From the IMG/VR virus record IMGVR_UViG_3300030102_006903, positions 49,374 through 113,373 of that record: DNA of 64,000 nucleotides. One strand, written 5' to 3'. The translations under genes were made by a program, and so were the position numbers. The notes beneath the pieces are model-generated. The model was not told the origin of the DNA, did not search any database, and saw only the letters and a program-made list of their open reading frames with translations. Shown here one piece after another: positions 1 through 64,000 of this stretch (positions are counted from its first letter, which is position 1; each line of letters starts with the position of its first letter). The stretch comes from a virus.

Positions 1-564
1 AACATATAAGAAATTAAAATCTGTTTCAACTGAATCTAAAATTGAACTTGAAGATTTTCCATTGAAAATAGTAGTATCAACTCCTTCAAATAAAACTTCA
101 ATTGGTTTTTCAACTTTTATTTCACCTACTTGTTTTTGTGTTCTTTTATCAACTTGTGTATATTTAGTTTTTTCTAACACATCTTTTGTAAATTTAGATG
201 GAGTTATAATTAAATCCATTTGATTAGAACCTTGAATAAAATCTTGTGGTGCAAGAGTCGTTTCAACCCCAGCAGTGATACCAATATTATACTTTCCAAC
301 TCTTCTAAATTCATTGGCAACTGATACTTGGATGAAAACATCAATTTGTTTATCTACCTTCGTAACAATATTTTGTAATATTTTTTGACCAAATTCAGTT
401 TGTGGATTGATTTGGTCTTGTGGAGTGTTTCCCCATCTCGTTGGTACTATTTTTATATCAAATTTATCTAATTCGAATAATGATTTCAAGATATCTCTTG
501 AATGGTCACCATAACCACTTCTTGTTGCTATTGGTGCCTGAAATATTAATAATGGTTTATTCAT
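1..564 (-). CDS. Glycosyltransferase-like protein, 3' part cut by window edge
   Basis: Only the N-terminal 188 or so codons are inside the window; the frame stays open to base 1. The start at 564 gives MNKPLLIFQAPIATRSGYGD, which resembles the opening of GT-B glycosyltransferases (hydrophobic first strand, then a glycine-containing turn followed by a helix). The C-terminal donor-binding half, where an EX7E motif would be diagnostic, lies outside the window. The start overlaps the stop of the upstream 92-aa gene by 8 nt, so the two are probably translated together with the second glycosyltransferase at 835-2229. Substrate is unknown; modified phage DNA, a virion protein or a cell-surface glycan are all possible acceptors. 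Confidence 0.6.
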   Translation of the reverse strand, partial: MNKPLLIFQAPIATRSGYGDHSRDILKSLFELDKFDIKIVPTRWGNTPQDQINPQTEFGQKILQNIVTKVDKQIDVFIQVSVANEFRRVGKYNIGITAGVETTLAPQDFIQGSNQMDLIITPSKFTKDVLEKTKYTQVDKRTQKQVGEIKVEKPIEVLFEGVDTTIFNGKSSSSILDSVETDFNFLYV

Positions 565-835
565 TTTCTAATTCTCTTATTCTGTTTTCTTCTTCTTGTC
601 TTAAACATCTATCAATTGATATCTGAGTAAGTTTTGTAATTTCTTCTAAAGTTTCAGGTTCATGTGGTGAATTGTAACATTCGAACCTTGTTGTTTCAAT
701 TTCATTATCTTGTAAAACAATTAAATGATAATCTTCATTTAGTTCTTTTCTATCATATAATGCCTTTCGAGATGCTTGAACTTGTTTATTTGTCCAATAA
801 CCAGGAAACCTTACAATAAAAATTGGTTTACTCAT
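557..835 (-). CDS. Small conserved-looking protein between two glycosyltransferases (92 aa)
   Basis: Not recognised. The protein is acidic, with a short hydrophobic first strand (PIFIVRFPG), two aromatic residues early (YW), and a charged C-terminal helix rich in Glu and Arg. It has no membrane segment or signal peptide. It overlaps the stop of the 464-aa glycosyltransferase by 1 nt at base 835 and the start of the next glycosyltransferase by 8 nt, so it sits inside one translational unit. That context suggests an accessory role in the same pathway, but nothing in the sequence states it. Confidence 0.65.
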   Translation of the reverse strand: MSKPIFIVRFPGYWTNKQVQASRKALYDRKELNEDYHLIVLQDNEIETTRFECYNSPHEPETLEEITKLTQISIDRCLRQEEENRIRELENE

Positions 836-2229
836 TACTTCAGTTTATATACATTAAACTTTTGTTTTGGTTTCCAATTTTTTATTGCCTTTTCTATTCC
901 ATCTGCCATGCACTTGTTTTGGTATTTAGCATTCAATCCCATCTCACCTAAGAATTCTTTTCTACCTTTCTTTCCTGCCTTATCTCTTTCTTGAGGTGTT
1001 TTATCATACCAATACTTAATTGCATCTGCGACTTCATGTACATCTACCTTATCATCGATAATGTAAGGTGTTGGTATAGAACCAACCATAGTTTGAACTC
1101 TTGGCCATACTGGTTTTACCCACTCACCATGAGTTACTTTATCTTCCCATTCTCTGTAATTATGAAGTGAACCGATTTGTTTATAATCATCTGCAGTAAA
1201 GTATTTTCCATTGGATTTCTTTTTGAATCCACATTGGTCTTGCATACCACCAGTCACATTAACGATTATTGGTGTTTCTGCCATAACTGATTCAGCAGTT
1301 ACTAAACCAAAACCTTCATTACCTGCGATATTAATTGTACAATCTGCAATGTTATAAATGTAATTAAGTTCTTTTTGTGATATTCTTTCAGTTGAAAACT
1401 TTATATCACACTCAGGTGCAATTTTTTCTGCTACTTTAAATAGGTTTGTACCATTAGGGTCTTTTGGTGCAGTATGCATAATTAAACAAACCTTATCTTT
1501 ATCTTCTTTTGGTAGAGTATCAACAAACTTTTTAAACGCCCATATTACATCTGATGGTTGTTTTCTTTTGATGTTTCTGTTCATCCAAAATAAAATAAAT
1601 TTATAATCTTTACCTGTGGTTACTTTATCATGAAAATCTTTAGGTACTTCAACTTTTTTGTATGTTTCAGAATTGATACCATGTGGTACATAATCTACCT
1701 GCCAATCTTCAAGTGGTTTGATTGTATTAGAATCAATCTTACCAACTCTACTTACAATACCATAAGTTTGTCTTGAAATACATCCTAACCAATCACAACT
1801 TTCGTAGTAATCTCTATTGTAATCGGGGTCTGGTAAATCATCCCATATATGATAAAACAGAATAGGAATATTTTGTCTTATTTCTGATTCCATTTCATAC
1901 AACCACTTCCAATATCTAGGGTCTGTAAAGTGTAGAATTGCATCTGGTTGATGTCTCATAATTAGTTCTCTTAGAATATTAGCATCACCATAACCAGTCC
2001 AAGGAATGATTTTTAGAGAGGCATCTTCAATGCCAGTTTCTTTTCTGACATCAGCTCCTAAATCAATTTCTTTACCTTTTTCTGGATGATTAACTGCTGC
2101 TCCTAATTGTACCCAATGAAATTTATCCAAAGTACCTAATACGAATTCTTTGGAAACAGTTGCTATACCTGATGACATTCTCAGGTCATCTGATAATAGA
2201 AGAATCTTCTTCTTTTTGTCTTTTGCCAT
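835..2229 (-). CDS. Family 4-type (GT-B) glycosyltransferase
   Basis: The 464-aa protein starts with a Rossmann-like strand (KILLLSDDLRMSSGIATVS) and carries the GT4 donor-site signature EGFGLVTAESVMAETPII, which contains the EX7E pair, near residue 305. This is the usual length and order for a retaining GT-B enzyme that transfers a sugar from a nucleotide donor. It has no signal peptide and should be cytoplasmic. It is the first of three consecutive genes ending in another glycosyltransferase. Phage enzymes of this kind may glycosylate hydroxymethylated DNA bases, virion proteins or envelope glycans; the TS/dCMP-hydroxymethylase-like gene at 20088 makes DNA a reasonable candidate acceptor, but this is inference. 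Confidence 0.8.
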   Translation of the reverse strand: MAKDKKKKILLLSDDLRMSSGIATVSKEFVLGTLDKFHWVQLGAAVNHPEKGKEIDLGADVRKETGIEDASLKIIPWTGYGDANILRELIMRHQPDAILHFTDPRYWKWLYEMESEIRQNIPILFYHIWDDLPDPDYNRDYYESCDWLGCISRQTYGIVSRVGKIDSNTIKPLEDWQVDYVPHGINSETYKKVEVPKDFHDKVTTGKDYKFILFWMNRNIKRKQPSDVIWAFKKFVDTLPKEDKDKVCLIMHTAPKDPNGTNLFKVAEKIAPECDIKFSTERISQKELNYIYNIADCTINIAGNEGFGLVTAESVMAETPIIVNVTGGMQDQCGFKKKSNGKYFTADDYKQIGSLHNYREWEDKVTHGEWVKPVWPRVQTMVGSIPTPYIIDDKVDVHEVADAIKYWYDKTPQERDKAGKKGRKEFLGEMGLNAKYQNKCMADGIEKAIKNWKPKQKFNVYKLK

Positions 2230-2239
2230 TAACCTTTAT

Positions 2240-2380
2240 TTAAATTGTTCTAAATCTTCTTCGGTTATTCAACTGTACTCTCATCGTGTTTCCGAGATAT
2301 TGTTTTGTTTTAACTCTATCGTTAAATTCTTCACGAGTTTGATTAAGTTGAGTATTACCGTTATCTTGTTGTTGTCTCAT
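2240..2380 (-). CDS. Small basic ORF (46 aa)
   Basis: This short frame fills the gap between the glycosyltransferase (start 2229) and the 64-aa gene (stop 2383). Its ATG at 2380 lies 2 nt after the upstream stop, and it ends in TAA at 2240-2242. The product begins MRQQQDNGNTQ, is rich in Gln, Asn and Arg, and ends in a basic stretch (NNRRRFRTI). Tight spacing on both sides supports a real coupled gene. No family is recognised; a nucleic-acid-binding peptide would fit the composition. Confidence 0.45.
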   Translation of the reverse strand: MRQQQDNGNTQLNQTREEFNDRVKTKQYLGNTMRVQLNNRRRFRTI

Positions 2381-2382
2381 GC

Positions 2383-2577
2383 TTAAAATTGTGAACCACT
2401 AACTTGTAGGTTCTCGTAATTGTTAATTTCAGTTCTAAAATCTTCGTCCTCAATATACTTGTCAACTGAACGATTAACAAGTTTCTGAAGTGTGATATTG
2501 GAATCAAATGAAATCCTTTTAAATTTTGAGTAAATATCTTTAATGATTTTTACTGTTGTTAATTTTGTATCTGCCAT
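2383..2577 (-). CDS. Ribbon-helix-helix-like small protein (64 aa)
   Basis: The sequence opens with a short strand (TKLTTVKI), followed by two predicted helices (IYSKFKRISFDSN and ITLQKLVNRSVDKYIED). This strand-helix-helix layout is typical of MetJ/Arc ribbon-helix-helix DNA-binding proteins. The gene has a good Shine-Dalgarno (GGAG, 6 nt before ATG). A TATTTATA element lies upstream at 2600-2607. It could be a small transcriptional regulator of this end of the genome. The assignment rests on pattern only, not on a diagnostic motif. Confidence 0.5.
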   Translation of the reverse strand: MADTKLTTVKIIKDIYSKFKRISFDSNITLQKLVNRSVDKYIEDEDFRTEINNYENLQVSGSQF

Positions 2578-2599
2578 AACTCTCCAATTTGTTATTTTA

Positions 2600-2607
2600 T
2601 ATAAATA
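2600..2607 (-). promoter_or_regulatory. TATTTATA element upstream of 64-aa gene
   Basis: TATTTATA on the coding strand about 23 nt before the ATG at 2577, in an AT-only stretch. It matches the motif found before the virion genes, but here the background is so AT-rich that chance is a real alternative. Confidence 0.3.
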
Positions 2608-2641
2608 TATATAAATTTATAAAAAGTACAAAAAATGTTAA

Positions 2642-3502
2642 TTAATTCCATGCAGAACAAAGACCTCTTTGTTTAAATTCGCACCAATCACAATGTCTAC
2701 CTTTTGTATGAGGAAATACTTCTTGTATAACATTTCCTCCTTCATCAAATACAGAATCAACAAATCCCATGAACCCATCCCATGCTCTTTTTACTGAAGG
2801 TTTACCATTTGCTGGTACAAACTTGGATATTCTTGGAATAGGAAATTCGTAATTTTCGTTTATCTTTCTTTTTAGGATTTGATATTCTACTTTAATTTTA
2901 TCTAAAGGTATATCGTATTTCTCAGAGTAAAACTTTTTATATAGTAACATCTGAGAAGTTTTTATTTTGTTTGCTTTTTGATATTTGTTCCAACCTCTTG
3001 TAGATGTTTTCAAATCTATGATAACATATTCTTGGGTGGTTTTATCTTTTAGTAATACATCAATAAACCCAACAAAATTTACACCTTCTTTAATTTTTGC
3101 GTTCAGAACTTGTTCTATTGCAACTAATTCAAAACCACTCTTGGTGTATAATTTATCTAATTTTTTTGTGAAGTATGATAATATTAGTTTACCATCTTGA
3201 AAGAATTCACCTAACTCTTCTTTTTTACATGGATACATTCCTTCATCCATCTTTTCTGATTCTTTCTTAAAATGTTCTACCATTTGATTGTACAACATTG
3301 TTTCTAAATCTAATTGCAGTGCCTGTTTCTTGGTTACATTATACATAACATCCAAAAAGTGTTGGATGGTTTCGTGCATTGCACTACCGAAAATTGTGTG
3401 GATATTTGCTGAAGAAGTTCCTAACTTATCAATATAATTTAGTTTATATTGTTCTTGACAAGTTGAGTACATTCCATATTGTGAGTAACTTACTCTCGCC
3501 AT
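2642..3502 (-). CDS. PD-(D/E)XK nuclease, RecB/Cas4-like, with predicted Fe-S cluster
   Basis: This 286-aa protein has the PD-(D/E)XK exonuclease layout. It has His43 in GSAMHETI, Glu130, Asp148 in GFIDVLL, and Asp163-Leu-Lys165 in IIDLKTS. It also has Cys15 near the N-terminus and Cys271, Cys274 and Cys282 at the C-terminus. This 1+3 cysteine arrangement is the one that holds a 4Fe-4S cluster in AddB and Cas4 nucleases. It is likely a DNA exonuclease for recombination, repair or host-DNA degradation. The gene stands alone behind its own host-type promoter (3522-3553). Confidence 0.85.
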   Translation of the reverse strand: MARVSYSQYGMYSTCQEQYKLNYIDKLGTSSANIHTIFGSAMHETIQHFLDVMYNVTKKQALQLDLETMLYNQMVEHFKKESEKMDEGMYPCKKEELGEFFQDGKLILSYFTKKLDKLYTKSGFELVAIEQVLNAKIKEGVNFVGFIDVLLKDKTTQEYVIIDLKTSTRGWNKYQKANKIKTSQMLLYKKFYSEKYDIPLDKIKVEYQILKRKINENYEFPIPRISKFVPANGKPSVKRAWDGFMGFVDSVFDEGGNVIQEVFPHTKGRHCDWCEFKQRGLCSAWN

Positions 3503-3521
3503 AATACTTTTATTTACTATG

Positions 3522-3553
3522 TAAATATACGAAAAATAACTGAAAAATCCAAA
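3522..3553 (-). promoter_or_regulatory. Host-type promoter with palindromic operator, for the PD-(D/E)XK gene
   Basis: Coding strand reads TTTGGA (-33 type), 19 nt, then CG-TATATTTA (-7 type, consensus TAnnTTTG). The -7 box runs into the palindrome ATTTAC-TAT-GTAAAT at 3512-3526. The ATG lies about 20 nt downstream. Confidence 0.75.
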
Positions 3554-3555
3554 TT

Positions 3556-4812
3556 TTAGATGGACTTTTTTCCTTCTATTTTAACTGGTGATATATCTTC
3601 AAATTTACCACCATGTAACTCTTCAATTTTTCTTATATGTTTTGTTCTCCAATCAGTCGATACTGTCGATTCATCAAACTTTTCATAGGATTCCATATAA
3701 TCAATCATAGCATCAATTTCATTTTGTGTTTTTTGTGGATATTTCTTTTTACTTTTATTTAAGAAAATCTTTATTTTATCTTTTTCTACTTGAGATATTT
3801 CTGCTAATGAAAATTCTGCTGGAGACCAAGCATAATAAAAATCAATATGTTCTGAGGTTTTTATGTGTTCCTTTTTTAACATATATTCAATAAAATCAAA
3901 TATATGATAAACATTCATTATTGTTGTTGTATATTGAAACCCATACATTATACCCTGTCCAATCTCAAATGGGGTTTTTGGTTCAGCATATTTTTTTATT
4001 ATTTCTAAATTACTTTCAAATCTCTTAGTATTAAAACCAGTCCTTTGATATTCACCAACCTTTCCAATACCATCACATGAAATCGATAAGTAAACTCTTT
4101 CAAATCCCCTCCATAAATCGATTAAACTTTGTTCATCATATTTTATTACTGATAAGTTTGTATTATAATGTATTGATAATTTTCTAAGTTCTTTCGTTTC
4201 ACCTTTCCAAAACATGGTATGAATTTTCATATTTTCATGCAGATGTTTTAAAACTTTGAAATGTTCTGGCATTATAAGAGGTTCACCACCAGCAAAATAA
4301 AAACTTTTAATGTTACTTAAATGAGGGATTAAATCTTCAACAATCGTTTCACTTGCTCTAATTACTTTAGTTTTTTTATCTAAGTTATTAAATGGATGTA
4401 ATTTTTTATAATCCTCATACCAGTTTGAAGAAAAATCATGATTACACATTCTACATTTAAAATTACATAAATTAGAAAATCTTATATCGATATGTTGAAA
4501 ATCTGATGGTACTGAAAAATCATCTGCAACTTCTGGTTGTACCCATAAAGAGTTTTTATTGAAATCTATTCTTGGTGAGTGGCCTGTACTATCTTCTCGT
4601 TTGTAACAAATATCACAAGCCTTATTTCTTTTCCCCTCCAACATATCCTTTCTAAGGTTTTTCATTTGTGGAGAATTGAATGCGTTTTCAATACTCATCT
4701 TTTGCAGATTAAGTGCTTCATCAAAACCTCCTGCGATACAACAAGGTTTTACTTCACCATCCGCTTGTGAATACAAATGTAGAAAGGGTAATTTACAATA
4801 TGTGGAACTCAT
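3556..4812 (-). CDS. Radical SAM protein with twitch/SPASM-like cysteines
   Basis: The radical-SAM CX3CX2C motif is CNFKCRMC (Cys116, Cys120, Cys123). Further cysteines precede it (Cys6, Cys24, Cys25, and Cys66/Cys69 in ACDICY), suggesting an auxiliary Fe-S site of the twitch/SPASM type placed N-terminally. The glycine-rich SAM contact appears as YFAGGEPLI. Length is 418 aa. Such proteins usually modify peptides or small molecules by radical chemistry. Its start overlaps the clamp-loader gp62-like stop in an ATGA, so it is translated in the replication operon. The substrate cannot be read from the sequence. Confidence 0.8.
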   Translation of the reverse strand: MSSTYCKLPFLHLYSQADGEVKPCCIAGGFDEALNLQKMSIENAFNSPQMKNLRKDMLEGKRNKACDICYKREDSTGHSPRIDFNKNSLWVQPEVADDFSVPSDFQHIDIRFSNLCNFKCRMCNHDFSSNWYEDYKKLHPFNNLDKKTKVIRASETIVEDLIPHLSNIKSFYFAGGEPLIMPEHFKVLKHLHENMKIHTMFWKGETKELRKLSIHYNTNLSVIKYDEQSLIDLWRGFERVYLSISCDGIGKVGEYQRTGFNTKRFESNLEIIKKYAEPKTPFEIGQGIMYGFQYTTTIMNVYHIFDFIEYMLKKEHIKTSEHIDFYYAWSPAEFSLAEISQVEKDKIKIFLNKSKKKYPQKTQNEIDAMIDYMESYEKFDESTVSTDWRTKHIRKIEELHGGKFEDISPVKIEGKKSI

Positions 4813-5258
4813 ACCTTTAATTTTAACTTTGTGATTTGCTTCTTTTCAACACCATACTTCTCACATAAATATTTAATATTTTCTCTTCCCTCTCGTGTTG
4901 CATAAAGAATTTCACAATAATCAAGTGCCTCAGAGGAAGAACATTGGAAATCTTGTTGAATTAACTCCAATAAGAAACTTTCATACTTAGTTTCTTTCTT
5001 TCCTTTAGTGTATTTTAAGTAATACCTTCCCTTAGGCAACAATCCAATTAAAAGTTGATATAGTTGTTTAGGTTCTAATGTTTGTGTAAATGGTTGGATT
5101 TCTGATATAGTTTCAATCCAATCTGAATTCATAGATAAGAAACGATGAATCATGTAGTTACTCCATGTTTTCTTATCACTTTCTTCAAGTTTATCCCAAT
5201 AATTGGGGTCTTGAAATTGTGTAACTGCTTTTATATGGTCAAATAATGTTTTAGCCAT
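4809..5258 (-). CDS. 62: Clamp loader small subunit, T4 gp62-like
   Basis: The 149-aa protein matches the T4 gp62 pattern in its central block (LLIGLLPKGRYYLKYTK compares with T4 LMAAVPRGKRYGKWAK). It also matches further on (EALDYCEIL against DAINYKSIL). In T4 one gp62 joins four gp44 subunits to load the gp45 clamp; gp44 (6095) and gp45 (13173) are both in this window. It overlaps the upstream zinc-ribbon gene by 8 nt and the downstream radical SAM gene by 4 nt. Divergence is high, so the call rests on a few blocks plus context. Confidence 0.7.
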   Translation of the reverse strand: MAKTLFDHIKAVTQFQDPNYWDKLEESDKKTWSNYMIHRFLSMNSDWIETISEIQPFTQTLEPKQLYQLLIGLLPKGRYYLKYTKGKKETKYESFLLELIQQDFQCSSSEALDYCEILYATREGRENIKYLCEKYGVEKKQITKLKLKV

Positions 5259-5517
5259 CTAAATCTGTAATTACAGGTTTTAATTCTTCTGGTAATAATT
5301 CCTTACAAATCTCACCACAATCACCACAGAGATATAACTCAACTGGTATGATTGCATCTTTTGCTTGACCTGTAACTAATCTTGATATTTTTAAAAATTT
5401 ATTTGCAGGAATAAATACTGACCCATTACATTCTTGACAAGTCATTTCCTTTGCATCTTTTAAATCTACTTTTGGTTGTTGAGGTGGTTGTCCTCCTCCT
5501 CCTAATATTTGTGCCAT
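5251..5517 (-). CDS. Small zinc-ribbon protein (88 aa)
   Basis: Two CXXC knuckles (CQEC at about residues 27-30 and CGDC at about 64-67) are separated by about 33 residues, which is a zinc-ribbon spacing. The N-terminus is a Gly/Pro/Gln-rich flexible stretch (GGGGQPPQQP). It is encoded directly upstream of gp62 with an 8-nt overlap. In T4-like phages small zinc proteins often take part in transcription or replication control, but no specific family is recognised here. Confidence 0.7.
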   Translation of the reverse strand: MAQILGGGGQPPQQPKVDLKDAKEMTCQECNGSVFIPANKFLKISRLVTGQAKDAIIPVELYLCGDCGEICKELLPEELKPVITDLDG

Positions 5518-5529
5518 ATTATTATTTGT

Positions 5530-5748
5530 TTAATCGAACCACTGGTCTCTATTCGTCTTTATTTTATGAATACCAGTCTTTCTAAGTGTATCTCTTTTCT
5601 TTTCTTTGAACTCTTGTACTTTTTTCTTAAAGTTTTTCTTTTTGAATGCCTCTACACCATCAAGATATTCTAAAAAAGAATCAAAATCTTCTTTTCCTAA
5701 CTTATCAAGTTGTTCATCAGTTAAAGGGTTTTTAGGGTCGTACTTCAT
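5530..5748 (-). CDS. Small charged protein (72 aa)
   Basis: Not recognised. The sequence opens MKYDPKNPLTDEQLDKLG, then a short helix (FDSFLEYLDG) and a strongly basic helix (KKKNFKKKVQEFKEKKRD). It has no cysteines and no membrane segment. It is the first gene behind the promoter at 5767-5798 and leads a run of four genes down to the radical SAM gene at 3556. A short replication- or transcription-associated protein is plausible, but nothing more can be claimed. Confidence 0.6.
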   Translation of the reverse strand: MKYDPKNPLTDEQLDKLGKEDFDSFLEYLDGVEAFKKKNFKKKVQEFKEKKRDTLRKTGIHKIKTNRDQWFD

Positions 5749-5766
5749 GTTTTATAATTTATATTA

Positions 5767-5798
5767 CAAATATAGTAAAAATATTTGAATTATCCAAA
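5767..5798 (-). promoter_or_regulatory. Host-type promoter inside the 3' end of the thioredoxin gene
   Basis: TTTGGA, 19-nt spacer, TATATTTG on the coding strand: an exact -7 consensus. It overlaps the last codons of the thioredoxin gene and drives 5748 to 3556. Confidence 0.75.
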
Positions 5799-6098
5799 TA
5801 ATTTATCAAAAACTTTTTGAACTATTTCTTTTTCGTTTCCAAATTCTTTATGTACTTCTTTTCCATTTTTGAATGCAACCACCATTGGAATATTAGTTAA
5901 ATCAATCAAACTTCTACTCTGTGGAGATACATCTGGATTTATAAGTATAAAGGGAATATTTTTATGTTCTTTTGAAACTCTTTCATACTCTGGTTTTAAA
6001 ATATCACAATTACCACACCAATCAGTGCCAAACATTACCATTAGTTTAGGTTGTGTTCTCAATAAAACATCGAGTGAATCTGTTTCTAATTTTATCAT
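5790..6098 (-). CDS. Thioredoxin-like protein, WCGNC active site
   Basis: A thioredoxin fold is indicated by the WCGNC redox motif and the conserved cis-proline region (NIPMVVAF). It then continues with FKNGKEV to a C-terminal helix, about 102 aa. I chose the internal ATG at 6098 because it overlaps the clamp-loader stop as ATGA; the longer frame to 6125 would add nine residues lying inside the gp44 gene. The CGNC variant differs from the CGPC of the second thioredoxin at 21220, so the two may serve different partners. It may reduce phage or host proteins such as ribonucleotide reductase. Confidence 0.85.
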   Translation of the reverse strand: MIKLETDSLDVLLRTQPKLMVMFGTDWCGNCDILKPEYERVSKEHKNIPFILINPDVSPQSRSLIDLTNIPMVVAFKNGKEVHKEFGNEKEIVQKVFDKLFG

Positions 6099-7042
6099 AA
6101 AATACCAACAATCTGAATTATACAACTCATGAAAGTAATTTCTTTATCTACAACTAATGCATCTTTATGTTGTGCCTCTGAAAGAATAAGAATAATATTA
6201 GAAGTATTACCACCACCATATTCATCTACTTTTTCGTAAAGGAAAGAATATAGTTCTGTAAAATCTTGTATTCTTGCATCTGCAACTGCCTGTCTAATAT
6301 CCTTCCATTTATTCTTTTTATCATTTTTAGATTTAAGAATTTCAACTACCTTTGATTTAATATCTGAATCAATTACAGAGGTTGTGTTAATCTTTAATTG
6401 TCCTTTGGTAGAATTTAATTGACAAGTATTAATAATCTTTCTAATATCAGGATATGAACTGTCAATGATAGGTACAAGGTCTGTTGGTTGGAAACTAACT
6501 CCTTCTTTACCCAAAATCTGTGAGATTTGTACCGCAACATCTTTTTTAGTTGGTGGTACGATTTGGAAAGTTTGACATCTACTTTGTATTGGGTCAATAA
6601 CTTTCTCAACATAATTACAAGTTAGGATAAATCTACAATGTTTTGAGAATGTTTCCATCAAGTTTCTAAGGATTGCTTGTGCATTTGGTGTCATGTAATC
6701 AAACTCATCTAAGATGATTACTTTCATATCCTTAAAACCAATCGTGGAAGCAAAACCTTTTACTTTATTTCTAACAGTATCTACATTATTCTCATCAGAT
6801 GCATTTATAATGATATAATCACAACTAATTGAATTAACAATTAATCTTGCTAAGGTTGTTTTACCTGTACCTGCCTTACCAAAAAATAAAAGGTGAGGTA
6901 CATCTCCACTTTGAAGATAATCACTTACCTTTTGTTTTAGATGTTCATTACCAACATATTCTGTTAGTTTACGAGGTCTATACTTCTCAACCCATAGTGA
7001 GTTGTTTACCTCTTTACTTGTTGTATCTTCAAAGAATGACAT
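6095..7042 (-). CDS. 44: Clamp loader large subunit, T4 gp44-like AAA+ ATPase
   Basis: The 315-aa protein has Walker A GKAGTGKT (residues 55-62), Walker B VIILDEFD (108-115), sensor-1 LTCNY and the clamp-loader SRC motif (154-156). This is the order and length of T4 gp44 and archaeal RFC small subunits. With gp62 (4809) it should load the gp45 clamp (13173) onto primed DNA for the family B polymerase (13955). It lies 1 nt after the 70-aa gene and overlaps the thioredoxin by 4 nt. Confidence 0.95.
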   Translation of the reverse strand: MSFFEDTTSKEVNNSLWVEKYRPRKLTEYVGNEHLKQKVSDYLQSGDVPHLLFFGKAGTGKTTLARLIVNSISCDYIIINASDENNVDTVRNKVKGFASTIGFKDMKVIILDEFDYMTPNAQAILRNLMETFSKHCRFILTCNYVEKVIDPIQSRCQTFQIVPPTKKDVAVQISQILGKEGVSFQPTDLVPIIDSSYPDIRKIINTCQLNSTKGQLKINTTSVIDSDIKSKVVEILKSKNDKKNKWKDIRQAVADARIQDFTELYSFLYEKVDEYGGGNTSNIILILSEAQHKDALVVDKEITFMSCIIQIVGIL

Positions 7043-7043
7043 A

Positions 7044-7256
7044 TTAAAATGAGGAGTTTTTAACTTCTTTACAGAAGTCTGATAATTTTTCTAATTTAGT
7101 TATGATAGATTGTTTTCTGTTTTCGTCAATTACACCAAGATTTAATTCTGATATAATATCATTTACTGATGATTGTACTATTAACAATCCATCTTCTTTT
7201 GAATTAAGAAAGTTTTCAGATACTCTGAACTTTCTTGCTATTTCTGTTAAATTCAT
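7044..7256 (-). CDS. Small helical protein upstream of gp44 (70 aa)
   Basis: Not recognised. The product looks all-helical (LTEIARKFRVSENFL may form a helix-turn-helix-like start) and ends with a charged helix. It is the promoter-proximal gene of the 7256-5790 operon. It is separated from gp44 by one base, so it may act in replication or regulation of this operon. No zinc ligands or membrane segments are visible. Confidence 0.6.
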   Translation of the reverse strand: MNLTEIARKFRVSENFLNSKEDGLLIVQSSVNDIISELNLGVIDENRKQSIITKLEKLSDFCKEVKNSSF

Positions 7257-7279
7257 AATTTATATAATTTTAGTTGGTA

Positions 7280-7310
7280 CAAAGATACGAAATTTTTTTT
7301 TAATATCCAA
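7280..7310 (-). promoter_or_regulatory. Host-type promoter for the gp44/thioredoxin operon
   Basis: TTGG, 19-nt spacer, CG-TATCTTTG on the coding strand (TAnnTTTG exact). It overlaps the 3' end of the kinase gene at 7300. The ATG is 24 nt downstream. Confidence 0.7.
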
Positions 7311-7839
7311 GTAATTTTAATATTTTTTTTACTGATTTTGGTCCTACTTTTATTGTATGATATGGAAATCCATTATCATCTAAAACTTGTTTACACAATT
7401 TATCAATTGCTACTGCTTGTTCGTAATCTTGAAATCTTTCTTTATTATTGTGAACAGTATCACCTCTTTCTAAAAGGATATTAATATTATCATATTGATT
7501 GTGTAAATCAATTACCAAATTGTGAAAAGGTTCTCTGTAAAAACTTGCAGGATAACCTTTTGTGTAATATCTGTGATAAATAGTAGAGAAAAGGATTGGT
7601 GAATCGATGATTATATAATCAACTTTACCATAACATTCTGCAATTCCTCTATGTTGATTTGCAAAAACATATAACTGGTCTGATATTGCTGGTATGTTTT
7701 TATCCCATGCTAATCTTTTTGGAAATTCGTATGGGTTATTACAACTTATATGTTGTTTTTTTAATTTATAAGTAACCCCATTTGCAATTGAGGATTTACC
7801 TATACCTGCTCCACCGAATAAATTAATCAGTTTGCTCAT
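7300..7839 (-). CDS. P-loop ATPase / nucleoside-kinase-like protein
   Basis: The 179-aa protein starts at once with a P-loop (NLFGGAGIGKSS) and has a Walker-B-like strand ending in Asp-Ser (YIIIDSPIL). It also has an Arg-rich lid region (LLERGDTVHNNKERFQDYE). This resembles AAA_28/thymidylate-kinase-type phage proteins that phosphorylate nucleosides, nucleotides or small metabolites. A role in making nucleotide precursors would fit a phage with its own ribonucleotide reductase. The start overlaps the end of the GT2 gene by 17 nt. The substrate is not determined. Confidence 0.7.
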   Translation of the reverse strand: MSKLINLFGGAGIGKSSIANGVTYKLKKQHISCNNPYEFPKRLAWDKNIPAISDQLYVFANQHRGIAECYGKVDYIIIDSPILFSTIYHRYYTKGYPASFYREPFHNLVIDLHNQYDNINILLERGDTVHNNKERFQDYEQAVAIDKLCKQVLDDNGFPYHTIKVGPKSVKKILKLLGY

Positions 7840-8554
7840 ACTCTCTCCAATATCCTAAATCTTTTTTAAACCATTTTATATTTTTGTAATTGAAATAATT
7901 GAATAAATTTATTTTTAAAAAATTTAAATATCCAAATTTCAAAAATCTTCTATTATCTTGTCCAATATATTCATTGAGTATTTTGAACCTTGATTTTGGT
8001 ACCTCTTTCGATAACCAAAAATCTTCTGAATTTTGTAAAGTTTCATCGAACCCACCGAGTTCATTAAATTTCTTTTTAGAAATTAAAAAGAAACAACCTG
8101 TACAAAATGTGATTGGCATTATATTTCTCATCCAATCTAATATCTTATAAGTCCAAATAGATTTTTTATCATGAGTAGTTAATGATTTTTGTTTTACTGA
8201 AATGATATCGTATCTATTTAAATTTTTATGTGCTTCATTTAAAACATTTCTACCTATAAGAACAGAATCAGCATCCATGAATAAAATGTAATCTGTTGAT
8301 ACAAATGTAGCACCATTATTTCTTGCAAAACCTACTTTACCACCTTGAACCACCTCTATTTGTAGATTAGAGAAATCCTCAGAGGCTTTTGATATATACT
8401 CAAGTGTTTTATCAGTAGAGTTATTATCTGCAATTACAACTCGTAATACACCTTGGAAGTTTTGTCTTGATATTTTCCAAAGAGTATTGTAGATGTAGTT
8501 TTCCTCGTTATAACAAGGAATTATTATTGTTAATAAATCAGTTATTGTTTTCAT
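7823..8554 (-). CDS. Family 2 (GT-A) glycosyltransferase
   Basis: A GT2 N-terminus is clear: LTIIIPCYNEENYIYNTL, then ADNNSTDKT, and the DXD-like metal site in FMDADSV. A C-terminal half with SEDFWLSKEV matches the acceptor-side (ED) motif. I chose the ATG at 8554 (243 aa); the longer start at 8587 would place 11 codons inside the terminator of the TonB-receptor gene. Inverting GT2 enzymes use nucleotide sugars; the acceptor here could be DNA, virion proteins or the host envelope. Confidence 0.85.
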   Translation of the reverse strand: MKTITDLLTIIIPCYNEENYIYNTLWKISRQNFQGVLRVVIADNNSTDKTLEYISKASEDFSNLQIEVVQGGKVGFARNNGATFVSTDYILFMDADSVLIGRNVLNEAHKNLNRYDIISVKQKSLTTHDKKSIWTYKILDWMRNIMPITFCTGCFFLISKKKFNELGGFDETLQNSEDFWLSKEVPKSRFKILNEYIGQDNRRFLKFGYLNFLKINLFNYFNYKNIKWFKKDLGYWREYEQTD

Positions 8555-8555
8555 G

Positions 8556-8590
8556 TGAAAAGAAAGTGGGGGAGTTTCCTCCCCCAATAT
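8556..8590 (-). terminator. Rho-independent terminator after the TonB-dependent receptor gene
   Basis: On the coding strand GGGGGAG-GAAA-CTCCCCC (7-bp G/C stem, GNRA-type tetraloop) is followed by ACTTTCTTTT. It begins about 20 nt after the receptor stop and ends just before the GT2 start. It is the most GC-rich hairpin seen in the window. Confidence 0.85.
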
Positions 8591-8605
8591 TTCTTTAGGT
8601 TGTTT

Positions 8606-11314
8606 TTAGAATCTGTATTTGAATGAAGCATTCCATGTACGTCCGAATCCGAACCATACTGAATTTCTTGTATCAATACCATTCCATGTTTCTGAAGCTG
8701 CTCCAGCATGGATGTTTGAGTTAGATTCTGCAATGTAGTAAGTATCAAGTAAGTTGTTGATATTTACTCTGAATGAAGCATCATTTCCGAATAAGTTGAA
8801 TCTAAAGGTTGAACCTAAATCAACTAATCCATAAGATGGTAACTTCAATGCACCCGCATTGTCAGGTGCTGTAAATTCTGAATCAGTAATTGAGTAATCT
8901 GCGTAAAGATTATCTACAAATCTATATCCTAAATCTACATTTAACTTGTTTCCAAGTTTATAATCTGCTTCTAAGTAAGAAACGAATTGAGCTGCATCAC
9001 CAACTTTAGCATCTTTTAAGTACAATGTACCTGTTCCGATTTGTTGGTTTTCATCATCAAATAACGCTGCTTCAAAATCTTTAGTATATCTCCAATCACC
9101 GATTGATAACATACCTTTTAATCTTAGTTTAGAATTATAATCATAAGTTGCCTCAACTTCTATACCGTTGTGAACTACATCGATATCCTTGAATTGTGCG
9201 AATCCATCAACACCTTGTTGGTTTGATAAACTTCTTGTAACAAATCTGTTACCCCATACTGTTGAGTATGCGTTTACATTTGCTCTGAAGTTATTTCCAA
9301 TGAATCCATATCCTAATTCAACCGATTTAATTTCCTCATTTTGTAAATCAGGATTAACAGTATTAGCATAGTTAGGGAATACACCATCAAAGTTTGGTTG
9401 TCTTGAGATGAAACCAGCATTGAAGAATACATTATTCTTTTCATCAATGTTATAGTTTGCACCACCTTTTAGATAACCACCACCAACATTCTTAGTATCA
9501 GATATTGGATTACCTGGTTGTCCAAAGTAATCAATTCTTTGGAAAGATTGATTTGATAAACCAGCTTGTAATACAGCAGATAAAGTAGAGTTGTTATATT
9601 CAACTAAACCATTTAAACCTTGCCAACCAACTTTACCAATATTATAGTAAGCGATTTTAGGGCCTCTGATACCTGTATCTTTGAATGGATTTGCTTCAAC
9701 TAATGTATTAATTATTTGTCCTGCAGAGTTATCATTACCAGTTGAGTAATAACCATCTAATCCCATTAGGTGGTTTAATGCTCTATAATGATATCCTTTG
9801 TAGTTTCTTAAATCAATACCGATTGAAGTTTTCCAATTCCCTTTCTCATATTCTAAGTTAGAGATTGCTCCAACCCAGTCATGAGAGTTCATAGAAGCTC
9901 TTCTAATAAGTGCACTTCTGTTAACACCATCAGCATTGAATCCATTTGAACCAATCAATTGACCTGTAAATGGTAAATCACCACTATATGGGTCTGTGTT
10001 TGCTTGGTTATATGCAACTACTGCATCAAAATCAATAAATCCTTCTGGTGTTCTTGAACCTCTACCATTTTCTAAGTAGTGTTCAGTAAGGTCTTTTCTA
10101 AATGGTAAGATATCAGTTTCCGAGTTGTAATAACTTTTACCTCTTGGACCTGTTCCTCCACCTCTACCAGCTGAACCATATAATGATGTAGCTAATTTAA
10201 GGTTAGAATTAATATCCCAATCCCAATTCAGAGTTGCTAATGGTTTGTTGTAGAAGTTTCTTCTCATTGAGAATTCTTCTCCATTTAAAACACCACCATT
10301 TGTATTCCATCTTCTATCAATTCCTTCTGTACCAAAGTTTTGGTAGTCTCTAATAGAAACCCAAACATCTCTTTGGTGGTGCCATTGACCAGCACCTAAG
10401 AAAGAAAAGTTAACTGAGTGCTTAGAATCTTCAGGTGCATATCCTAATGCAAAGAAGTAAGTATAACCCTCACCACTTGTATTATAGATATATCCATCAC
10501 CTTGCCATCTACTTAATAAGAAAGATGAAGCCCAACCATTGTCATTAAGACCTGTTGAGTGAGAAACAGTAGTTTTGAAATACCCATCATTACCAAATGT
10601 TTGAGCAATTGAACTACCACTTCTTGCTTCAGCTGCCTTAGTAAAGATTGATACAGTTCCACCTACTGATGGTACTGCTAATCTTGAAGCACCTAAACCT
10701 CTCTGTAATTGGATTCCACTTGCAACATCAGTAAGACCTTGCCAGTTAGACCAATAAACCCATCCATTTTCCATATCGTTAACTGGTTGCCCATTGATAA
10801 GGAAAGATGTATTTCTTTGGTCGAATCCTCTTAAAGAGATTCTCGAATCACCATATCCACCACCTTGTTTGGTTGCGTAGACACCTGGTGTTCTGTTCAT
10901 TATCTCAGGAAACTCTTGGTTACCTACTTTGAGTGCGATTTCTGATGGTGAAATAGTTGAAACTGCTACAGGTGTTTCTCTCACCTTTGCAATATCAATT
11001 ACACCAGAACTTACAACAACCTCACCAAGTACATTCAAGTCAGGTGTTAAACCTACTTTCGTGTTACCACTTGATTCAATTACTGTGGTTTCGTACCCTA
11101 AGTAAGAAACAACAAGTGTTGTTCCCTCAGATACATCAAGAATAAATGTCCCATCAAAACCTGATATTGTACCATCTTGAGTTCCCTCAATGATGATAGT
11201 AGCACCTGGTAAAGGGTCATTTGTCTCGACATCATAAACTAATCCACTTATTTGGGAAAAGCTTGCTGTTATACTTCCAAATAGGAATAACAGACTTAAC
11301 ATTAAATTTCTCAT
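8606..11314 (-). CDS. TonB-dependent outer-membrane receptor with carboxypeptidase-regulatory-like domain
   Basis: This 902-aa protein has a Sec signal peptide (about residues 1-21, ending SFSQ). Next comes a carboxypeptidase-regulatory-like beta-sandwich (about 22-95, ISGLVYDVETNDPLPGA). The plug domain follows (about 110-235, NRTPGVYATKQGG, ISLRGFDQRN, FLINGQPVNDM, VPSVGGTVSI). A long beta-barrel ends in an aromatic C-terminus (SFKYRF), as outer-membrane barrels do. It appears intact. Such receptors import siderophores, vitamins or glycans using TonB-ExbBD energy. Finding one in a phage replication region is unusual. Single sequence lines here run at roughly 35-42% GC, against 23-27% in the polymerase gene. 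It has its own terminator; upstream lie palindromes but no clear host-type promoter. Transfer from a flavobacterial host is likely. Confidence 0.95.
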   Translation of the reverse strand: MRNLMLSLLFLFGSITASFSQISGLVYDVETNDPLPGATIIIEGTQDGTISGFDGTFILDVSEGTTLVVSYLGYETTVIESSGNTKVGLTPDLNVLGEVVVSSGVIDIAKVRETPVAVSTISPSEIALKVGNQEFPEIMNRTPGVYATKQGGGYGDSRISLRGFDQRNTSFLINGQPVNDMENGWVYWSNWQGLTDVASGIQLQRGLGASRLAVPSVGGTVSIFTKAAEARSGSSIAQTFGNDGYFKTTVSHSTGLNDNGWASSFLLSRWQGDGYIYNTSGEGYTYFFALGYAPEDSKHSVNFSFLGAGQWHHQRDVWVSIRDYQNFGTEGIDRRWNTNGGVLNGEEFSMRRNFYNKPLATLNWDWDINSNLKLATSLYGSAGRGGGTGPRGKSYYNSETDILPFRKDLTEHYLENGRGSRTPEGFIDFDAVVAYNQANTDPYSGDLPFTGQLIGSNGFNADGVNRSALIRRASMNSHDWVGAISNLEYEKGNWKTSIGIDLRNYKGYHYRALNHLMGLDGYYSTGNDNSAGQIINTLVEANPFKDTGIRGPKIAYYNIGKVGWQGLNGLVEYNNSTLSAVLQAGLSNQSFQRIDYFGQPGNPISDTKNVGGGYLKGGANYNIDEKNNVFFNAGFISRQPNFDGVFPNYANTVNPDLQNEEIKSVELGYGFIGNNFRANVNAYSTVWGNRFVTRSLSNQQGVDGFAQFKDIDVVHNGIEVEATYDYNSKLRLKGMLSIGDWRYTKDFEAALFDDENQQIGTGTLYLKDAKVGDAAQFVSYLEADYKLGNKLNVDLGYRFVDNLYADYSITDSEFTAPDNAGALKLPSYGLVDLGSTFRFNLFGNDASFRVNINNLLDTYYIAESNSNIHAGAASETWNGIDTRNSVWFGFGRTWNASFKYRF

Positions 11315-11321
11315 AAATTAA

Positions 11322-11382
11322 ATTAATTTAAATTAATAATACTATAACTGATTATAGTAACGCTTGAGATACTTGCATACCT
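11322..11382 (-). promoter_or_regulatory. Palindrome-rich leader of the TonB-receptor gene
   Basis: Three inverted repeats occupy the leader. They are a 16-bp AT palindrome (11322-11337), an 8-bp stem with tetraloop reading TACTATAA-TCAG-TTATAGTA on the coding strand (11340-11359), and GAGGTA-TGCAAG-TATCTC with one wobble (about 11365-11382). No TAnnTTTG box with a -33 partner is seen; a TATAAT hexamer lies within the second repeat. Operator or promoter function is inferred. Confidence 0.4.
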
Positions 11383-11401
11383 CAATATCTTCAATATTTT
11401 T

Positions 11402-11524
11402 CTAATTGGGTTTTTCATTAAAATCTTGGGAATAAAAAGTAATCCTATCAGCAGTGACTGATGGTTCTTCGAAATACGGACTTTTGAAATAACTTGCAAA
11501 ATTTATAATATAAGTTTCACTCAT
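11402..11524 (-). CDS. Small ORF between methyltransferase and TonB receptor (40 aa)
   Basis: ATG at 11524 lies 14 nt after the methyltransferase stop. The frame encodes MSETYIINFASYFKSP and so on, rich in aromatic and acidic residues, and ends in TAG. After the TAG the same frame stays open for another 19 codons (KNIEDIEVCKYLKRYYNQL) before a second TAG. That extension looks protein-like, so the gene may have been shortened by a recent nonsense change. TAG is used as an ordinary stop by other genes here (for example 20088 and 50958), so recoding is unlikely. Function unknown. Confidence 0.4.
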   Translation of the reverse strand: MSETYIINFASYFKSPYFEEPSVTADRITFYSQDFNEKPN

Positions 11525-11538
11525 CTTTGTATAAGTAT

Positions 11539-13173
11539 TTAAGGTTTATAAAAAACGAAGATTGGTTCAAATTTATACACTTTCCCGTCATGTTTGACCG
11601 AGTTCTTTATACCACTTTTAGATGGGTCTAACCCAACCATCCTTGTCATCAACATTTTTAACTTACCTTTATATTCACATCCTAACTCATTTAAGATATC
11701 AATTGAATCTTGTTCAAGTGGATAATAGATTGATTTACCTATCTTGATATCAGCAATATTCCATAAAATATACCTATCATTCTTTAGATACTCATAAATC
11801 GTTGTTAGAGTAGGTTTTAAGAAGTTATCTCTCCAATCTTCATATTCACCATATGCTTTAAAAGATTGGTTCTCATCTTGAGAGTATTGTTCTCTGTTAA
11901 AATATGGAGGTGAAGTAAATGCAATATCTAACTTACCTTTATATTTTTGAAATTTTGGATTATTTGAGATTACCTCAGAACCATCTTGAAATAATTCGTA
12001 AGTGTTTCCTTGTTTTTCAACATTAAAAAATGATGTAAGTTTATCTGAGAAATCATCTACACAATTATCATTATAAAACTTAGCAACATATTCGTAACGA
12101 GAAATACCTAATTCATCTAAGAAGTTATCTGGATTAGGGTCTGTACCAACATAGTGAACTTTCTTACGAGAACTCATCGCACCGATGATTCTACCACCCC
12201 AACCACTTGATGAATCGTAAATATGTAATGGTTCATCTGTATCGATGTGGTTAGTATAATTTTCGTAAATCCACTTTGCAGTTAGTGCAGGAAAGTTTAC
12301 TGCAGGTTGTCCACAACTCAATCTAAATACTTGTAATATCTTTGGGAAGATACCAACTGTCTTATCATACCATCTTATTAGGTATTTGTATTTAGTGACT
12401 GTTCCTGCCTCTGAAGTTGTTGAATCAACTATTTCACCAAGATTTGATGTTTGAGTACTATTAAGATAACCAGTCGCAAGTAAACCATTTACTTCTTCTG
12501 AATTTAAATATAAGTTACCAAATCCAACATATTGTTCATTGAATGTTCCATAGTTTTTAAGAGTAGATTCTTTTACTCTCGCTAAAACAATTCCTAAATC
12601 AGAATATTTTCCTTTAAACACTTTACCATCATGAACATCTTTTATAAACTGAACCCCATCTTGTCCATTCCAAAAAGGATTCTCATCTTTTTTATCTACA
12701 AGTGAACGAGACCAAGAATACATAGAATCTCTTTTAACTGCTCGTTTCATAATATTAACGAACTTATCTTCCATACTTGTATCGGAAAAATGGTCATAAA
12801 TAGATAAACCATTATCAGCAGATTTACCAACTGATATTTTTGTTTTTAACATTGTAGGAAAAAACTGATTTACAACTGATGCATCTTTATTAAAGTTTTG
12901 TATTACTCCTAAAGATTCTTCATCACCACTTGTATCTTTTTTCCAATACTTTGCTGGATTAGATTTAAGTTTCTTGAATGATTTTATAATACCCTTTTCA
13001 TTCTTACCAATAACTGGTGGAGTTCCTCTATCATCCCATTGTTCAGTAACCTCCTTACGAAGCAAACGAGCCCATTGAACGAACTCATCATCAGTCATTT
13101 CTAACAACTGATGATAAGTCGTATTGGATTTAAACTCAGAAAATCTGCTTTTTTCGTAAAAGTGTTTACTCAT
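11539..13173 (-). CDS. SPPY-type DNA methyltransferase-like protein (544 aa)
   Basis: The C-terminal half is a class I SAM methyltransferase. Its motif-I-like glycine loop is DSSSGWGG (residues 320-327), with an acidic residue after the next strand (YVGTD). The catalytic motif IV TSPPYF lies at 420-425. SPPY is typical of N4-cytosine and some N6-adenine DNA methyltransferases. The first 300 residues match nothing I recognise and may be a recognition or partner domain. A paralogue (16489) shares GWG-R, TSPPYFN and the closing EPIFVF/EPIWIF block. It lies directly downstream of the clamp gene, which overlaps it by 1 nt at base 13173. It may methylate phage DNA for restriction evasion, or act in a base-modification pathway. 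Confidence 0.8.
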   Translation of the reverse strand: MSKHFYEKSRFSEFKSNTTYHQLLEMTDDEFVQWARLLRKEVTEQWDDRGTPPVIGKNEKGIIKSFKKLKSNPAKYWKKDTSGDEESLGVIQNFNKDASVVNQFFPTMLKTKISVGKSADNGLSIYDHFSDTSMEDKFVNIMKRAVKRDSMYSWSRSLVDKKDENPFWNGQDGVQFIKDVHDGKVFKGKYSDLGIVLARVKESTLKNYGTFNEQYVGFGNLYLNSEEVNGLLATGYLNSTQTSNLGEIVDSTTSEAGTVTKYKYLIRWYDKTVGIFPKILQVFRLSCGQPAVNFPALTAKWIYENYTNHIDTDEPLHIYDSSSGWGGRIIGAMSSRKKVHYVGTDPNPDNFLDELGISRYEYVAKFYNDNCVDDFSDKLTSFFNVEKQGNTYELFQDGSEVISNNPKFQKYKGKLDIAFTSPPYFNREQYSQDENQSFKAYGEYEDWRDNFLKPTLTTIYEYLKNDRYILWNIADIKIGKSIYYPLEQDSIDILNELGCEYKGKLKMLMTRMVGLDPSKSGIKNSVKHDGKVYKFEPIFVFYKP

Positions 13174-13892
13174 TATGATTGTATCTCCACTAAATAATAA
13201 TTTGATTCATAGTTATCTACTTCGAATGAAATATGTGCTAATCCTTGAGATGAAATCTTAAGAGTAGCATCTGTTGCTTCTTTATTTGCAACTAGGATTT
13301 CTTTTAAGAAGTTTGCTGAGAATGAGATTGGTTCTACTTTATCTTTTGAACAAGTACAATCAACATCAATGTTAATTCTATTTGTATTGATATTAGAATA
13401 TCCTAAGATAATTTGACCGTTTTCACCATCTTTACAAGTAAATGTAAAGTTATTCTCATCTGCTAAAGCACCTTTTGCTTTGATGAATTTTGAAATAAAG
13501 TTTGAATCTAATTTAATTTCTGAATCAAACTCTGGTAATTGTTTTAAATCAGGTACATTAGGGATAACTGATAAATCAGCTAACATATAGTTTACTGATG
13601 TAGAACCATCTTTGAATTTCAAAGAAACTGCTTTACCATCAATATCGTTGATTGAGAAATCAACATCATTTCCTAATACTGATAACATTTTTGTAAGTTT
13701 TGAAGTATCATATACACCAAAGGTTGCATCTGATGAATCAAACTCTTTCATAGTAACACTACCCAAAACAGATTTATCATCTGAAATGAACGATGTTGTT
13801 AGAGAACCTTCTTTAGATTCCCACTTTACAGATTCTACTAAACCTGCAAGATTGTACTTCGATACGAAGCGATTTAATGATTGTTTTTCCAT
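13173..13892 (-). CDS. 45: DNA polymerase sliding clamp, T4 gp45-like
   Basis: The 239-aa length, acidic composition and two-domain clamp pattern fit T4 gp45. Starting residues SLNRFVSKYNLAGLVESVKW and the closing ISFEVDNYESNYYLVEIQS resemble the gp45/PCNA edge strands. Cys-rich residues (DCTCSK) in the second domain are unusual. It follows the DNA polymerase gene and has its own promoter (13923-13954). It should form the ring loaded by gp44/gp62 and may also link to late transcription, as gp45 does in T4. Confidence 0.85.
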   Translation of the reverse strand: MEKQSLNRFVSKYNLAGLVESVKWESKEGSLTTSFISDDKSVLGSVTMKEFDSSDATFGVYDTSKLTKMLSVLGNDVDFSINDIDGKAVSLKFKDGSTSVNYMLADLSVIPNVPDLKQLPEFDSEIKLDSNFISKFIKAKGALADENNFTFTCKDGENGQIILGYSNINTNRINIDVDCTCSKDKVEPISFSANFLKEILVANKEATDATLKISSQGLAHISFEVDNYESNYYLVEIQS

Positions 13893-13922
13893 GTTTTTAT
13901 TAAATTATAATTTATAGTTGTA

Positions 13923-13954
13923 CAAATATACGAAAAATTTTTGATATATCCAAA
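13923..13954 (-). promoter_or_regulatory. Host-type promoter for the sliding clamp
   Basis: TTTGGA, 19-nt spacer, CG-TATATTTG on the coding strand, about 30 nt before the ATG. Exact match to the Bacteroidota -7 consensus; the -33 box touches the polymerase stop codon. Confidence 0.85.
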
Positions 13955-16471
13955 TTAAAATGTAAAAAATTTCTCTGCTGTTCTTTGTTCACTTACAACA
14001 TCACCCCAACCAATTGCATCATAAAAATCTTGAAGTTTACCTTTTAACTCTCTTTCAAAAATTTTATTGTGGTCAATGTAAGTGTTAATGAATTCATTTA
14101 TTTCTGATGGGTCTTTATAACCTGTAAATGCCAAACCACTTAATCCAAGTGGATTATCTTTTAAATAAACCCATTTTACCTTATCACCATTTTTCATAGG
14201 TTCATATTTGAATGGTGCATCAAAATGTTTCAAACAATCGTTATATGCGATTGCAGCTTTTACATGAGCGGGTGTTCCTTTCATAAATTGAAACAAATTT
14301 CTTTTTCCTTTTGGTAAATACTTTTTAAGATTTTTAACTGCTGAATTCTTTGCAATTACTTTCATATCTTGATTTACCATAGATTTTTTAAAATCTAATA
14401 CTTTATCTGATATTTCTTCTTCTGTTTGTCCTCGTAGAATTGATATAAGAACATCTGCCATGATTTCTTGAAATGCTTTTGGGAATGAACTTCTTTTAAC
14501 ATCCAAACCTTTTACATCTAATTTATCAACAGGTACTCCATTATCTGAAATAATCCATTGAGCATATCTTTTCTTGGCAATCCACAATCCAGCCTTTGCA
14601 ACATATTCCTTTTTGATTTCTAATCTATGTTTATCCTTATCAACATTAAAAATTCTTTTGGAAAGTATATTATAGAAATCATTAAGATAATCTTGCATCT
14701 CTTCTGCTATAACATTAACATACCCAGCGATAGTATCTTGTTCTTCATCTTTCCAATTAGGATATCTTTTATCCATCAGAGGAACTGCAGAAAAGAAAAC
14801 TGAATCAGTATCAATATAAATGTTTGAATCAGCATCTGGTGTATTTAATTCTTTGTTGTACTTAATATTCCCCATATCCGCAGTGGATTTAATCACAGTT
14901 TGACCTGTGGTTGTAACTGCCTCAGCATTATCAACATCATAAAATCTAAATGCAGGTAAACCTAATACACCATACAATGAGTTTAATAAAATCTTTTGAA
15001 CCAATTGTCTTTTATGATAAAACGCATATTTTTCTTTGTTACCTGCTTTACCATATTTTTTCATTGCATTTTTAAAATCTACTCTTTGATTAAACCAAAG
15101 GTTAAGAATATCTGGTATACAACCAACTTTATCAGTTCTATACAATACACCATTTGATGATACTGAAAAATTAGATTGTTCTAAATATTTTTTTAGATTA
15201 TCTCGTGAGATTGTATCTTCACCGATAAAGTAAGTATCTACCTCACCTTTAAGAAATTTATTTGCATCCCAATCTCTAATTTTACCAATCTTTGATTCTG
15301 GTGAAATATTCAAAGTCATAATGATTGATGGATATAGAGAGGTTAAATCCAAATCATATACCCAATCGTATTTACCAACTATTGGTGATTTAACATATGC
15401 ACCAATAAACTTCTCTTCATTGTTATCTCTAATTGCCTGCATCTTTTCCTGTCTATCTGCAGGTTTGTTTGGTGCAACTAAGTTTTTTCTTCTAAGGAAT
15501 GAAAGTAATGCACCTTCAAGATATTTTGATGAATAAACAAAATCTTCATAAGGAACATGTCCTGCATGAGTAATACCTCTACATAAATCAATAAACTGAA
15601 GTTTCTTATCAAATTCAACTACCAACTCAACATCTACTAAGTTATACTCAATAAACTTTTCAATATCTTCTTTAAATAATTGGTCAAGATTTCCTTGATA
15701 TTCAATCTTACCTCTACCTAATTCAATTTGTCCAATGGTATCTAATCGATAATTTGGTAGTTCATTGTAATTAAATTTTTTGTATAATGTTATGTAATCT
15801 AAATAAGATACACCTGCCATGAAATATCTTTTACGATATGGTGAATAGAAACATTGTCCAATTGGTGATAATCTATTCGCTTGTCTCTGTCCCAATAATC
15901 TTTTGATTCTATTGTATAACATTGGTGTATCGAAATAATCAATATTCCAACCTGTAACGATAGATGGATTAATGTATTCATATAATTCCAAATATTTCAT
16001 CAACATATCTCTTTCATCTGCAAAAGGGATTACAATACATTTATCAGTAGTTTTTTCTTCAAGAATACCTTCGTTATCCATAACCAATACCCAATATTGA
16101 TTTGTAGCGGAATCATGTAGTGCAATAGAAGTAATAGCATTCTTTGCTTCTTGTGGGTCTGGTGTTCCACTTTCCATTTCACACTCAATATCGTAAGTAA
16201 GAATAACATGACCAGTTGATGGTTCATCTGAATCTGAGTATAAATCTACTAATGCTCTTGTAGTTTCTGGTACATCTGATTCAAATAAGTTTGCATCATC
16301 TTTACTGAATTTATAAATTTTTGTTAATTTATCTCCATAAATAGAAGTATATTCACCTCTTTTAGCAGGTTCATATGCATATCTAGTATAAGGAAAAGAA
16401 CGATATCCTTGTTTATCATCCCAAAGATGAATTAGATTTTTTTCACGCTGATAATAAATGTTTTGATACAT
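13955..16471 (-). CDS. 43: Family B DNA polymerase, T4 gp43-like
   Basis: All exonuclease and polymerase motifs are present in the 838-aa protein: Exo I DIE (Asp94/Glu96), Exo II NIDYFD (Asp178) and Exo III YNLVD (Tyr276-Asp280). They continue with motif A DLTSLYPS (375-382), motif B KILLNSLYG (493-501) and motif C DTDS (554-557). Length is close to T4 gp43. It is therefore the replicative polymerase with proofreading. It is preceded by its own promoter (16477-16508) and followed by the clamp gene. No intein or homing-endonuclease insertion is seen. Confidence 0.97.
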   Translation of the reverse strand: MYQNIYYQREKNLIHLWDDKQGYRSFPYTRYAYEPAKRGEYTSIYGDKLTKIYKFSKDDANLFESDVPETTRALVDLYSDSDEPSTGHVILTYDIECEMESGTPDPQEAKNAITSIALHDSATNQYWVLVMDNEGILEEKTTDKCIVIPFADERDMLMKYLELYEYINPSIVTGWNIDYFDTPMLYNRIKRLLGQRQANRLSPIGQCFYSPYRKRYFMAGVSYLDYITLYKKFNYNELPNYRLDTIGQIELGRGKIEYQGNLDQLFKEDIEKFIEYNLVDVELVVEFDKKLQFIDLCRGITHAGHVPYEDFVYSSKYLEGALLSFLRRKNLVAPNKPADRQEKMQAIRDNNEEKFIGAYVKSPIVGKYDWVYDLDLTSLYPSIIMTLNISPESKIGKIRDWDANKFLKGEVDTYFIGEDTISRDNLKKYLEQSNFSVSSNGVLYRTDKVGCIPDILNLWFNQRVDFKNAMKKYGKAGNKEKYAFYHKRQLVQKILLNSLYGVLGLPAFRFYDVDNAEAVTTTGQTVIKSTADMGNIKYNKELNTPDADSNIYIDTDSVFFSAVPLMDKRYPNWKDEEQDTIAGYVNVIAEEMQDYLNDFYNILSKRIFNVDKDKHRLEIKKEYVAKAGLWIAKKRYAQWIISDNGVPVDKLDVKGLDVKRSSFPKAFQEIMADVLISILRGQTEEEISDKVLDFKKSMVNQDMKVIAKNSAVKNLKKYLPKGKRNLFQFMKGTPAHVKAAIAYNDCLKHFDAPFKYEPMKNGDKVKWVYLKDNPLGLSGLAFTGYKDPSEINEFINTYIDHNKIFERELKGKLQDFYDAIGWGDVVSEQRTAEKFFTF

Positions 16472-16476
16472 AAGTA

Positions 16477-16508
16477 CAAATATACGAATTATTTTTCAAA
16501 TATCCAAA
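16477..16508 (-). promoter_or_regulatory. Host-type promoter for the family B polymerase
   Basis: TTTGGA, 19-nt spacer, CG-TATATTTG on the coding strand, about 6 nt before the ATG at 16471, so the transcript would be nearly leaderless. It overlaps the 3' end of the methyltransferase-like gene. Confidence 0.8.
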
Positions 16509-17739
16509 TAGGTTCACAAAAAGTTTTATCTTGATTCTCTTCTGTATTCTTAAGAGTTTCTTCTTTGTATTGATTTTGGTTATGTTCGGTTTGTTTAACA
16601 GTTCCTGCTCCTCCACTATTAGGTCTTTTAGCAAGTTCCATACCTATACAACCTTTATATGTTAATCCTTTTGATTCTAAGAATTCACACATCGGTTGTG
16701 TAATTTCTTTCCAATCTTTTCCACCTCCACCTTTTTCTGAAGTGTAAACATCTGCAATATTAATTGCCATCTTACCACCTTTTTTCATAGTTGGTATAAT
16801 TTTTTCTAATGCTTTATGAAGAAAATATTCATTCCATGCTTGAATAGATTGATATCTAATCCAACTTTGAGTTTCATCATCTCCATATCTTTCTACATTA
16901 AAGTAAGGTGGTGAAGTGAAAACCAAATCAAAATAATCATGATATTCTGAATAATCAAAATCTTCTGCAGGTGATTGATGTAAATCTACCTTTGTTGGGT
17001 TCTCAAAGAAAGAAGTATGTTTTTGATAAAATTCAGCTTGTTGTTTGTATATTGGATGATTTTCTTTTCTTGGGTCGATTCCAACATAATGATTTACTGT
17101 TGAACTAGCACAGGCACCAGATAAACGGTCTCCCCAGCCAGCAGAAAAATCTAACATTTTTTCACTTCCAAAATATTCTGTTAAACATTTAGTGACATTT
17201 GGTTTATGTTGAGATGCTATATATTTACGAAGTGAAATCATTAACCTTAATTCCTTCTTTCCAATTTTATCTAATTTTAAACTATATGCTGCACCCATCA
17301 AAGTAACCATAAATGCTCTTGTTCTCCATGTCCTTGCTGGACCTGGATATCCACTTGAACAGATTGACCATCTGTTTTTTTCTTGCCACCAATTACTAGA
17401 GAGGTTACCTACATTATATCTTTTAAAGAAAAGAGGTTTACCTTCATATGTCAAAGAATATTTAGATTCTCGTGATTGTCTTTGAAACCATTCTTTTCCT
17501 TCAATTAATAATTCATTCCAGCGTATTCCTTTTAATTTAAAGTAATCATCTCTACAATTTTTTTCTGAATATTTTTCTGTCTGATATGGTAGAGGATATG
17601 TCATACACAAATCTGCAAGTTTTTCTTTAACCTCATCCTTCGTGTACATATCTTTTATATTTTGCCACTCTTCCTCATTTATCTCTAAATAAGGTTTCAT
17701 ATCATAAAATTTTTCAAAGTAATCTTCTCCGCCGTGCAT
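16489..17739 (-). CDS. SPPY-type methyltransferase-like protein in the hypermodification-like operon (416 aa)
   Basis: Class I SAM-binding fold with motif I DFSAGWGD (residues 197-204), an acidic strand end (YVGID) and catalytic motif TSPPYF (275-280). A strand with MAINIADV and a closing CEPIWIF block match the paralogue at 11539. The N-terminal 180 residues are aromatic-rich and unlike known target-recognition domains. Its start shares one base with the stop of the PLP-fold gene, and it is the last gene of the TS/AsnB/PLP operon. It may act on DNA bases, either as a methyltransferase or as a modified-base enzyme. Confidence 0.78.
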   Translation of the reverse strand: MHGGEDYFEKFYDMKPYLEINEEEWQNIKDMYTKDEVKEKLADLCMTYPLPYQTEKYSEKNCRDDYFKLKGIRWNELLIEGKEWFQRQSRESKYSLTYEGKPLFFKRYNVGNLSSNWWQEKNRWSICSSGYPGPARTWRTRAFMVTLMGAAYSLKLDKIGKKELRLMISLRKYIASQHKPNVTKCLTEYFGSEKMLDFSAGWGDRLSGACASSTVNHYVGIDPRKENHPIYKQQAEFYQKHTSFFENPTKVDLHQSPAEDFDYSEYHDYFDLVFTSPPYFNVERYGDDETQSWIRYQSIQAWNEYFLHKALEKIIPTMKKGGKMAINIADVYTSEKGGGGKDWKEITQPMCEFLESKGLTYKGCIGMELAKRPNSGGAGTVKQTEHNQNQYKEETLKNTEENQDKTFCEPIWIFEK

Positions 17740-18584
17740 TATTTTAAGTTTAATGATTTTCTATATGAACCACCAATATTCCAAAATAGAATCTTACCAT
17801 CTAAGTTCTGAATATTATTTTCTAACCACCACCACATTTTTCTTTCCCAAAACTCATTCATATCAAATGGATATTCGGTAACACCATCCATAAAATCATC
17901 GAATGCGTATTCTGATTTATAAATGTTAATATTATTTAAATCACCTGCCTTATTTTGATTTAAAATCTTTTTAGTAGATTCTATTGCTGACATTGTTACT
18001 GTGTGTACTTTTCTTCTATTGTTAAGTAAATCTTTCCAATCTTTATATTGAAGAAATTCTCTAATCAAACCAGATGCTGTTACACCACTTCCAATCGATA
18101 CAACGAGATGGTCAAAATCTTGTTCTTCCAAAACTTCTTTCATTCTATCTTGCATGTAAGAAACATACGAAGGATGATTGAAAGCATACGGTAATTGTTG
18201 CCAACCTTCCTTTTTTGCGATACCACCAAGTTTATTCTCAAGTAATTTCATCATATTTGGTTTCAATGGATTTAGTGTTGCACCATTTCCTTTAATGATT
18301 TCTAATATTTCTGGTGGATATGATTTTGAATTAGGGTAAGATGATATAAACTCAATACCATATTCCTTACACATCTTTGACAATGTCCAACCAGTCCAAC
18401 TTCCATATACTGAAAGATGGGTTAGTGGTTTTGATTTATCAATGTAATCAGATTCTATAATCTTTCTAATACCTTCAATCTTAGCCCATCGTGGATAGTT
18501 TACACCATCCCCAACTAAATCATCTCTTTTGACATGAACTACTTTACCTTTTAATTTATATTCTTCGATTGGTGTTTGTATCAT
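17739..18584 (-). CDS. PLP-dependent enzyme-like protein, fold type II (ACC deaminase/D-cysteine desulfhydrase-like)
   Basis: The 281-aa protein opens with TPIEEY and VHVKRDDLVGDG, as in ACC deaminase and D-cysteine desulfhydrase. It has a phosphate-binding glycine run (VSIGSGVTASGL). In that family a lysine follows Asn in GGNK; here the segment reads GVNYPRWAKIEG, so the Schiff-base lysine is missing or shifted to the Lys of WAKIEG. Length is shorter than the usual 330 aa. Its ATG overlaps the AsnB stop as ATGA. It may catalyse an amino-acid transformation feeding the neighbouring enzymes, or have a changed chemistry. Confidence 0.65.
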   Translation of the reverse strand: MIQTPIEEYKLKGKVVHVKRDDLVGDGVNYPRWAKIEGIRKIIESDYIDKSKPLTHLSVYGSWTGWTLSKMCKEYGIEFISSYPNSKSYPPEILEIIKGNGATLNPLKPNMMKLLENKLGGIAKKEGWQQLPYAFNHPSYVSYMQDRMKEVLEEQDFDHLVVSIGSGVTASGLIREFLQYKDWKDLLNNRRKVHTVTMSAIESTKKILNQNKAGDLNNINIYKSEYAFDDFMDGVTEYPFDMNEFWERKMWWWLENNIQNLDGKILFWNIGGSYRKSLNLK

Positions 18585-20086
18585 ATAAATTTGTATATTC
18601 CAACATTGTTATTCTTAACTCTTTCTCTTAATTTCTTATGTGAAAATCCATGTATCTTTTCAAAGTTATCACAAATAACATGAAACAATTTTTTTCTGTT
18701 TTTAAAGTTTATATTTGAATCTTCTAAAATAATAGTTTCTATGTACTCTTTAAAATTTGTACCTTTTTGAAAAGCCCTTTTTTCTTGGTCTAATATTTCA
18801 TCAGGTAATTTACCTCTAAATGCATCTGCAAGTGGTCTTTTCCATTGTCCTTTATCTGATAAAAATTCATCTTGTAAATTTGTTGTATAATTTAAAAACT
18901 CTGTATCAAAGAATGGACATCTAAGTTCGATAGTTCCATAATTCATAAAAATTGTATTACCTCTTAACAAATTACCATAATGTTGTTTCTCAAATAAATT
19001 CTTTCTAACATCACTCCAATCTGGCTTTTTACTAAACATTCTAAATGTACCATATGAACCATACGATTCATCAGAACCCTCACCACTAAATGCAACTTTG
19101 ATTCCATCCTTTACCATCTCTTCTGCAATAAACGATTGTAATATACCAACTTCCATTTGAACTGTTGATGGGTATTCTATTACACTTATAGAATCAATGA
19201 ATCTTTGTTTGATTATCTTTTCATCTCTTGGTACAAATACCTCAATAAGTTCAACTCCAATTGAATCTGCACAAACTCTTGCTTTTTGTAAATCTTTTGA
19301 ATCTTGGTCAAAAGCAATTGTATATGCTTTGATATCTGGTATTCTTTGTGCAAGTAAATATGTAATGATTGCTGAATCTATTCCACCACTTAATGAAGTT
19401 GCAATAGGTACATCAGATAATAATCTTTTATCAACTGCATTTTCTAATAGTTTAAATGTAGTTTTACCAACCTCTTCATGTGATTTTGGTTTAGTTACCT
19501 CATCTGAAAATTGGAAATAAAAGTTTTCGTGTATTTTAAAATCATCTGTATCTAAATCGATTTCTATAAGAGTATTTTTAGGTACAATTTGAATATCATT
19601 TATTCCTTCTTGAGTTAAAATTGATTTTATCTCAGATGCAATGATATATTGATTGGTATTATGGATGTAGAGGGGTATTTTACCCACCCAGTCACGAGAT
19701 AATATGATTTTGTTCGTATCATATATAACAAAAGAAAACATCCCATCTAACCTCTCTAATTCGTTTTCTTTGTAAAGATATAAAATTATCTCTGAATCTG
19801 AATTAGATTTGAATTTATATCCTCTCTGTTCGTATTCTTTACGCAATTGTGGATAATTCCAAATCTCACCATTTACAATTAAATGAGTATCTTCAAATTC
19901 CATCGGTTGATTACCTAATGGAGATATATCATTTATTGATAAACGATTATGACCAAGATGAATTGTTTTATCTTTGTATAAAAATTCTTTTATACCACGA
20001 TTATCTTTTCCACGATGAGAAATCTCTTCTAACATCGTATCTACATCACTATGTTTATAACCAATCGTTGCTACGATTCCACACAT
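18581..20086 (-). CDS. Asparagine-synthetase-B-like glutamine amidotransferase
   Basis: The class II amidotransferase N-terminus is intact: Cys2 nucleophile (MCGIVAT), SHRGKDNRG and VNGEIWN. It is followed by the synthetase domain with the PP-loop SLSGGIDSA (residues 231-239) and FSGEGSDE. At 501 aa it is near the length of bacterial AsnB. These enzymes hydrolyse glutamine and use ATP to amidate a carboxylate, usually aspartate. The setting between a TS-like gene (1-nt gap) and a PLP-fold gene (4-nt overlap) suggests a specialised substrate, possibly in modified-nucleotide synthesis. Plain asparagine supply during infection is the alternative. Confidence 0.85.
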   Translation of the reverse strand: MCGIVATIGYKHSDVDTMLEEISHRGKDNRGIKEFLYKDKTIHLGHNRLSINDISPLGNQPMEFEDTHLIVNGEIWNYPQLRKEYEQRGYKFKSNSDSEIILYLYKENELERLDGMFSFVIYDTNKIILSRDWVGKIPLYIHNTNQYIIASEIKSILTQEGINDIQIVPKNTLIEIDLDTDDFKIHENFYFQFSDEVTKPKSHEEVGKTTFKLLENAVDKRLLSDVPIATSLSGGIDSAIITYLLAQRIPDIKAYTIAFDQDSKDLQKARVCADSIGVELIEVFVPRDEKIIKQRFIDSISVIEYPSTVQMEVGILQSFIAEEMVKDGIKVAFSGEGSDESYGSYGTFRMFSKKPDWSDVRKNLFEKQHYGNLLRGNTIFMNYGTIELRCPFFDTEFLNYTTNLQDEFLSDKGQWKRPLADAFRGKLPDEILDQEKRAFQKGTNFKEYIETIILEDSNINFKNRKKLFHVICDNFEKIHGFSHKKLRERVKNNNVGIYKFI

Positions 20087-20087
20087 A

Positions 20088-20786
20088 CTATCTGTTTAAT
20101 ACTTCTAATAACTTTATTGTTTTCTTTTTTTCATTATCCATATCACCGATATGACATGAACATGCAAGTGTAGTTACTTTTTCTAATTCTAATCCACTTT
20201 GTTCAGCAAGGAAATGTCCCATCTCTGTTAACGCTGTATAATCTGCGTAACCACTTTTAGATACTCTATTTGAACGAAGAATTGATGTAAGGTATAGTTT
20301 ACCATTTCTTGGTTTTAAATCAATCATACACATACAAGGTTGTGAATAAGGATTCCTTGCATCTTTAGTGGGGTCAAAGATAATTAGTTCACATCTTTTT
20401 ACTGCTTTTCCACTACTTAAAATTTTAATTACATTCTCAACCTGATTGAATTCACCTTTCCAAGATACCATTCTACCCCAATAAGATTGATGATAATGTT
20501 CTTTTATAAATTTATAATCCAAACCTTGTTCTGTTTCAAAAAATGGATTATCAGATTTCTTTTCTTCTGGTTTTAAAAATGTAACTGTCTTTGCAAAATC
20601 AATTCTATCATCACCCATTACCTCTCTAAAATATCCATCGAACCAATCATCTGATTTAAATTCTGTAATTTCAGTTACAACATTTAATTCTTCTGTAAGA
20701 TTTCCCACTCTCACACCATTTTCCAATAAATGTTTTGATACTTTCACCCATGCATCGCCAGGAGAAGTTGCTTCAATAATAGTCAT
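20088..20786 (-). CDS. Thymidylate-synthase-superfamily protein, dCMP-hydroxymethylase-like
   Basis: The 232-aa protein follows the TS core in order. First YWGRM, then NQVENVIKIL with KRCELIIFDPTKDA, then catalytic Cys151 in QPCMCMI. After that come RSNRV (phosphate-binding Arg171) and SCHIG with His212 near the C-terminus. Where TS has the pyrimidine-reading Asn (G-x-P-F-N), this protein has Asp182 (SGYAD). An Asp there marks T4 dCMP hydroxymethylase (gp42), so hydroxymethylation of dCMP is plausible. It ends in TAG one base before AsnB. It differs a lot from gp42, so the product is a prediction. Confidence 0.75.
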   Translation of the reverse strand: MTIIEATSPGDAWVKVSKHLLENGVRVGNLTEELNVVTEITEFKSDDWFDGYFREVMGDDRIDFAKTVTFLKPEEKKSDNPFFETEQGLDYKFIKEHYHQSYWGRMVSWKGEFNQVENVIKILSSGKAVKRCELIIFDPTKDARNPYSQPCMCMIDLKPRNGKLYLTSILRSNRVSKSGYADYTALTEMGHFLAEQSGLELEKVTTLACSCHIGDMDNEKKKTIKLLEVLNR

Positions 20787-20787
20787 A

Positions 20788-21003
20788 TTATATTCTATTA
20801 ATTGGTATTGTTATTAAATGATAATCTGAAAATTGTGGGTGTTGTTGTGTAAAATCAATTTTATCATTTAATTTTTTTTGGTATGCATAATGTGTTTCAA
20901 TAAAATACATAACCTCAGTTCCATCGATACTTTTAAGTTTTTTACTTTTGTTGATAGGAACTTGTGGAGTTCCTTTAATTTTAGTTGGTTTTTTTTCGTC
21001 CAT
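20788..21003 (-). CDS. Small leader gene of the TS/AsnB/PLP/MTase operon (71 aa)
   Basis: Not recognised. It has a lysine-rich, proline-containing N-terminus (KKPTKIKGTPQVP) and a C-terminal region with strand-like content (YHLITIPINRI). The gene is first behind the promoter at 21023-21054 and ends one base before the TS-like start. It may be a regulator or partner of the downstream enzymes, but this is based only on position. Confidence 0.6.
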   Translation of the reverse strand: MDEKKPTKIKGTPQVPINKSKKLKSIDGTEVMYFIETHYAYQKKLNDKIDFTQQHPQFSDYHLITIPINRI

Positions 21004-21022
21004 AGAATTTATTTAAGTTATA

Positions 21023-21054
21023 CAAAGATAAGAAAAAAATTTTAATTTTACAAA
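21023..21054 (-). promoter_or_regulatory. Host-type promoter for the TS/AsnB/PLP/MTase operon
   Basis: TTTGT, 19-nt spacer, TATCTTTG on the coding strand (TAnnTTTG exact; -33 box one base off TTTGG). The ATG lies about 20 nt downstream. It appears to drive five tightly packed genes. Confidence 0.65.
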
Positions 21055-21236
21055 TGTTTCCAAGTTTTTCTTTTGCCAATTTCTTCCACATTCCAAGGAC
21101 TTATGTTAAAATTCCTTGCAATTATGTTTGAACTAAACCCCTTTTCGTACAAATCTCGTATCTGATATACTTGATTATTATTTAGTTTAGCTCTAGGATG
21201 TGATTCTCCTCTTAATATTTTACGAGTTGATTTCAT
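21048..21236 (-). CDS. HTH domain resembling the C-terminus of HNH homing endonucleases (62 aa)
   Basis: The sequence HPRAKLNNNQVYQIRDLY followed by ARNFNISPWNVEEIGKRKTW fits the DNA-binding helix-turn-helix tail of phage HNH homing endonucleases (usually AKLTEEQVREIR and so on to GKTW). There is no HNH nuclease domain. It overlaps the thioredoxin gene by 17 nt, which suggests it arose from or was left by a homing endonuclease near the ribonucleotide reductase genes, a common homing target. It could now be a small DNA-binding regulator. Confidence 0.65.
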   Translation of the reverse strand: MKSTRKILRGESHPRAKLNNNQVYQIRDLYEKGFSSNIIARNFNISPWNVEEIGKRKTWKHL

Positions 21237-21483
21237 TTAAAGCATTTGTATAGGCAAGTTCTGATTGTAATCCTGCGAATCTCTGAAGTTCTTCTCCATC
21301 TTTCTCAATAATTACAGTAGGGACTGACCTTACATAATACTTTTGTGCAACTTCGAACTGAGAATCGATATCGATATCCTCAAAATTAATTGTTGTGAAC
21401 TTTGTTTTTACTTGTTCCATAATCGGTGTTAGCATTTTACATGGGCCACACCATTCTGCGTAAAATTTTTTAACTGTTATCAT
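21220..21483 (-). CDS. Thioredoxin, WCGPC active site
   Basis: A compact 87-aa thioredoxin-fold protein with the canonical EWCGPCK redox motif near the N-terminus and the cis-proline segment SVPTVII. It lies 15 nt after nrdA, behind a strong Shine-Dalgarno (GGAG). The adjacent NrdA keeps the C-terminal CVACDG pair that thioredoxin reduces, so it is probably the electron donor for the phage ribonucleotide reductase. It is shorter than host thioredoxin (about 105 aa) because the first strand-helix is absent. Confidence 0.9.
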   Translation of the reverse strand: MITVKKFYAEWCGPCKMLTPIMEQVKTKFTTINFEDIDIDSQFEVAQKYYVRSVPTVIIEKDGEELQRFAGLQSELAYTNALNEINS

Positions 21484-21498
21484 TTTTTTCTCCTATTT

Positions 21499-23280
21499 TT
21501 AACCATCACACGCAACACAATCTGGGTCTACTGCTCTAGTTGCAATATCTCCTCTAAGAACTGATTCAGTTCTCATATAATATAGAGTTTTAATTCCTTG
21601 TTTCCAAGCCTCTAATGTAACTTGATTTATCCACTTCGGTGTTGCAATCGAAGGGAAAGCTAAATTTAATGAAACTCCTTGGTCAATATACTGTTGTCTA
21701 ACACCAGCCTGTTTTACCAAGTCCATTTGATTAATTTCTTTGAATGTTCTAAAAACATCTTTTACAGGATAAACTTTTTCTCTTTCTCCATTAGTAATTT
21801 CTTCACAAAGTACCATTTTACCTTCTAAGTAACACCACTTATCAAGTTCTTTGATATCTTGTACTGAACCACCATCTTCCAAAATTTTATCCCAAGTTTC
21901 TTTATTATTAACACCTGCTTTTCTTAATACCTTTACTAACTCACCATTTTTTCTGATGAATGTACCTTTTGAAGTTTGTTCAGTAAATACATTCGCTGCC
22001 CATGGTTCGATACCAGCAGATACATTTCCAGCTAATTTAGAATTACTTACTGTTGGAGCAACTGCTCTTAAGTGAGTATTTCTAAATCCACTTTCTCTAC
22101 ACCATAGAGGTTCACCCATTTCAGATGCCATATCTCTTGATGCTCTTTCTGATTCTATCTTTAACTGAGAAAAAATCTTACGAGTTTCAAATTGTGCCTC
22201 CATACCTTCAAATGGAATACCATTTTGTTGTAGGTAAGTGTGCCATCCTAAAACTCCTAATCCTAATGCTCTACCTTTTTCAGCAGATGCAACAGAGTTT
22301 TCAAATCCTCTCATGTTTTTTGCTTTTTGAATAAACTCTGAAAGAACACCATCTAAAAACCAAGTTGCTGTATAAACTAAATCAGTATCTCTCCACTCAT
22401 TGTATTTAGCAAGATTTACTGATGATAAACAACAAACAAAGGAATGGTTTTCATCTGTGTGTAAAGTAATTTCAGAACATATGTTTGTCATATGTACTTT
22501 CAATCCATTTTTTTTGTACATCTCAGGATTAGATTTATTAATATTTCCTTTGTACATGATGTATGGTTCACCAGTTGCTTTTCTTTTTTGTAGTAATTTT
22601 CCCCACCTTCTTCGTGCATCAGGTTCTCCTTGTTCAAGTTTTCTCATAAACTTATCACCTACAACTGCACATTGGTGTAGATTAAGTGATTGTCTATTTA
22701 CATCTCCTTTAGGTTCTCTGATTTCTAACCAATCTTCAAAATCTTCATGTTCGATATTAAGGTTAACAGATGCTGCTCCTCTTCTTACTGAACCTTGGTT
22801 TGTAGCAAGGATTGTAGAATCATATATTTTACAGAATGGTACAACACCATCAGATGTTCCATTACCTGTAATGGTAGCACCAGCAGGTCTTATTTGGTTT
22901 ACACCAATACCAACTCCACCACCATGTTTAGCAAGTAACATTAGTTCTAAGTTTTTAGAACCAATATCGTATATTGAATCGGCAACATCAATACCAAAAC
23001 AAGATATAGGTAATCCTCTATCAGTGCCAGTATTTGAAAGAACTGGTGTTGCTAAGTTTAACCAACCTTTCCATATATAATCAAAAAACTTAGTTGCCAG
23101 TTGAGGTTTGTTTAATCTTTGAGCAACTCTTGTTGCAACTCTCCAATAAGCATCTTTTGGTTTTTCACCTGGTAATAGGTATCCTTTAGATATTGTTTTT
23201 ACATAAATTTCTGTATTTCCCCAAGAAGGAAAATCAACATCGATTTCCCAACCTAATTCTTCGCCGTAGTTTTTTGCCAT
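21499..23280 (-). CDS. nrdA: Class I ribonucleotide reductase large subunit
   Basis: The 593-aa protein has the catalytic barrel of NrdA. It has the first redox Cys in PISCFG, the NICSE loop with active-site Cys and Glu, and a second redox Cys region (FVCCLSSVNL). It also has the radical-transfer tyrosines (YYMRTES) and the C-terminal thioredoxin-reducible pair CVACDG. It lacks an N-terminal ATP-cone, so it is shorter than E. coli NrdA (about 760 aa) and may not be shut off by dATP. It reduces NDPs to dNDPs for phage DNA synthesis. Its start overlaps the stop of the methyltransferase-dioxygenase fusion by 1 nt. Confidence 0.95.
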   Translation of the reverse strand: MAKNYGEELGWEIDVDFPSWGNTEIYVKTISKGYLLPGEKPKDAYWRVATRVAQRLNKPQLATKFFDYIWKGWLNLATPVLSNTGTDRGLPISCFGIDVADSIYDIGSKNLELMLLAKHGGGVGIGVNQIRPAGATITGNGTSDGVVPFCKIYDSTILATNQGSVRRGAASVNLNIEHEDFEDWLEIREPKGDVNRQSLNLHQCAVVGDKFMRKLEQGEPDARRRWGKLLQKRKATGEPYIMYKGNINKSNPEMYKKNGLKVHMTNICSEITLHTDENHSFVCCLSSVNLAKYNEWRDTDLVYTATWFLDGVLSEFIQKAKNMRGFENSVASAEKGRALGLGVLGWHTYLQQNGIPFEGMEAQFETRKIFSQLKIESERASRDMASEMGEPLWCRESGFRNTHLRAVAPTVSNSKLAGNVSAGIEPWAANVFTEQTSKGTFIRKNGELVKVLRKAGVNNKETWDKILEDGGSVQDIKELDKWCYLEGKMVLCEEITNGEREKVYPVKDVFRTFKEINQMDLVKQAGVRQQYIDQGVSLNLAFPSIATPKWINQVTLEAWKQGIKTLYYMRTESVLRGDIATRAVDPDCVACDG

Positions 23281-24398
23281 TATATTAAATTTTTTACTAA
23301 ATCGTTATTTTTTACAAGTATCAATATTTGATATTTTTCATTTTTTGTAACACTTTTATAAGTTACATGCTGGTATGGTTTATAAATTAAACATTCACCA
23401 ACTTTTGGTTTTATTAATGAAAATGTATTTCTATCGTTTTTATACCATTCATCATAAACCTCAACCTCACCACCTTCATAATCATCATTCAAAGTTATAT
23501 CATAGGTAGTAACATATTGTTTTTTATCATCAAAAGGCATATCTTTGATTGTTTCTACATGTCTATCGTATTTATTGCCTTCTTCATATTTTACAAAAAC
23601 ACAATCTACCTTATTCATATCAATTGGTTTAAATTTTGAAAATAAAGTATTATTGATAATTTTTTCAAATTCTTTATTATACTTTAGTTTTCTTCTAAAC
23701 CACTTTCTTTTATGTAGTATTCCTTCAACTTCTTTTTCTACATCCTCAAAAGACAAATTATCTTTGTTTTCTGAAATTAATTTACTACATAATTCTGTTG
23801 TTAAAATATTTTTAGAATCGTAAAACTTATCTTTTCTAAATTCCCCACCTACAAAATATGTCCAGCATATTGTATGGTAAGGTTTTAACAATAGTTCGTA
23901 ACCTTCTTGTTGTAGACCCATTGCTTTTGAATTTAGTAAATCTAAACTTTTAAGTTCAGCATATTCATAAATCGATAAACAACAATTTTCATTTGAGATT
24001 AATTTTGCATAATCTTCAAACTTTGAATAATTTTTATCCTCATAGGTATCCATAAAGATACCATCAAATTTTTTACTAAGAGTTGGAATTACATCTATCC
24101 AATCTCCGAAGATAATTTCTACATTATCTTTATCTTTTGCCCACTCAATTGCTGTATCATAAATTTGTTTATTGATTTCGATACAAGTGTAACTCTTAAC
24201 ACCCATAGAGTAAAATCTATTAGCAGAGTAACCTAAACCAAAACCAATATCTAAAATATGACCACCACCTTTTCCAACTACATTACAAAACTCTTCTGTA
24301 AGTGGTTTTGCTATTTTATCCATAACGATACCTTTATTTTTGATACCATCAGAATAAAATATTCTATCCTTTGTTATCGTAACCTTTTTATTTTTCAA
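23280..24398 (-). CDS. Fusion of a SAM methyltransferase and a prolyl-hydroxylase-like 2OG-Fe(II) dioxygenase
   Basis: Residues 1-185 form a class I methyltransferase (ILDIGFGLGYSA at 48-59, CIEIN, FMDTYE), closest in feel to guanidinoacetate-type small-molecule methyltransferases. Residues 200-372 form a 2OG-Fe(II) oxygenase with metal ligands His280-Val-Glu282 and His344. A basic residue (Lys355) stands where the 2-oxoglutarate is usually bound by Arg or Lys. It sits between nrdB (3-nt gap) and nrdA (1-nt overlap), so it is made with the reductase. Possible roles include modification of a nucleotide, DNA base or protein. The fusion is unusual. Confidence 0.75.
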   Translation of the reverse strand: MKNKKVTITKDRIFYSDGIKNKGIVMDKIAKPLTEEFCNVVGKGGGHILDIGFGLGYSANRFYSMGVKSYTCIEINKQIYDTAIEWAKDKDNVEIIFGDWIDVIPTLSKKFDGIFMDTYEDKNYSKFEDYAKLISNENCCLSIYEYAELKSLDLLNSKAMGLQQEGYELLLKPYHTICWTYFVGGEFRKDKFYDSKNILTTELCSKLISENKDNLSFEDVEKEVEGILHKRKWFRRKLKYNKEFEKIINNTLFSKFKPIDMNKVDCVFVKYEEGNKYDRHVETIKDMPFDDKKQYVTTYDITLNDDYEGGEVEVYDEWYKNDRNTFSLIKPKVGECLIYKPYQHVTYKSVTKNEKYQILILVKNNDLVKNLI

Positions 24399-24401
24399 AT
24401 T

Positions 24402-25397
24402 TTAAAATAAATCGTCCCAATCCTCACCTTCATTTGCTTTAGAATAATCGGTTGGTCTAATAGCGAAGAAATCGGTGTGAGTGTGTCCACCAGTTAAATG
24501 ATAGAACCATTCTAAGTTTTCTGCCTTCTTTTTATCGAATTCAAAAATTGGTTCGTATCCTAATTCTTTTAATTTTGTGTTTGTTCTATCTTTGATAAAT
24601 TCTTTTAAATCTTCTTTTTTAAGATTTTCTAAATCACCTAGTTCAAACATTTTATCAATAAATTTAGATTCTAATTCTACAATAAGTTTTGCAGCCTTTT
24701 GAATTGATTCTTTACATTCATCTAATAACTCAGGATATTCATCACACATATGTCTGAATAATTGACAACCCATTCTTGAATGTAGAGATTCATCTCTTAC
24801 ACTCCACTTCATTTGTTGTCCAATACCTTTTAGTAAGTTTCTCATTTGAAATGAGTAAAGTACCGCAAAAGAAGAATATAAACTAACTCCCTCTGCGAAT
24901 GCTGAAAAGATTGCTAAACTTCTACCAACCTCTTGTCTTGCTTTTGGATTTGTTGCCAAATCTTCATGTTTCCATTCAGCGGTAGTTGAGGTTAGGAGTT
25001 CAAACTTCTCTGCTACTGCAGGTTCATGCAAGAATGCCGAGAAGTCCTCTAATCCTAATGTTTCATTTAGATACGAATAAGCTGTAGCGTGAATTGTTTC
25101 TTGTGAACCAAACATCATTGCCATTTGTCTGATTTCATGTTTTGGAAACCAATCAGTAACCATGTTAGTCCAATAATCAGAAACTGCACATTCGGTTTGA
25201 GCAAATCCAAGTAGAATGTTCCCAACCAAATTCTTTTCTTCAGGTGTTAACTTTTCGTTCCAATCTTTAACATCCATTTGCATGGGTATTTCTGTGTGTA
25301 ACCAAAATGCTTGTGCCTGTTTTAACCAACCTTCTGTATAATAGATTGGATATTCGAATGGTTTAAATGGGATTCTTTCTTGGAATAATTTGCTCAT
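24402..25397 (-). CDS. nrdB: Class I ribonucleotide reductase small subunit
   Basis: This 331-aa protein has the diiron ligands of NrdB in order: Glu69 (QTEC), Glu100 and His103 (SQETIHATAY), Glu169 (FAEG), Glu203 and His206 (RDESLH). Tyr107, four residues after His103, is at the place of the stable tyrosyl radical, so it is probably a standard diferric-tyrosyl enzyme. It ends in EDWDDLF, like the NrdA-binding tail of NrdB proteins. It pairs with NrdA (21499) and heads a run of co-translated genes. Confidence 0.95.
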   Translation of the reverse strand: MSKLFQERIPFKPFEYPIYYTEGWLKQAQAFWLHTEIPMQMDVKDWNEKLTPEEKNLVGNILLGFAQTECAVSDYWTNMVTDWFPKHEIRQMAMMFGSQETIHATAYSYLNETLGLEDFSAFLHEPAVAEKFELLTSTTAEWKHEDLATNPKARQEVGRSLAIFSAFAEGVSLYSSFAVLYSFQMRNLLKGIGQQMKWSVRDESLHSRMGCQLFRHMCDEYPELLDECKESIQKAAKLIVELESKFIDKMFELGDLENLKKEDLKEFIKDRTNTKLKELGYEPIFEFDKKKAENLEWFYHLTGGHTHTDFFAIRPTDYSKANEGEDWDDLF

Positions 25398-25413
25398 GAT
25401 ATAACCTATGTTT

Positions 25414-25584
25414 TTATTTGTTTTCTTCTACTGATGCTTTTCTGTAATCTGTTACTAATTTTTTGATTTCACCAATTGCTTTTCTAGCTCTTGATTTAGC
25501 TGCTTTTGATGAACCATTGTGTTCTGTTTCGAATTGAGTATATAACTCTTTAATTTGTTCGAAGATTTCGTTTGAATTTGCCAT
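25414..25584 (-). CDS. Histone H1-like DNA-binding protein of Bacteroidota type
   Basis: Starting at the ATG at 25584 (Shine-Dalgarno AAGGA 8 nt upstream) the protein is 56 aa. Its opening MANSNEIFEQIKELY, then SSKAAKSRARKAIGEI and TDYRKASVEE, closely follow the short H1-like proteins of Flavobacteriia (KAAGxRARKAxxELxK...RKxSxE). The frame is open to 25626, but those extra 14 residues add nothing characteristic. It lies between the helicase and nrdB genes. A possible role is phage-DNA condensation or host-nucleoid interference. The 116-nt leader holds a short inverted repeat (GACCA-6 nt-TGGTC at 25618-25633). Confidence 0.8.
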   Translation of the reverse strand: MANSNEIFEQIKELYTQFETEHNGSSKAAKSRARKAIGEIKKLVTDYRKASVEENK

Positions 25585-25743
25585 AAAATATTCCTTTTTT
25601 AAATTTATTTTTGAAGTGACCAACATACTGGTCGTGTTTATAATTATTGTATATATTGAAAAACGAAAAGAATTTCATATTATTTTTTATTTTACCATAC
25701 AATAAAGGTTTTCTATCTATCTCTGTTAAAATTTTTTGATATA

Positions 25744-27102
25744 CTAACCCATATTTTCTACATACTTTTTGTGTAAAAGTTTTTTTGTTTCTAATTGTCC
25801 ACTTGCAGCTTGTTTTTGAGCAATAACACCATCTGGTGAGTTCTGTTCAAAAACTTCAATGTAACCTGTATTTGTGTTCATTTTACATGGGAATGTAATT
25901 CCATCAGGTCCAAATCTGTTTTTCATAATATGTGCTCGAGCAGTATCATTTAGTTTATCTTTTGATTTTCTACTCCAACTCATAATGAAATCTGCATTCA
26001 TTACTTTTGCATATGAATCAGCAATTTTATCTGCTTCGATAACTTCTGAATCAATGGCTGAACGATTGGTTTGAGATGCAGTCCATATTGGAATTTCCAA
26101 TTCACCACTCATACCACGAAGGTCGATGTAAACCCCTCCTTGTTCCGCATAAGTAGAGTCTGTCTTATTGGAATGGGAGAGTAAAAGGTCTGCATAATCT
26201 ACAATAATAACATCGGGCTTGTTATCTGTTGCAATCATCTTCTCTATGTGTTGTTGTAACTTTTTGACTGTAACACCTTTTGGTGGAAAATACTTAATAA
26301 GTAGTTTTCCTTTTAACCCTTCTATTTTACTTCTTACTTCTTCTTTTCTGTCTTTTATATCAACAGAAGGTATTTGTGTAAATACAGTATCATATCTTGC
26401 ACCTACATAGTGTTCAGATAATTCTAATGTATAGTGAACTACACTCAAACCTTGTCGAACAGCCGAAGCTCCTATTGCGGTAAGTATCCATGTCTTACCA
26501 ACACCAGATGGGGCAACAACAACTCCAAGTTCACCAGGTCCTAAACCACCATCCATCAAATCATTGATTGGTTGCCAGTTGGTTGGTACAACATTTCTTT
26601 TGAGTTCTGTAACCCTATCTTCAAAACTTTCTATATAATCAGTTCCTAAATCTGTATCATTACCGATTTTAGTTGCTTTATCAACTAAATCTTTAATTCT
26701 ATCATAATTTCCTGCTTTTAATAAATCTACTGATTGTAGAATTACTCCTTTTAGGTTTTGGTTTATACAAAAGTTTGTAAATTCGTTTTTAATGTAATCT
26801 AAATCAACATTACCGATTTGAGTAAAAACATGACGGAGTTGTTCCACCACAGTTTTCTTAAGTATCTCATTATCTAACTTTGCTAATTGTCCTTTGAATA
26901 CATCAAGGGTTGGAGGTTTTTTGTAATCTTCGTGATATCCAAGTATTTCAGATACAATCCATTTATTTGCATCGTTCTCGAAAAACTTAGAAGTTGTTAC
27001 TTCAGATATTGTATCTAAAAACTTACCATCTGTAAGTAATGCGGATACAACCTTAGATTGAAAAGATTGTCCATATTTTGATAAAGTATCTATATCCTGC
27101 AT
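25744..27102 (-). CDS. 41: Replicative DnaB-like helicase, T4 gp41-like
   Basis: The 452-aa protein has an N-terminal helical domain and a RecA-like motor: Walker A APSGVGKTW (197-205), a LSEHY/VGARYD segment and Walker B VIIVDYADLL. An arginine-containing region follows (TASQTNRSA, MSWSRKSKD). This order and length match T4 gp41 and DnaB helicases that unwind DNA ahead of the polymerase on the lagging strand. No separate primase gene is seen in this window. It has its own promoter at 27125-27156. Confidence 0.92.
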   Translation of the reverse strand: MQDIDTLSKYGQSFQSKVVSALLTDGKFLDTISEVTTSKFFENDANKWIVSEILGYHEDYKKPPTLDVFKGQLAKLDNEILKKTVVEQLRHVFTQIGNVDLDYIKNEFTNFCINQNLKGVILQSVDLLKAGNYDRIKDLVDKATKIGNDTDLGTDYIESFEDRVTELKRNVVPTNWQPINDLMDGGLGPGELGVVVAPSGVGKTWILTAIGASAVRQGLSVVHYTLELSEHYVGARYDTVFTQIPSVDIKDRKEEVRSKIEGLKGKLLIKYFPPKGVTVKKLQQHIEKMIATDNKPDVIIVDYADLLLSHSNKTDSTYAEQGGVYIDLRGMSGELEIPIWTASQTNRSAIDSEVIEADKIADSYAKVMNADFIMSWSRKSKDKLNDTARAHIMKNRFGPDGITFPCKMNTNTGYIEVFEQNSPDGVIAQKQAASGQLETKKLLHKKYVENMG

Positions 27103-27124
27103 TTATTGACTCTAATTGTAACTA

Positions 27125-27156
27125 CAAATATACGAAAAATATTTTTAAAATCCAAA
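27125..27156 (-). promoter_or_regulatory. Host-type promoter for the helicase gene
   Basis: TTTGGA, 19-nt spacer, CG-TATATTTG on the coding strand, about 22 nt before the ATG. Exact consensus. Confidence 0.85.
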
Positions 27157-28212
27157 TTATTTTGTAATAATATTTCCAAAAGTAATTTTTAACCAATCAT
27201 TAATATCACCAAAGTTATTAACAACTTTATATTTTAATAAAATTTTTAAGAAATCAATTTTATTAAGTGGTTTTATTTTTTCATTAAATCTATCTAAAAC
27301 TTTCATTTTTATCTGACCCGATATATCAACATCTTTCAATTGCATTAATTTTTCATTTAGATATATTTGTTTCTTGGCTTTTAAAATATCATTGTATATT
27401 TTTATTTTTCCTTTTGTTTCTTCTATCTTTTGTTCAGTTAATTCAAACAAATCATCAACTGTAACTAATTTTTCTTCTGTTATCTCTGGAAATCTTTTGA
27501 TTAAAGTTTTGATACCACAACCATAAACTCCAGGTATATTATCAGATTTATCACCATCAAGAACTCGATATACTAAAATATTTTTAGCATCAATTCCATA
27601 TTCTTCAAAAACTGATTTTCTATTATAAATTTTCTTTTTGGTTGGTGACCAGACGATAGTATTTTCATCAACTAATTGTAGGAAATCCTTATCAGTTGAC
27701 ATTACTACCGCCTGTTCTTTATCTTTAAGAATGTGTGTAGTGATATACGCCATAACATCATCAGCCTCAACACCATCGTAAATCATAGTTGTGATTGGTA
27801 ATCCATCTAACATTTCATTTAACCAAACGAACTGTCTTTTCATAGATTCTCTCTCATCTTCATCATTCATTAAATCTGAATATGCACGATTTACTCTGAG
27901 TTTATTCTTATCTCTGTTAGCTTTATAACCACTAAACTGTTTTTTTCTTTTTATAGAGCCACCCTTACCATCAAATACTACAACAACACGAGTCGGTTGT
28001 ACTTGTCTAATTGCGTAACCTATTGATTTTAGAGCACCAGTAACACCACCAACATGGTCACCATCATCATTCATTGTAGGAATGGATGACCAACATCTGA
28101 TGAATGTATTTAGACCATCGATAATTAAAACTCTATCGTTTTGTTTTCTATCGATATTTTGGTCATGGTCTCTTTCAACCGAATCTAATATGTTTTTGTA
28201 GAGTTGTTTCAT
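27157..28212 (-). CDS. rnh: FEN-type 5'-3' exonuclease / RNase H, T4 rnh-like
   Basis: The 351-aa protein shows the FEN/PIN nuclease motifs: LIIDGLNT with the first Asp, VVVFDGKGGSIKRK, DGVEADDVMAY, MSTDKDFLQLV. These are followed by the helix-three-turn-helix region LDGDKSDNIPGVYGCG. It should remove RNA primers and process Okazaki fragments. It shares one base with the stop of the 76-aa gene and lies in the UvsX/gp32 operon. Confidence 0.92.
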   Translation of the reverse strand: MKQLYKNILDSVERDHDQNIDRKQNDRVLIIDGLNTFIRCWSSIPTMNDDGDHVGGVTGALKSIGYAIRQVQPTRVVVVFDGKGGSIKRKKQFSGYKANRDKNKLRVNRAYSDLMNDEDERESMKRQFVWLNEMLDGLPITTMIYDGVEADDVMAYITTHILKDKEQAVVMSTDKDFLQLVDENTIVWSPTKKKIYNRKSVFEEYGIDAKNILVYRVLDGDKSDNIPGVYGCGIKTLIKRFPEITEEKLVTVDDLFELTEQKIEETKGKIKIYNDILKAKKQIYLNEKLMQLKDVDISGQIKMKVLDRFNEKIKPLNKIDFLKILLKYKVVNNFGDINDWLKITFGNIITK

Positions 28213-28442
28213 TATAATACTTCTTTTGTTGAGAAATACTTCTCTAAAGTTTCTAATCTTTCATCTGCAGATGCTAATAATTTCAAAGCAGCAGTTGCGT
28301 TATCCCAAAAATCTTTAGTAGAATGGTCTCCTATTCCACTTGGAAAGTTTTTAAGTAAATCTAACGATAATAATGCTTTGTTCTTATCAGCCTCAGCTTC
28401 TGACTTTAACATATCATAAAGTCTTTTATCTATTTTTGCCAT
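28212..28442 (-). CDS. Small helical protein between UvsX and RNase H (76 aa)
   Basis: Not recognised. It is predicted all-helical, with alanine/leucine-rich helices (ATAALKLLASADERLETLEKYF). It has no cysteine or membrane segment. Close packing (9 nt after UvsX, 1-nt overlap with rnh) suggests a replication or recombination accessory, but there is no motif to name it. Confidence 0.6.
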   Translation of the reverse strand: MAKIDKRLYDMLKSEAEADKNKALLSLDLLKNFPSGIGDHSTKDFWDNATAALKLLASADERLETLEKYFSTKEVL

Positions 28443-28451
28443 AATTTAAAT

Positions 28452-29576
28452 TTATTCTGTGCTACCTTCAGTATCAAGTTCCATTGAGTCAATATCAAGT
28501 GTATCTGATTTATATTGTAAGATTGATTCTTCACAAATCTTTTTGTAAATTTGTTCTCTTACATCATCTCTATCTTCCATCAAACCAATAAATTCTTTTG
28601 ATTGGAATTTAATCTCTTCACCTGTATCAGTATCAACATAAGTGTACCAGGCACCAGCTTGTTTTACTAATTTATTTTCTTTCATCACCTTTAACCAAGA
28701 ACCATAGTTATCGATTCCTCTATCAAAATAGATTTCAAAATCTGCTGCTCTTAGTGGTGGTCCCATTCGGTTTTTAACAACCTGACAACGAACTTTCATA
28801 CCAACAACTTTATCGTTGCCGTTTACCTTTTGTTTGATTTGTCCCATTCCCTTCAATCTCAATCTTACAGAGGCATGGAAAGCAAGAGCTTTTCCACCAC
28901 TTGTAGTCCATGGGTCACCAAACGGCATTGCGTTCATTTTTTGTCTTAATTGGTTGGTAAATACCAAAGTAATTTTCTGTCTACCAATCATATTGGTAAT
29001 CTTTCTCATCGCCTTTGATATAATAATTGCTTTATCAGTAGCATATCCATCTTTGTTGTAATCAGATGCCAACTCGTTTTTAGTTGAAGCAGCTGCAACT
29101 GAATCTACTACGATAGTAACCAATTTATCTCTATCAGTAGTTCTTACCTTTTCGATGATAGTTTCTGTGAAATCAAAGATTTGTTCAACTGAATCTGCTG
29201 ATACATAAAGAAGTTTAGAGACGTCAACACCGATTGCCTCTAAAAATTCTCTACTTACTGCAGTTTCTGTATCAATCAATACAGCAACTCCACCCAATTT
29301 TTGCGTTTCAGCTAAAAGGTGTGCAGATACTAATGATTTTCCACTTTGTTCTAAACCAGTAATTTCTGTGATTCTACCAACTGGTAAACCACCATAAGGA
29401 CGATTAGAAACAGCAACATCCAACATAGCACAACCTGTCGATACCCACCCTTCTACATTGGTAGGTGCTTCATCTGAATCAAGGAAGTATGCTACTTTTT
29501 GGTCTTTGGAATATTTGTTAAGTTCACCCGCAAGAACATCTGCTAGGTCTAGCTCTTTTGCTTTCTTTTTCGCCAT
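28452..29576 (-). CDS. uvsX: RecA/UvsX-type recombinase
   Basis: The 374-aa protein carries the RecA core: Walker A GLEQSGKS (74-81), a following LIDTE element, Walker B VTIVVDSVAA, and the loop-2 region TNQLRQKMN with SGGKALAFHASVRLRL. This fits T4 UvsX, which pairs homologous DNA in recombination-dependent replication. It follows gp32 by 11 nt; in T4 the two proteins work together on single-stranded DNA. UvsY was not recognised in the window. Confidence 0.93.
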   Translation of the reverse strand: MAKKKAKELDLADVLAGELNKYSKDQKVAYFLDSDEAPTNVEGWVSTGCAMLDVAVSNRPYGGLPVGRITEITGLEQSGKSLVSAHLLAETQKLGGVAVLIDTETAVSREFLEAIGVDVSKLLYVSADSVEQIFDFTETIIEKVRTTDRDKLVTIVVDSVAAASTKNELASDYNKDGYATDKAIIISKAMRKITNMIGRQKITLVFTNQLRQKMNAMPFGDPWTTSGGKALAFHASVRLRLKGMGQIKQKVNGNDKVVGMKVRCQVVKNRMGPPLRAADFEIYFDRGIDNYGSWLKVMKENKLVKQAGAWYTYVDTDTGEEIKFQSKEFIGLMEDRDDVREQIYKKICEESILQYKSDTLDIDSMELDTEGSTE

Positions 29577-29587
29577 ATAGTTTTGTA

Positions 29588-30406
29588 TTAATTGTTAAAC
29601 AAGTCATCGAATGCAGCTGCAACATCATCAGTTTTCTTTGAATCTGATTTTGTTTCTACTGAACCACCATCATTAGATGTAGTAGTTTTAGTTTCAGTTA
29701 CAGGTTTAGTTGAAAGAGATTCTTGTGAAACTGATTCATCTTTACCTTCTGCAGTTGGATTCAACCATCCTTCTAATACTGATTTTAATTCATCATAAGA
29801 TAATTCAGAATATAAATCTGTAATTTCAGTTTGTGATTCAATAAATGAAGTTGCCTTATCTGTATCCTCACTCAATGGTGTTTCGCTTGGTTTAACTCTA
29901 ATAGTAGTAGTTGGATAAGTGGTACCAGCCTGTTCTGCTGATTTATATTCGATTGTTAAATCTCTACCACTTGTAGGGTCAGTAATATCACCATAATCTG
30001 GGTCTGCAATATAACCAAGAATCTCTTGATATACAGTTTTACCAAATCCCCAAAATCTTACTCCTTCACCTTCTTCACCTCTTACAATAACAGGTACGAA
30101 AGTTCTTAACTTTGGTTCCATAGCTTTTGCAGCTTTCCAATCATCTTTATCACCCATTCTTTTTAGTTTATCCGCAAACTCTACAATAGGGTCTGGTCTA
30201 CCAAATGATTGTGGTGATAAATAAGTTTTGTTGTTAATGTTGTAGTGAAAATAAAGTTCAATGAAAGGATTATCTCTGTTGAACTTATAGGGAACTATTC
30301 TTACAGTATGTTTCCCTGGTGTTGGTTTCCACAAAGCATCTGTTTTTCTTTGTGTGTTTTGTAGTTTGTTCAGTCTACTTCTGATTGCATTAATGTCTAG
30401 TGCCAT
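29588..30406 (-). CDS. 32: Single-stranded DNA-binding protein, T4 gp32-like
   Basis: The 272-aa protein has the basic N-terminal cooperativity region (RSRLNKLQNTQRKT), an OB-fold core (TVRIVPYKFNRDNPFIELYFHY). It ends in a Ser/Thr/Asp-rich acidic tail finishing AAFDDLF. T4 gp32 binds zinc through His and three Cys; here the core has no cysteines, so it is a zinc-free version. It coats single-stranded DNA and recruits replication partners through the tail. It has a strong Shine-Dalgarno (AAAGGAG) and a long leader with a hairpin and a TATTTATA element. Confidence 0.88.
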   Translation of the reverse strand: MALDINAIRSRLNKLQNTQRKTDALWKPTPGKHTVRIVPYKFNRDNPFIELYFHYNINNKTYLSPQSFGRPDPIVEFADKLKRMGDKDDWKAAKAMEPKLRTFVPVIVRGEEGEGVRFWGFGKTVYQEILGYIADPDYGDITDPTSGRDLTIEYKSAEQAGTTYPTTTIRVKPSETPLSEDTDKATSFIESQTEITDLYSELSYDELKSVLEGWLNPTAEGKDESVSQESLSTKPVTETKTTTSNDGGSVETKSDSKKTDDVAAAFDDLFNN

Positions 30407-30454
30407 AATTACTCCTTTTAAATGTTATTAAATTAAATTTTAAGTTTAAGTTTT

Positions 30455-30492
30455 GAGTGTCAAACTTACAACACTCGGTGTATATATAAATA
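30455..30492 (-). promoter_or_regulatory. gp32 leader: TATTTATA element and 5' hairpin
   Basis: On the coding strand TATTTATA (30492-30485) is followed by GAGTGT-10 nt-ACACTC (30476-30455), which would be near the 5' end of the transcript. T4 gene 32 mRNA has a leader pseudoknot used for autoregulation; a similar role here is inferred from position only. Confidence 0.5.
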
Positions 30493-30540
30493 TTAGAAAA
30501 TCCCAAAAACACACCGAAATTTAAGGAATTTATTAACAAT

Positions 30541-30969
30541 TTACTTGGCCCATTTACCACTTGAAACTAATTGTGCAATGATACCATAAACTGATAAATC
30601 TTGGAAGGTATCTTCACATGATTCACCTATATTATCTTGTTTACCTAGTATAACTAATTGTTTTAATCTTTGAATCTTATCATGCATTCTAAACCAAAGA
30701 CCTGTAAGAGATACTTTCTTTTCTTCTTCAGTTTGTAAATTACTACAAACCGAAATATTTTCTGGTCCATAGTTAGATTGTTTTAAACAAAATAATTCAT
30801 ATTGTGTAAACATAATTCTTTTAAACTCTGCTGTCATTTCTGGCCATTGTTTTTCCATTTCCTCAACAACCTTTGGGTTATCATATTTGATAACTTCATC
30901 ATATTGAGGTTTAACAATCTCTGGTTTAAATTTATGATTTTTTGATTTTTTTCTAACAGTTTTCTCCAT
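30541..30969 (-). CDS. Nmad1 (DUF1599) protein: nucleotide-modification-associated domain
   Basis: The 142-aa protein shows the DUF1599/Nmad1 pattern: YELFCLKQSNYGPENI, then LWFRMHDKIQRLKQLV, and finally ESCEDTFQDLSVYGII. The family name comes from its repeated linkage with DNA base-modification genes in phages; the biochemical role is unproven. The conserved E(x3)DT(x2)D near residues 117-125 could be a metal site as in all-alpha NTP hydrolases. Its presence supports the view that this phage carries modified bases, together with the TS-like operon at 16489-21003. It is transcribed alone from promoter 30989-31020. Confidence 0.8.
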   Translation of the reverse strand: MEKTVRKKSKNHKFKPEIVKPQYDEVIKYDNPKVVEEMEKQWPEMTAEFKRIMFTQYELFCLKQSNYGPENISVCSNLQTEEEKKVSLTGLWFRMHDKIQRLKQLVILGKQDNIGESCEDTFQDLSVYGIIAQLVSSGKWAK

Positions 30970-30988
30970 AATTAAATTTTAATTTATA

Positions 30989-31020
30989 CAAATATACGAA
31001 ATTATTTTTATAATTCCAAA
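30989..31020 (-). promoter_or_regulatory. Host-type promoter for the Nmad1 gene
   Basis: TTTGGA, 18-19-nt spacer, CG-TATATTTG on the coding strand, about 20 nt before the ATG. Exact -7 consensus. Confidence 0.85.
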
Positions 31021-31041
31021 TAAAAATAAAGTTTTTTTTTC

Positions 31042-31230
31042 TTAAATTGAAAGATGGTTTAATTTTTCTTTCAATCTTTTCATGTGTTTACAAGGTGAAT
31101 ATGGTCTAAATTGTCTAGCCATACACTCACAATCATCAATCTTATAATCAGTAACTCGTACTTGGTAGTATTTAAGATTACCTTTCTTATCTCTACTACC
31201 CATTTCTCTATAATACCAACTATCAGCCAT
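31042..31230 (-). CDS. SWIM-type zinc-finger small protein (62 aa)
   Basis: The middle reads CECMARQFRPYSPCKH, a CXC...CXH arrangement as in SWIM zinc fingers, which bind DNA or proteins. The N-terminus has aromatic and charged residues (SWYYREMGSRDKKG). The start overlaps the stop of the upstream 102-aa gene. The protein is essentially the finger alone. It could be a small DNA-binding or adaptor protein. Confidence 0.7.
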   Translation of the reverse strand: MADSWYYREMGSRDKKGNLKYYQVRVTDYKIDDCECMARQFRPYSPCKHMKRLKEKLNHLSI

Positions 31231-31538
31231 TACAAATAATTAGGACCATAAAAATTCCACTTATCACTACCATCAAAAATATTACCTCTTGAGTGTTTTG
31301 CTGGAGAGTTCCAACTTGCAGGTTTTAATAAATCACCCTTTAAAACAAGTGAACCTTTATTTACACCTTCGAACATAGAAACGAAAGCCCATACTGAAGA
31401 ACCATCAATAATTTTCATGTATTTTTTACCTTTTGATATTGATAGGGGTTCGTATTCTTTATAATCGTAATTGGCATCCCAATACTTTTTTCTTTTTTGG
31501 TTGACTTTTTCTAACCAAATTTCAAATTGTGATTTCAT
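31230..31538 (-). CDS. Unknown protein (102 aa) upstream of the SWIM protein
   Basis: Not recognised. The product begins with a basic helix (KSQFEIWLEKVNQKRKKYW) and then has a beta-rich domain containing GKKYMKIIDGSSVWAFV and LKPASWNSPAKHSRGNIFDG. It has no signal or membrane segment. It is the first gene behind a promoter with the ATTTAC/GTAAAT operator and overlaps the SWIM gene start by one base. Confidence 0.6.
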   Translation of the reverse strand: MKSQFEIWLEKVNQKRKKYWDANYDYKEYEPLSISKGKKYMKIIDGSSVWAFVSMFEGVNKGSLVLKGDLLKPASWNSPAKHSRGNIFDGSDKWNFYGPNYL

Positions 31539-31565
31539 ACTTTAAGTTTTAATTTATTTACATAG

Positions 31566-31597
31566 TAAATATACGAAAAAAAAATGAGAAATCCAAA
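31566..31597 (-). promoter_or_regulatory. Host-type promoter with palindromic operator
   Basis: TTTGGA, 19-nt spacer, CG-TATATTTA; the -7 box merges with the palindrome ATTTAC-TAT-GTAAAT (31556-31570). ATG about 28 nt downstream. Confidence 0.75.
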
Positions 31598-31608
31598 TAA
31601 AAAGTGAA

Positions 31609-32010
31609 TTATTTTTGATTAAATTCTATTACCTCGAAGATTCTTGTAGAAATTTTCTTTGTGCCTTCTACATTGGTAACGATGATTGAGTTTTTAAATT
31701 TATCCCAATCGATAGAAAATGATTTATCCAATACACCATTGTTTTCTTCTTTTACTAATTCATTAAGAGCATTAATAGTATAAAGAGTGTTACTTTGTTT
31801 TTTACGATGCACTAATATTGTATTATCCAAAGGTTTCTCTGGTTTATATTGTGTATCTATATTATAAGTTACGAAAAGTTCATCCAAATTACCCTTATTT
31901 TGGAGTACATAAATATAGTTGTAAACTATGTGATATGTCTCTCTTATAAGTTGTAGGGTATTTTGAAGTTCCTCTTTGGTTGTAAAGGTACAGAGTAACT
32001 GTGTTTGCAT
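31609..32010 (-). CDS. Unknown protein (133 aa)
   Basis: Not recognised. It starts MQTQLLCTFTTKEELQNTL and has an alternating strand/helix pattern (ISTRIFEVIEF at the end). No catalytic motif, signal or membrane segment is seen. It has a TATTTATA element upstream (32040-32047), suggesting late expression and perhaps a structural or assembly role. It is separated by about 100 nt from the 706-aa late gene. Confidence 0.6.
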   Translation of the reverse strand: MQTQLLCTFTTKEELQNTLQLIRETYHIVYNYIYVLQNKGNLDELFVTYNIDTQYKPEKPLDNTILVHRKKQSNTLYTINALNELVKEENNGVLDKSFSIDWDKFKNSIIVTNVEGTKKISTRIFEVIEFNQK

Positions 32011-32039
32011 ATGTTTTCCTATCTATATAATTATTCACT

Positions 32040-32047
32040 TATAAATA
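32040..32047 (-). promoter_or_regulatory. TATTTATA candidate late promoter
   Basis: TATTTATA on the coding strand about 30 nt before the ATG at 32010. No -33 TTTGG at the usual distance. Confidence 0.5.
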
Positions 32048-32110
32048 TAATTTATATTTTGGAAAACTACGAATAATGTACTTTATAATATACGGCTCGT
32101 AATATCGTTG

Positions 32111-34231
32111 TTATTTAGAACTTTTTCTTCTTGAATCTACCTTAGAAGAGATACAATCTCTCATATCTTTACCAAAATGACTGGCTACTTTTTGTGAAGT
32201 ACCAGCAGTTCTCCAAGTATCTTCACATATTTCAGTTGAACCATTTTCATTTGTAATGATGATTGCACCTGATTTTGAATCTACTTTACATCTTTCTCTA
32301 AGATGTTTTTTTAGTTCTTCTCTACCTTCAGTTGTGGATAAATCTCCATTGAATCCACTCTTTTCTCCTAAACACCCTCTAATATCTTGTGGTTGTGCTC
32401 CTCTGATTCCCATTTGTAAAATCATTTTACCATCACCACCATCTATATAAGAATCAAAATGCATTGCATCCATTACTGTTCCTATATATCCTTGTACATG
32501 AGGACCATTTTTACCATCTTTTGGAAATCCAAGTTTTTCATCTGCACCTTTAATATCTTCAACTACTTTATTATGTGAATTTTTAACAGCATTTTTTTCA
32601 TTTTGTTTGATGGTGATACATTTTTTTATAGATGATGATTCAAAATCAATTGATGGGTTTTCTTCTTGGAATTTTTTTGTTTGTGTAAACTCACCAATCT
32701 TTGTCGAAATTTTACCATAAGGTTCAAATGCAGGATTTTTTCCATTTGCAAGTAAAAAGTTAGAATGTTCTTGCATTAGTTTAAGTTTTTCTTCAGTACT
32801 TAATGAACTATAAGATTTACCCTTATCCTCAACATATTTTACAAAAGCTTTATTATCATCAAGTGTATCTATATATTTTTTCATTTGTGGAAGTTCACAA
32901 ACTTTTACGAAATTTTCATCTATATCAATTAAATTAGTTGCTTTAACTGATGCCTTTTTTACATCTGATACTAACTCAATACCATTATCAATTGATTTGA
33001 CAACTGATTTTGCAACATCTTCACCAAATCTTTCTTTGATAATATTGAATCTTTTTGCTGGTGTGGTGTTATTTTGAGGGTCTCTTAAATCATCACCTTT
33101 TTTATTTGAGATTGAAACCACACACATTCTACCTTCAGAATCTTGTCCAACTGTATATGTATCGTGATATTTTCTAAATTTTTGGAATGATTTTAATTCT
33201 TTTGTAAAGTAATCAATATCTTCTTGATTATTATTCTTTTTTGCATTTTCTAATCTTTTAGATATTTTAGATTCTAATTCATCATCAATTTGAGTTTCAG
33301 ATTGAATTGTAGTATTAGGTTTACTCATATCCATATTAGTATCTTCATCTAATATTTTACGAGTTGCAAGAGTACCATCATAAGAAGCTCTCATCCATTC
33401 AAGATATGGTTCATCTTTACCATTAAAACCTTTTTTACCTTTTAAATAAAATACAGAATTATCAATATTTTTAATTCTATCCAATTCTTGTTGAGCAAAT
33501 TCTTCACGAGTTGCAAGATAATTATTAAATTCATCACTATTAGGGTCTAATCCTATTGCTTCTGCCGTTCTTACTTCTACTGCTGTTTTTTTTCTATCTA
33601 ATCCCTTTTGTCTTTCTTCTATTTTTTCTTTATTTTTTTCTTTGAAATCCGATTCGTTGAAAGTATTCATTGTATTACAATATCGAGATTCACCTTGAGA
33701 TGCAACTGGTCCACCTGCACCTGCAGTTCCCATATCTCTTTTTTGTTGTAAATCAGATTGAGTTTTTTCTAAACTATTTTTTACTTGTTCATTTGATTGA
33801 GGAATTGATTCAGAATCAGTAGTGCCTTCACCATCTTCTTCTTCTTTTTTCTTTTTCTTAACATCTGGTCTATCAGCAAAATCTTTTGCACCTAACTTTG
33901 TTGGGTCTTTTTTCTCTGGTTCATCAACTTTTGTTTTATTTTTATTTCTGAGAGCATCTGCTGCTTTATATTGAGGAGATTCTTTATCTGCTGCAATTGC
34001 ATTTCTATAAGTAGTTTTTTTTGTTTCACCTTTTTTGTTCTGATAAGTAACTTCAGTATCATCATCTATTTCGGTAAGGAATTCAAATATAGTATCTTTT
34101 ACTTCATACTCACCCCATTCTGAAAGGATTTCAGACATAATAGATTGGTGTTCCTTATTATGTATATTAGGAATTCCAACTCTAAATGAGAGTTCTTTTA
34201 CTAATTTATCTATGATTTGTTTATAATCCAT
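32111..34231 (-). CDS. Large unknown late protein (706 aa)
   Basis: Not recognised. The N-terminus is helical; residues about 80-170 are a low-complexity charged linker (DKKKKKEEEDGEGTTD). The rest is helical and lysine/glutamate-rich, with a C-terminal domain that has several cysteines (GCLGEKSG, ERCKVD, ICEDTWR, RDCISS). It follows the beta-helix tailspike gene and has a TATTTATA element only 8 nt before the ATG. It is probably a virion or injected protein. A nuclease-like or processing role cannot be confirmed. Confidence 0.7.
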   Translation of the reverse strand: MDYKQIIDKLVKELSFRVGIPNIHNKEHQSIMSEILSEWGEYEVKDTIFEFLTEIDDDTEVTYQNKKGETKKTTYRNAIAADKESPQYKAADALRNKNKTKVDEPEKKDPTKLGAKDFADRPDVKKKKKEEEDGEGTTDSESIPQSNEQVKNSLEKTQSDLQQKRDMGTAGAGGPVASQGESRYCNTMNTFNESDFKEKNKEKIEERQKGLDRKKTAVEVRTAEAIGLDPNSDEFNNYLATREEFAQQELDRIKNIDNSVFYLKGKKGFNGKDEPYLEWMRASYDGTLATRKILDEDTNMDMSKPNTTIQSETQIDDELESKISKRLENAKKNNNQEDIDYFTKELKSFQKFRKYHDTYTVGQDSEGRMCVVSISNKKGDDLRDPQNNTTPAKRFNIIKERFGEDVAKSVVKSIDNGIELVSDVKKASVKATNLIDIDENFVKVCELPQMKKYIDTLDDNKAFVKYVEDKGKSYSSLSTEEKLKLMQEHSNFLLANGKNPAFEPYGKISTKIGEFTQTKKFQEENPSIDFESSSIKKCITIKQNEKNAVKNSHNKVVEDIKGADEKLGFPKDGKNGPHVQGYIGTVMDAMHFDSYIDGGDGKMILQMGIRGAQPQDIRGCLGEKSGFNGDLSTTEGREELKKHLRERCKVDSKSGAIIITNENGSTEICEDTWRTAGTSQKVASHFGKDMRDCISSKVDSRRKSSK

Positions 34232-34238
34232 ACTATAC

Positions 34239-34246
34239 TATAAATA
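34239..34246 (-). promoter_or_regulatory. TATTTATA element just upstream of the 706-aa gene
   Basis: TATTTATA on the coding strand ends 8 nt before the ATG at 34231. If it acts as a promoter the message would be leaderless or nearly so. Confidence 0.45.
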
Positions 34247-37234
34247 TTAAGGTGCAATATTCTTGTAAGGATGGTCACTCGGTAGAGAACTTTCCAATCC
34301 CCATTTGTGTGCAAGATAACCTTCTGCTTTTTCTAATGTTGATATATCAGTACCACTTGTACCAGGTATATCTGCTACTGCAAAGAATTCACCTAATTTA
34401 CCAAATAATCTTTGTGATGACCTGTTTCTCATTATTCTTAATTGTTGGTTTGTTTGTAATGAGTTATCATAATCATTGACTGGTGTAAATGCATTTGTAC
34501 CATCTACTCTAACACCGATTTGGTTTCCACTCTTATTGAAAAAACATGCAACTACATGCCATTGGTTTTGTGTTAAACTTACTGCATTCCAAACTTCTGT
34601 ATTACCAATGGTACTACTAATTCTGTTACTAGATAAGCCATCTAAATCTAATTCACCTGTGAATGAAGAATTGTTACCACTACTAACCGCATAATCTCTT
34701 TTTGGTGAACCATTTGTTTCGTAACTCCAAAGAGAATCTTTATTACTATCTACTCCTACATATCGAAATACTCCAATTGCCCAATGGTTACCTGAGGATA
34801 CTTGTGCTGCATAAGTTGTACTTGTTAAATCATCACCACCATCAAACTCAAACACATTCAATCCATTTTGAGTTACCATATTAGTTTGTGGATTACCATT
34901 AACTGTCAATGTAAATGTTCCTGATTTATCAGTTACACTTGTTAAAGTGTCTCCAATTTTTGTGTGAGTTGAAGAATCTGATGCATCAATCCAAGCAACA
35001 GTTGTTATATCTGTACTTGGTGACCAAGAAGTTGGAGTACTACCTGTAAAATTAAAATTCAATCTATTATTAGTTACAAATACTCCATCACTTGAAGTGG
35101 TATGATTCCAAGTTATACCAGCTTCCCATGTATCACCATTATAAGGCATTGCACCTATATCTTTTGTTAATACATCATCACCAGATGGATTGAATTCATA
35201 ATTAGTATATGTAGTATTTCCTGCATCTACTATTGAACTATCATTTATTGGTCTGAAGTCAAAACTTGCTGTATTTATTAAATAATCTTCTACATTAGAT
35301 GCAGTAAAATTATTTGAACTTGTAATCCAACTTTCAAATGCTACATCATCACTTCTATGTCCACTCAATGTTTCAGATAAGTTATTCATTACTACTGAAC
35401 CATAGTTTATGTTCTGACCTGCTTGTACATTTAGTACCATTATATCATTCTTCACCGTACTATTGAAAGCAGTGTTATTATATACAAAATGACCACCAAC
35501 ATTATCTCCATTACCATCCAACATACCACCTTTTGCCATAATTGCACCTTCACAATTCCATCCTATATTATGGTGAATACTTCCATTGAATCCTTCACCA
35601 TCACCATCGAATCTGATACCATATTTAATTGTATCATGAACCCAATTAAATCTTACTTTAGAACCTGATTGTTGAGCTGCCATAAGATGTATCATAGCAC
35701 CATCACTTTGTAGATATCCACTTTCAGCTAAATCATTATATTCTATAATCGGTGCATTACCTGAATTCAATGTAGATGAAGCTGCTGTTTTTCGGAAAGT
35801 ATTATTTCTAACAAAGTTATCATCACCCATTAATCTAAGTGTTGTCATTACAGATGATAAATTTGCAACAGTTTTATCTATATAATTAAAATAACAATCT
35901 ATAATTGTTGTATTCCCACCTTGTGTGTGAATTACATCACCATCAGTATATCTAAACGAACATCCATTAAAAGTAACATTTGGACTACTTGTAAATCTTG
36001 TTTGAGTTTCAAAAACTTCATTACTTGCTGGAGCAATAGTTGAACCAGAATTAATTTGATTTAACATATGAGCATAACAACTTGCATATAAGAAATTACA
36101 ATCACGAACTACTAATCTATGAGCACTATTTCCTTTGAGTGTGGTAGAGAAAAAATTAATCTTTTCAACAGATACATCATCTGAGGTTATATTTAGAGAA
36201 TAACTTTGTTGTTTTGCTCTTATATTTGTTAAACTTGGAACCGCATCACTTGGTAACCAAACATATAGGTATTTTGTATCATTATCAAAGAACCATTCGT
36301 TTTCACTATTTAGATATTGTAATTTATTTTCCAAATAGTAGTAATGGTGTTTTTCTTTCCATGTTGCAACATCATCGTAAGATAATCTAATAACATTATT
36401 ACTACTATCTAATGATTGTGAATTTACTAATTTAGAATAAGTTCTAAATGAACCAACATTTAAATTAATCATAGAACCAGAAGTAGTAAATGAAGCATCT
36501 ATTCCTTGTTGAGTTGTAACGAAATCATATAAACTAGCACTATAACTTCCACTAAAACTATGTGCTACATCAACTATTTCTCCATTTTCATAATAATAAT
36601 GACTACCAGTACCGGTACCTAAAACAGTACCATTAGCATTTTCGATATCTCCATTATTTTTTAAATCATAATATCCATGACCCCAATTATTCCAATCATA
36701 TACTCCCTCATCACTCCATTGAGCACTTGGATATCTTGCATTTATAACTTCATCTCTATTATAAAAAAGTTGCCAGATTTCAACATCTGAATTTAATTTA
36801 ATTTTATAAATTGTTTTACTACTAATTGTTTGGTTAGTATCTGTAACAATATCAGTAGTGTGTGTTTGCCAGTTTCCGCCATTTACAGAAGTATCTCTTA
36901 AATCAGAAATAGGTTTTGTTCCATCAAATGTAACTTTTTCATCTTTGTATCCTTGTATTGATAAACCATTATTTGATATTTCTTGTTCATTAAATTCATA
37001 AGAACCTTCTCTAAGATATATTGTGTTTTGGTCTGTAATTCTTGAAATAGCATAATTTAAGGTTTGGAATGGATTATTTATATCTCCATTACTACCTGAT
37101 GCATCGGTTCCATCAATTGATACATAATATGCCCTTGGTGGCCAAATATGTTGGTTATCACGATAAACATCATCTACCCCAACATTATTTAAAAAAATGC
37201 TTTGTGCTGTATTAATTCTGAGTCGTCTACTCAT
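34247..37234 (-). CDS. Tailspike-like right-handed beta-helix protein with LamG-like C-terminus
   Basis: The 995-aa protein has a short adapter N-terminus (to about residue 30), then the start of a pectate-lyase-like beta-helix (AYYVSIDGTDASGSNG, FQTLNYAI, TIYLREGSY). Helix coils continue to about residue 690 with many Asn/Gly/Thr turns (NCEGAIMAKGG, VVMNNLSE). The last 240 residues form a concanavalin/LamG-like domain ending EGYLAHKWGLE, a closing motif seen in marine phage fibres. It probably binds or degrades host surface polysaccharide. No catalytic acid cluster was identified, so depolymerase activity is inference. Confidence 0.8.
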   Translation of the reverse strand: MSRRLRINTAQSIFLNNVGVDDVYRDNQHIWPPRAYYVSIDGTDASGSNGDINNPFQTLNYAISRITDQNTIYLREGSYEFNEQEISNNGLSIQGYKDEKVTFDGTKPISDLRDTSVNGGNWQTHTTDIVTDTNQTISSKTIYKIKLNSDVEIWQLFYNRDEVINARYPSAQWSDEGVYDWNNWGHGYYDLKNNGDIENANGTVLGTGTGSHYYYENGEIVDVAHSFSGSYSASLYDFVTTQQGIDASFTTSGSMINLNVGSFRTYSKLVNSQSLDSSNNVIRLSYDDVATWKEKHHYYYLENKLQYLNSENEWFFDNDTKYLYVWLPSDAVPSLTNIRAKQQSYSLNITSDDVSVEKINFFSTTLKGNSAHRLVVRDCNFLYASCYAHMLNQINSGSTIAPASNEVFETQTRFTSSPNVTFNGCSFRYTDGDVIHTQGGNTTIIDCYFNYIDKTVANLSSVMTTLRLMGDDNFVRNNTFRKTAASSTLNSGNAPIIEYNDLAESGYLQSDGAMIHLMAAQQSGSKVRFNWVHDTIKYGIRFDGDGEGFNGSIHHNIGWNCEGAIMAKGGMLDGNGDNVGGHFVYNNTAFNSTVKNDIMVLNVQAGQNINYGSVVMNNLSETLSGHRSDDVAFESWITSSNNFTASNVEDYLINTASFDFRPINDSSIVDAGNTTYTNYEFNPSGDDVLTKDIGAMPYNGDTWEAGITWNHTTSSDGVFVTNNRLNFNFTGSTPTSWSPSTDITTVAWIDASDSSTHTKIGDTLTSVTDKSGTFTLTVNGNPQTNMVTQNGLNVFEFDGGDDLTSTTYAAQVSSGNHWAIGVFRYVGVDSNKDSLWSYETNGSPKRDYAVSSGNNSSFTGELDLDGLSSNRISSTIGNTEVWNAVSLTQNQWHVVACFFNKSGNQIGVRVDGTNAFTPVNDYDNSLQTNQQLRIMRNRSSQRLFGKLGEFFAVADIPGTSGTDISTLEKAEGYLAHKWGLESSLPSDHPYKNIAP

Positions 37235-37236
37235 TG

Positions 37237-37704
37237 TTATCCTTGTATGATATATAAAGTACCACTAACTGGTGTAATGAGTGCATAAGATGCAGATGTC
37301 ATTACTTCTATAACATTAGCGGAAGATGAACTTACATATCCATCTAATTGAGATGAACCACTTACAATATTACTTGGTACTGAAGTAACATCAGTATAAT
37401 CAACTGAACCACTTGATGTTAAATACGAAGATGTTGCTGCATTTAATGATGTATTAGCATTAGATGCAGTAAATGCATTTAACGAAGTATTTATTGAAGA
37501 TTCAGATATAAATCCTAAACCTGTTATTTGTTGTGAACCACTTATAATACCATCACCATTCGTATTAAGATATCTTGTATCAAAAGTTGATGTGGTATTT
37601 GCAGAATCAACTAACCATGTTGTTCCATTATAACGATAAACCGTCCCATTACTCGCAGTATGGGTATCTCCACTTGATGCTCCATCAGGAAAGTTGAAAG
37701 CCAT
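37237..37704 (-). CDS. Short tail-fibre-like protein (155 aa)
   Basis: Ser/Thr/Gly/Asn-rich protein with an opening (AFNFPDGASSGDTHTASNG, then YRYNGTTW) typical of phage fibre trimer segments. It carries the motif SGSSQLDG and SGSQQITG shared with fibre proteins at 60388 and 60970. It ends TPVSGTLYIIQG. It is encoded 2 nt before the beta-helix tailspike and may be its adapter. A Shine-Dalgarno (AAAGGAG) and an imperfect TATTTATA (TACTTATA) precede it. Confidence 0.75.
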   Translation of the reverse strand: MAFNFPDGASSGDTHTASNGTVYRYNGTTWLVDSANTTSTFDTRYLNTNGDGIISGSQQITGLGFISESSINTSLNAFTASNANTSLNAATSSYLTSSGSVDYTDVTSVPSNIVSGSSQLDGYVSSSSANVIEVMTSASYALITPVSGTLYIIQG

Positions 37705-37723
37705 AATTAAATCTCCTTTTTAT

Positions 37724-37731
37724 TATAAGTA
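37724..37731 (-). promoter_or_regulatory. Imperfect TATTTATA element before the short fibre gene
   Basis: TACTTATA on the coding strand, one mismatch, about 20 nt before the ATG. Weak. Confidence 0.3.
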
Positions 37732-38343
37732 TTAGTTAGTACAATCTACCTCATATTCTTCCCAACCTTGTGTCGGTTTTTCATTAGGGAAAACAAACTT
37801 TCTACAAGTTCCATCTTCTTCAAAGTAAATTGTTTTACTCATATGAGTTGGAATATGACCACCACTTGGTAGAATTTCATACCCATCTTCCCATATTAGT
37901 TCAACTGTGATTGTAAGGTTTTGTTCATCATCCCAAACTCTTTCTTGTTCTTCTAATAATCTCCACTCACCTCTATTTAGGTTTTGTTCTTGTAGAGCAC
38001 AATTTAAAAACGAAAAGGTTTGTTTTAGATTCACCATAGAATCAGAATATGTTGCAGCTGGTGCAAGATGTCCTTTATCCCAAATGTTTTGATAATAATC
38101 AGCATTATCAGATGTATGATAATCTGGTTCAGTATAAAAATTCATATTTCCTCTATCAACATTCTTAGGTCTATCTGTTGAGGTATAAACTAATTTTACT
38201 GGTTGTTCTTTTACTTCATTGTACCAAACTTTAAAAACTTGGTTCTCTACTATCACTTCCTGTCTTAATTCTTGAGCGATGATTTGTTCTGCCTCACATC
38301 CACTTAACAATAGAGCGAGTAGTAATATTTTAAATAATTTCAT
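37732..38343 (-). CDS. Lipoprotein DNA/RNA non-specific endonuclease (NUC1-like)
   Basis: The ATG at 38343 gives MKLFKILLLALLLSGC, a lipoprotein signal with a lipobox (LLSGC), and follows a Shine-Dalgarno (AAGGA). The longer frame to 38502 would overlap the polymerase gene. The mature part has the ColE7/NUC1-type catalytic segment DKGHLAPAATYS (family DRGHxxPA). It also has a downstream Asn region (NCALQEQNLNRGEW), as in Serratia-type DNA/RNA nucleases. It ends in a Cys-containing tail. It would be an envelope-anchored, periplasmic or surface nuclease, possibly destroying incoming DNA from competing phages. Confidence 0.85.
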   Translation of the reverse strand: MKLFKILLLALLLSGCEAEQIIAQELRQEVIVENQVFKVWYNEVKEQPVKLVYTSTDRPKNVDRGNMNFYTEPDYHTSDNADYYQNIWDKGHLAPAATYSDSMVNLKQTFSFLNCALQEQNLNRGEWRLLEEQERVWDDEQNLTITVELIWEDGYEILPSGGHIPTHMSKTIYFEEDGTCRKFVFPNEKPTQGWEEYEVDCTN

Positions 38344-38369
38344 AATTTTCCTTAATTTTTTTATGTATA

Positions 38370-38377
38370 TATAAATA
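38370..38377 (-). promoter_or_regulatory. TATTTATA candidate late promoter for the lipoprotein nuclease
   Basis: TATTTATA on the coding strand about 27 nt before the ATG at 38343; it lies between the polymerase stop and the signal-peptide start, supporting the short start. Confidence 0.5.
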
Positions 38378-39637
38378 TTAAACTTTGGAGTAATCGGAAC
38401 CCCAATCTGCTTTGACGGGAAAACCAAAACTTTCGAGAACGGTCTTAACCTTTTTAATAGTATCAACCTCAGAATCATCAAACTCGAAAAGGAATGAATC
38501 ATATGTGTATAAAATAGGTAGGGGTAGGTCGTTTTCTTTTAACTTTTTTATCGCCTCGATATTGAACTCGGTTTCGGTTGCTTGTAGTAAATAATTAAAT
38601 AATTTTTGTGCATTTGGTTGTTCAATCCAATCCAATGGGATGGTTCTTCCTTTTGGAGTTTCTATATATCCATTTTGGAGTGCCTTATCATTTAAGGATT
38701 TTATGAACTTATCCACCTTATCAAAGAATGGTATCTTTCTATCATCATCGGATACTCCACCATACAAGATTCTAAAAGTTCTTCCTTTGGATTCATCATA
38801 ATCTACACCGTATTGGTCTGCTAACCATTGGTGAACCGATGTTTGGGGTAATTTATGTTTTATCAACTTTCCAATAATCCTTACATGATATGCATCGTAA
38901 TCAAATTGTAAGAAGAGTTTCCCTTTTTGTGGTACGAAGATTTCTCTACTACCATCTTTTTTATTCAATGCGGAGAAATTAATCCCTAAATGTCTATTGG
39001 ATGGTCTTGAAGTAATGGTATATGGGTTATATTCGGTGAATACTCGTGAAAACCAAAGTGATTTACGATTATCGGGCCATCTATCAAAAAATTTTTCCCT
39101 ATCGACTTGGAGGCCCTTTTGTTCGATTTCTGAGAGAATGGGTATCATTGTATTGTCAATCCAAGGTAAACAAGGTTCTAAGATACCAAAATCATCTCTA
39201 ACACCCTTAAGAACCTCTATAAACTTCATTATAGGGATTGATTTACCTAAATCATCTCTTATACCCAATCTATGATAAAAGTTCGTTAGAACCTCTATTT
39301 TCTCATAAAAAGGGTATAATTCATTCTTATTAAAGAATAAAGATGATTGTACATCTTTGAGATTGTTTATATTTAAGTTTGCTTGTAATAATCCTTTTTT
39401 ATTCCAACAAAACTTTATTTGATTCGAGGTTGATAAATCTATTTCTAATTTTTCACAATCATTGTGATTAAAAGGTAAGATAAAATCCTCTTCGGAAAAA
39501 GCAATATAAAGAAAGGACACATCTGTGGTAACAGAGTGTCTATCCAAATCTTCCCAAATTGGAATAATAGTAGATTGTTCATTATTCCAATATTTGAGAA
39601 ATTGTTCTTTCTCTTTATTGGTTTCTACTATAATCAT
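38378..39637 (-). CDS. Divergent family A DNA polymerase-like protein without obvious exonuclease site
   Basis: The 419-aa protein has family A palm and fingers motifs. A TSRPSNRH and NFSALNK block (about 208-226) corresponds to the TGRLSS/NLQN region. Motif A is FDYDAY (Asp246), motif B KGRTFRILYGG (284-294) and motif C YTYDSF (Asp380). Both catalytic aspartates are kept. The first 150 residues hold no DEDD exonuclease acids, so it probably lacks proofreading. It is about two-thirds the size of T7 polymerase and is additional to the family B enzyme. It may serve repair or translesion synthesis; the neighbouring Fpg-like glycosylase fits that. Its start overlaps the EF-hand ORF in an ATGA. 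Confidence 0.8.
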   Translation of the reverse strand: MIIVETNKEKEQFLKYWNNEQSTIIPIWEDLDRHSVTTDVSFLYIAFSEEDFILPFNHNDCEKLEIDLSTSNQIKFCWNKKGLLQANLNINNLKDVQSSLFFNKNELYPFYEKIEVLTNFYHRLGIRDDLGKSIPIMKFIEVLKGVRDDFGILEPCLPWIDNTMIPILSEIEQKGLQVDREKFFDRWPDNRKSLWFSRVFTEYNPYTITSRPSNRHLGINFSALNKKDGSREIFVPQKGKLFLQFDYDAYHVRIIGKLIKHKLPQTSVHQWLADQYGVDYDESKGRTFRILYGGVSDDDRKIPFFDKVDKFIKSLNDKALQNGYIETPKGRTIPLDWIEQPNAQKLFNYLLQATETEFNIEAIKKLKENDLPLPILYTYDSFLFEFDDSEVDTIKKVKTVLESFGFPVKADWGSDYSKV

Positions 39638-39771
39638 TCAGTAACTCCTGCGTTATTTTCTAATAGAATTAGTTCGGCAGTTTCTTCATCTACCCAACCA
39701 TCACCATCGATATCTACTATATCACCGATATAATACATACCTTCTTTTTGTTTTAATTCTGATTTAGTCAT
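39634..39771 (-). CDS. Mini-protein with an EF-hand-like calcium loop (45 aa)
   Basis: The ATG at 39771 lies 20 nt after a host-type promoter and the stop overlaps the polymerase start as ATGA. The product contains DIDGDGWVDEET, close to the DxDxDGxxD EF-hand/dockerin loop (positions 1, 3, 5, 6 and 9 kept; the usual Glu at 12 is Thr). The N-terminus has a MYYIGDIV strand. Calcium binding is inferred. It may also be a small regulatory partner of the polymerase. Confidence 0.6.
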   Translation of the reverse strand: MTKSELKQKEGMYYIGDIVDIDGDGWVDEETAELILLENNAGVTE

Positions 39772-39790
39772 AGTTTAAAATTTAATTGTA

Positions 39791-39822
39791 CAAATATAAG
39801 AAATTATTTTGATAATTCCAAA
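39791..39822 (-). promoter_or_regulatory. Host-type promoter for the EF-hand/family A polymerase operon
   Basis: TTTGGA, 19-nt spacer, TATATTTG on the coding strand, overlapping the 3' end of the Fpg-like gene; ATG about 20 nt downstream. Confidence 0.8.
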
Positions 39823-40601
39823 TGTTTTTCCCATTTTTTATCAAACCAAAAGGTTCTTTTTTGTTTATCTTTTATTTTTTCTCTTCTACCATAGTATTGC
39901 ATCCAATCATCCCAAGTAATACTAAAATCAATAGCAGATTCGTTTTCATTCATCCAGGTGTACAAACTACCACCACCTAATCGGTATGACCATCGAACTT
40001 GTGAAATTAAATGGTCTAAGAACCCGTCTTGTTGAACTAGATTCCTAATAGGTTGAAATGGATTTTGACCCCATTTTCCCAAGATTTCTGCTCGTAGATA
40101 GTTACCAATACCATTCCACCATTTTTGATTCATCAACTGTTCGTGTGCAGGTTTATCGAAATCTCTATGTTCTATGTTTTGAAGAATATGTTTTCTGAAT
40201 CCTTCTTCATCATCAAATAAATCAGGTCCTCTGTTTTCATTCCAATCTTTACCTAATGATTTGCCGAACCTTCGTATATCACACCAAGTAAAGTATTCAC
40301 CATCATCCATTTTAAATCTTATATGAGAATGTTTCCAAAATTTATTTGAATCATCACTTGGTTCTGTAAAGTTTTTAAAACCTCCACTCATTCCTAATGT
40401 GATAACTACTGGCTCATTATCAAATAATAACTTCATCTCTTTTCCTCTACTTGTTGCAGATAAAGTTTTTCCAATTACATTTATATTTTCAATTTCTTTG
40501 AGTTTGTTTGATTGTAGATATTCTACATCAACAATTTTTCTATTTCTGTTTCTTCTTGTTACAAACTCTGATGTTATTCTTACTTCTGATATTTCTGGCA
40601 T
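39804..40601 (-). CDS. Fpg/Nei-family DNA glycosylase with zincless finger
   Basis: The first residues MPEISEV carry Pro2 (N-terminal nucleophile after Met removal), Glu3 and Glu6. SRGKEMK holds the conserved Lys. The helix-two-turn-helix segment GIGNYLRAEIL is clear. The C-terminal zinc-finger position (YYGRREKIKDKQ, then KRTFWFDKKWEKH) has no cysteines but keeps the Arg, so it is a zincless finger as in NEIL1. It should excise damaged or modified bases and cut the abasic site. In a phage with possible base hypermodification its specificity may differ from ordinary oxidised bases. Confidence 0.85.
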   Translation of the reverse strand: MPEISEVRITSEFVTRRNRNRKIVDVEYLQSNKLKEIENINVIGKTLSATSRGKEMKLLFDNEPVVITLGMSGGFKNFTEPSDDSNKFWKHSHIRFKMDDGEYFTWCDIRRFGKSLGKDWNENRGPDLFDDEEGFRKHILQNIEHRDFDKPAHEQLMNQKWWNGIGNYLRAEILGKWGQNPFQPIRNLVQQDGFLDHLISQVRWSYRLGGGSLYTWMNENESAIDFSITWDDWMQYYGRREKIKDKQKRTFWFDKKWEKHLELSK

Positions 40602-40605
40602 AATA

Positions 40606-40637
40606 CTAATATACGAATAAATTTTTAAATTTCCAAA
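40606..40637 (-). promoter_or_regulatory. Host-type promoter for the Fpg-like gene
   Basis: TTTGGA, 19-nt spacer, CG-TATATTAG (one base off TAnnTTTG) on the coding strand, 5 nt before the ATG, so the message would be nearly leaderless. Confidence 0.65.
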
Positions 40638-42653
40638 TTAAAACAAGGTTTTCTTTTTTTCATCCCAAGTTCCTTTTCCTTCCCAATCAAAATTAAAACT
40701 AAAGTTTTGTGTATTATTTAAATACTTTTCTTCCTTGTGTAATTCTTTGATTTCATCTTCAGTTCTACTACCATCTCCCCACTTTGGTTCAGCAAAAACT
40801 CGTACCCTTTCAATTACTTGAGATTTTTTTTGAGAGAAATCTAAAACACTAAAAGGATTTTCTGGTTGAAGATATTTTGCATCTACTTTTGTTTCCCAAT
40901 CTCCATTATCATTTATTTTAAACCAAAAGTTTGCCCAATAAGGTGTTTTTACTGAATATCCAAATTCTTTGTAATCTAATTCTTCATCAAATTTAAGATT
41001 CATTTCAAACCCACCCTTTACTTTCCATAAGAAGTAAAAGAAATAAAATGGTTCCATAATAAGATTTGATTTAAATTTATTTGAACCAAATTTTAACATA
41101 TTAAGTTTTTTATCAAAATATTTAATTTTTTTAGATATTTTTTTGTTGTATTTTATATCATACATTTTTTTTAAAAGAGGTCTATCTGGTGTTTGTATGT
41201 TTGTAAATTCTTTAACAAATATATCAAAGAGTTTTGCTCTTGTTAAAATATGTGGTTTACCGAAACTAAAATCATCCTTAATCCAATTTTTATCATATGT
41301 GAAATTAGATAAACCAAATCTTTCAAAGTTTTGTCCAACTATTGTTTCAGCGGTTAATTGATAACCAGGTGTACTTGATATACGATGTATTGTATCTTGA
41401 GTATTGTTTATAAAAGTTAATGTTTCTAAAAAGTTATTTGAGGTTTCAGTTGGAAACGCTTGAATCCAAGTTGTAATTACTTGAATACCTAATTTTTTAC
41501 AATCTATAAAATTTTCCTCCATCTCAACATTAGTAACTCGTTTTTTCATATCATCCAAAACTTTATTACTTGCAGATTCTGCACCAAACTTCAAACCAAA
41601 ACAACCTGAATCTTTTAATACTTTCAAGTATTCATAATCCATTCTCTTATCACATCGTGCATACCCAATCCATTTTATTTTTAATCCTCTATCAATAACT
41701 CCTTGTGCAAAACCTTTAAGTTCTTTAAGATTTCCATTTACTAAGGAATCCACGAACCAAATTAAACGAGTGCCTTTATTATACAAATATTCAACTTCAT
41801 CTAATACTGAAGATGCATTTCTTTGTCTATAATTCCAAAAATGAGTTTCTGCACAAAATGTACATTTAGCAACACAACCTCTACTTAATTCTGTTAATGC
41901 ACCATCACCAATTTCGTATTTGTTAAAATCAAAATCTTCGTAATTTGGAATTGGAAAATTATTTAGATTTATTCTCTGAGTGATGGGTTGTGTCATAATT
42001 TTCATTCCTTTATGAGTTTTCCCTTTTTCTATTTCATCTAATACATCTAAAATTATAAGTTCTGATTCACCAACAATACCATAATCAAATAAGGGTTTAC
42101 CATCATCATCACAATATATTAATCCTTTTTTGATATCATCTTTTCTGAAATGTAAATTAGGTCCTCCGCCAAATATTTTTGTATTAGGTAATTTTTTTCT
42201 TAACTCTGATACAAACCATTGTACCGCACCTTCATTACAAAAGTACAGAGTAATCCCAATAACTTTTGGATTTATTTTAATAATAATATCAATATATTTT
42301 TGAAGGATGGGTTTTACATATTTATGAAGATATTTTTGATATTCTTCTATCTGCCATTTTTGGTAGTTGTTACCACCATAAGGGTCAAATCCTAATTCTT
42401 TATGCCACTTTTTTGATTCTTGGTATGTTTCTACATTAACATCTAAACAACTACTTTTATATCCTGCTTCATTTACAAGTGCAGATAATCTAGCAATATT
42501 ATATGGAGGTAATGCTGCAGCCCATTGAGGGAGCAATACAAAAAGTACATCAGAATTCCTTTCTAACCTTTCAATATTGACATCTGTCAATTTTTTATTA
42601 GAGGATTCTGATAGTTTTTTTATTTCTTCAAAAACTAATAAATCACCACTCAT
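40638..42653 (-). CDS. B12-binding-domain radical SAM protein
   Basis: The 671-aa protein starts with a Rossmann-like B12-type domain (VLFVLLPQWAAALPPYNIARL, and VIGITLYFC, FGGGPNLHF). The radical SAM motif is CVAKCTFC (Cys260, Cys264, Cys267), followed by a TIM-barrel region (FVDSLVNG, GAESAS). No B12 His ligand motif (DxHxxG) is seen, so cobalamin may be bound base-off or not at all. Such proteins methylate or rearrange unactivated carbons; the target is unknown. It lies between small unknown genes and the Fpg-like gene, close behind the 82-aa gene (8 nt). Confidence 0.85.
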   Translation of the reverse strand: MSGDLLVFEEIKKLSESSNKKLTDVNIERLERNSDVLFVLLPQWAAALPPYNIARLSALVNEAGYKSSCLDVNVETYQESKKWHKELGFDPYGGNNYQKWQIEEYQKYLHKYVKPILQKYIDIIIKINPKVIGITLYFCNEGAVQWFVSELRKKLPNTKIFGGGPNLHFRKDDIKKGLIYCDDDGKPLFDYGIVGESELIILDVLDEIEKGKTHKGMKIMTQPITQRINLNNFPIPNYEDFDFNKYEIGDGALTELSRGCVAKCTFCAETHFWNYRQRNASSVLDEVEYLYNKGTRLIWFVDSLVNGNLKELKGFAQGVIDRGLKIKWIGYARCDKRMDYEYLKVLKDSGCFGLKFGAESASNKVLDDMKKRVTNVEMEENFIDCKKLGIQVITTWIQAFPTETSNNFLETLTFINNTQDTIHRISSTPGYQLTAETIVGQNFERFGLSNFTYDKNWIKDDFSFGKPHILTRAKLFDIFVKEFTNIQTPDRPLLKKMYDIKYNKKISKKIKYFDKKLNMLKFGSNKFKSNLIMEPFYFFYFLWKVKGGFEMNLKFDEELDYKEFGYSVKTPYWANFWFKINDNGDWETKVDAKYLQPENPFSVLDFSQKKSQVIERVRVFAEPKWGDGSRTEDEIKELHKEEKYLNNTQNFSFNFDWEGKGTWDEKKKTLF

Positions 42654-42661
42654 GTATGATT

Positions 42662-42910
42662 TTAAATATTATATTCTCTTTTTATAGTGTAATTGTAAAG
42701 TGTTCCGCAATCATCATCTTCATCTACAATATTTTCAGTTATTGTTAGATATTGAGGTAGGATTTTTTTCAAACCATCTAAATCAACTGATTTCCAATAA
42801 CCAAATCTAAGTGTTAGTGCATCGGTATCGTATCCGATTTCAAAATCGGATGAACCATACCATTTTTTAATTTCTTTAAATTTTTTATATCCTAATCTCA
42901 TATTATACAA
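42662..42910 (-). CDS. Unknown small protein (82 aa)
   Basis: Not recognised. Tyr- and Asp-rich, with strands (GYDTDALTLRFGYW) and an acidic centre (ENIVDEDDDCGT). It has no signal or membrane segment. It overlaps the 182-aa gene stop by 8 nt and is 8 nt upstream of the radical SAM gene, so it may be a partner of either. Confidence 0.6.
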   Translation of the reverse strand: MYNMRLGYKKFKEIKKWYGSSDFEIGYDTDALTLRFGYWKSVDLDGLKKILPQYLTITENIVDEDDDCGTLYNYTIKREYNI

Positions 42911-43451
42911 GGTTTAAATTAGATACTTTTTCAAACTCTTTATCAGTCATATAAGTTTTATTCTGATTTAAAAAGTCATTAGAGTTAACATAGTTATCTT
43001 TCAATTCGTTCCATTGATTTAACCAATACTCAGGTGAACCCCATTTTGGTTTGTTTTCAATAAACACATATGATGGGAAATACTTCATTGAAGTTCCTTT
43101 ATCAGTAGCAGGAGAATCTTCTCTATAATTGTAGATATCATACATACCATCGAAAGAACCACCTTGTAGAATAGATTTCCATTCAGATATCTTTTCAAAA
43201 TCAATAGGATTTACTTGAGAACCATCTTCGTTACAAACTTCAACTCTTACAGAAGAACCACCACTATAAACATCAGAACCAGCCCATACTTTTAAGTTGG
43301 GGAAGTTTTTCTTAACATATTGTTTGATTATCGAAGCACACAATTTAGCTCTCATGTGAACATAAGTCTCATTATCATAAGAACATTTTTGAATACTTGT
43401 AGAAGGGATTAGGAATTCGTTTCCTTGAATTGATATTTTTACTTTTTTCAT
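42903..43451 (-). CDS. LPD29-like protein (182 aa)
   Basis: The segment MRAKLCASIIKQYVKKNFP, then VWAGSDVYSGGSSVRVEV, resembles the LPD29 domain found in large polyvalent proteins of phages and mobile elements (helix, KxxFPxxKF, SGGSSIxV). Here it stands alone rather than as part of a polyvalent protein. The role of LPD29 is unknown. The gene lies behind a promoter with the ATTTAC/GTAAAT operator. Confidence 0.55.
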   Translation of the reverse strand: MKKVKISIQGNEFLIPSTSIQKCSYDNETYVHMRAKLCASIIKQYVKKNFPNLKVWAGSDVYSGGSSVRVEVCNEDGSQVNPIDFEKISEWKSILQGGSFDGMYDIYNYREDSPATDKGTSMKYFPSYVFIENKPKWGSPEYWLNQWNELKDNYVNSNDFLNQNKTYMTDKEFEKVSNLNLV

Positions 43452-43485
43452 ACTTTTAAGGTTTAATTATTAATCATTTACATAG

Positions 43486-43517
43486 TAAATATACGAAAAA
43501 AAGCTGAGAAATCCAAA
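43486..43517 (-). promoter_or_regulatory. Host-type promoter with palindromic operator, LPD29-like gene
   Basis: TTTGGA, 19-nt spacer, CG-TATATTTA, merging with ATTTAC-TAT-GTAAAT (43476-43490). ATG about 35 nt downstream. Confidence 0.75.
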
Positions 43518-43538
43518 TTTTTTCGTACTTTTTTTTAC

Positions 43539-43859
43539 TTAATATCCAATAAATTTATAGGGAACATCATCTACTAACCCATTCTTTACTGCGTATGGAT
43601 AATTATCATTTAACCAATAGTTTTGAACATCGTTTACATGAGATAGAGTATCATCATATAAATCTTGGATGGCAAATCCATCACCATATCTGATACCTCC
43701 ACATAAATCCATTAGTTCATTAAGGTTATCCCAATTATTTTTATTTTTGTGAATAGATTTGATGATATTGTTTTTCATCATATCTGCTACCTTGTCATTG
43801 TAATCGTACATATCCTTTGACCAGGGTTTTGTTACTTTAGGTTTTATTAATACATTCAT
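43539..43859 (-). CDS. Unknown protein (106 aa)
   Basis: Not recognised. It has Lys/Asn-rich helices (DKVADMMKNNIIKSIHKNKNNW) and aromatic-rich C-terminal part (WLNDNYPYAVKNG). It follows the HAD gene by 10 nt, so it is probably the second gene of the transcript from promoter 44348-44379. No function can be read. Confidence 0.6.
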   Translation of the reverse strand: MNVLIKPKVTKPWSKDMYDYNDKVADMMKNNIIKSIHKNKNNWDNLNELMDLCGGIRYGDGFAIQDLYDDTLSHVNDVQNYWLNDNYPYAVKNGLVDDVPYKFIGY

Positions 43860-43869
43860 ATTTTAAATT

Positions 43870-44328
43870 TTAAAAATTACCAGGTGCTACCTGAAAACAA
43901 GAGATACCATTAGCTCTCCACATATCTACTACCTTTTGTCTATCATCAAAGACACAAAGGATATCTTTTTTATCTAAATCATTCAACCAATTCTGTTTTA
44001 GAACATCATCTGGTGTGAATTTATCTTTTTTATTATTAGGTCTCATTTGAAGATTATCAAATGGTACATTCCAATATTTTAACCAATTAATAGTAACATC
44101 TTTACTATTATCTAATCTACCACTAAATATAAAAATTTTGAAACCTTGTTTTTTGAAAGTTTGTGCAGTAGTAATTACTGACATATTAGGTGCATCTAAT
44201 GCTACATTCTTTGGGTCGAAAAAGAAATCCCAATCTATCTTACCACCACCTATATTGATAGCGGCTGCTCTTCTTTGGTCTATATCCGCCAAAGTTCCGT
44301 CTAAATCAAAAATTACTATTTTACTCAT
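43870..44328 (-). CDS. HAD-superfamily phosphatase, PseT-phosphatase-like
   Basis: The 152-aa protein starts with IVIFDLDGTLAD, the HAD nucleophile motif. It continues with FKIFIFSGR (motif II region), KDKF (motif III Lys) and ILCVFDDRQKVVDMW (acidic motif IV). This small HAD without a large cap resembles the phosphatase half of T4 polynucleotide kinase/3'-phosphatase. It may remove 3'-phosphates from nucleic acid ends or phosphates from nucleotides. Its promoter has the ATTTAC/GTAAAT operator. Confidence 0.85.
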   Translation of the reverse strand: MSKIVIFDLDGTLADIDQRRAAAINIGGGKIDWDFFFDPKNVALDAPNMSVITTAQTFKKQGFKIFIFSGRLDNSKDVTINWLKYWNVPFDNLQMRPNNKKDKFTPDDVLKQNWLNDLDKKDILCVFDDRQKVVDMWRANGISCFQVAPGNF

Positions 44329-44347
44329 ATATCAATTATTTACATAG

Positions 44348-44379
44348 TAAATATACGAAAAATAATTGACATTTCCAAA
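44348..44379 (-). promoter_or_regulatory. Host-type promoter with palindromic operator, HAD gene
   Basis: TTTGGA, 19-nt spacer, CG-TATATTTA, merging with ATTTAC-TAT-GTAAAT (44338-44352). ATG about 20 nt downstream. Confidence 0.75.
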
Positions 44380-44396
44380 TTTTTTTGGAACTTTTT

Positions 44397-45152
44397 TTAA
44401 GAAATTTTAGCTGAACCTACATCGATTGGTTCTCTCTTCATATGATTTCCTTTAGCAAAGTTTGCTCCTTCTCTGATGTAACCAGTTAAGAATGCTCTTC
44501 TAAATCTTTTTGATGTATTTGGTTCAGAACCATGAACTACATTTGAATGAAGTAATGCAACTTGTCCTTTTCTTAGATATCCATCTATATGTGGAAAGTT
44601 GTGGTCCTTTGGTAGTACACAAGGTTTACCCCTTTCGTTTCTCCAATTTTTTGGATTTGAACCTGCCCTTTCTTCATCAACTTCAATTGGAAGTTTACCT
44701 AATCTATGTGAACCTTCTAAATACCATACTGAACCATTATTAGGGTCGTGATTATCAAATGCAATAGATACATTGATTATTTCGTTAGAATTACATTGTG
44801 TATAAAATATATTTTGATGCATATCTCTACCTAATTGACCTGGTGGTTTAAAGTATGCCCAAGTTTGAACTCCGAATATTTTTCCACCCATCAAAAATTC
44901 ACATGCTTCAATAACTTTTGGATGTTTCATTAAACCAGTAAGAACCTTAGATTCTTTATGTGGATACATATATGGGTCATAATCTCCCCATTCACCTTCT
45001 GTATCATTCTCTTGTCTTTTTACTCTGATTCGTTCTAATTCATCCGCACATGCATCTACTTCACTATCTGTAAGTAGATTTAAAATAGATACTCCTTTGT
45101 ATCTCCAATCAAATTGTAATTGTTGTTTTTCTAATTCTGTAAGATAACTCAT
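44397..45152 (-). CDS. PhyH-like 2OG-Fe(II) dioxygenase with altered metal triad
   Basis: The 251-aa protein follows phytanoyl-CoA/ectoine hydroxylase-type oxygenases: YFKPPGQLGRDMHQN, then NGSVWYLEGSHRLG and LLHSNVVHGSEPNTS with Arg after it (KRFRRAF). The distal His207 and the 2OG-binding Arg are present. The first metal motif is His112-Gln-Asn114 instead of HxD/E, so one acidic iron ligand is replaced by Asn. It may still bind iron through His/His/Asn or be changed in activity. No host-type promoter precedes it. Confidence 0.75.
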   Translation of the reverse strand: MSYLTELEKQQLQFDWRYKGVSILNLLTDSEVDACADELERIRVKRQENDTEGEWGDYDPYMYPHKESKVLTGLMKHPKVIEACEFLMGGKIFGVQTWAYFKPPGQLGRDMHQNIFYTQCNSNEIINVSIAFDNHDPNNGSVWYLEGSHRLGKLPIEVDEERAGSNPKNWRNERGKPCVLPKDHNFPHIDGYLRKGQVALLHSNVVHGSEPNTSKRFRRAFLTGYIREGANFAKGNHMKREPIDVGSAKIS

Positions 45153-45185
45153 ATAACCTTTATTTAGTTTGTATATTAATATATA

Positions 45186-45572
45186 TTAACTTTTGTAAAA
45201 TTGTTGTAGATTTGGTAGGTATAATTTTAAACTTGGTATAAGATGAGATTTATTTTTAATTGCTATATTATTTGATATTGCTACTCCTTTATCGATTTCA
45301 TTACCTTGTGAATCATATTTTGGAGTTAAGGAACCAGATATCCTCCATCTTATACTAATTACTTGATATGTTACATTGGTTCTTAATTTTTTGAATGTTA
45401 GATTATCTATTTCAAATATAACCGAACCTTTATCGTTTGCTCGTTGAGCAAAATATCTTCTAATATAACCAACTTTGTAATCGTTTTCGGTAGGTCTAGG
45501 CACAGAGGTTTTAAATTTGATATTAGAATCAAAGTTTATTTTTTTTACTCTATTATATCTATTTACACTCAT
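45186..45572 (-). CDS. Unknown tail-module protein (128 aa)
   Basis: Not recognised. Basic N-terminus (MSVNRYNRVKKINF) followed by beta-rich segments (VIFEIDNLTF, TYQVISIRWRISG). Its start shares a base with the stop of the 948-aa baseplate-like gene, so it is translated with the tail genes. A small structural protein of the baseplate is likely. Confidence 0.6.
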   Translation of the reverse strand: MSVNRYNRVKKINFDSNIKFKTSVPRPTENDYKVGYIRRYFAQRANDKGSVIFEIDNLTFKKLRTNVTYQVISIRWRISGSLTPKYDSQGNEIDKGVAISNNIAIKNKSHLIPSLKLYLPNLQQFYKS

Positions 45573-48418
45573 TATATTTTATTTGGGTATTCTTCCAAAT
45601 TTTCATTATTTTTAAAATCTGCTGTTTCATTTCTAAGTTTACCTCTAACAGTAGTAGTCCAAATACTTTGTTCAATACTATGAGATACTTCAACAATCTG
45701 AAATACTTTATCATTATATCTTGGTAAATCTGTAATTGAAAAAGTATCTCCAATTTTAAATCCACTAACACCAGGTAATGTAAACTCAAATTCTATTGGA
45801 AGAAGAGGGATATTTGCAACACCATTTTTAGTAAATTCTTTTGCTTCATCAACATTTTTGATTGTTCTTAATATCTGAAAATCTTTCCATGAACTTACTT
45901 TTGCCACCACATCTAAAGTTGAGTTATTTCCTCTATTTAAATCAAAAAAACCTTGAATTAAATCTAAATTTGCTTTTCTATCTTGTATAGCAGGTACTAC
46001 ATTTGCATTACCTAAGATTAATTCATAGTTTGAATTTCTTACTTCTTTTATATCATCCTCTTCAACAAAAATATGTTTAATATCTTGACCAACCTCCGAA
46101 AGCCAATCACCTGCTATTTCATACCACGCTTTGTCTTTTTGTTCTAATTTTTGATTATACTCTTCATCTGAAATAATTCCTTTTTCTTTAGCAGCCTTTT
46201 TTTCATTTTCTTCTTTTCTCTCTTGTTCATCAGCTACTTTTTCATTGAATAAATAAATTTTTTCTGCTACCTCATCTCCTAGTGTAGAAAACAATTTAGA
46301 AAAATCTTTTTCTTTTTGTTCTGAATTAGGGTTTTTTACACCACCACCTTTTTTTCTTTGTCCTACAACTTGACCTTTCATCGATGCAGGAATATCAAAT
46401 TTAAGTGATGCAGCAGTAAATGGTGAATTAATTCCTCTTGATTGAAAACCACAACGACCAAATGTTGGTACATCTTTCTTTTTACCAAAAAATGTCATAT
46501 CAACAACATGAAGTTCTTCTTGACCAGGAGTTGGGTTTGCATCTCCTTTACATCCTCTAATATTTTTAGCATACCATTGATAAAATGGGTCTGAATCATT
46601 CCCATTTTTATCCTTAGCACCGTTATAGTCGATAGATTGTTTCTCAACTATCTGAAACTCCCACATCATATTTACACCTTGTGATAACCCATTTAAAAGG
46701 GTGTACATAATATCTTTAGTCAAGTAACTACTTTGTTCAATTGTTTGACAAAAGAAATCAAAGTCAATGTAAAGATTTCTTAAATATCCCCAATTATGTG
46801 GGGTTGCCTCTACTACTTCAAAACTTTCATCACCATCTGCTTGGTCCTTTACTTCGAGTTTATTATTACTTGGAAAATAAGAATATATTGGTGCTCCATG
46901 TGAATTAGGATGCATATCAGTTACTGCATTTCCATCTTCATCATTAAATTGTACTTTACCATCTTGACCTTTAATAAGTAAATTTGGAATAGGATTAGTA
47001 AATGCAACAATTTTTTCATTATCTCCTTCACCTTCTCTTACTGGGTCTGCAAAAGCACCCTCAATTCTAAATCTTGGATGATATTTATTTGGAACATATA
47101 ATGTGTTAGGGTCAGTAGAATACATATGTTTGTGTGCTCTACAAATTGTATTTTGCCAACTGATATATAAAGGAGATACTGTTGAACCATCTTGACAAAT
47201 GATTGGTATTTCCTCACTTACGCCTGGTTGCATTTCCATAATCGTGAATGCAAGTGCTACTCTAATATATCTTCTATCAGAAAATAAAGGTTGGTCTGAT
47301 GGAATCTTTCCTTTTACATTTCCACCTCTACCACCACCTGCACCACCAAATGAATCTTCACTTATTGGTTGTTTTTGTAAATCTTCACCCTCTTGAGTCA
47401 ATGCCTGTTGTGATAAATCATTAGGTGAAATTGCATTAACTAATTCTTCTCTATTAGCATTACTTGTTAATGCAAGTTGACCACCTCTAATTTCTTCTGT
47501 AAGTTCTTTTCTAATAAACCTATCCATATTAACAAAATTAGCTGGGTTCGTAGCCCATTCTTCATTAATAAGATTTTTTACTCTAGTTATTCTTTTGTGG
47601 CCTGGTAAGTCATTAAACATTTGTTTAAAGAGTGATTCACCAATTTCTTTAGAACTTGGATTTTCACTATCTACATCAAACTCTGCTGGTTCAAATCTTT
47701 TACTTGATTGAGTTATATCAGTATCATAAACTGATTGAATATTTCTATGATGTTGTAAATATGCAGGCATTTCTCCTATCGAAGTACATTCTACTTCAAT
47801 ATTATAACTTTCATTATCACCAAAAGTTGTATTACCACCAGTAATTATAGCCAACATCGCATCATAAGTACCATTTGATGCTCTTCTTTTTTGTTGTATG
47901 TATGCTATGTTTTTATATCTAACAACCTCACAAAGTTCACTTAAATCTGCTTTCTGTCCCACACTTTGTGCTTCATTAAATCCCCATTCTACTAAACAAT
48001 GTGTTGCTGGTTCTAAAAAGTATGAAATTACTGTATTGGCTTGTCCCTTTGTGTATGCAGTAATTGTAAAACTTACTTTTTTACTTAAACCTTCATTACC
48101 TTGGGATATATTTAAAGAACTAATAGTTGGTGATGGTCTAAATGCTCTTTCATTAATCTGATTAGCACCACTCTTATCTGTTCCATAAATAGAATTACCT
48201 TCTTTATCAACTCCTACTCTACCACTTTTATTAGTATCACCATATCTTTGTGCAAATGTTTCAGTATTTCTAACTGATTCAAGTGTTAAAAAATTACCTA
48301 ATGTAGAAGTAATTTTAATCCAAGGTTGTTTTTCGGACATCAATACATTATTACCAGTTCGAGAAGAAATGGTATTAAAAATCCTCTTATCAATATTTGC
48401 TAACTGTGGAAAACCCAT
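45572..48418 (-). CDS. Large baseplate-hub-like structural protein (948 aa)
   Basis: No family was recognised with certainty. Its place after the LysM protein and the tail-tube-cap-like gene, its large size and its beta-rich ending (ITDLPRYNDKVFQIVEVSH, TTTVRGKLRN) suit a gp27-like hub or wedge protein. Residues about 700-790 are a charged coiled stretch (EKVADEQERKEENEKK). The N-terminal region has Gly/Ser-rich segments (SGRVGVDKEGNSIYG). It starts 3 nt after the LysM gene. Confidence 0.65.
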   Translation of the reverse strand: MGFPQLANIDKRIFNTISSRTGNNVLMSEKQPWIKITSTLGNFLTLESVRNTETFAQRYGDTNKSGRVGVDKEGNSIYGTDKSGANQINERAFRPSPTISSLNISQGNEGLSKKVSFTITAYTKGQANTVISYFLEPATHCLVEWGFNEAQSVGQKADLSELCEVVRYKNIAYIQQKRRASNGTYDAMLAIITGGNTTFGDNESYNIEVECTSIGEMPAYLQHHRNIQSVYDTDITQSSKRFEPAEFDVDSENPSSKEIGESLFKQMFNDLPGHKRITRVKNLINEEWATNPANFVNMDRFIRKELTEEIRGGQLALTSNANREELVNAISPNDLSQQALTQEGEDLQKQPISEDSFGGAGGGRGGNVKGKIPSDQPLFSDRRYIRVALAFTIMEMQPGVSEEIPIICQDGSTVSPLYISWQNTICRAHKHMYSTDPNTLYVPNKYHPRFRIEGAFADPVREGEGDNEKIVAFTNPIPNLLIKGQDGKVQFNDEDGNAVTDMHPNSHGAPIYSYFPSNNKLEVKDQADGDESFEVVEATPHNWGYLRNLYIDFDFFCQTIEQSSYLTKDIMYTLLNGLSQGVNMMWEFQIVEKQSIDYNGAKDKNGNDSDPFYQWYAKNIRGCKGDANPTPGQEELHVVDMTFFGKKKDVPTFGRCGFQSRGINSPFTAASLKFDIPASMKGQVVGQRKKGGGVKNPNSEQKEKDFSKLFSTLGDEVAEKIYLFNEKVADEQERKEENEKKAAKEKGIISDEEYNQKLEQKDKAWYEIAGDWLSEVGQDIKHIFVEEDDIKEVRNSNYELILGNANVVPAIQDRKANLDLIQGFFDLNRGNNSTLDVVAKVSSWKDFQILRTIKNVDEAKEFTKNGVANIPLLPIEFEFTLPGVSGFKIGDTFSITDLPRYNDKVFQIVEVSHSIEQSIWTTTVRGKLRNETADFKNNENLEEYPNKI

Positions 48419-48420
48419 TA

Positions 48421-48711
48421 TTATTTATAAAAATCGTTTAATATTTTATTTTTATCTACTGGTATTCTTAATATTGTACCATCTGGCACTGCAAATGGTG
48501 CATCGTGAAGATTATTTGCTGTGGCGATAATCCACCAAAGTGAAGAATCACTATAAAACTGATTAGCAAGTGTATCTAACCTATCCCCACCTTGAGTTAC
48601 GATATAAATATCATTATCTCTTTTTGGTATCTTAGGATAGATTTTAGAACGATAGACTTGTCTACCATCTTTTAATGTTTTTTTCCTATTATTTTGGTAT
48701 CTACTTGACAT
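48421..48711 (-). CDS. LysM-domain baseplate protein, gp53-like
   Basis: The 96-aa protein has a LysM-like segment (IYIVTQGGDRLDTLANQFYSD, then WWIIATANNLHD and IPDGTILRIP-type ending PDGTILRIPVD). Small LysM proteins of this type occur in tail and baseplate assemblies (T4 gp53, gpX of Mu-like phages) and link baseplate parts. Basic N-terminus (RYQNNRKKTLKDGRQVYRS). It lies 2 nt downstream of the 744-aa gene. Confidence 0.8.
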   Translation of the reverse strand: MSSRYQNNRKKTLKDGRQVYRSKIYPKIPKRDNDIYIVTQGGDRLDTLANQFYSDSSLWWIIATANNLHDAPFAVPDGTILRIPVDKNKILNDFYK

Positions 48712-48713
48712 AA

Positions 48714-50948
48714 TTAATATCCTCCTCCACTTACTCCTCCACCACTAGATGAAGCTACACCTCTATTTTTTCTTCTTGCATCTTTAATTGCTTTTTCTAA
48801 TGCAAGTTCATAAGGTGTTGGGTCTGCTGGTATTTGTCCTTCTCCATATAATAATTCAAACTTATCACCATCACTATACACTTCGTAAAATACATAAATA
48901 TTTTTACCTGTTTGAAAATGAGCTCCTTCATTTTTTACATAGATTGAACCTCTAGTACCAATACTCGTACTTTGTTTTGCAAGATAAGGTAAATCTTGTT
49001 CTTTTACTATTTCAACTTTTATTTTACCACCATACTTGACATTCATATCTTGTATTACTCGTGCTTGTTGTCTTGTGATGTTTTGGTTTGTCTCTTCTTC
49101 TTTTGCTGCTTGTATTGGTGTTTTTCCTCCTAATGCATCTGCTGCTGCTGATTGTGCCCCTGCATCTTTTGCATCTTCTGCTGCAGTATCTGTTGTAGGT
49201 ACTGTTTGGTTTGGTACATTTGGATTTACACTTGTTAATACCTCTGCTGTTGGTTGTTTACCAGTTGTCATTTGAGTAATAGTTTGTTTTTTTATTGATA
49301 TTTTAACTGGTTCTTCTTTATTAATAGTTCCATTTGAATTTACTCTTTCATTTGTACTAAAATTAACCTCTCTATTTTCATTAATCTTATCAACTGCTGC
49401 TTTACTAATATCAAAATCATAAACTCTATCTTCATCCCCATCTTGTTCGATAAACTTCATAGTTATTGCAACATCAATAAATTTCGGTAAATAACCAACA
49501 TTTCCATCAGTTTCCCAAACTCCTTCATCAGGTATGGTATATTGTAATGATTCAATAAAGGCAACTCTATTACTATACATTGAACCCAATCTAAATTCAA
49601 TAATAGGTGGATTTGATAAACCATTTTTTATTGTTGGGTAAGTGTATGTTGTTAATCTTTTTAATCTTTCCCAATTGTTAGCAAGTTCAGTTGGAGATGC
49701 AGCAGCTACTTTTAATCCAAAAGAAACACTTCTCTCTACACCCTCATAAAGATAGAATTGATAAGGATTACCTAAAAATCTCTGTCCACTCCATGAAGGA
49801 GTTGTACTTTCAGTTAGACCACTTAAGATTGCTCTAAAAGCAATTGGTTTTGTTGCACCCTTTCTTCTAAACCAAAGTGGAATTAAATCTGCTACAGCAT
49901 TTTCTTCACCATCAACTTTTATAAATGCTTGATTTTCATCTAATTTATAATTATCTGCTATACTTATTCTATTTAAACCATCAGTAGAACCTATTTGATA
50001 TAAATTTTCTAAACTACTATTTGTTTTGCCTGTTTCAACTCCTTTTGTTCTTACTCCATTTTGGTAATAAGTTGAGTAGGGTCTATCAATGTTATAGAGT
50101 GCTTTAAGTTTTTTAGCTTCTTGTAATGTTTTTGCTTCAAATGCATATTCTGTATTTCCAAATCTTGAAAAATCTCCTCTACCAACTGCGTATGCTGGTG
50201 AAACTTTTCTTAAATCGATTTGTTCAACACTTTCATTTCCAAATTTTACAGGTGATTCTTCTTCGTATTCTTCTAAAGTTTTATATCCACCTTCATTTTT
50301 ATAATCTCTTTCATCTTTCATGAAAGAAGTATATGGATTTGCATTACTATATTCAATTGTAAATCTACTATTACCAACAGTCAAATCATTTATTGTTTGA
50401 CCACCTCCAAATAATGCACCTCTTAATTTATCTTTTGCAAAACCTATTCCTTTTCCTAATGCTTGTTTACCAATTGTAGATGGATTTCCACCACCAGTTG
50501 ATTTTATTAATGCACCTAGACCAGTACCATTTTTACCCATAAAATCATTTGTTACTGGGTCTGCAGAAGTTTTACCACCTTGTTTTTTTTCTCTTAACTC
50601 TATAATTTTATCTGATACTTTTGTTGGAATTTGATTTGTAGGTATTCCTAATTTATCATTAACAAAATCTCTTGCTTTGGTTATTGCTCCACCCAATAAT
50701 CCACCACCTGCTGCACCACCACCAGCATTTTCTTTCATTCGTTCTAAATCAGGTGTACTTCTTAAGGTAATTCTAGTTGCTTCATTTCCATATATAAGTG
50801 GATTGTTTACATCTACCAATGATTTAACTCTGATACCTGTTGTCTCTTGTTCTACGAGAGTTTCTGTATCAGCTTTAACCTCAGAATAGTTCGTACCATA
50901 TTTGTACGAATTTGGGTCTCTAAATAATTCTCCTATTGTTCTTCCCAT
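48714..50948 (-). CDS. Tail-tube-cap/baseplate structural protein (744 aa)
   Basis: Not firmly assigned. The middle contains WFRRKGATKPIAFRAILSG, FLGNPYQFYLYEGVERSV and LANNWERLKRLTTYTYP, a pattern like the gp48/gp54-type tail-tube initiator and cap proteins of contractile tails. Residues about 75-195 and 590-660 are Gly/Ala/Thr-rich linkers, and the C-terminus ends SSGGGVSGGGY. It follows the tape measure gene by 9 nt. In T4 the genes after the tape measure (gp48, gp54) have this role. Confidence 0.6.
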   Translation of the reverse strand: MGRTIGELFRDPNSYKYGTNYSEVKADTETLVEQETTGIRVKSLVDVNNPLIYGNEATRITLRSTPDLERMKENAGGGAAGGGLLGGAITKARDFVNDKLGIPTNQIPTKVSDKIIELREKKQGGKTSADPVTNDFMGKNGTGLGALIKSTGGGNPSTIGKQALGKGIGFAKDKLRGALFGGGQTINDLTVGNSRFTIEYSNANPYTSFMKDERDYKNEGGYKTLEEYEEESPVKFGNESVEQIDLRKVSPAYAVGRGDFSRFGNTEYAFEAKTLQEAKKLKALYNIDRPYSTYYQNGVRTKGVETGKTNSSLENLYQIGSTDGLNRISIADNYKLDENQAFIKVDGEENAVADLIPLWFRRKGATKPIAFRAILSGLTESTTPSWSGQRFLGNPYQFYLYEGVERSVSFGLKVAAASPTELANNWERLKRLTTYTYPTIKNGLSNPPIIEFRLGSMYSNRVAFIESLQYTIPDEGVWETDGNVGYLPKFIDVAITMKFIEQDGDEDRVYDFDISKAAVDKINENREVNFSTNERVNSNGTINKEEPVKISIKKQTITQMTTGKQPTAEVLTSVNPNVPNQTVPTTDTAAEDAKDAGAQSAAADALGGKTPIQAAKEEETNQNITRQQARVIQDMNVKYGGKIKVEIVKEQDLPYLAKQSTSIGTRGSIYVKNEGAHFQTGKNIYVFYEVYSDGDKFELLYGEGQIPADPTPYELALEKAIKDARRKNRGVASSSGGGVSGGGY

Positions 50949-50957
50949 TGGTTACTC

Positions 50958-53396
50958 CTATTGAATTACTGCGGCTTGTTTTAAATTATTATCTTCATTA
51001 CCAAAAACTGTTCTTCCTACAACAGTTCCATCCATTTTAATAACATGACCTCTTTTAAGTGTACTATGTATCATCTCTAATTCAGTCAACATTTTTGCAT
51101 CTAATGATTCACCACCTTCTTCTACTGCACCAGTTTCACTCGTACCACCAACACCTAAAATACTAGCAAGTTTTATAATCGTACCAGAAATAGCTGCAAT
51201 TCCTGCAAGCATTAATAAACCTGGTAAACCAGCGAATGCAAGATATGCAAGTGCTGCTCCTAAAACATAAAGTGCTCCAGCTAAACCAAACATTGAAAGT
51301 GTAAATACAGTTAACATTCCTGCCATTGCAATCATTGTGGTTAATCCTTCCATAAATCCACCTAACATATTGAAACCAATTGCTACTTCTTGAATTGCTT
51401 TACCAAGTATGAACATCGCTCCTGCAACAATTACCATTGCTGCAGCTCCTGCAAGTATTGCAAGTGCACCAACTCCACTACTCATAATCGTACCTAATAA
51501 AGCGAGTGCTCCAACTAGAGATAACATTGATACAACCGCCATTCCAACTGCACCCCAACTAACTTCCATAAATTGTTGAACTGCTTTACCAAATACAAAT
51601 AATGCACCAGCAACAATTACTAACGCTCCTGCTCCTGCAAGAAGTTTACCTGGATTTATTTTTGAAATCATACCCGTCAATCCACCTGTCCCTTGAGTAG
51701 CAGGACCAGTTGATGGTAACGATGGAGCCATTTTATTAGCTTTGAATCTCATATCAGGCATACCAGATTTTGTAAGAGGTCCTGCTGGTCCACTAACTAA
51801 ACCTAATTTTTGTCCTAATCCTTTTATTCCACCACCCATCTTTGAGAATAATCCTCCCAATAATGTGGTTCTTTTATTAGCTATTGCAAGTAATCCTAAG
51901 AATCCACCAAATGCAGTTAATATACCAGGCATTTGGTTAGCCAAAATATTATTAAGTATTTCATTTTGAGTTGAAAACTCAGCACTACCAAGTGCAGACA
52001 TATTATTTGCCTTACCTTGGTTTTTAACCATTTTTTGAAGTTGTTCTACTGATACACCTAATAAATCTGCAGTTGCCTTTCTTTGGTAGAAGTTCATTCT
52101 GTTAAATTCTGCAATACCACCTATTTGTCTTAAAGTTTCTTCTGTTGCACCTTGTATATCGTTATTAAAAGCTAACTCTCTTGCTTTGTTAAGGTTTATA
52201 TTCTTTCCTAATAGTGCACTTAATTCTAATTCTTTTGTAATAGAATTTTCAAAGTCAAGTAATCCTTCTGCAATACCTGCAATCTCACTCATAGATACAC
52301 CAAGTTTTGCTGCGAATCCTGCTGCTTCTATAATGTTTTTACCACCTTGTTTACCAAATAAGGCAAATTGTTCAGCATTTGCTGCTAAATCTCCCATGAG
52401 TTGGGAAGGTATAATACCATTTTGTTGAGCAAACTCTTGTGTAGCTTTTACTAAATTATTAGCTACATCAATTGAATCACCATTAAGATTACTTAGTTGA
52501 AATTGTAATTTTGCAGCTTCTGATTCAGATACTCCAAAGTTACTAGCAATTACATTTGTAGAAGCCTGTACTGCTAAAGATGCATTTTCTATATCACCGA
52601 ACTCTTTTCCTAATGATTGTAAAGAACTAACAGAATTATCAAAAATAAATCCTAATAAAGATGCTTGACCTGATGCTCCGGTAAGACCTGAACCAACTTG
52701 TCCTAACTCCTTATTAGCTTCTGCAAGTTTTCCAGCAAATTTACCAGCAGCAATAAATGCAAATCCTAATACACCTGTAACTGACCTGAGTTGGATTAAT
52801 ATAGTTTGTACGGTTTCAGATATTCCTTGAAAAGTTTCTTTAACTTCTTTTGTTGCATTAGTTTGTTTTTCTAATATGTTTTTTTCTGTTTCACTTAAGG
52901 CAGCAATATTTTTTGATTGTTTAAATTGTGAATCTAAATTATTAAGTAAATCTTTTGATAAAGTTACTTCTTCTCCTAAATCAGATAAAGCTTTATCATA
53001 CTGTTGTACTTTAGAAGCTATTTGTTCTGTATCTTCTGCATTTAATTCAGCTATATCTCTTGATAAACTAAGTAAGTTTTCTACTTGGTCTTTTTGGTCT
53101 TTAGTTAAATTATCTGATTGTATTAAACTTGATAGGGATTTTGTTTGTGCATTTTTAAAACCTTCAAATGAATCACTAATAGAACCAATACTTTTTTCAA
53201 TTTCTGCATATTGTTTTTGTTGTGAAATATTTGCCTCTTTTAAATCATTTGCTAATTTTCTTATAGTTGCTCTTCTTGATTCTATGGCATGAGTATAATC
53301 ACGCTCAGATTTTAAGTTCATTTTTATAAACTTATCTTCTTCTTTGCGTAATTGTTTTATTTGCTCTAAAAGTTTTTTTGTTTCTCTTGTTGCCAT
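50958..53396 (-). CDS. Tail tape measure protein
   Basis: The 812-aa protein starts with long charged coiled coils (residues about 1-190, KKLLEQIKQLRKEEDKFIKMN). A mixed middle follows, and then several hydrophobic segments (about 570-760, ILAGAAAMVIVAGAMFILG, LAYLAFAGLPGLLMLAG). This is the classic tape measure pattern, and the position between tube/chaperone genes and baseplate genes agrees. Its modest length predicts a fairly short tail, if the usual scaling holds. It ends in TAG followed two codons later by TAA. Confidence 0.9.
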   Translation of the reverse strand: MATRETKKLLEQIKQLRKEEDKFIKMNLKSERDYTHAIESRRATIRKLANDLKEANISQQKQYAEIEKSIGSISDSFEGFKNAQTKSLSSLIQSDNLTKDQKDQVENLLSLSRDIAELNAEDTEQIASKVQQYDKALSDLGEEVTLSKDLLNNLDSQFKQSKNIAALSETEKNILEKQTNATKEVKETFQGISETVQTILIQLRSVTGVLGFAFIAAGKFAGKLAEANKELGQVGSGLTGASGQASLLGFIFDNSVSSLQSLGKEFGDIENASLAVQASTNVIASNFGVSESEAAKLQFQLSNLNGDSIDVANNLVKATQEFAQQNGIIPSQLMGDLAANAEQFALFGKQGGKNIIEAAGFAAKLGVSMSEIAGIAEGLLDFENSITKELELSALLGKNINLNKARELAFNNDIQGATEETLRQIGGIAEFNRMNFYQRKATADLLGVSVEQLQKMVKNQGKANNMSALGSAEFSTQNEILNNILANQMPGILTAFGGFLGLLAIANKRTTLLGGLFSKMGGGIKGLGQKLGLVSGPAGPLTKSGMPDMRFKANKMAPSLPSTGPATQGTGGLTGMISKINPGKLLAGAGALVIVAGALFVFGKAVQQFMEVSWGAVGMAVVSMLSLVGALALLGTIMSSGVGALAILAGAAAMVIVAGAMFILGKAIQEVAIGFNMLGGFMEGLTTMIAMAGMLTVFTLSMFGLAGALYVLGAALAYLAFAGLPGLLMLAGIAAISGTIIKLASILGVGGTSETGAVEEGGESLDAKMLTELEMIHSTLKRGHVIKMDGTVVGRTVFGNEDNNLKQAAVIQ

Positions 53397-53410
53397 TTAA
53401 AGATTAGTTC

Positions 53411-53611
53411 CTATTTATATTTTTTTAAAAGTTTATCTAATTCTTCTTTTTCCTTTTTTATTCGTTCTAAAGAGTTAAGAACTTTAGGTGGAAAACCTCT
53501 TTGTTTTGCTTTCTTCAATAATCTATCTGAAGTACCTTTTTGAATGTTATCAAAAAAATCTCCGATAAATCGTGATACCACATTTAATTCGTTTATTTCT
53601 TTTTTTGACAT
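53411..53611 (-). CDS. Small basic coiled protein before the tape measure (66 aa)
   Basis: Not recognised. Helical and basic, with a coiled C-terminus (LERIKKEKEELDKLLKKYK). It has a strong Shine-Dalgarno (AGGAG) and a TATTTATA element (53639-53646), and lies 14 nt before the tape measure gene. A tail-assembly helper is the likely role from position. Confidence 0.6.
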   Translation of the reverse strand: MSKKEINELNVVSRFIGDFFDNIQKGTSDRLLKKAKQRGFPPKVLNSLERIKKEKEELDKLLKKYK

Positions 53612-53638
53612 GATTTCTCCTATATAGTTTTATACTAC

Positions 53639-53646
53639 TATAAATA
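53639..53646 (-). promoter_or_regulatory. TATTTATA candidate late promoter for the tape measure unit
   Basis: TATTTATA on the coding strand about 28 nt before the ATG at 53611 and directly after the terminator at 53652-53680, so it restarts transcription for the tape-measure genes. Confidence 0.6.
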
Positions 53647-53651
53647 TAGGG

Positions 53652-53680
53652 TAAAAAAAAAGTGAGGATTATTTCCTCAC
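53652..53680 (-). terminator. Rho-independent terminator after the 78-aa chaperone-like gene
   Basis: Coding strand GTGAGG-AAATAAT-CCTCAC followed by nine T residues. The stem overlaps the last codons of the 78-aa gene. Confidence 0.85.
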
Positions 53681-53905
53681 TCTTACATTTGGTCCTCTCG
53701 AACCACCTTTTTTATTTATCTTATCGTACTCTTCTTTTTCCTTCTTTTTCGCCTCTACTAACTTTTTGAAATAGAACCTTCTCCAATGAACTGGCATGAA
53801 GTAAACCTCACTCCAAGTAAATCCATTACCGAAGTTAACCATTTCCCAAATTTGGTTATGAAGTTGGATTGAGTAATCACTCGGAAGGGTAAAAAAACCC
53901 GGCAC
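53669..53905 (-). CDS. Tail assembly chaperone-like C-terminal frame (78 aa), possibly reached by frameshift
   Basis: The frame opens with a GTG at 53905 just after an in-frame TAG, and overlaps the end of the 255-aa gene by 29 nt. The product (LHNQIWEMVNFGNGFTWSE, then YFMPVHWRRFYFKKLV) resembles the second product of tail chaperone pairs in T4-like phages. The overlap contains GGG followed by seven T residues, where a +1 or -2 slip would join the two frames. Independent GTG initiation is the alternative. It sits between tube and tape measure, the usual chaperone place. Confidence 0.7.
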   Translation of the reverse strand: MPGFFTLPSDYSIQLHNQIWEMVNFGNGFTWSEVYFMPVHWRRFYFKKLVEAKKKEKEEYDKINKKGGSRGPNVRVRK

Positions 53906-54644
53906 CTAAAGGTATGTCAAGCGCCTCCGTGTCACCTGTGATATCAGATGTGAAATTAAATTTCAAATCCAAATCTGGAGATATCTGAGCAACATAGTTT
54001 CTAAATGCTCTTGTATCTCTTGCTAAAAGGTTATTCTTTACATAATTATTAATGAAACCTCTATCAGTATTTCCATCAACATCTTGTATCATATATCTCA
54101 AACGAGTACTTACCTCAGCACCTGCACCATCTTTATCCTTAGATAATCTTTGCATTGCTTGGATTTCTGCCTGAATATCCTTCTCATCTTTATGAGTTAA
54201 TAACTTGAATTTAATTTTCTTTTTTGCAGTGGGTAAGTCAAATTCATATTTGTTTTCTGAATTTAAAAGAGATTCGTTTACCTCCTTTATTTGTATTTTA
54301 GATAAATCTATTGCAACTTTTTGTGCTTCACCAGTAAATGGGTCATTTACCTCAACATCATATTGTGCTCCATATCCTAATATTCTTGTTGCTAACAATA
54401 TTGCATTTTTATCACCAATAAGAATATCACCAGTTTGTACACCTTCTTGTACTACAACTGATTCAAACAATTTATCTAATACCACCCCCTTTCTTATCAA
54501 ATTTTGTGAAGCCAGTATATCTTCTTCTTTTGCTGTCATATACTTGATTTCAATCGTACCCTTTGATAATGGGTGTCCTTGTGGGTAAACCTTACCTTTT
54601 GAAGGTAGGTCTATAATTTCGGTTGGAAATTCGTAATTTGCCAT
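53877..54644 (-). CDS. T4 gp26-type baseplate/tail-chaperone protein (255 aa)
   Basis: The N-terminus EIIDLPSKGKVYP, then IEIKYMTAKEEDILASQNLI, and KGVVLDKLF matches the T4 baseplate (gp26-type) family, T4_baseplate. The product is acidic and soluble. It lies directly after the tail tube gene and overlaps the 78-aa frame, like chaperone gene 1 of other tailed phages. Its C-terminus (GAGFFYPSE) covers the poly-T slip site. It probably helps tail polymerisation around the tape measure. Confidence 0.8.
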   Translation of the reverse strand: MANYEFPTEIIDLPSKGKVYPQGHPLSKGTIEIKYMTAKEEDILASQNLIRKGVVLDKLFESVVVQEGVQTGDILIGDKNAILLATRILGYGAQYDVEVNDPFTGEAQKVAIDLSKIQIKEVNESLLNSENKYEFDLPTAKKKIKFKLLTHKDEKDIQAEIQAMQRLSKDKDGAGAEVSTRLRYMIQDVDGNTDRGFINNYVKNNLLARDTRAFRNYVAQISPDLDLKFNFTSDITGDTEALDIPLGAGFFYPSE

Positions 54645-54667
54645 ATAACTAAATTTTAATACTTTTA

Positions 54668-54675
54668 TATAAATA
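54668..54675 (-). promoter_or_regulatory. TATTTATA candidate late promoter for the gp26-like gene
   Basis: TATTTATA on the coding strand about 24 nt before the ATG at 54644. Confidence 0.5.
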
Positions 54676-54700
54676 TATACTTTTTAAAAAGTTGGAATAA

Positions 54701-54740
54701 AGACATAAAAAAAGTTCTCACAAAGAGAACTTTTTTCTTC
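54701..54740 (-). terminator. Rho-independent terminator after the tail tube gene
   Basis: Coding strand GTTCTC-TTTGT-GAGAAC followed by seven T residues; the A/T flanks also pair, so it could work in both directions. Confidence 0.9.
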
Positions 54741-54756
54741 AGAAATATTATTAGTA

Positions 54757-55248
54757 TTAGTATTCTAAAACTGCGTAATCATAAGATAGTGTTAAAGTAA
54801 TATCAACTGGGTCTGTTGCGTTTGCCCAATCTAAATCATTAAACACTGCGTTGTTGATAAATGCACCTTTTAGAGTCCATTGTTCAATTTTATCACCAAC
54901 AGGTCCTAATAGGTAACATTGGATATCTTTCTTATAGAAATCTGCATATCCATCTCTACCTGTTAGAGATTCGTGTGATGTTCTTACCCAATCCATTACT
55001 GCTTGTGCTCCACTTGGAACAATCGGGTCATATAGAGTTATCTCTACATCTTGCCATTCACCTTTACCTTTAAGTTTTCTCTTAATGTTGATGTGGTCAA
55101 GAACAACAGTTTCAAACTGAATTGAAGGTCTGTTAGCTGTTTTTATAAGATATGAAGGGATACCATCGATTTCCATGATGAATCTATTCTTCATCTTCGG
55201 TTCGAAGTTGGTATAAAACATATCGTTAAATTCTAATACTTCTGCCAT
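54757..55248 (-). CDS. 19: Tail tube protein, T4 gp19-like
   Basis: The 163-aa length, the opening FNDMFYTNFEPKMKNRF, the block IKTANRPSIQFETV and the ending DPVDITLTLSYDYAVLEY are typical of gp19 tube proteins. It should stack as hexamers inside the sheath. It has its own Shine-Dalgarno (AGGAG), an imperfect TATTTATA element and a strong terminator, consistent with high expression. Confidence 0.92.
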   Translation of the reverse strand: MAEVLEFNDMFYTNFEPKMKNRFIMEIDGIPSYLIKTANRPSIQFETVVLDHINIKRKLKGKGEWQDVEITLYDPIVPSGAQAVMDWVRTSHESLTGRDGYADFYKKDIQCYLLGPVGDKIEQWTLKGAFINNAVFNDLDWANATDPVDITLTLSYDYAVLEY

Positions 55249-55267
55249 TTTTTTCTCCTATTATACT

Positions 55268-55275
55268 AATAAATA
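55268..55275 (-). promoter_or_regulatory. Imperfect TATTTATA element before the tail tube gene
   Basis: TATTTATT on the coding strand (last base differs), about 20 nt before the ATG at 55248. Confidence 0.4.
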
Positions 55276-55300
55276 TAGTCCTTTTTTATTTTTATTCAAT

Positions 55301-57628
55301 TTATGCCGTAAATGATGCTCCTGTCGGTAAGATGTTGAAATCTAACACGATGAATTCAGCAGTTTTTGTTGGTTGTAAGAAAATCTGTCCAGCCAATATA
55401 TTTCTGTCGATTACATCTGGTGTGTTGTTTGACTCATCCATCACCACTCTAAATGCATACAATCCTTGTCTTTGTTGTATTCCTTCTAAGTAAGGGTTTA
55501 CTGTATTCAAGAATCTACTTCTTGTTTGAGAAGTGTTTTGTTCGAATACTAAGTATCTTGAAGTAGAAGCAATATACTTCTTAACTTTAATTAATAATCT
55601 TCTTACATTAATTCTATCTAATGCAGATGCCTTATCTTGTAAAGTTTTTTGTCCGAAAGCAACGATACCTTCACCTGGGAATTGTGCGATTGGGTTAATC
55701 TTTCCTTCATATAAAGTATCTCTTTCAGCATGTGTTAATCTGTTTAATACAGAAACTGCTCCAACAATTCCACCTCTATTTAATCCAGCAGGTGCAAACC
55801 ATTCTGCTGCGATAGCATCATTTGCTGCGTATATTCCTGGCATCAATACTGATGGTGGAACAGTAGTTAATTTATTCGTGTTTCTATCAATTGTTTTAAC
55901 CCAAGGATAGTAAGTACCAACATAGTTAGAATCTACTGCCTCACCTTGTGTAATTGCCTGAGCGATAGTATCTTCTCCATCTGTTACATCCCCAATAAAG
56001 AATGCATCTTCTCTCGCTTCTACCATATCAGTTACTTTATCAAATACATAAGAATGTAATCTTCTAACAACACCAGGTACAGATACTAAGTTGATATCAA
56101 AATCATCTGGATTAGATACTGCGTTAATTGCTTTTACATAAGCAACTGAACCACTTGCTGTTGAAGTTGATAAATCAAATCCTTGTGAGTTTCCAGCACC
56201 CCAATCAGAATCACCATATTTAGCATCTTTTCTAGTTGGTGTTACACCATCGAATCCACCTTGGAAACCAACGATAAACTGTCTCTTGTTAACATCTGCT
56301 GCGTTTGAACCTGTAAGTGAATATCCAAATGCTTTTGTTCCACCTTGGATAGTTACAGTTCCATCAAATGCAAATACTGTATTTGCACCAACAGTAGCTG
56401 ATGAAGGAATTGGTGCTAGATAATTTGCGTTGTCAATTTTTACAACTGCAGTATCTACATCAATACCACTATATAAGTTTGATTTAGAAGCTGTATTTTC
56501 ATCTGAACCTGTGTTAAATATTACTGCAGGTACCATGTTTTCACTTCCTTCACTACCAACATAGATTGGGTTAGTATATTTTCCATGTCCGAATGGTCCA
56601 GCCGTGATTGGGAATGAACCTTCTTCTACACATTCTACTCTAATAAATTTAGAATAGTTTGGATAATCACCATTCATTGTTTGTTTACCATTTGAATCAA
56701 TAGTAACATTCATATCACCAATTACTTTTTTGATATAGTTTGGTGAAGCTGGGTCTAAGTTAACATTATTAAATGTTTCTAAGACATTTGGTCTTTTATT
56801 TGTGTCTGAGTATTTTCTAACACCAACAGAGAATGTTGCATAATCTGTAGCGTTTGATGAACCAGCAGCTTTAACATTGAAAATGATTATTTTATATTCT
56901 TGGTTATAATTAGAACCATCACCTAAAGTATGGAATCTAAATAAGTCATGTCTTTCACCAGAAATCAACTGTGATTTAATATAAGGAGTTGTTGCGTGTT
57001 GAATATCAGTTGTGAAAGCCTGGTCTGCTAATGTAATTACAGATGCAGATTCTATATTTGAATCTTGTTCTGATGCAAAGTTTTCAAAATAATTATATGC
57101 ATAAACATTTTTCGAACCTCTTGGGTCACCACCAAATACATCAGAGATATCATTTCCTGCTGATGGGTTAGTTGATGCCGAGATTGCACTTGAACCACTA
57201 ATTGTTATAGTGAACTCTGATTTATCTGGTCCTAACGCTTCAAGAGTGGTACCATCATTTGATGTACCGTCTCCATTATGTGTTCCAAATAAAGATGCTA
57301 CAATTTTTTCTCCTGCACTTGAACCACTCACTACAATTGCTTGAGGTCCTGTCTCTGTATAACCACCTACATTACCAACACGAACAATAGTTACTGTTCC
57401 TGCTTCTCTAAGGTAGTTTTGTACGGTATATCCTGTATAGTATTCTCCATTAGGTACACCAAATAAATCTTCAAATTCTGATTGTGTATTTACAACGGTT
57501 GGTACGAAAGCAGGTCCCTTATGGAAAGGTCCAATTACGGCTGCTCCTATTTCACCAATTCCTTGTGCTAAGAAAGAAAGGTCATTTTCTCTCGTAAATA
57601 CACCAGGTGATACAATTTTTTCTGCCAT
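55301..57628 (-). CDS. 18: Tail sheath protein, T4 gp18-like
   Basis: The 775-aa protein has a typical sheath N-terminus (IVSPGVFTRENDLSFLAQGIG, then AAVIGPFHKGPAFVPTVV). It also has the C-terminal sheath domain (INVRRLLIKVKKYIASTSR, FEQNTSQTRSRFLNTVNPYLEGI, FVVLDFNI-type ending IVLDFNILPTGASF). The middle, residues about 100-450, is a large variable insertion exposed on the sheath surface. It establishes a contractile tail. It has a Shine-Dalgarno (AAGGAG) and a TATTTATA element. Confidence 0.95.
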   Translation of the reverse strand: MAEKIVSPGVFTRENDLSFLAQGIGEIGAAVIGPFHKGPAFVPTVVNTQSEFEDLFGVPNGEYYTGYTVQNYLREAGTVTIVRVGNVGGYTETGPQAIVVSGSSAGEKIVASLFGTHNGDGTSNDGTTLEALGPDKSEFTITISGSSAISASTNPSAGNDISDVFGGDPRGSKNVYAYNYFENFASEQDSNIESASVITLADQAFTTDIQHATTPYIKSQLISGERHDLFRFHTLGDGSNYNQEYKIIIFNVKAAGSSNATDYATFSVGVRKYSDTNKRPNVLETFNNVNLDPASPNYIKKVIGDMNVTIDSNGKQTMNGDYPNYSKFIRVECVEEGSFPITAGPFGHGKYTNPIYVGSEGSENMVPAVIFNTGSDENTASKSNLYSGIDVDTAVVKIDNANYLAPIPSSATVGANTVFAFDGTVTIQGGTKAFGYSLTGSNAADVNKRQFIVGFQGGFDGVTPTRKDAKYGDSDWGAGNSQGFDLSTSTASGSVAYVKAINAVSNPDDFDINLVSVPGVVRRLHSYVFDKVTDMVEAREDAFFIGDVTDGEDTIAQAITQGEAVDSNYVGTYYPWVKTIDRNTNKLTTVPPSVLMPGIYAANDAIAAEWFAPAGLNRGGIVGAVSVLNRLTHAERDTLYEGKINPIAQFPGEGIVAFGQKTLQDKASALDRINVRRLLIKVKKYIASTSRYLVFEQNTSQTRSRFLNTVNPYLEGIQQRQGLYAFRVVMDESNNTPDVIDRNILAGQIFLQPTKTAEFIVLDFNILPTGASFTA

Positions 57629-57675
57629 TTTTATTACTCCTTGTTAATTTTTGTATATTAATACTCTTATATAAG

Positions 57676-57683
57676 TATAAATA
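57676..57683 (-). promoter_or_regulatory. TATTTATA candidate late promoter for the tail sheath
   Basis: TATTTATA on the coding strand about 48 nt before the ATG at 57628. Confidence 0.5.
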
Positions 57684-57697
57684 ACTTTTTCCAAAGA

Positions 57698-58000
57698 TTA
57701 TTTTTTATCCTCGGAAGAGTTTGTTTTTTCTTCTTTTTCTTGTGGAATGAATGTATTTGTGTTTGGGTCGTAGTTTCCATCACCATATTTTTCATTCAAT
57801 CCTTTAAAAATATCTTGTTCTAATTTAACAAGATTTGAATGTTTCTCAATTAGTTCTTTTTCCATATTGTCAATCTCAGATAATCTTCTTTGTTTTTCAA
57901 TTTGTACTTGTCCTAATTGTGTAAATACACCAGCAACATCTGTTCTCAACTGGTTTATTTGTGAAACTTCTTCTTCTGTAAACTTAATTTCGTTTGCCAT
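57698..58000 (-). CDS. Small coiled-coil protein before the tail sheath (100 aa)
   Basis: Not recognised. The first 65 residues form a coiled coil (VQIEKQRRLSEIDNMEKEL), then a short turn (GDGNYDPNTNTFIPQ) and a charged tail. It is encoded just upstream of the sheath, with its own TATTTATA element (58031-58038). A small virion or assembly protein is likely. Confidence 0.65.
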   Translation of the reverse strand: MANEIKFTEEEVSQINQLRTDVAGVFTQLGQVQIEKQRRLSEIDNMEKELIEKHSNLVKLEQDIFKGLNEKYGDGNYDPNTNTFIPQEKEEKTNSSEDKK

Positions 58001-58030
58001 TTTGATATATTTTAGTTAACTATTTGTATA

Positions 58031-58038
58031 TATAAATA
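58031..58038 (-). promoter_or_regulatory. TATTTATA candidate late promoter for the 100-aa gene
   Basis: TATTTATA on the coding strand about 31 nt before the ATG at 58000. Confidence 0.5.
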
Positions 58039-58061
58039 TATAGTTTTTTTCAAAACATAAA

Positions 58062-59378
58062 TTATGAAACCGTAAATGTTAGTGTTGAACTATAATTACT
58101 CAACAATCCATTTGTACCATATTGTCTAACTCTCGCATATCGTGTACCTGTTCCTATATCGAAGGAACCAGCATCAGTAGTTGTAACGAGTGTTGTTTCA
58201 GACCATTGTGTTTGACTTATAAGTGGTGAACTAAAATTAGAATTATCATCTATTTGTACATCAAATACATCATTTGTACCATCACCATCCCATGAAAGAG
58301 TTAATGTACCATTTGTCCATGCAAGGTTTGTTGGTGCATTTGGTGCAGTTTCATCTGTATGTGTATTACCACCTTTATTGTGTGTGATATATCCATTAAC
58401 TAGATAAGTATCATCTTGTTCAACATCGATAGAAACAATCTCAACTGTTTTTTCAACAACTTCAATTGAATCAACATTAATTTCAGTAATTGTACCAGAG
58501 ATATCTCTGATTAATTTATCATTAGTATTAATGTTAAACATTTCTTTAAATCTATATTCACCATCATTTCCATCTTTCACTAACATAGGGTGTTCTGATG
58601 TTGCAGTAACTTCCCCATCATTTATATCATAATATTTGTTAGCAAATGAATATGTAATGCCAACAAGTGTTACATCTTTACCAGTTGTACCTAGAGTATC
58701 AGATGACCATTCTAAGAAATTTGATTCATCAATACCTAAACCTGTGATTGCATATCCTTGTAGTAAATCCCCTTCTTCTAAATCTCCAACTTCTACAATA
58801 GTTCCATCTGCAAGTGTTACTGGTGAATCAATAGTTAAACATAACGCTGCTGAGTTTCCATCATAAGAATCTACTGAATATACAGTTTTAGTTCTTGCAC
58901 TATTATAATTTGTTGCATGGTCATTATATGTATCTGCATATGTTACAGAAAGTGTATGTGATTGTGCACCCAAAAGTGAAGTTTGTGAACTAGCACCTTG
59001 TGGATTCATAGCTCCAATCGAAATATCATTCTGATAATCAGCATTTGTTTCAAGTTCTAAAAAACCTGCCGTATCTCCTGCTGAATTAAATGCTGGTGAT
59101 ACTGCCCATGTGAAATTTCCTGCTTTTCCTTTTAGAATAGAAAACTTATTTCCTTCACCACTAAAACCTAATGTATATGTTTCAGTTGTAGATTCAACTG
59201 CATAAGTAAAACCTGTGATTGAACCTACTGAATCAATACCATAACCAGACATTGAAACAATTGTTCCAGCACTCGCATTAAGTGCATTTAGTGATATACC
59301 ACTACCAGTATCAGTAGTTCTTACTGCTGTACCTAGATTTTTTAAACTGAGTGTATCACCTGATGAAATTGTTGCCAT
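58062..59378 (-). CDS. Fibre-like virion protein with embedded Hint (intein-like) domain and Fn3-like C-terminus
   Basis: Residues 1-179 are a beta-rich virion-type domain. Residues 180-334 form a Hint domain: Cys180 start (CLTIDSPVTLADGTIVEV), block B TSEH (Thr260, His263) and block F/G (TYLVNGYITHN, His333-Asn334). The next residue is Lys335, not the Cys/Ser/Thr needed for standard splicing, as in bacterial intein-like or Hint processing domains. No homing endonuclease is present. Residues about 345-438 resemble a fibronectin III domain (APTNLAWTNGTLTLSWDG). Self-cleavage or release of the C-terminal part is predicted. Confidence 0.82.
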   Translation of the reverse strand: MATISSGDTLSLKNLGTAVRTTDTGSGISLNALNASAGTIVSMSGYGIDSVGSITGFTYAVESTTETYTLGFSGEGNKFSILKGKAGNFTWAVSPAFNSAGDTAGFLELETNADYQNDISIGAMNPQGASSQTSLLGAQSHTLSVTYADTYNDHATNYNSARTKTVYSVDSYDGNSAALCLTIDSPVTLADGTIVEVGDLEEGDLLQGYAITGLGIDESNFLEWSSDTLGTTGKDVTLVGITYSFANKYYDINDGEVTATSEHPMLVKDGNDGEYRFKEMFNINTNDKLIRDISGTITEINVDSIEVVEKTVEIVSIDVEQDDTYLVNGYITHNKGGNTHTDETAPNAPTNLAWTNGTLTLSWDGDGTNDVFDVQIDDNSNFSSPLISQTQWSETTLVTTTDAGSFDIGTGTRYARVRQYGTNGLLSNYSSTLTFTVS

Positions 59379-59388
59379 ATATGAATTC

Positions 59389-60384
59389 CTATATATTATA
59401 AATATTAAGCAAATCTCTTACCCATTCTTCTTTCTTTGTGAAATTGTCTATCATAAATGATTTAATCGTTTTAAACCATTTTTCTTTTTCCTCATAAGAA
59501 GTTTTACTTAACCGTATATAAATATCCTTAAAATCTTTTTTAGATGATGCTCGGTATGGATAATCTAATTCTTTACACCACGATTCATGAATAATTGGTA
59601 TTTTTCCATAATCAACTGCTTCAAATATTCCATAACCAAATGGTTCATCATTAAAACATGAATGAGAGATTCCCCAATCCATATTATAAAATTTATCCTT
59701 AAACTCAGATTTGTAATGATATAATTTTGATTTAGAAGTATCTACCTTAACACCTTGTTTCCAAATCACATTAAATTCCTTTGAGTTTGTGAATATGTAC
59801 GATGGTATTTCGTCAACATATCTTGGATTTTTTCTACCCTCACATCTAGCTGCAAATCCTAAAGTATTTGATTTACTTAGAGGTAGGTTTTTTTTAAATT
59901 CATAAAAATTTCTAATATTTTTATTTTGATATTGTATATCATATAAACCTACCCATATAGAATGTGTTGCAAGTTGATTGATTCTTTTTTCCCAACTAGA
60001 ATCTAAATAAGGATGCCAAACAAAACTAGAATCATCTCCCATCTGAGATTTAATAATATGATTTACTGAATTATGTAAAACATTAGAATGAATTTTATCT
60101 TTATTATCTTCTAATACTTTCATTGGGGTATAATGACCATGTAAAATATTTATTCTTCTTGCATTTTTACAAAGATTTTCTGCAAACTTTACATCATCAC
60201 CATGCCAATGAGCTTCTATTGGAAATTTATATTCTTCGTGACCTGGTGGTTTATTTCTATGAATTAAAAGTATTGGTTTTATTTTAAGATGTGGTGCTAC
60301 TAATTCCAACCATAGATTAACCCATGTATCAGTTCCAGCGTTTACCCATGGTCCTCCGCCAGTTGTATAATAAACATCATACAT
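59389..60384 (-). CDS. GT4-like glycosyltransferase within the tail fibre genes
   Basis: The 331-aa protein starts with a glycine-rich turn (YYTTGGGPWVNAGTDTW) and has the donor-site motif EPFGYGIFEAVDYGKIPII (EX7E). It lies between fibre genes, 3 nt after the 158-aa fibre stop region and 10 nt before the Hint-containing gene. Its place suggests glycosylation of virion proteins (fibres), while the other glycosyltransferases are at the far end of the window. No direct evidence for the acceptor. Confidence 0.75.
   Translation of the reverse strand: MYDVYYTTGGGPWVNAGTDTWVNLWLELVAPHLKIKPILLIHRNKPPGHEEYKFPIEAHWHGDDVKFAENLCKNARRINILHGHYTPMKVLEDNKDKIHSNVLHNSVNHIIKSQMGDDSSFVWHPYLDSSWEKRINQLATHSIWVGLYDIQYQNKNIRNFYEFKKNLPLSKSNTLGFAARCEGRKNPRYVDEIPSYIFTNSKEFNVIWKQGVKVDTSKSKLYHYKSEFKDKFYNMDWGISHSCFNDEPFGYGIFEAVDYGKIPIIHESWCKELDYPYRASSKKDFKDIYIRLSKTSYEEKEKWFKTIKSFMIDNFTKKEEWVRDLLNIYNI
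59397..59404 (-). promoter_or_regulatory. TATTTATA candidate late promoter for the Hint-containing gene
   Basis: TATTTATA on the coding strand about 19 nt before the ATG at 59378; it overlaps the end of the glycosyltransferase gene. Confidence 0.5.
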
Positions 60385-60387
60385 ATT

Positions 60388-60864
60388 TTATTTTTTTACG
60401 ATTATTATTCCTGCAAAAGTTGTAGAAAAATCAACAGTTACTCTATTTGATGAATTTGTTGTTATAGAATTAGGTAGTTCTTGTTTTGAAGTTGCAGTAT
60501 TCCATGCTTGAACAATTGGATATTGTTCACCTAAGTTGTGGTCTACTGTATATGAAGATGCACCAGTCACCGTTTCTTTATGTGTTGTTAAATCGGTTAT
60601 TTGAGATGAACCACTAACAACTCCATTTGTTGAACCAATTGAACCAATGACTCTACCGAATGAACCAGTAGCTGTAAGTGTAAAAGAACCAGTTGTTATA
60701 GAATCAGTAGTAACTATTTGTTGAATAGTTGATGAACCATCATTCTTTTCAAAGAATATTCTACCATCGTATGTATTAATCGCTAATTCACCTAATTGCA
60801 AATTAGATGTTGAAGGTGCTTTACCCTCTACTGAAGTTCTTTTTAGTTTAATTAATTGTGCCAT
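60388..60864 (-). CDS. Short tail fibre protein (158 aa)
   Basis: The opening LIKLKRTSVEGKAPSTSNL with LGELAINTYDGRIFF is the common N-terminal module of phage tail fibres. The middle carries VVSGSSQITD, shared with the other fibre proteins, and the end TTFAGIIIVKK is a compact beta domain. It follows the large S74 fibre and probably acts as a fibre segment or adapter. TATTTATA precedes it. Confidence 0.85.
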   Translation of the reverse strand: MAQLIKLKRTSVEGKAPSTSNLQLGELAINTYDGRIFFEKNDGSSTIQQIVTTDSITTGSFTLTATGSFGRVIGSIGSTNGVVSGSSQITDLTTHKETVTGASSYTVDHNLGEQYPIVQAWNTATSKQELPNSITTNSSNRVTVDFSTTFAGIIIVKK

Positions 60865-60900
60865 ATATATGACTTTTCTTTTAAATTATATAATTTTACC

Positions 60901-60908
60901 TATAAATA
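60901..60908 (-). promoter_or_regulatory. TATTTATA candidate late promoter for the 158-aa fibre
   Basis: TATTTATA on the coding strand about 36 nt before the ATG at 60864. Confidence 0.5.
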
Positions 60909-60969
60909 CAAACCTTTATATAAAGATATATATGTATCTATCAATTTATTTTGAAAACAATTACCTTAT

Positions 60970-63900
60970 TTAAGATATTTTGTTTTCTAACTCTTCTATT
61001 CTTTGAATTAATTCTTTATTAGATTCGATAAGAAGAGCTACAATTTTTTCGTATTTAACAGCTTTGAAACCATTATCTCTTGTTTCAACTATTTCAGGTA
61101 ATACTTTTTCAATTTCTTGTGCAATAACACCAATATCGTGGTTACCTTTAAATATTTCATGTTTATCATTCCAATCAAAAGTATATCCACCTATTTGTTT
61201 GATTTTTTCATTTGGATTCTGAATTGGAATAATATTATCTTTATATCTTTCATCCGAAGATGCGAATGCTACAACATCTCCTCCAGCATTAAGTGCCCCA
61301 CTTAAACCAATACCACCTGTAACTTTTAGTGCTCCAGTCGTTTTGGATGTTGAAGCGGTTGAATTAGAAATAGTAACCGCAGCTGAGAATGTCTTAGCTC
61401 CACTAAATGTTTGTGTTCCACTTAGGTGTGCGGTATCTGAATCTAAATTAGCAGATGGAAGAACACCAGTAACATCAGTTGTTAAATCAATTTGATTTCT
61501 TGTTATTGTTTGTCCACTAATTGTTATATAATCATATGAACCACCAAGAGATACATCAGTTGAATTATCAGTTCCAGCAGCATCTACTCCTATCGTACTT
61601 CTTACTTCCGCTGCTGTAATACCAGAAACTAAAGCTGGTGTACCAGAATTATCTTTAATTGCTGGTGCAACATAGTTTGTTGTAGAAGTAACATCAATTT
61701 GAGATGAACCACTTACAACACCAGTTCCACCAAATAAAGTTTGGTCACTAATACTACCACCTAAAGAAACAGATGTTCCACTTATAGTAATAGCACTATT
61801 TGATAATTTACCATTTGCAATTGAACCAGCCAACTGAGCGTTTGTAATAGTACCAGTTAAATTAGAAGTTGCGTAACCAGTTGCATCTTGTAAATCAAAT
61901 GCTGGTGTTGCATCAGTATCACCTAATGAGAAACTAATACCACCAATACTAATACTTGAATTTGCTAATTTAGAATTTGCTATTGAACCTGCTAGTTGTG
62001 AATTTGCTATATTTGTTATTTGTGATGAACCAGAAACTACTCCACCTATTAATTCAGCAGAGATAGTGTCTCCACTAAGAATCATATTAACTTCACTTGT
62101 ATCAGATACTGCAAGATTTGTATCATCTGATATATCTATTTGACCAAGTGTAATTTCTTGACCTGATAAAGATAAATAGTTATATGATGAATCATCTAAT
62201 GTTACATCAGTTGAGTTATCTGTACCTGCTGCATCAACACCTAATGTTGTTCTTGCGTTTGATGCTGCTGCATCATCAATAAGTGATTTACCAAATGCTG
62301 ATATTGTTGTGTTTGCTGGTAAAGAAAATGTTTTTATATCTGAATCTACATTACCAACTGTTAAAATTTCGTTTTCTGAATCTTTTGCTCCTGCTTTCCA
62401 AAAGTCATTGGAAGTATCCCAAAGTAATGAACCACTATTTGTTGTTCCTACTGCATCTCTTACATAAATACCACCATTTGCTCCAGCAGAACCATTTAGT
62501 TCTATAATATTATCACCAATTTGTAATACTGAAGATGAAATGAATGATGTTTCACCATTTACTGTCAAATCACCAGATAATGTTAAATTAGCAAATTGTA
62601 CATTATTAGTTGTTTGAACATCTTGGTTCATGGCGTAAAGTTCGTTATCACCTTGACCAGTATTTACTTTGGTAGCATTTACTACACTATTAAATGTAGC
62701 CTCACCCGCTTCGGACATATCTAAAAGTAAAGCATCTATGGTTCCACCACCATCTTGTCCTCTGAATATTATATCTTCATTATTAGCTTCTGATTTAATA
62801 ATAAAATCTGAAGAATCTCTTTTAAATCTACCAAATGCAGTTCCACCATCTTTTAATACAATATCAGTACCATCTACATCTATATTTAAATCACCACCTA
62901 TATCTAAGGTTAAATCACCACTATCTGAAATTGTAGAACCATTTATATTAATATCATCTACTGTTAATGTAGTAAGAGTACCTAAAGATGTAATGTTTGG
63001 TTGAGCTGCTGTTGTAAGTGTTACATCTGCTACTTGTGCAGAACCTGATACTACACCTCCAATCAATTCAGCTGAAAGTGTATCTCCACTTAAAATCATA
63101 TTTACTTCTGAAGTATCAGAAACAGCTAAGTTAGTATTACTTGAAATATCAATTGAAGATAAAGTTGCTACTGAACCTAATCCTAATGTTGTTCTTGCAG
63201 TACTTGCATCAGAATCATCTATTAGAGATAAACCAAATGTACTAAACGAACCTGTAAATGAATTAAGTGAATCGTTTTTGTAATCTGAATCTACATTTAA
63301 AGTTCTTGTTGATGCGATTGTACCACCACCATTTAAACCAGTACCAGCGGTTATTGATACTGAAGAGTGGTCTATGTGTTCGTTTGCAACGAAACCAATT
63401 GTTGAATCGTGTGATACTTGTGCTGAACCAGTTACTACTCCTACTCCACCAAATAAGGTTTCATCGGTTATAGAACCACCAAGAGATACAGATGTTCCAC
63501 TAATTGTTATTGCTGAATTTGCTAATTTACCATTTGCAATTGAACCAGCTAATTGTGCATTTGTTATTGTACCACTTAAATTAGAAGTTGCATATCCTGT
63601 CGAATCTGATAAATCAAAAGCAGGAGTAGCATCAGTATCTCCTAGTGAAAAACTAATTCCACCTATACTAATACTTGAGTTTGCTAATTTATCGTTTGCT
63701 ATTGAACCAGCTAATTGGGAATTAGCTATATTGGTTATTTGTGCGGAACCAGTTACTACACCAGTACCACCAAATAAAGTTTCATCTGTTATAGCACCAC
63801 CAAGGGAAACTGAAGTTCCACTAATAGTAATTGCTGAATTTGCTAACTTACCATTTGCAATAGAACCATCTAACATCGCATTGGTTACACCACCTGCCTT

Positions 63901-64000
63901 AACTCTAACTGTATCTGAATTTATCTCAAGAGATGAATCATCAACATTAACTGCTAAAGAAACTGTACCAGTTGTACCTCCACCAGTTAAACCATCACCA
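60970..64000 (-). CDS. Large repetitive tail fibre with S74 intramolecular chaperone, 5' end cut by window edge
   Basis: The frame is open through the window end (1009 codons plus), so the real start lies beyond 64000; the ATG at 63876 is internal. The protein is built of Ser/Thr/Gly/Asn-rich repeats. The last 96 residues are an S74 (endosialidase-type) chaperone, SSDERYKDNI with catalytic Ser/Asp, through DIGVIAQEIEKVLPEIV to a coiled coil. The S74 domain folds the trimer and then cuts itself off. This is likely the main host-recognition fibre. Confidence 0.92.
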   Translation of the reverse strand, partial: GDGLTGGGTTGTVSLAVNVDDSSLEINSDTVRVKAGGVTNAMLDGSIANGKLANSAITISGTSVSLGGAITDETLFGGTGVVTGSAQITNIANSQLAGSIANDKLANSSISIGGISFSLGDTDATPAFDLSDSTGYATSNLSGTITNAQLAGSIANGKLANSAITISGTSVSLGGSITDETLFGGVGVVTGSAQVSHDSTIGFVANEHIDHSSVSITAGTGLNGGGTIASTRTLNVDSDYKNDSLNSFTGSFSTFGLSLIDDSDASTARTTLGLGSVATLSSIDISSNTNLAVSDTSEVNMILSGDTLSAELIGGVVSGSAQVADVTLTTAAQPNITSLGTLTTLTVDDININGSTISDSGDLTLDIGGDLNIDVDGTDIVLKDGGTAFGRFKRDSSDFIIKSEANNEDIIFRGQDGGGTIDALLLDMSEAGEATFNSVVNATKVNTGQGDNELYAMNQDVQTTNNVQFANLTLSGDLTVNGETSFISSSVLQIGDNIIELNGSAGANGGIYVRDAVGTTNSGSLLWDTSNDFWKAGAKDSENEILTVGNVDSDIKTFSLPANTTISAFGKSLIDDAAASNARTTLGVDAAGTDNSTDVTLDDSSYNYLSLSGQEITLGQIDISDDTNLAVSDTSEVNMILSGDTISAELIGGVVSGSSQITNIANSQLAGSIANSKLANSSISIGGISFSLGDTDATPAFDLQDATGYATSNLTGTITNAQLAGSIANGKLSNSAITISGTSVSLGGSISDQTLFGGTGVVSGSSQIDVTSTTNYVAPAIKDNSGTPALVSGITAAEVRSTIGVDAAGTDNSTDVSLGGSYDYITISGQTITRNQIDLTTDVTGVLPSANLDSDTAHLSGTQTFSGAKTFSAAVTISNSTASTSKTTGALKVTGGIGLSGALNAGGDVVAFASSDERYKDNIIPIQNPNEKIKQIGGYTFDWNDKHEIFKGNHDIGVIAQEIEKVLPEIVETRDNGFKAVKYEKIVALLIESNKELIQRIEELENKIS
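61690..62020 (-). repeat. Tail fibre repeat, copy 2 (protein-level repeat)
   Basis: About 110 residues containing SQITNIANSQLAGSIAN, ISFSLGDTDATPAFDL and ITISGTSVSLGGSI. It matches the copy at 63430-63760 closely in protein but less in DNA, so the copies are old or under selection for protein sequence. Confidence 0.75.
63430..63760 (-). repeat. Tail fibre repeat, copy 1 (protein-level repeat)
   Basis: Same unit as at 61690-62020, followed by VGVVTGSAQV. Part of a third copy runs to the start of the visible frame (SIANGKLANSAITISG near 63876). Repeat number may vary by recombination. Confidence 0.75.

Follow-up and report, generated by a model that had tools for sequence, protein, structure and literature searches.

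Why would a T4-like phage carry a complete gene for a receptor of the bacterial outer membrane, and what would the encoded protein do in the infected cell? The gene that raises this question lies in a 64,000-nucleotide stretch of viral DNA (the window), part of a 113,373-base IMG/VR virus record in which it occurs as a single copy.

An intact transporter gene in a T4-like phage

The gene encodes a TonB-dependent receptor (TBDR) with these parts:

8606..11314, minus strand: TBDR gene, intact ORF from ATG to stop, 902 aa
11255..11314, minus strand: predicted signal peptide, about residues 1-20 (MRNLMLSLLFLFGSITASFSQ), judged by eye
11012..11251, minus strand: CarboxypepD_reg-like N-terminal domain, residues 22-101 (PF13715, E 2.8e-15)
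11000..11029, minus strand: TonB box region, residues 96-105 (LGEVVVSSGV), conserved in phage and bacterial rows
10745..10984, minus strand: plug domain, residues 111-190 (PF07715, E 1.5e-12)
8609..10618, minus strand: beta-barrel, about residues 233-902 (PF00593; strand pattern of the AlphaFold2 model)

The two domains by which a TonB-dependent transporter (TBDT) is recognised, plug (PF07715) and barrel (PF00593), both score above cut-off, Pfam placing TonB_dep_Rec_b-barrel at residues 355-855, and sequence analysis confirms a real, intact TBDT gene. The TonB box reads LGEVVVSSG at residues 96-104, with LxEVVV(T/S)SG kept in phage and bacterial TBDRs, and residues 151-210 are the best-conserved stretch (0.97-0.98 in the phage alignment rows). 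The protein begins with MRNLMLSLLFLFGS, which by eye resembles a signal peptide, and ends in the aromatic C-terminus ...KYRF. An AlphaFold2 model (72 sequences; pLDDT 82.6, pTM 0.78) matches TBDTs in the PDB, PqqU/YncD and FhuA first (TMt 0.7-0.8) and FecA and OprC further on, all of them generic TBDTs; no nucleic-acid importer is found among these matches. The N-terminal extension and plug are shared with SusC/RagA TonB-linked proteins (TIGR04056), but the score of 79.9 bits in NCBIfam lies far under the cut-off of 368.25, and no SusD lipoprotein adjoins the gene in the window or appears among the annotated recurrent phage neighbours. Short-form TBDRs of about 836-850 aa that lack the CarboxypepD_reg-like domain occur in phages (L071, L074, L076-L079) and in bacteria (L088, L094, L097, L101), and the long form is likewise found in both.

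The gene is flanked as follows:

7823..8587, minus strand: GT2 glycosyltransferase (PF00535), probable true start at an ATG near 8554
8567..8586, minus strand: intrinsic terminator just downstream of the TBDR stop (TGGGGGAG-GAAA-CTCCCCCA and a T-rich tail)
11539-13173, minus strand: DNA-methyltransferase-like gene

The surroundings are those of a T4-like phage: the window encodes UvsX, a gp32-type single-strand DNA-binding protein (SSB), a DnaB-type helicase, clamp, clamp loader, family-B polymerase and tail sheath, and these genes, like those of ribonucleotide reductase (RNR), share the minus strand with the TBDR gene. An earlier note on this DNA had described a full-length receptor in such a phage, with signal peptide, regulatory domain, plug, barrel and aromatic C-terminus all intact, lying between GT2 and methyltransferase genes in the same direction, and this description holds throughout. 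So does its proposal of a strong terminator of the gene's own: the hairpin is GC-rich (MFE -21.1 kcal/mol, z = -4.84), and the TBDR gene is separately terminated. The note's argument from base composition fares less well. At 35.6% GC the TBDR gene is indeed above the mean of 50 genes (31.0 +/- 2.5%), but the polymerase gene has 29.7%, not the 23-27% given. Third-position GC (21.3 vs 17.8%, z = 0.7) and codon usage (10th of 33) are unremarkable, and the gene is thus compositionally adapted to the phage; a recent host origin on the grounds of GC was ruled out, whereas host origin as such is upheld by the phylogeny described below. The window also holds an asparagine synthase-like gene (18581-20086) and a phytanoyl-CoA dioxygenase-like gene (44397-45152).

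Distribution among phages

A scan of viral contigs returned 421 places that encode TBDR relatives, and the best 80 of these 421 were analysed. At least one further gene matches this phage in 77 of the best 80, mostly many genes and in a few cases only thioredoxin. Dozens of IMG/VR phage contigs of 4-276 kb carry the TBDR, with up to 89% identity, at sites of several kinds: between methyltransferase and clamp loader, or beside nrdA, radical-SAM genes or FolE/ThyX blocks. Many viral contigs are fragments. Because related phages do not count as independent cases, cluster counts at 80% identity are used. In a search of whole records, 6 of 30 from phages with a related polymerase contain the TBDR, one of them 276 kb in length, and it was not found in polymerase-related records of 213, 287 and 288 kb; this patchiness across the polymerase lineage points to an accessory gene, gained and lost. 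The best relative in INPHARED has 34% identity, so that collection holds no close one. The phage gene is under purifying selection judging from dN/dS, which is 0.14 between the window and its nearest relative (L050) and 0.04-0.27 for most pairs. Sampling started from the window TBDR and thus does not prove a preference over other TBDR families; a control scan with another flavobacterial TBDR gave zero viral matches, with patterns that were perhaps too strict.

Two observations concern individual loci. A MAG contig assigned to Crocinitomicaceae MED692 (L110) carries a TBDR near-identical to that of phages L078/L079 and is probably a misbinned phage contig. FolE-like and QueE-like genes, identified from sequence, flank the TBDR in L046, L051, L068 and L076 and suggest 7-deazaguanine DNA modification.

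Origin from a conserved Bacteroidota family

Comparison with bacteria finds the closest cellular kin in a conserved Bacteroidota TBDR that lies directly downstream of pgi (glucose-6-phosphate isomerase, identified from sequence) in 35 bacterial loci, flanked by pgi and an M23 peptidase gene. These homologues (e.g., L120, L121 and L085) share about 66-73% identity and the same domains with the phage protein, but are chromosomal, are preceded by a TTTTGC-type promoter rather than the phage leader, and usually have no adjoining nuclease gene. Neither pgi nor the M23 peptidase gene is present at any of the best 80 of 421 viral loci.

Phage TBDRs form several clades interspersed among bacterial ones, with the window TBDR inside an all-virus clade of 24 rows in the FastTree phylogeny. 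That tree needs 13 changes of label between virus and bacterium, 10 of them forced by strong branches; IQ-TREE needs 7, with 6 forced, and a single viral clade is rejected (p-AU 6.3e-5). The trees indicate that T4-like and other large Bacteroidota phages took up the gene several times from one conserved host family, and transfer in both directions is possible.

Exported nucleases and salvage enzymes beside the transporter

The following genes of the window bear on the function of the TBDR:

7300..7839, minus strand: AAA_28 P-loop gene, NadR/Ttd14-like and thymidylate-kinase-like in PHROG (PF13521, E 3.2e-11; phrog_2107)
21499-23280, minus strand: ribonucleotide reductase NrdA (PF02867)
24402-25397, minus strand: ribonucleotide reductase NrdB (PF00268)
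37732..38502, minus strand: DNA/RNA non-specific endonuclease with a lipoprotein-type signal, judged by eye (PF01223, E 1e-19; inner start MKLFKILLLALLLSGC)

We find that 14 of the best 80 of 421 loci have an S1/P1 nuclease gene immediately downstream of the TBDR, and another 5 of that set a DNA/RNA non-specific endonuclease gene immediately upstream. The distance from the TBDR is 73-1799 nt for all 19 nuclease genes; of the flank DNA, by contrast, just 28.6% lies within 2 kb. The 19 loci correspond to 8 TBDR clusters at 80% identity. The association also holds in reverse: starting from S1/P1, the TBDR is directly upstream in 10 of 13 phage loci, one of the others being cut by the contig end and two having no TBDR, while the AAA_28 P-loop gene follows S1/P1 in 13 of 13. 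The 827 kb that surround the DNA polymerase in the same phages contain a single non-specific endonuclease gene and no S1/P1 gene. Alignment of the S1/P1 protein to the solved nuclease 8qjl begins at residue 16, a Trp that is the mature N-terminus, which means that the protein has to be exported; this Trp has a Zn-related role in S1/P1 nucleases.

In the window itself no S1/P1 gene stands beside the TBDR, and the GT2 gene occupies the site where some relatives have it. The endonuclease of this phage, 27 kb from the TBDR, is of one family with the endonuclease that other phages encode directly upstream of their TBDR. The AAA_28 P-loop gene, which has no match in a PDB search, is two genes downstream of the TBDR here and its downstream neighbour in most relatives; in other phage lineages nrdA adjoins the TBDR, as do phosphoribosyltransferase, nucleoside phosphorylase and IMP dehydrogenase (IMPDH) genes. 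Genes of nucleotide metabolism are common in T4-like phages in any case, so that salvage neighbours weigh less than the nucleases.

The bacterial side offers one parallel. Two Ca. Arcticimaribacter genomes (L095 and L096) have the TBDR followed by an S1/P1 nuclease gene, the order seen in phages, and L096 continues with a NupC-type (Na+-dependent) nucleoside transporter and a non-specific endonuclease; these loci are bacterial, and the L096 TBDR is cut by the contig end. Other bacteria usually possess S1/P1, but away from the TBDR. The TBDR family is thereby genetically linked to exported nucleases and nucleoside transport, with the two non-adjacent in the phage of the window.

Further neighbours were recorded. 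The upstream flank of the TBDR in L004-L012 combines IMP dehydrogenase with GroES-like and GroEL-like genes in one phage region. Small membrane proteins of 74-81 aa are encoded beside the TBDR and S1/P1 genes in three phages (L003:12867-13112, L068:5277-5501 and L073:12556-12780); one matches Imp-YgjV, and they are a possible inner-membrane partner. Import of an NAD precursor through PnuC with a NadR kinase was considered for the NadR-like AAA_28 gene and a nearby small membrane protein, and was dropped, as the latter has no PnuC match and S1/P1 fits nucleic acids better.

A leader resembling that of the phage SSB gene

Upstream of the TBDR start, and of the SSB gene, lie these features:

11315..11415, minus strand: TBDR leader, two hairpins and then AU repeats right before the ATG (AU-repeat score 8)
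29588..30406, minus strand: gp32-type SSB (phrog_1192, E 4e-22), a candidate regulator
30407..30476, minus strand: SSB leader, H-type pseudoknot (30447-30476) and UUAAA repeats, from sequence and relatives

With an AU-repeat score of 8, TBDR and SSB tie for the top among minus-strand genes of the window. The mean score for UUAAA-type repeats in the 50 nt upstream is 4.95 for phage TBDRs and 6.68 for phage SSB genes, compared with 1.34 for 897 other phage genes and 1.95 for bacterial TBDRs; a score of 5 or more occurs in 63% of the TBDR and 84% of the SSB genes of phages, in 3% of the 897 others and in none of 22 bacterial TBDRs. A Bacteroidota-type promoter precedes most bacterial homologues and is absent before phage TBDRs. 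At the level of sequence, this comparison shows that phages swapped the host promoter for a leader with AU repeats such as their SSB gene typically has.

Two leader motifs precede 21 and 9 TBDRs, respectively, of the best 80 of 421 and none of 1265 other genes of the same loci, and a scan of all viral contigs with the leader patterns finds matches at TBDR leaders only. The leaders of seven distinct relatives fold into two hairpins, P1 and P2, and a third helix in which the P1 loop pairs with GGUUACU; paired changes occur in each helix. Located about 35-100 nt ahead of the TBDR start, a conserved pseudoknotted leader was seen in L002, L008, L013, L020, L021, L023, L024 and L270; there the P1 loop UAGUAAC/CAGUAAC pairs with GUUACUA/GUUACUG, an arrangement found only before phage TBDRs. 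As to the palindromic leader described in the earlier note, no such pseudoknot was found in the window and the two hairpins there do not by themselves clearly stand out from shuffles (z = -1.47), but relatives do have a structured leader. No known riboswitch is matched in Rfam.

The gp32 protein of T4 acts as a repressor of its own mRNA, by way of a pseudoknot and the UUAAA repeats that follow it (PMC535899). The SSB leader of the window and of L274-L353 shows, by eye, a comparable pseudoknot (GAGTGT..ACACTC, with loop TAAGTTT pairing with AAACTTA), and by analogy is likely an autogenous operator in Bacteroidota T4-like phages. Phage TBDR leaders resemble the T4 gene 32 operator in having UUAAA-type repeats before the start and, in relatives of the window's gene, a structured (pseudoknot) 5' part; the T4 operator precedes gp32 itself (PMC535899), whereas here a similar leader, a putative binding site, also precedes a transporter gene. 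An SSB operator common to TBDR and SSB genes is plausible on this analogy, the TBDR leader hinting at gp32-like control tied to replication. A strong translation-initiation leader is the simpler reading of the AU-rich sequence, and AU-rich leaders may be no more than a sign of strong translation starts in Bacteroidota.

Proposed function and alternatives

We lean towards the TBDR being a working importer, captured several times, that would bring nucleic-acid fragments or nucleosides into the cell for phage DNA synthesis. After infection, the phage protein would enter the outer membrane of the host and, powered by the host's TonB, take in nucleotides, nucleosides or pieces of nucleic acid. Nucleases of the periplasm or the cell surface would trim them (S1/P1 in relatives, the non-specific endonuclease in this phage), and salvage enzymes with the P-loop kinase and RNR would turn them into dNTPs. 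A more speculative step is that phage SSB would repress TBDR translation through the leader until single-stranded DNA titrates it, which would tie import to replication. The full scheme, a replication-coupled harvest of environmental DNA or RNA by importer and exported nucleases under an SSB-sensing leader switch, is one we put forward tentatively and consider rather unlikely as a whole. The substrate is inferred from gene context, and host S1/P1 genes usually lie elsewhere. Against nucleic-acid import stand also the position of most bacterial homologues by pgi rather than nucleases, the many phage TBDRs without an adjoining nuclease, the 27 kb that separate this phage's endonuclease from its TBDR, the generic TBDT fold matches, and the presence of the TBDR in no more than 6 of the 30 polymerase-related records.

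The strongest competitor, though an unlikely one, is a generic importer of iron chelates, a cofactor or another nutrient, with nuclease neighbours coincidental in regions rich in nucleotide genes. Its fold neighbours, transporters of siderophores, PQQ and copper, would fit this, as would bacterial homologues that mostly sit by pgi without a substrate clue, and RNR, adjacent to the TBDR in some lineages, requires metal. No siderophore, heme or metal gene, however, recurs beside phage TBDRs, while nucleases do so in 8 TBDR clusters and a bacterial genome.

Superinfection exclusion or receptor exchange, in which the phage TBDR would take the place of, mask or act as a decoy for the receptor that rival phages use, appears improbable. 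TBDTs are classic phage receptors, FhuA structures with T5 pb5 appear among the fold matches, and the protein is predicted to reside in the outer membrane; but an extra receptor copy alone does not keep phages out, and the known factor T5 Llp is a small receptor-binding lipoprotein (8a60 among the fold matches). The strong constraint on TonB box, plug and barrel, as kept for active import, and the recurrence of nucleases and salvage enzymes as partners, with no exclusion-type partner found, speak against the replacement or masking that the earlier note had entertained, to which nothing points; its other suggestion, that the gene feeds the infected cell, is plausible in light of the same partners. 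Overall, the interpretation in that note is partly supported.

Equally doubtful is the upkeep of an important host outer-membrane function during shut-off of host synthesis. Conservation of the bacterial family across Bacteroidota, often at a fixed position by pgi, and the replacement of the host promoter by the phage leader both fit this reading; outer-membrane proteins are, however, generally stable through an infection cycle, and the pairing with nucleases would go unexplained. A BAM-type role was also considered, and nothing in PMC12611786 links the TBDR to it. Assembly chimera or host contamination, which has only the host-likeness of the TBDR in its favour and was the worry raised at the outset, can be set aside with near certainty, as dozens of separate contigs, 4-276 kb in length, have the same gene among phage replication genes, behind a phage-specific leader and without pgi.

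Precedents and implications

Phage TBDRs were reported earlier in megaphages, in Mar_Mega_1 (PMC9723777), a single report without partners, leader or function. The only strong viral fold match to our model, annotated 'SusC' of an uncultured marine phage (BFVD A0A8D9FQQ5), is probably that protein; it is likewise a full-length TBDR encoded by an aquatic phage, but shares about 14% identity over the fold alignment and belongs to a different subfamily. A literature search with incomplete journal coverage found no published account of the present phage TBDR family, of its association with nucleases or of its leader. Phage TBDRs in general have precedents; the present family, together with the genes beside it and its leader, seems not to have been described before.

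The nucleotides of phages are thought to come mainly from breakdown of host DNA and from remodelled internal metabolism. If the favoured reading is true, phages that refit the outer membrane of their host to import building blocks would represent a new mode of the infected cell, and a testable answer to the DNA demand of large-genome phages in small marine bacteria. The association described here may also offer a substrate for a widespread Bacteroidota TBDR family, and the leader would be a possible case of SSB-type control over a gene other than that of the SSB.
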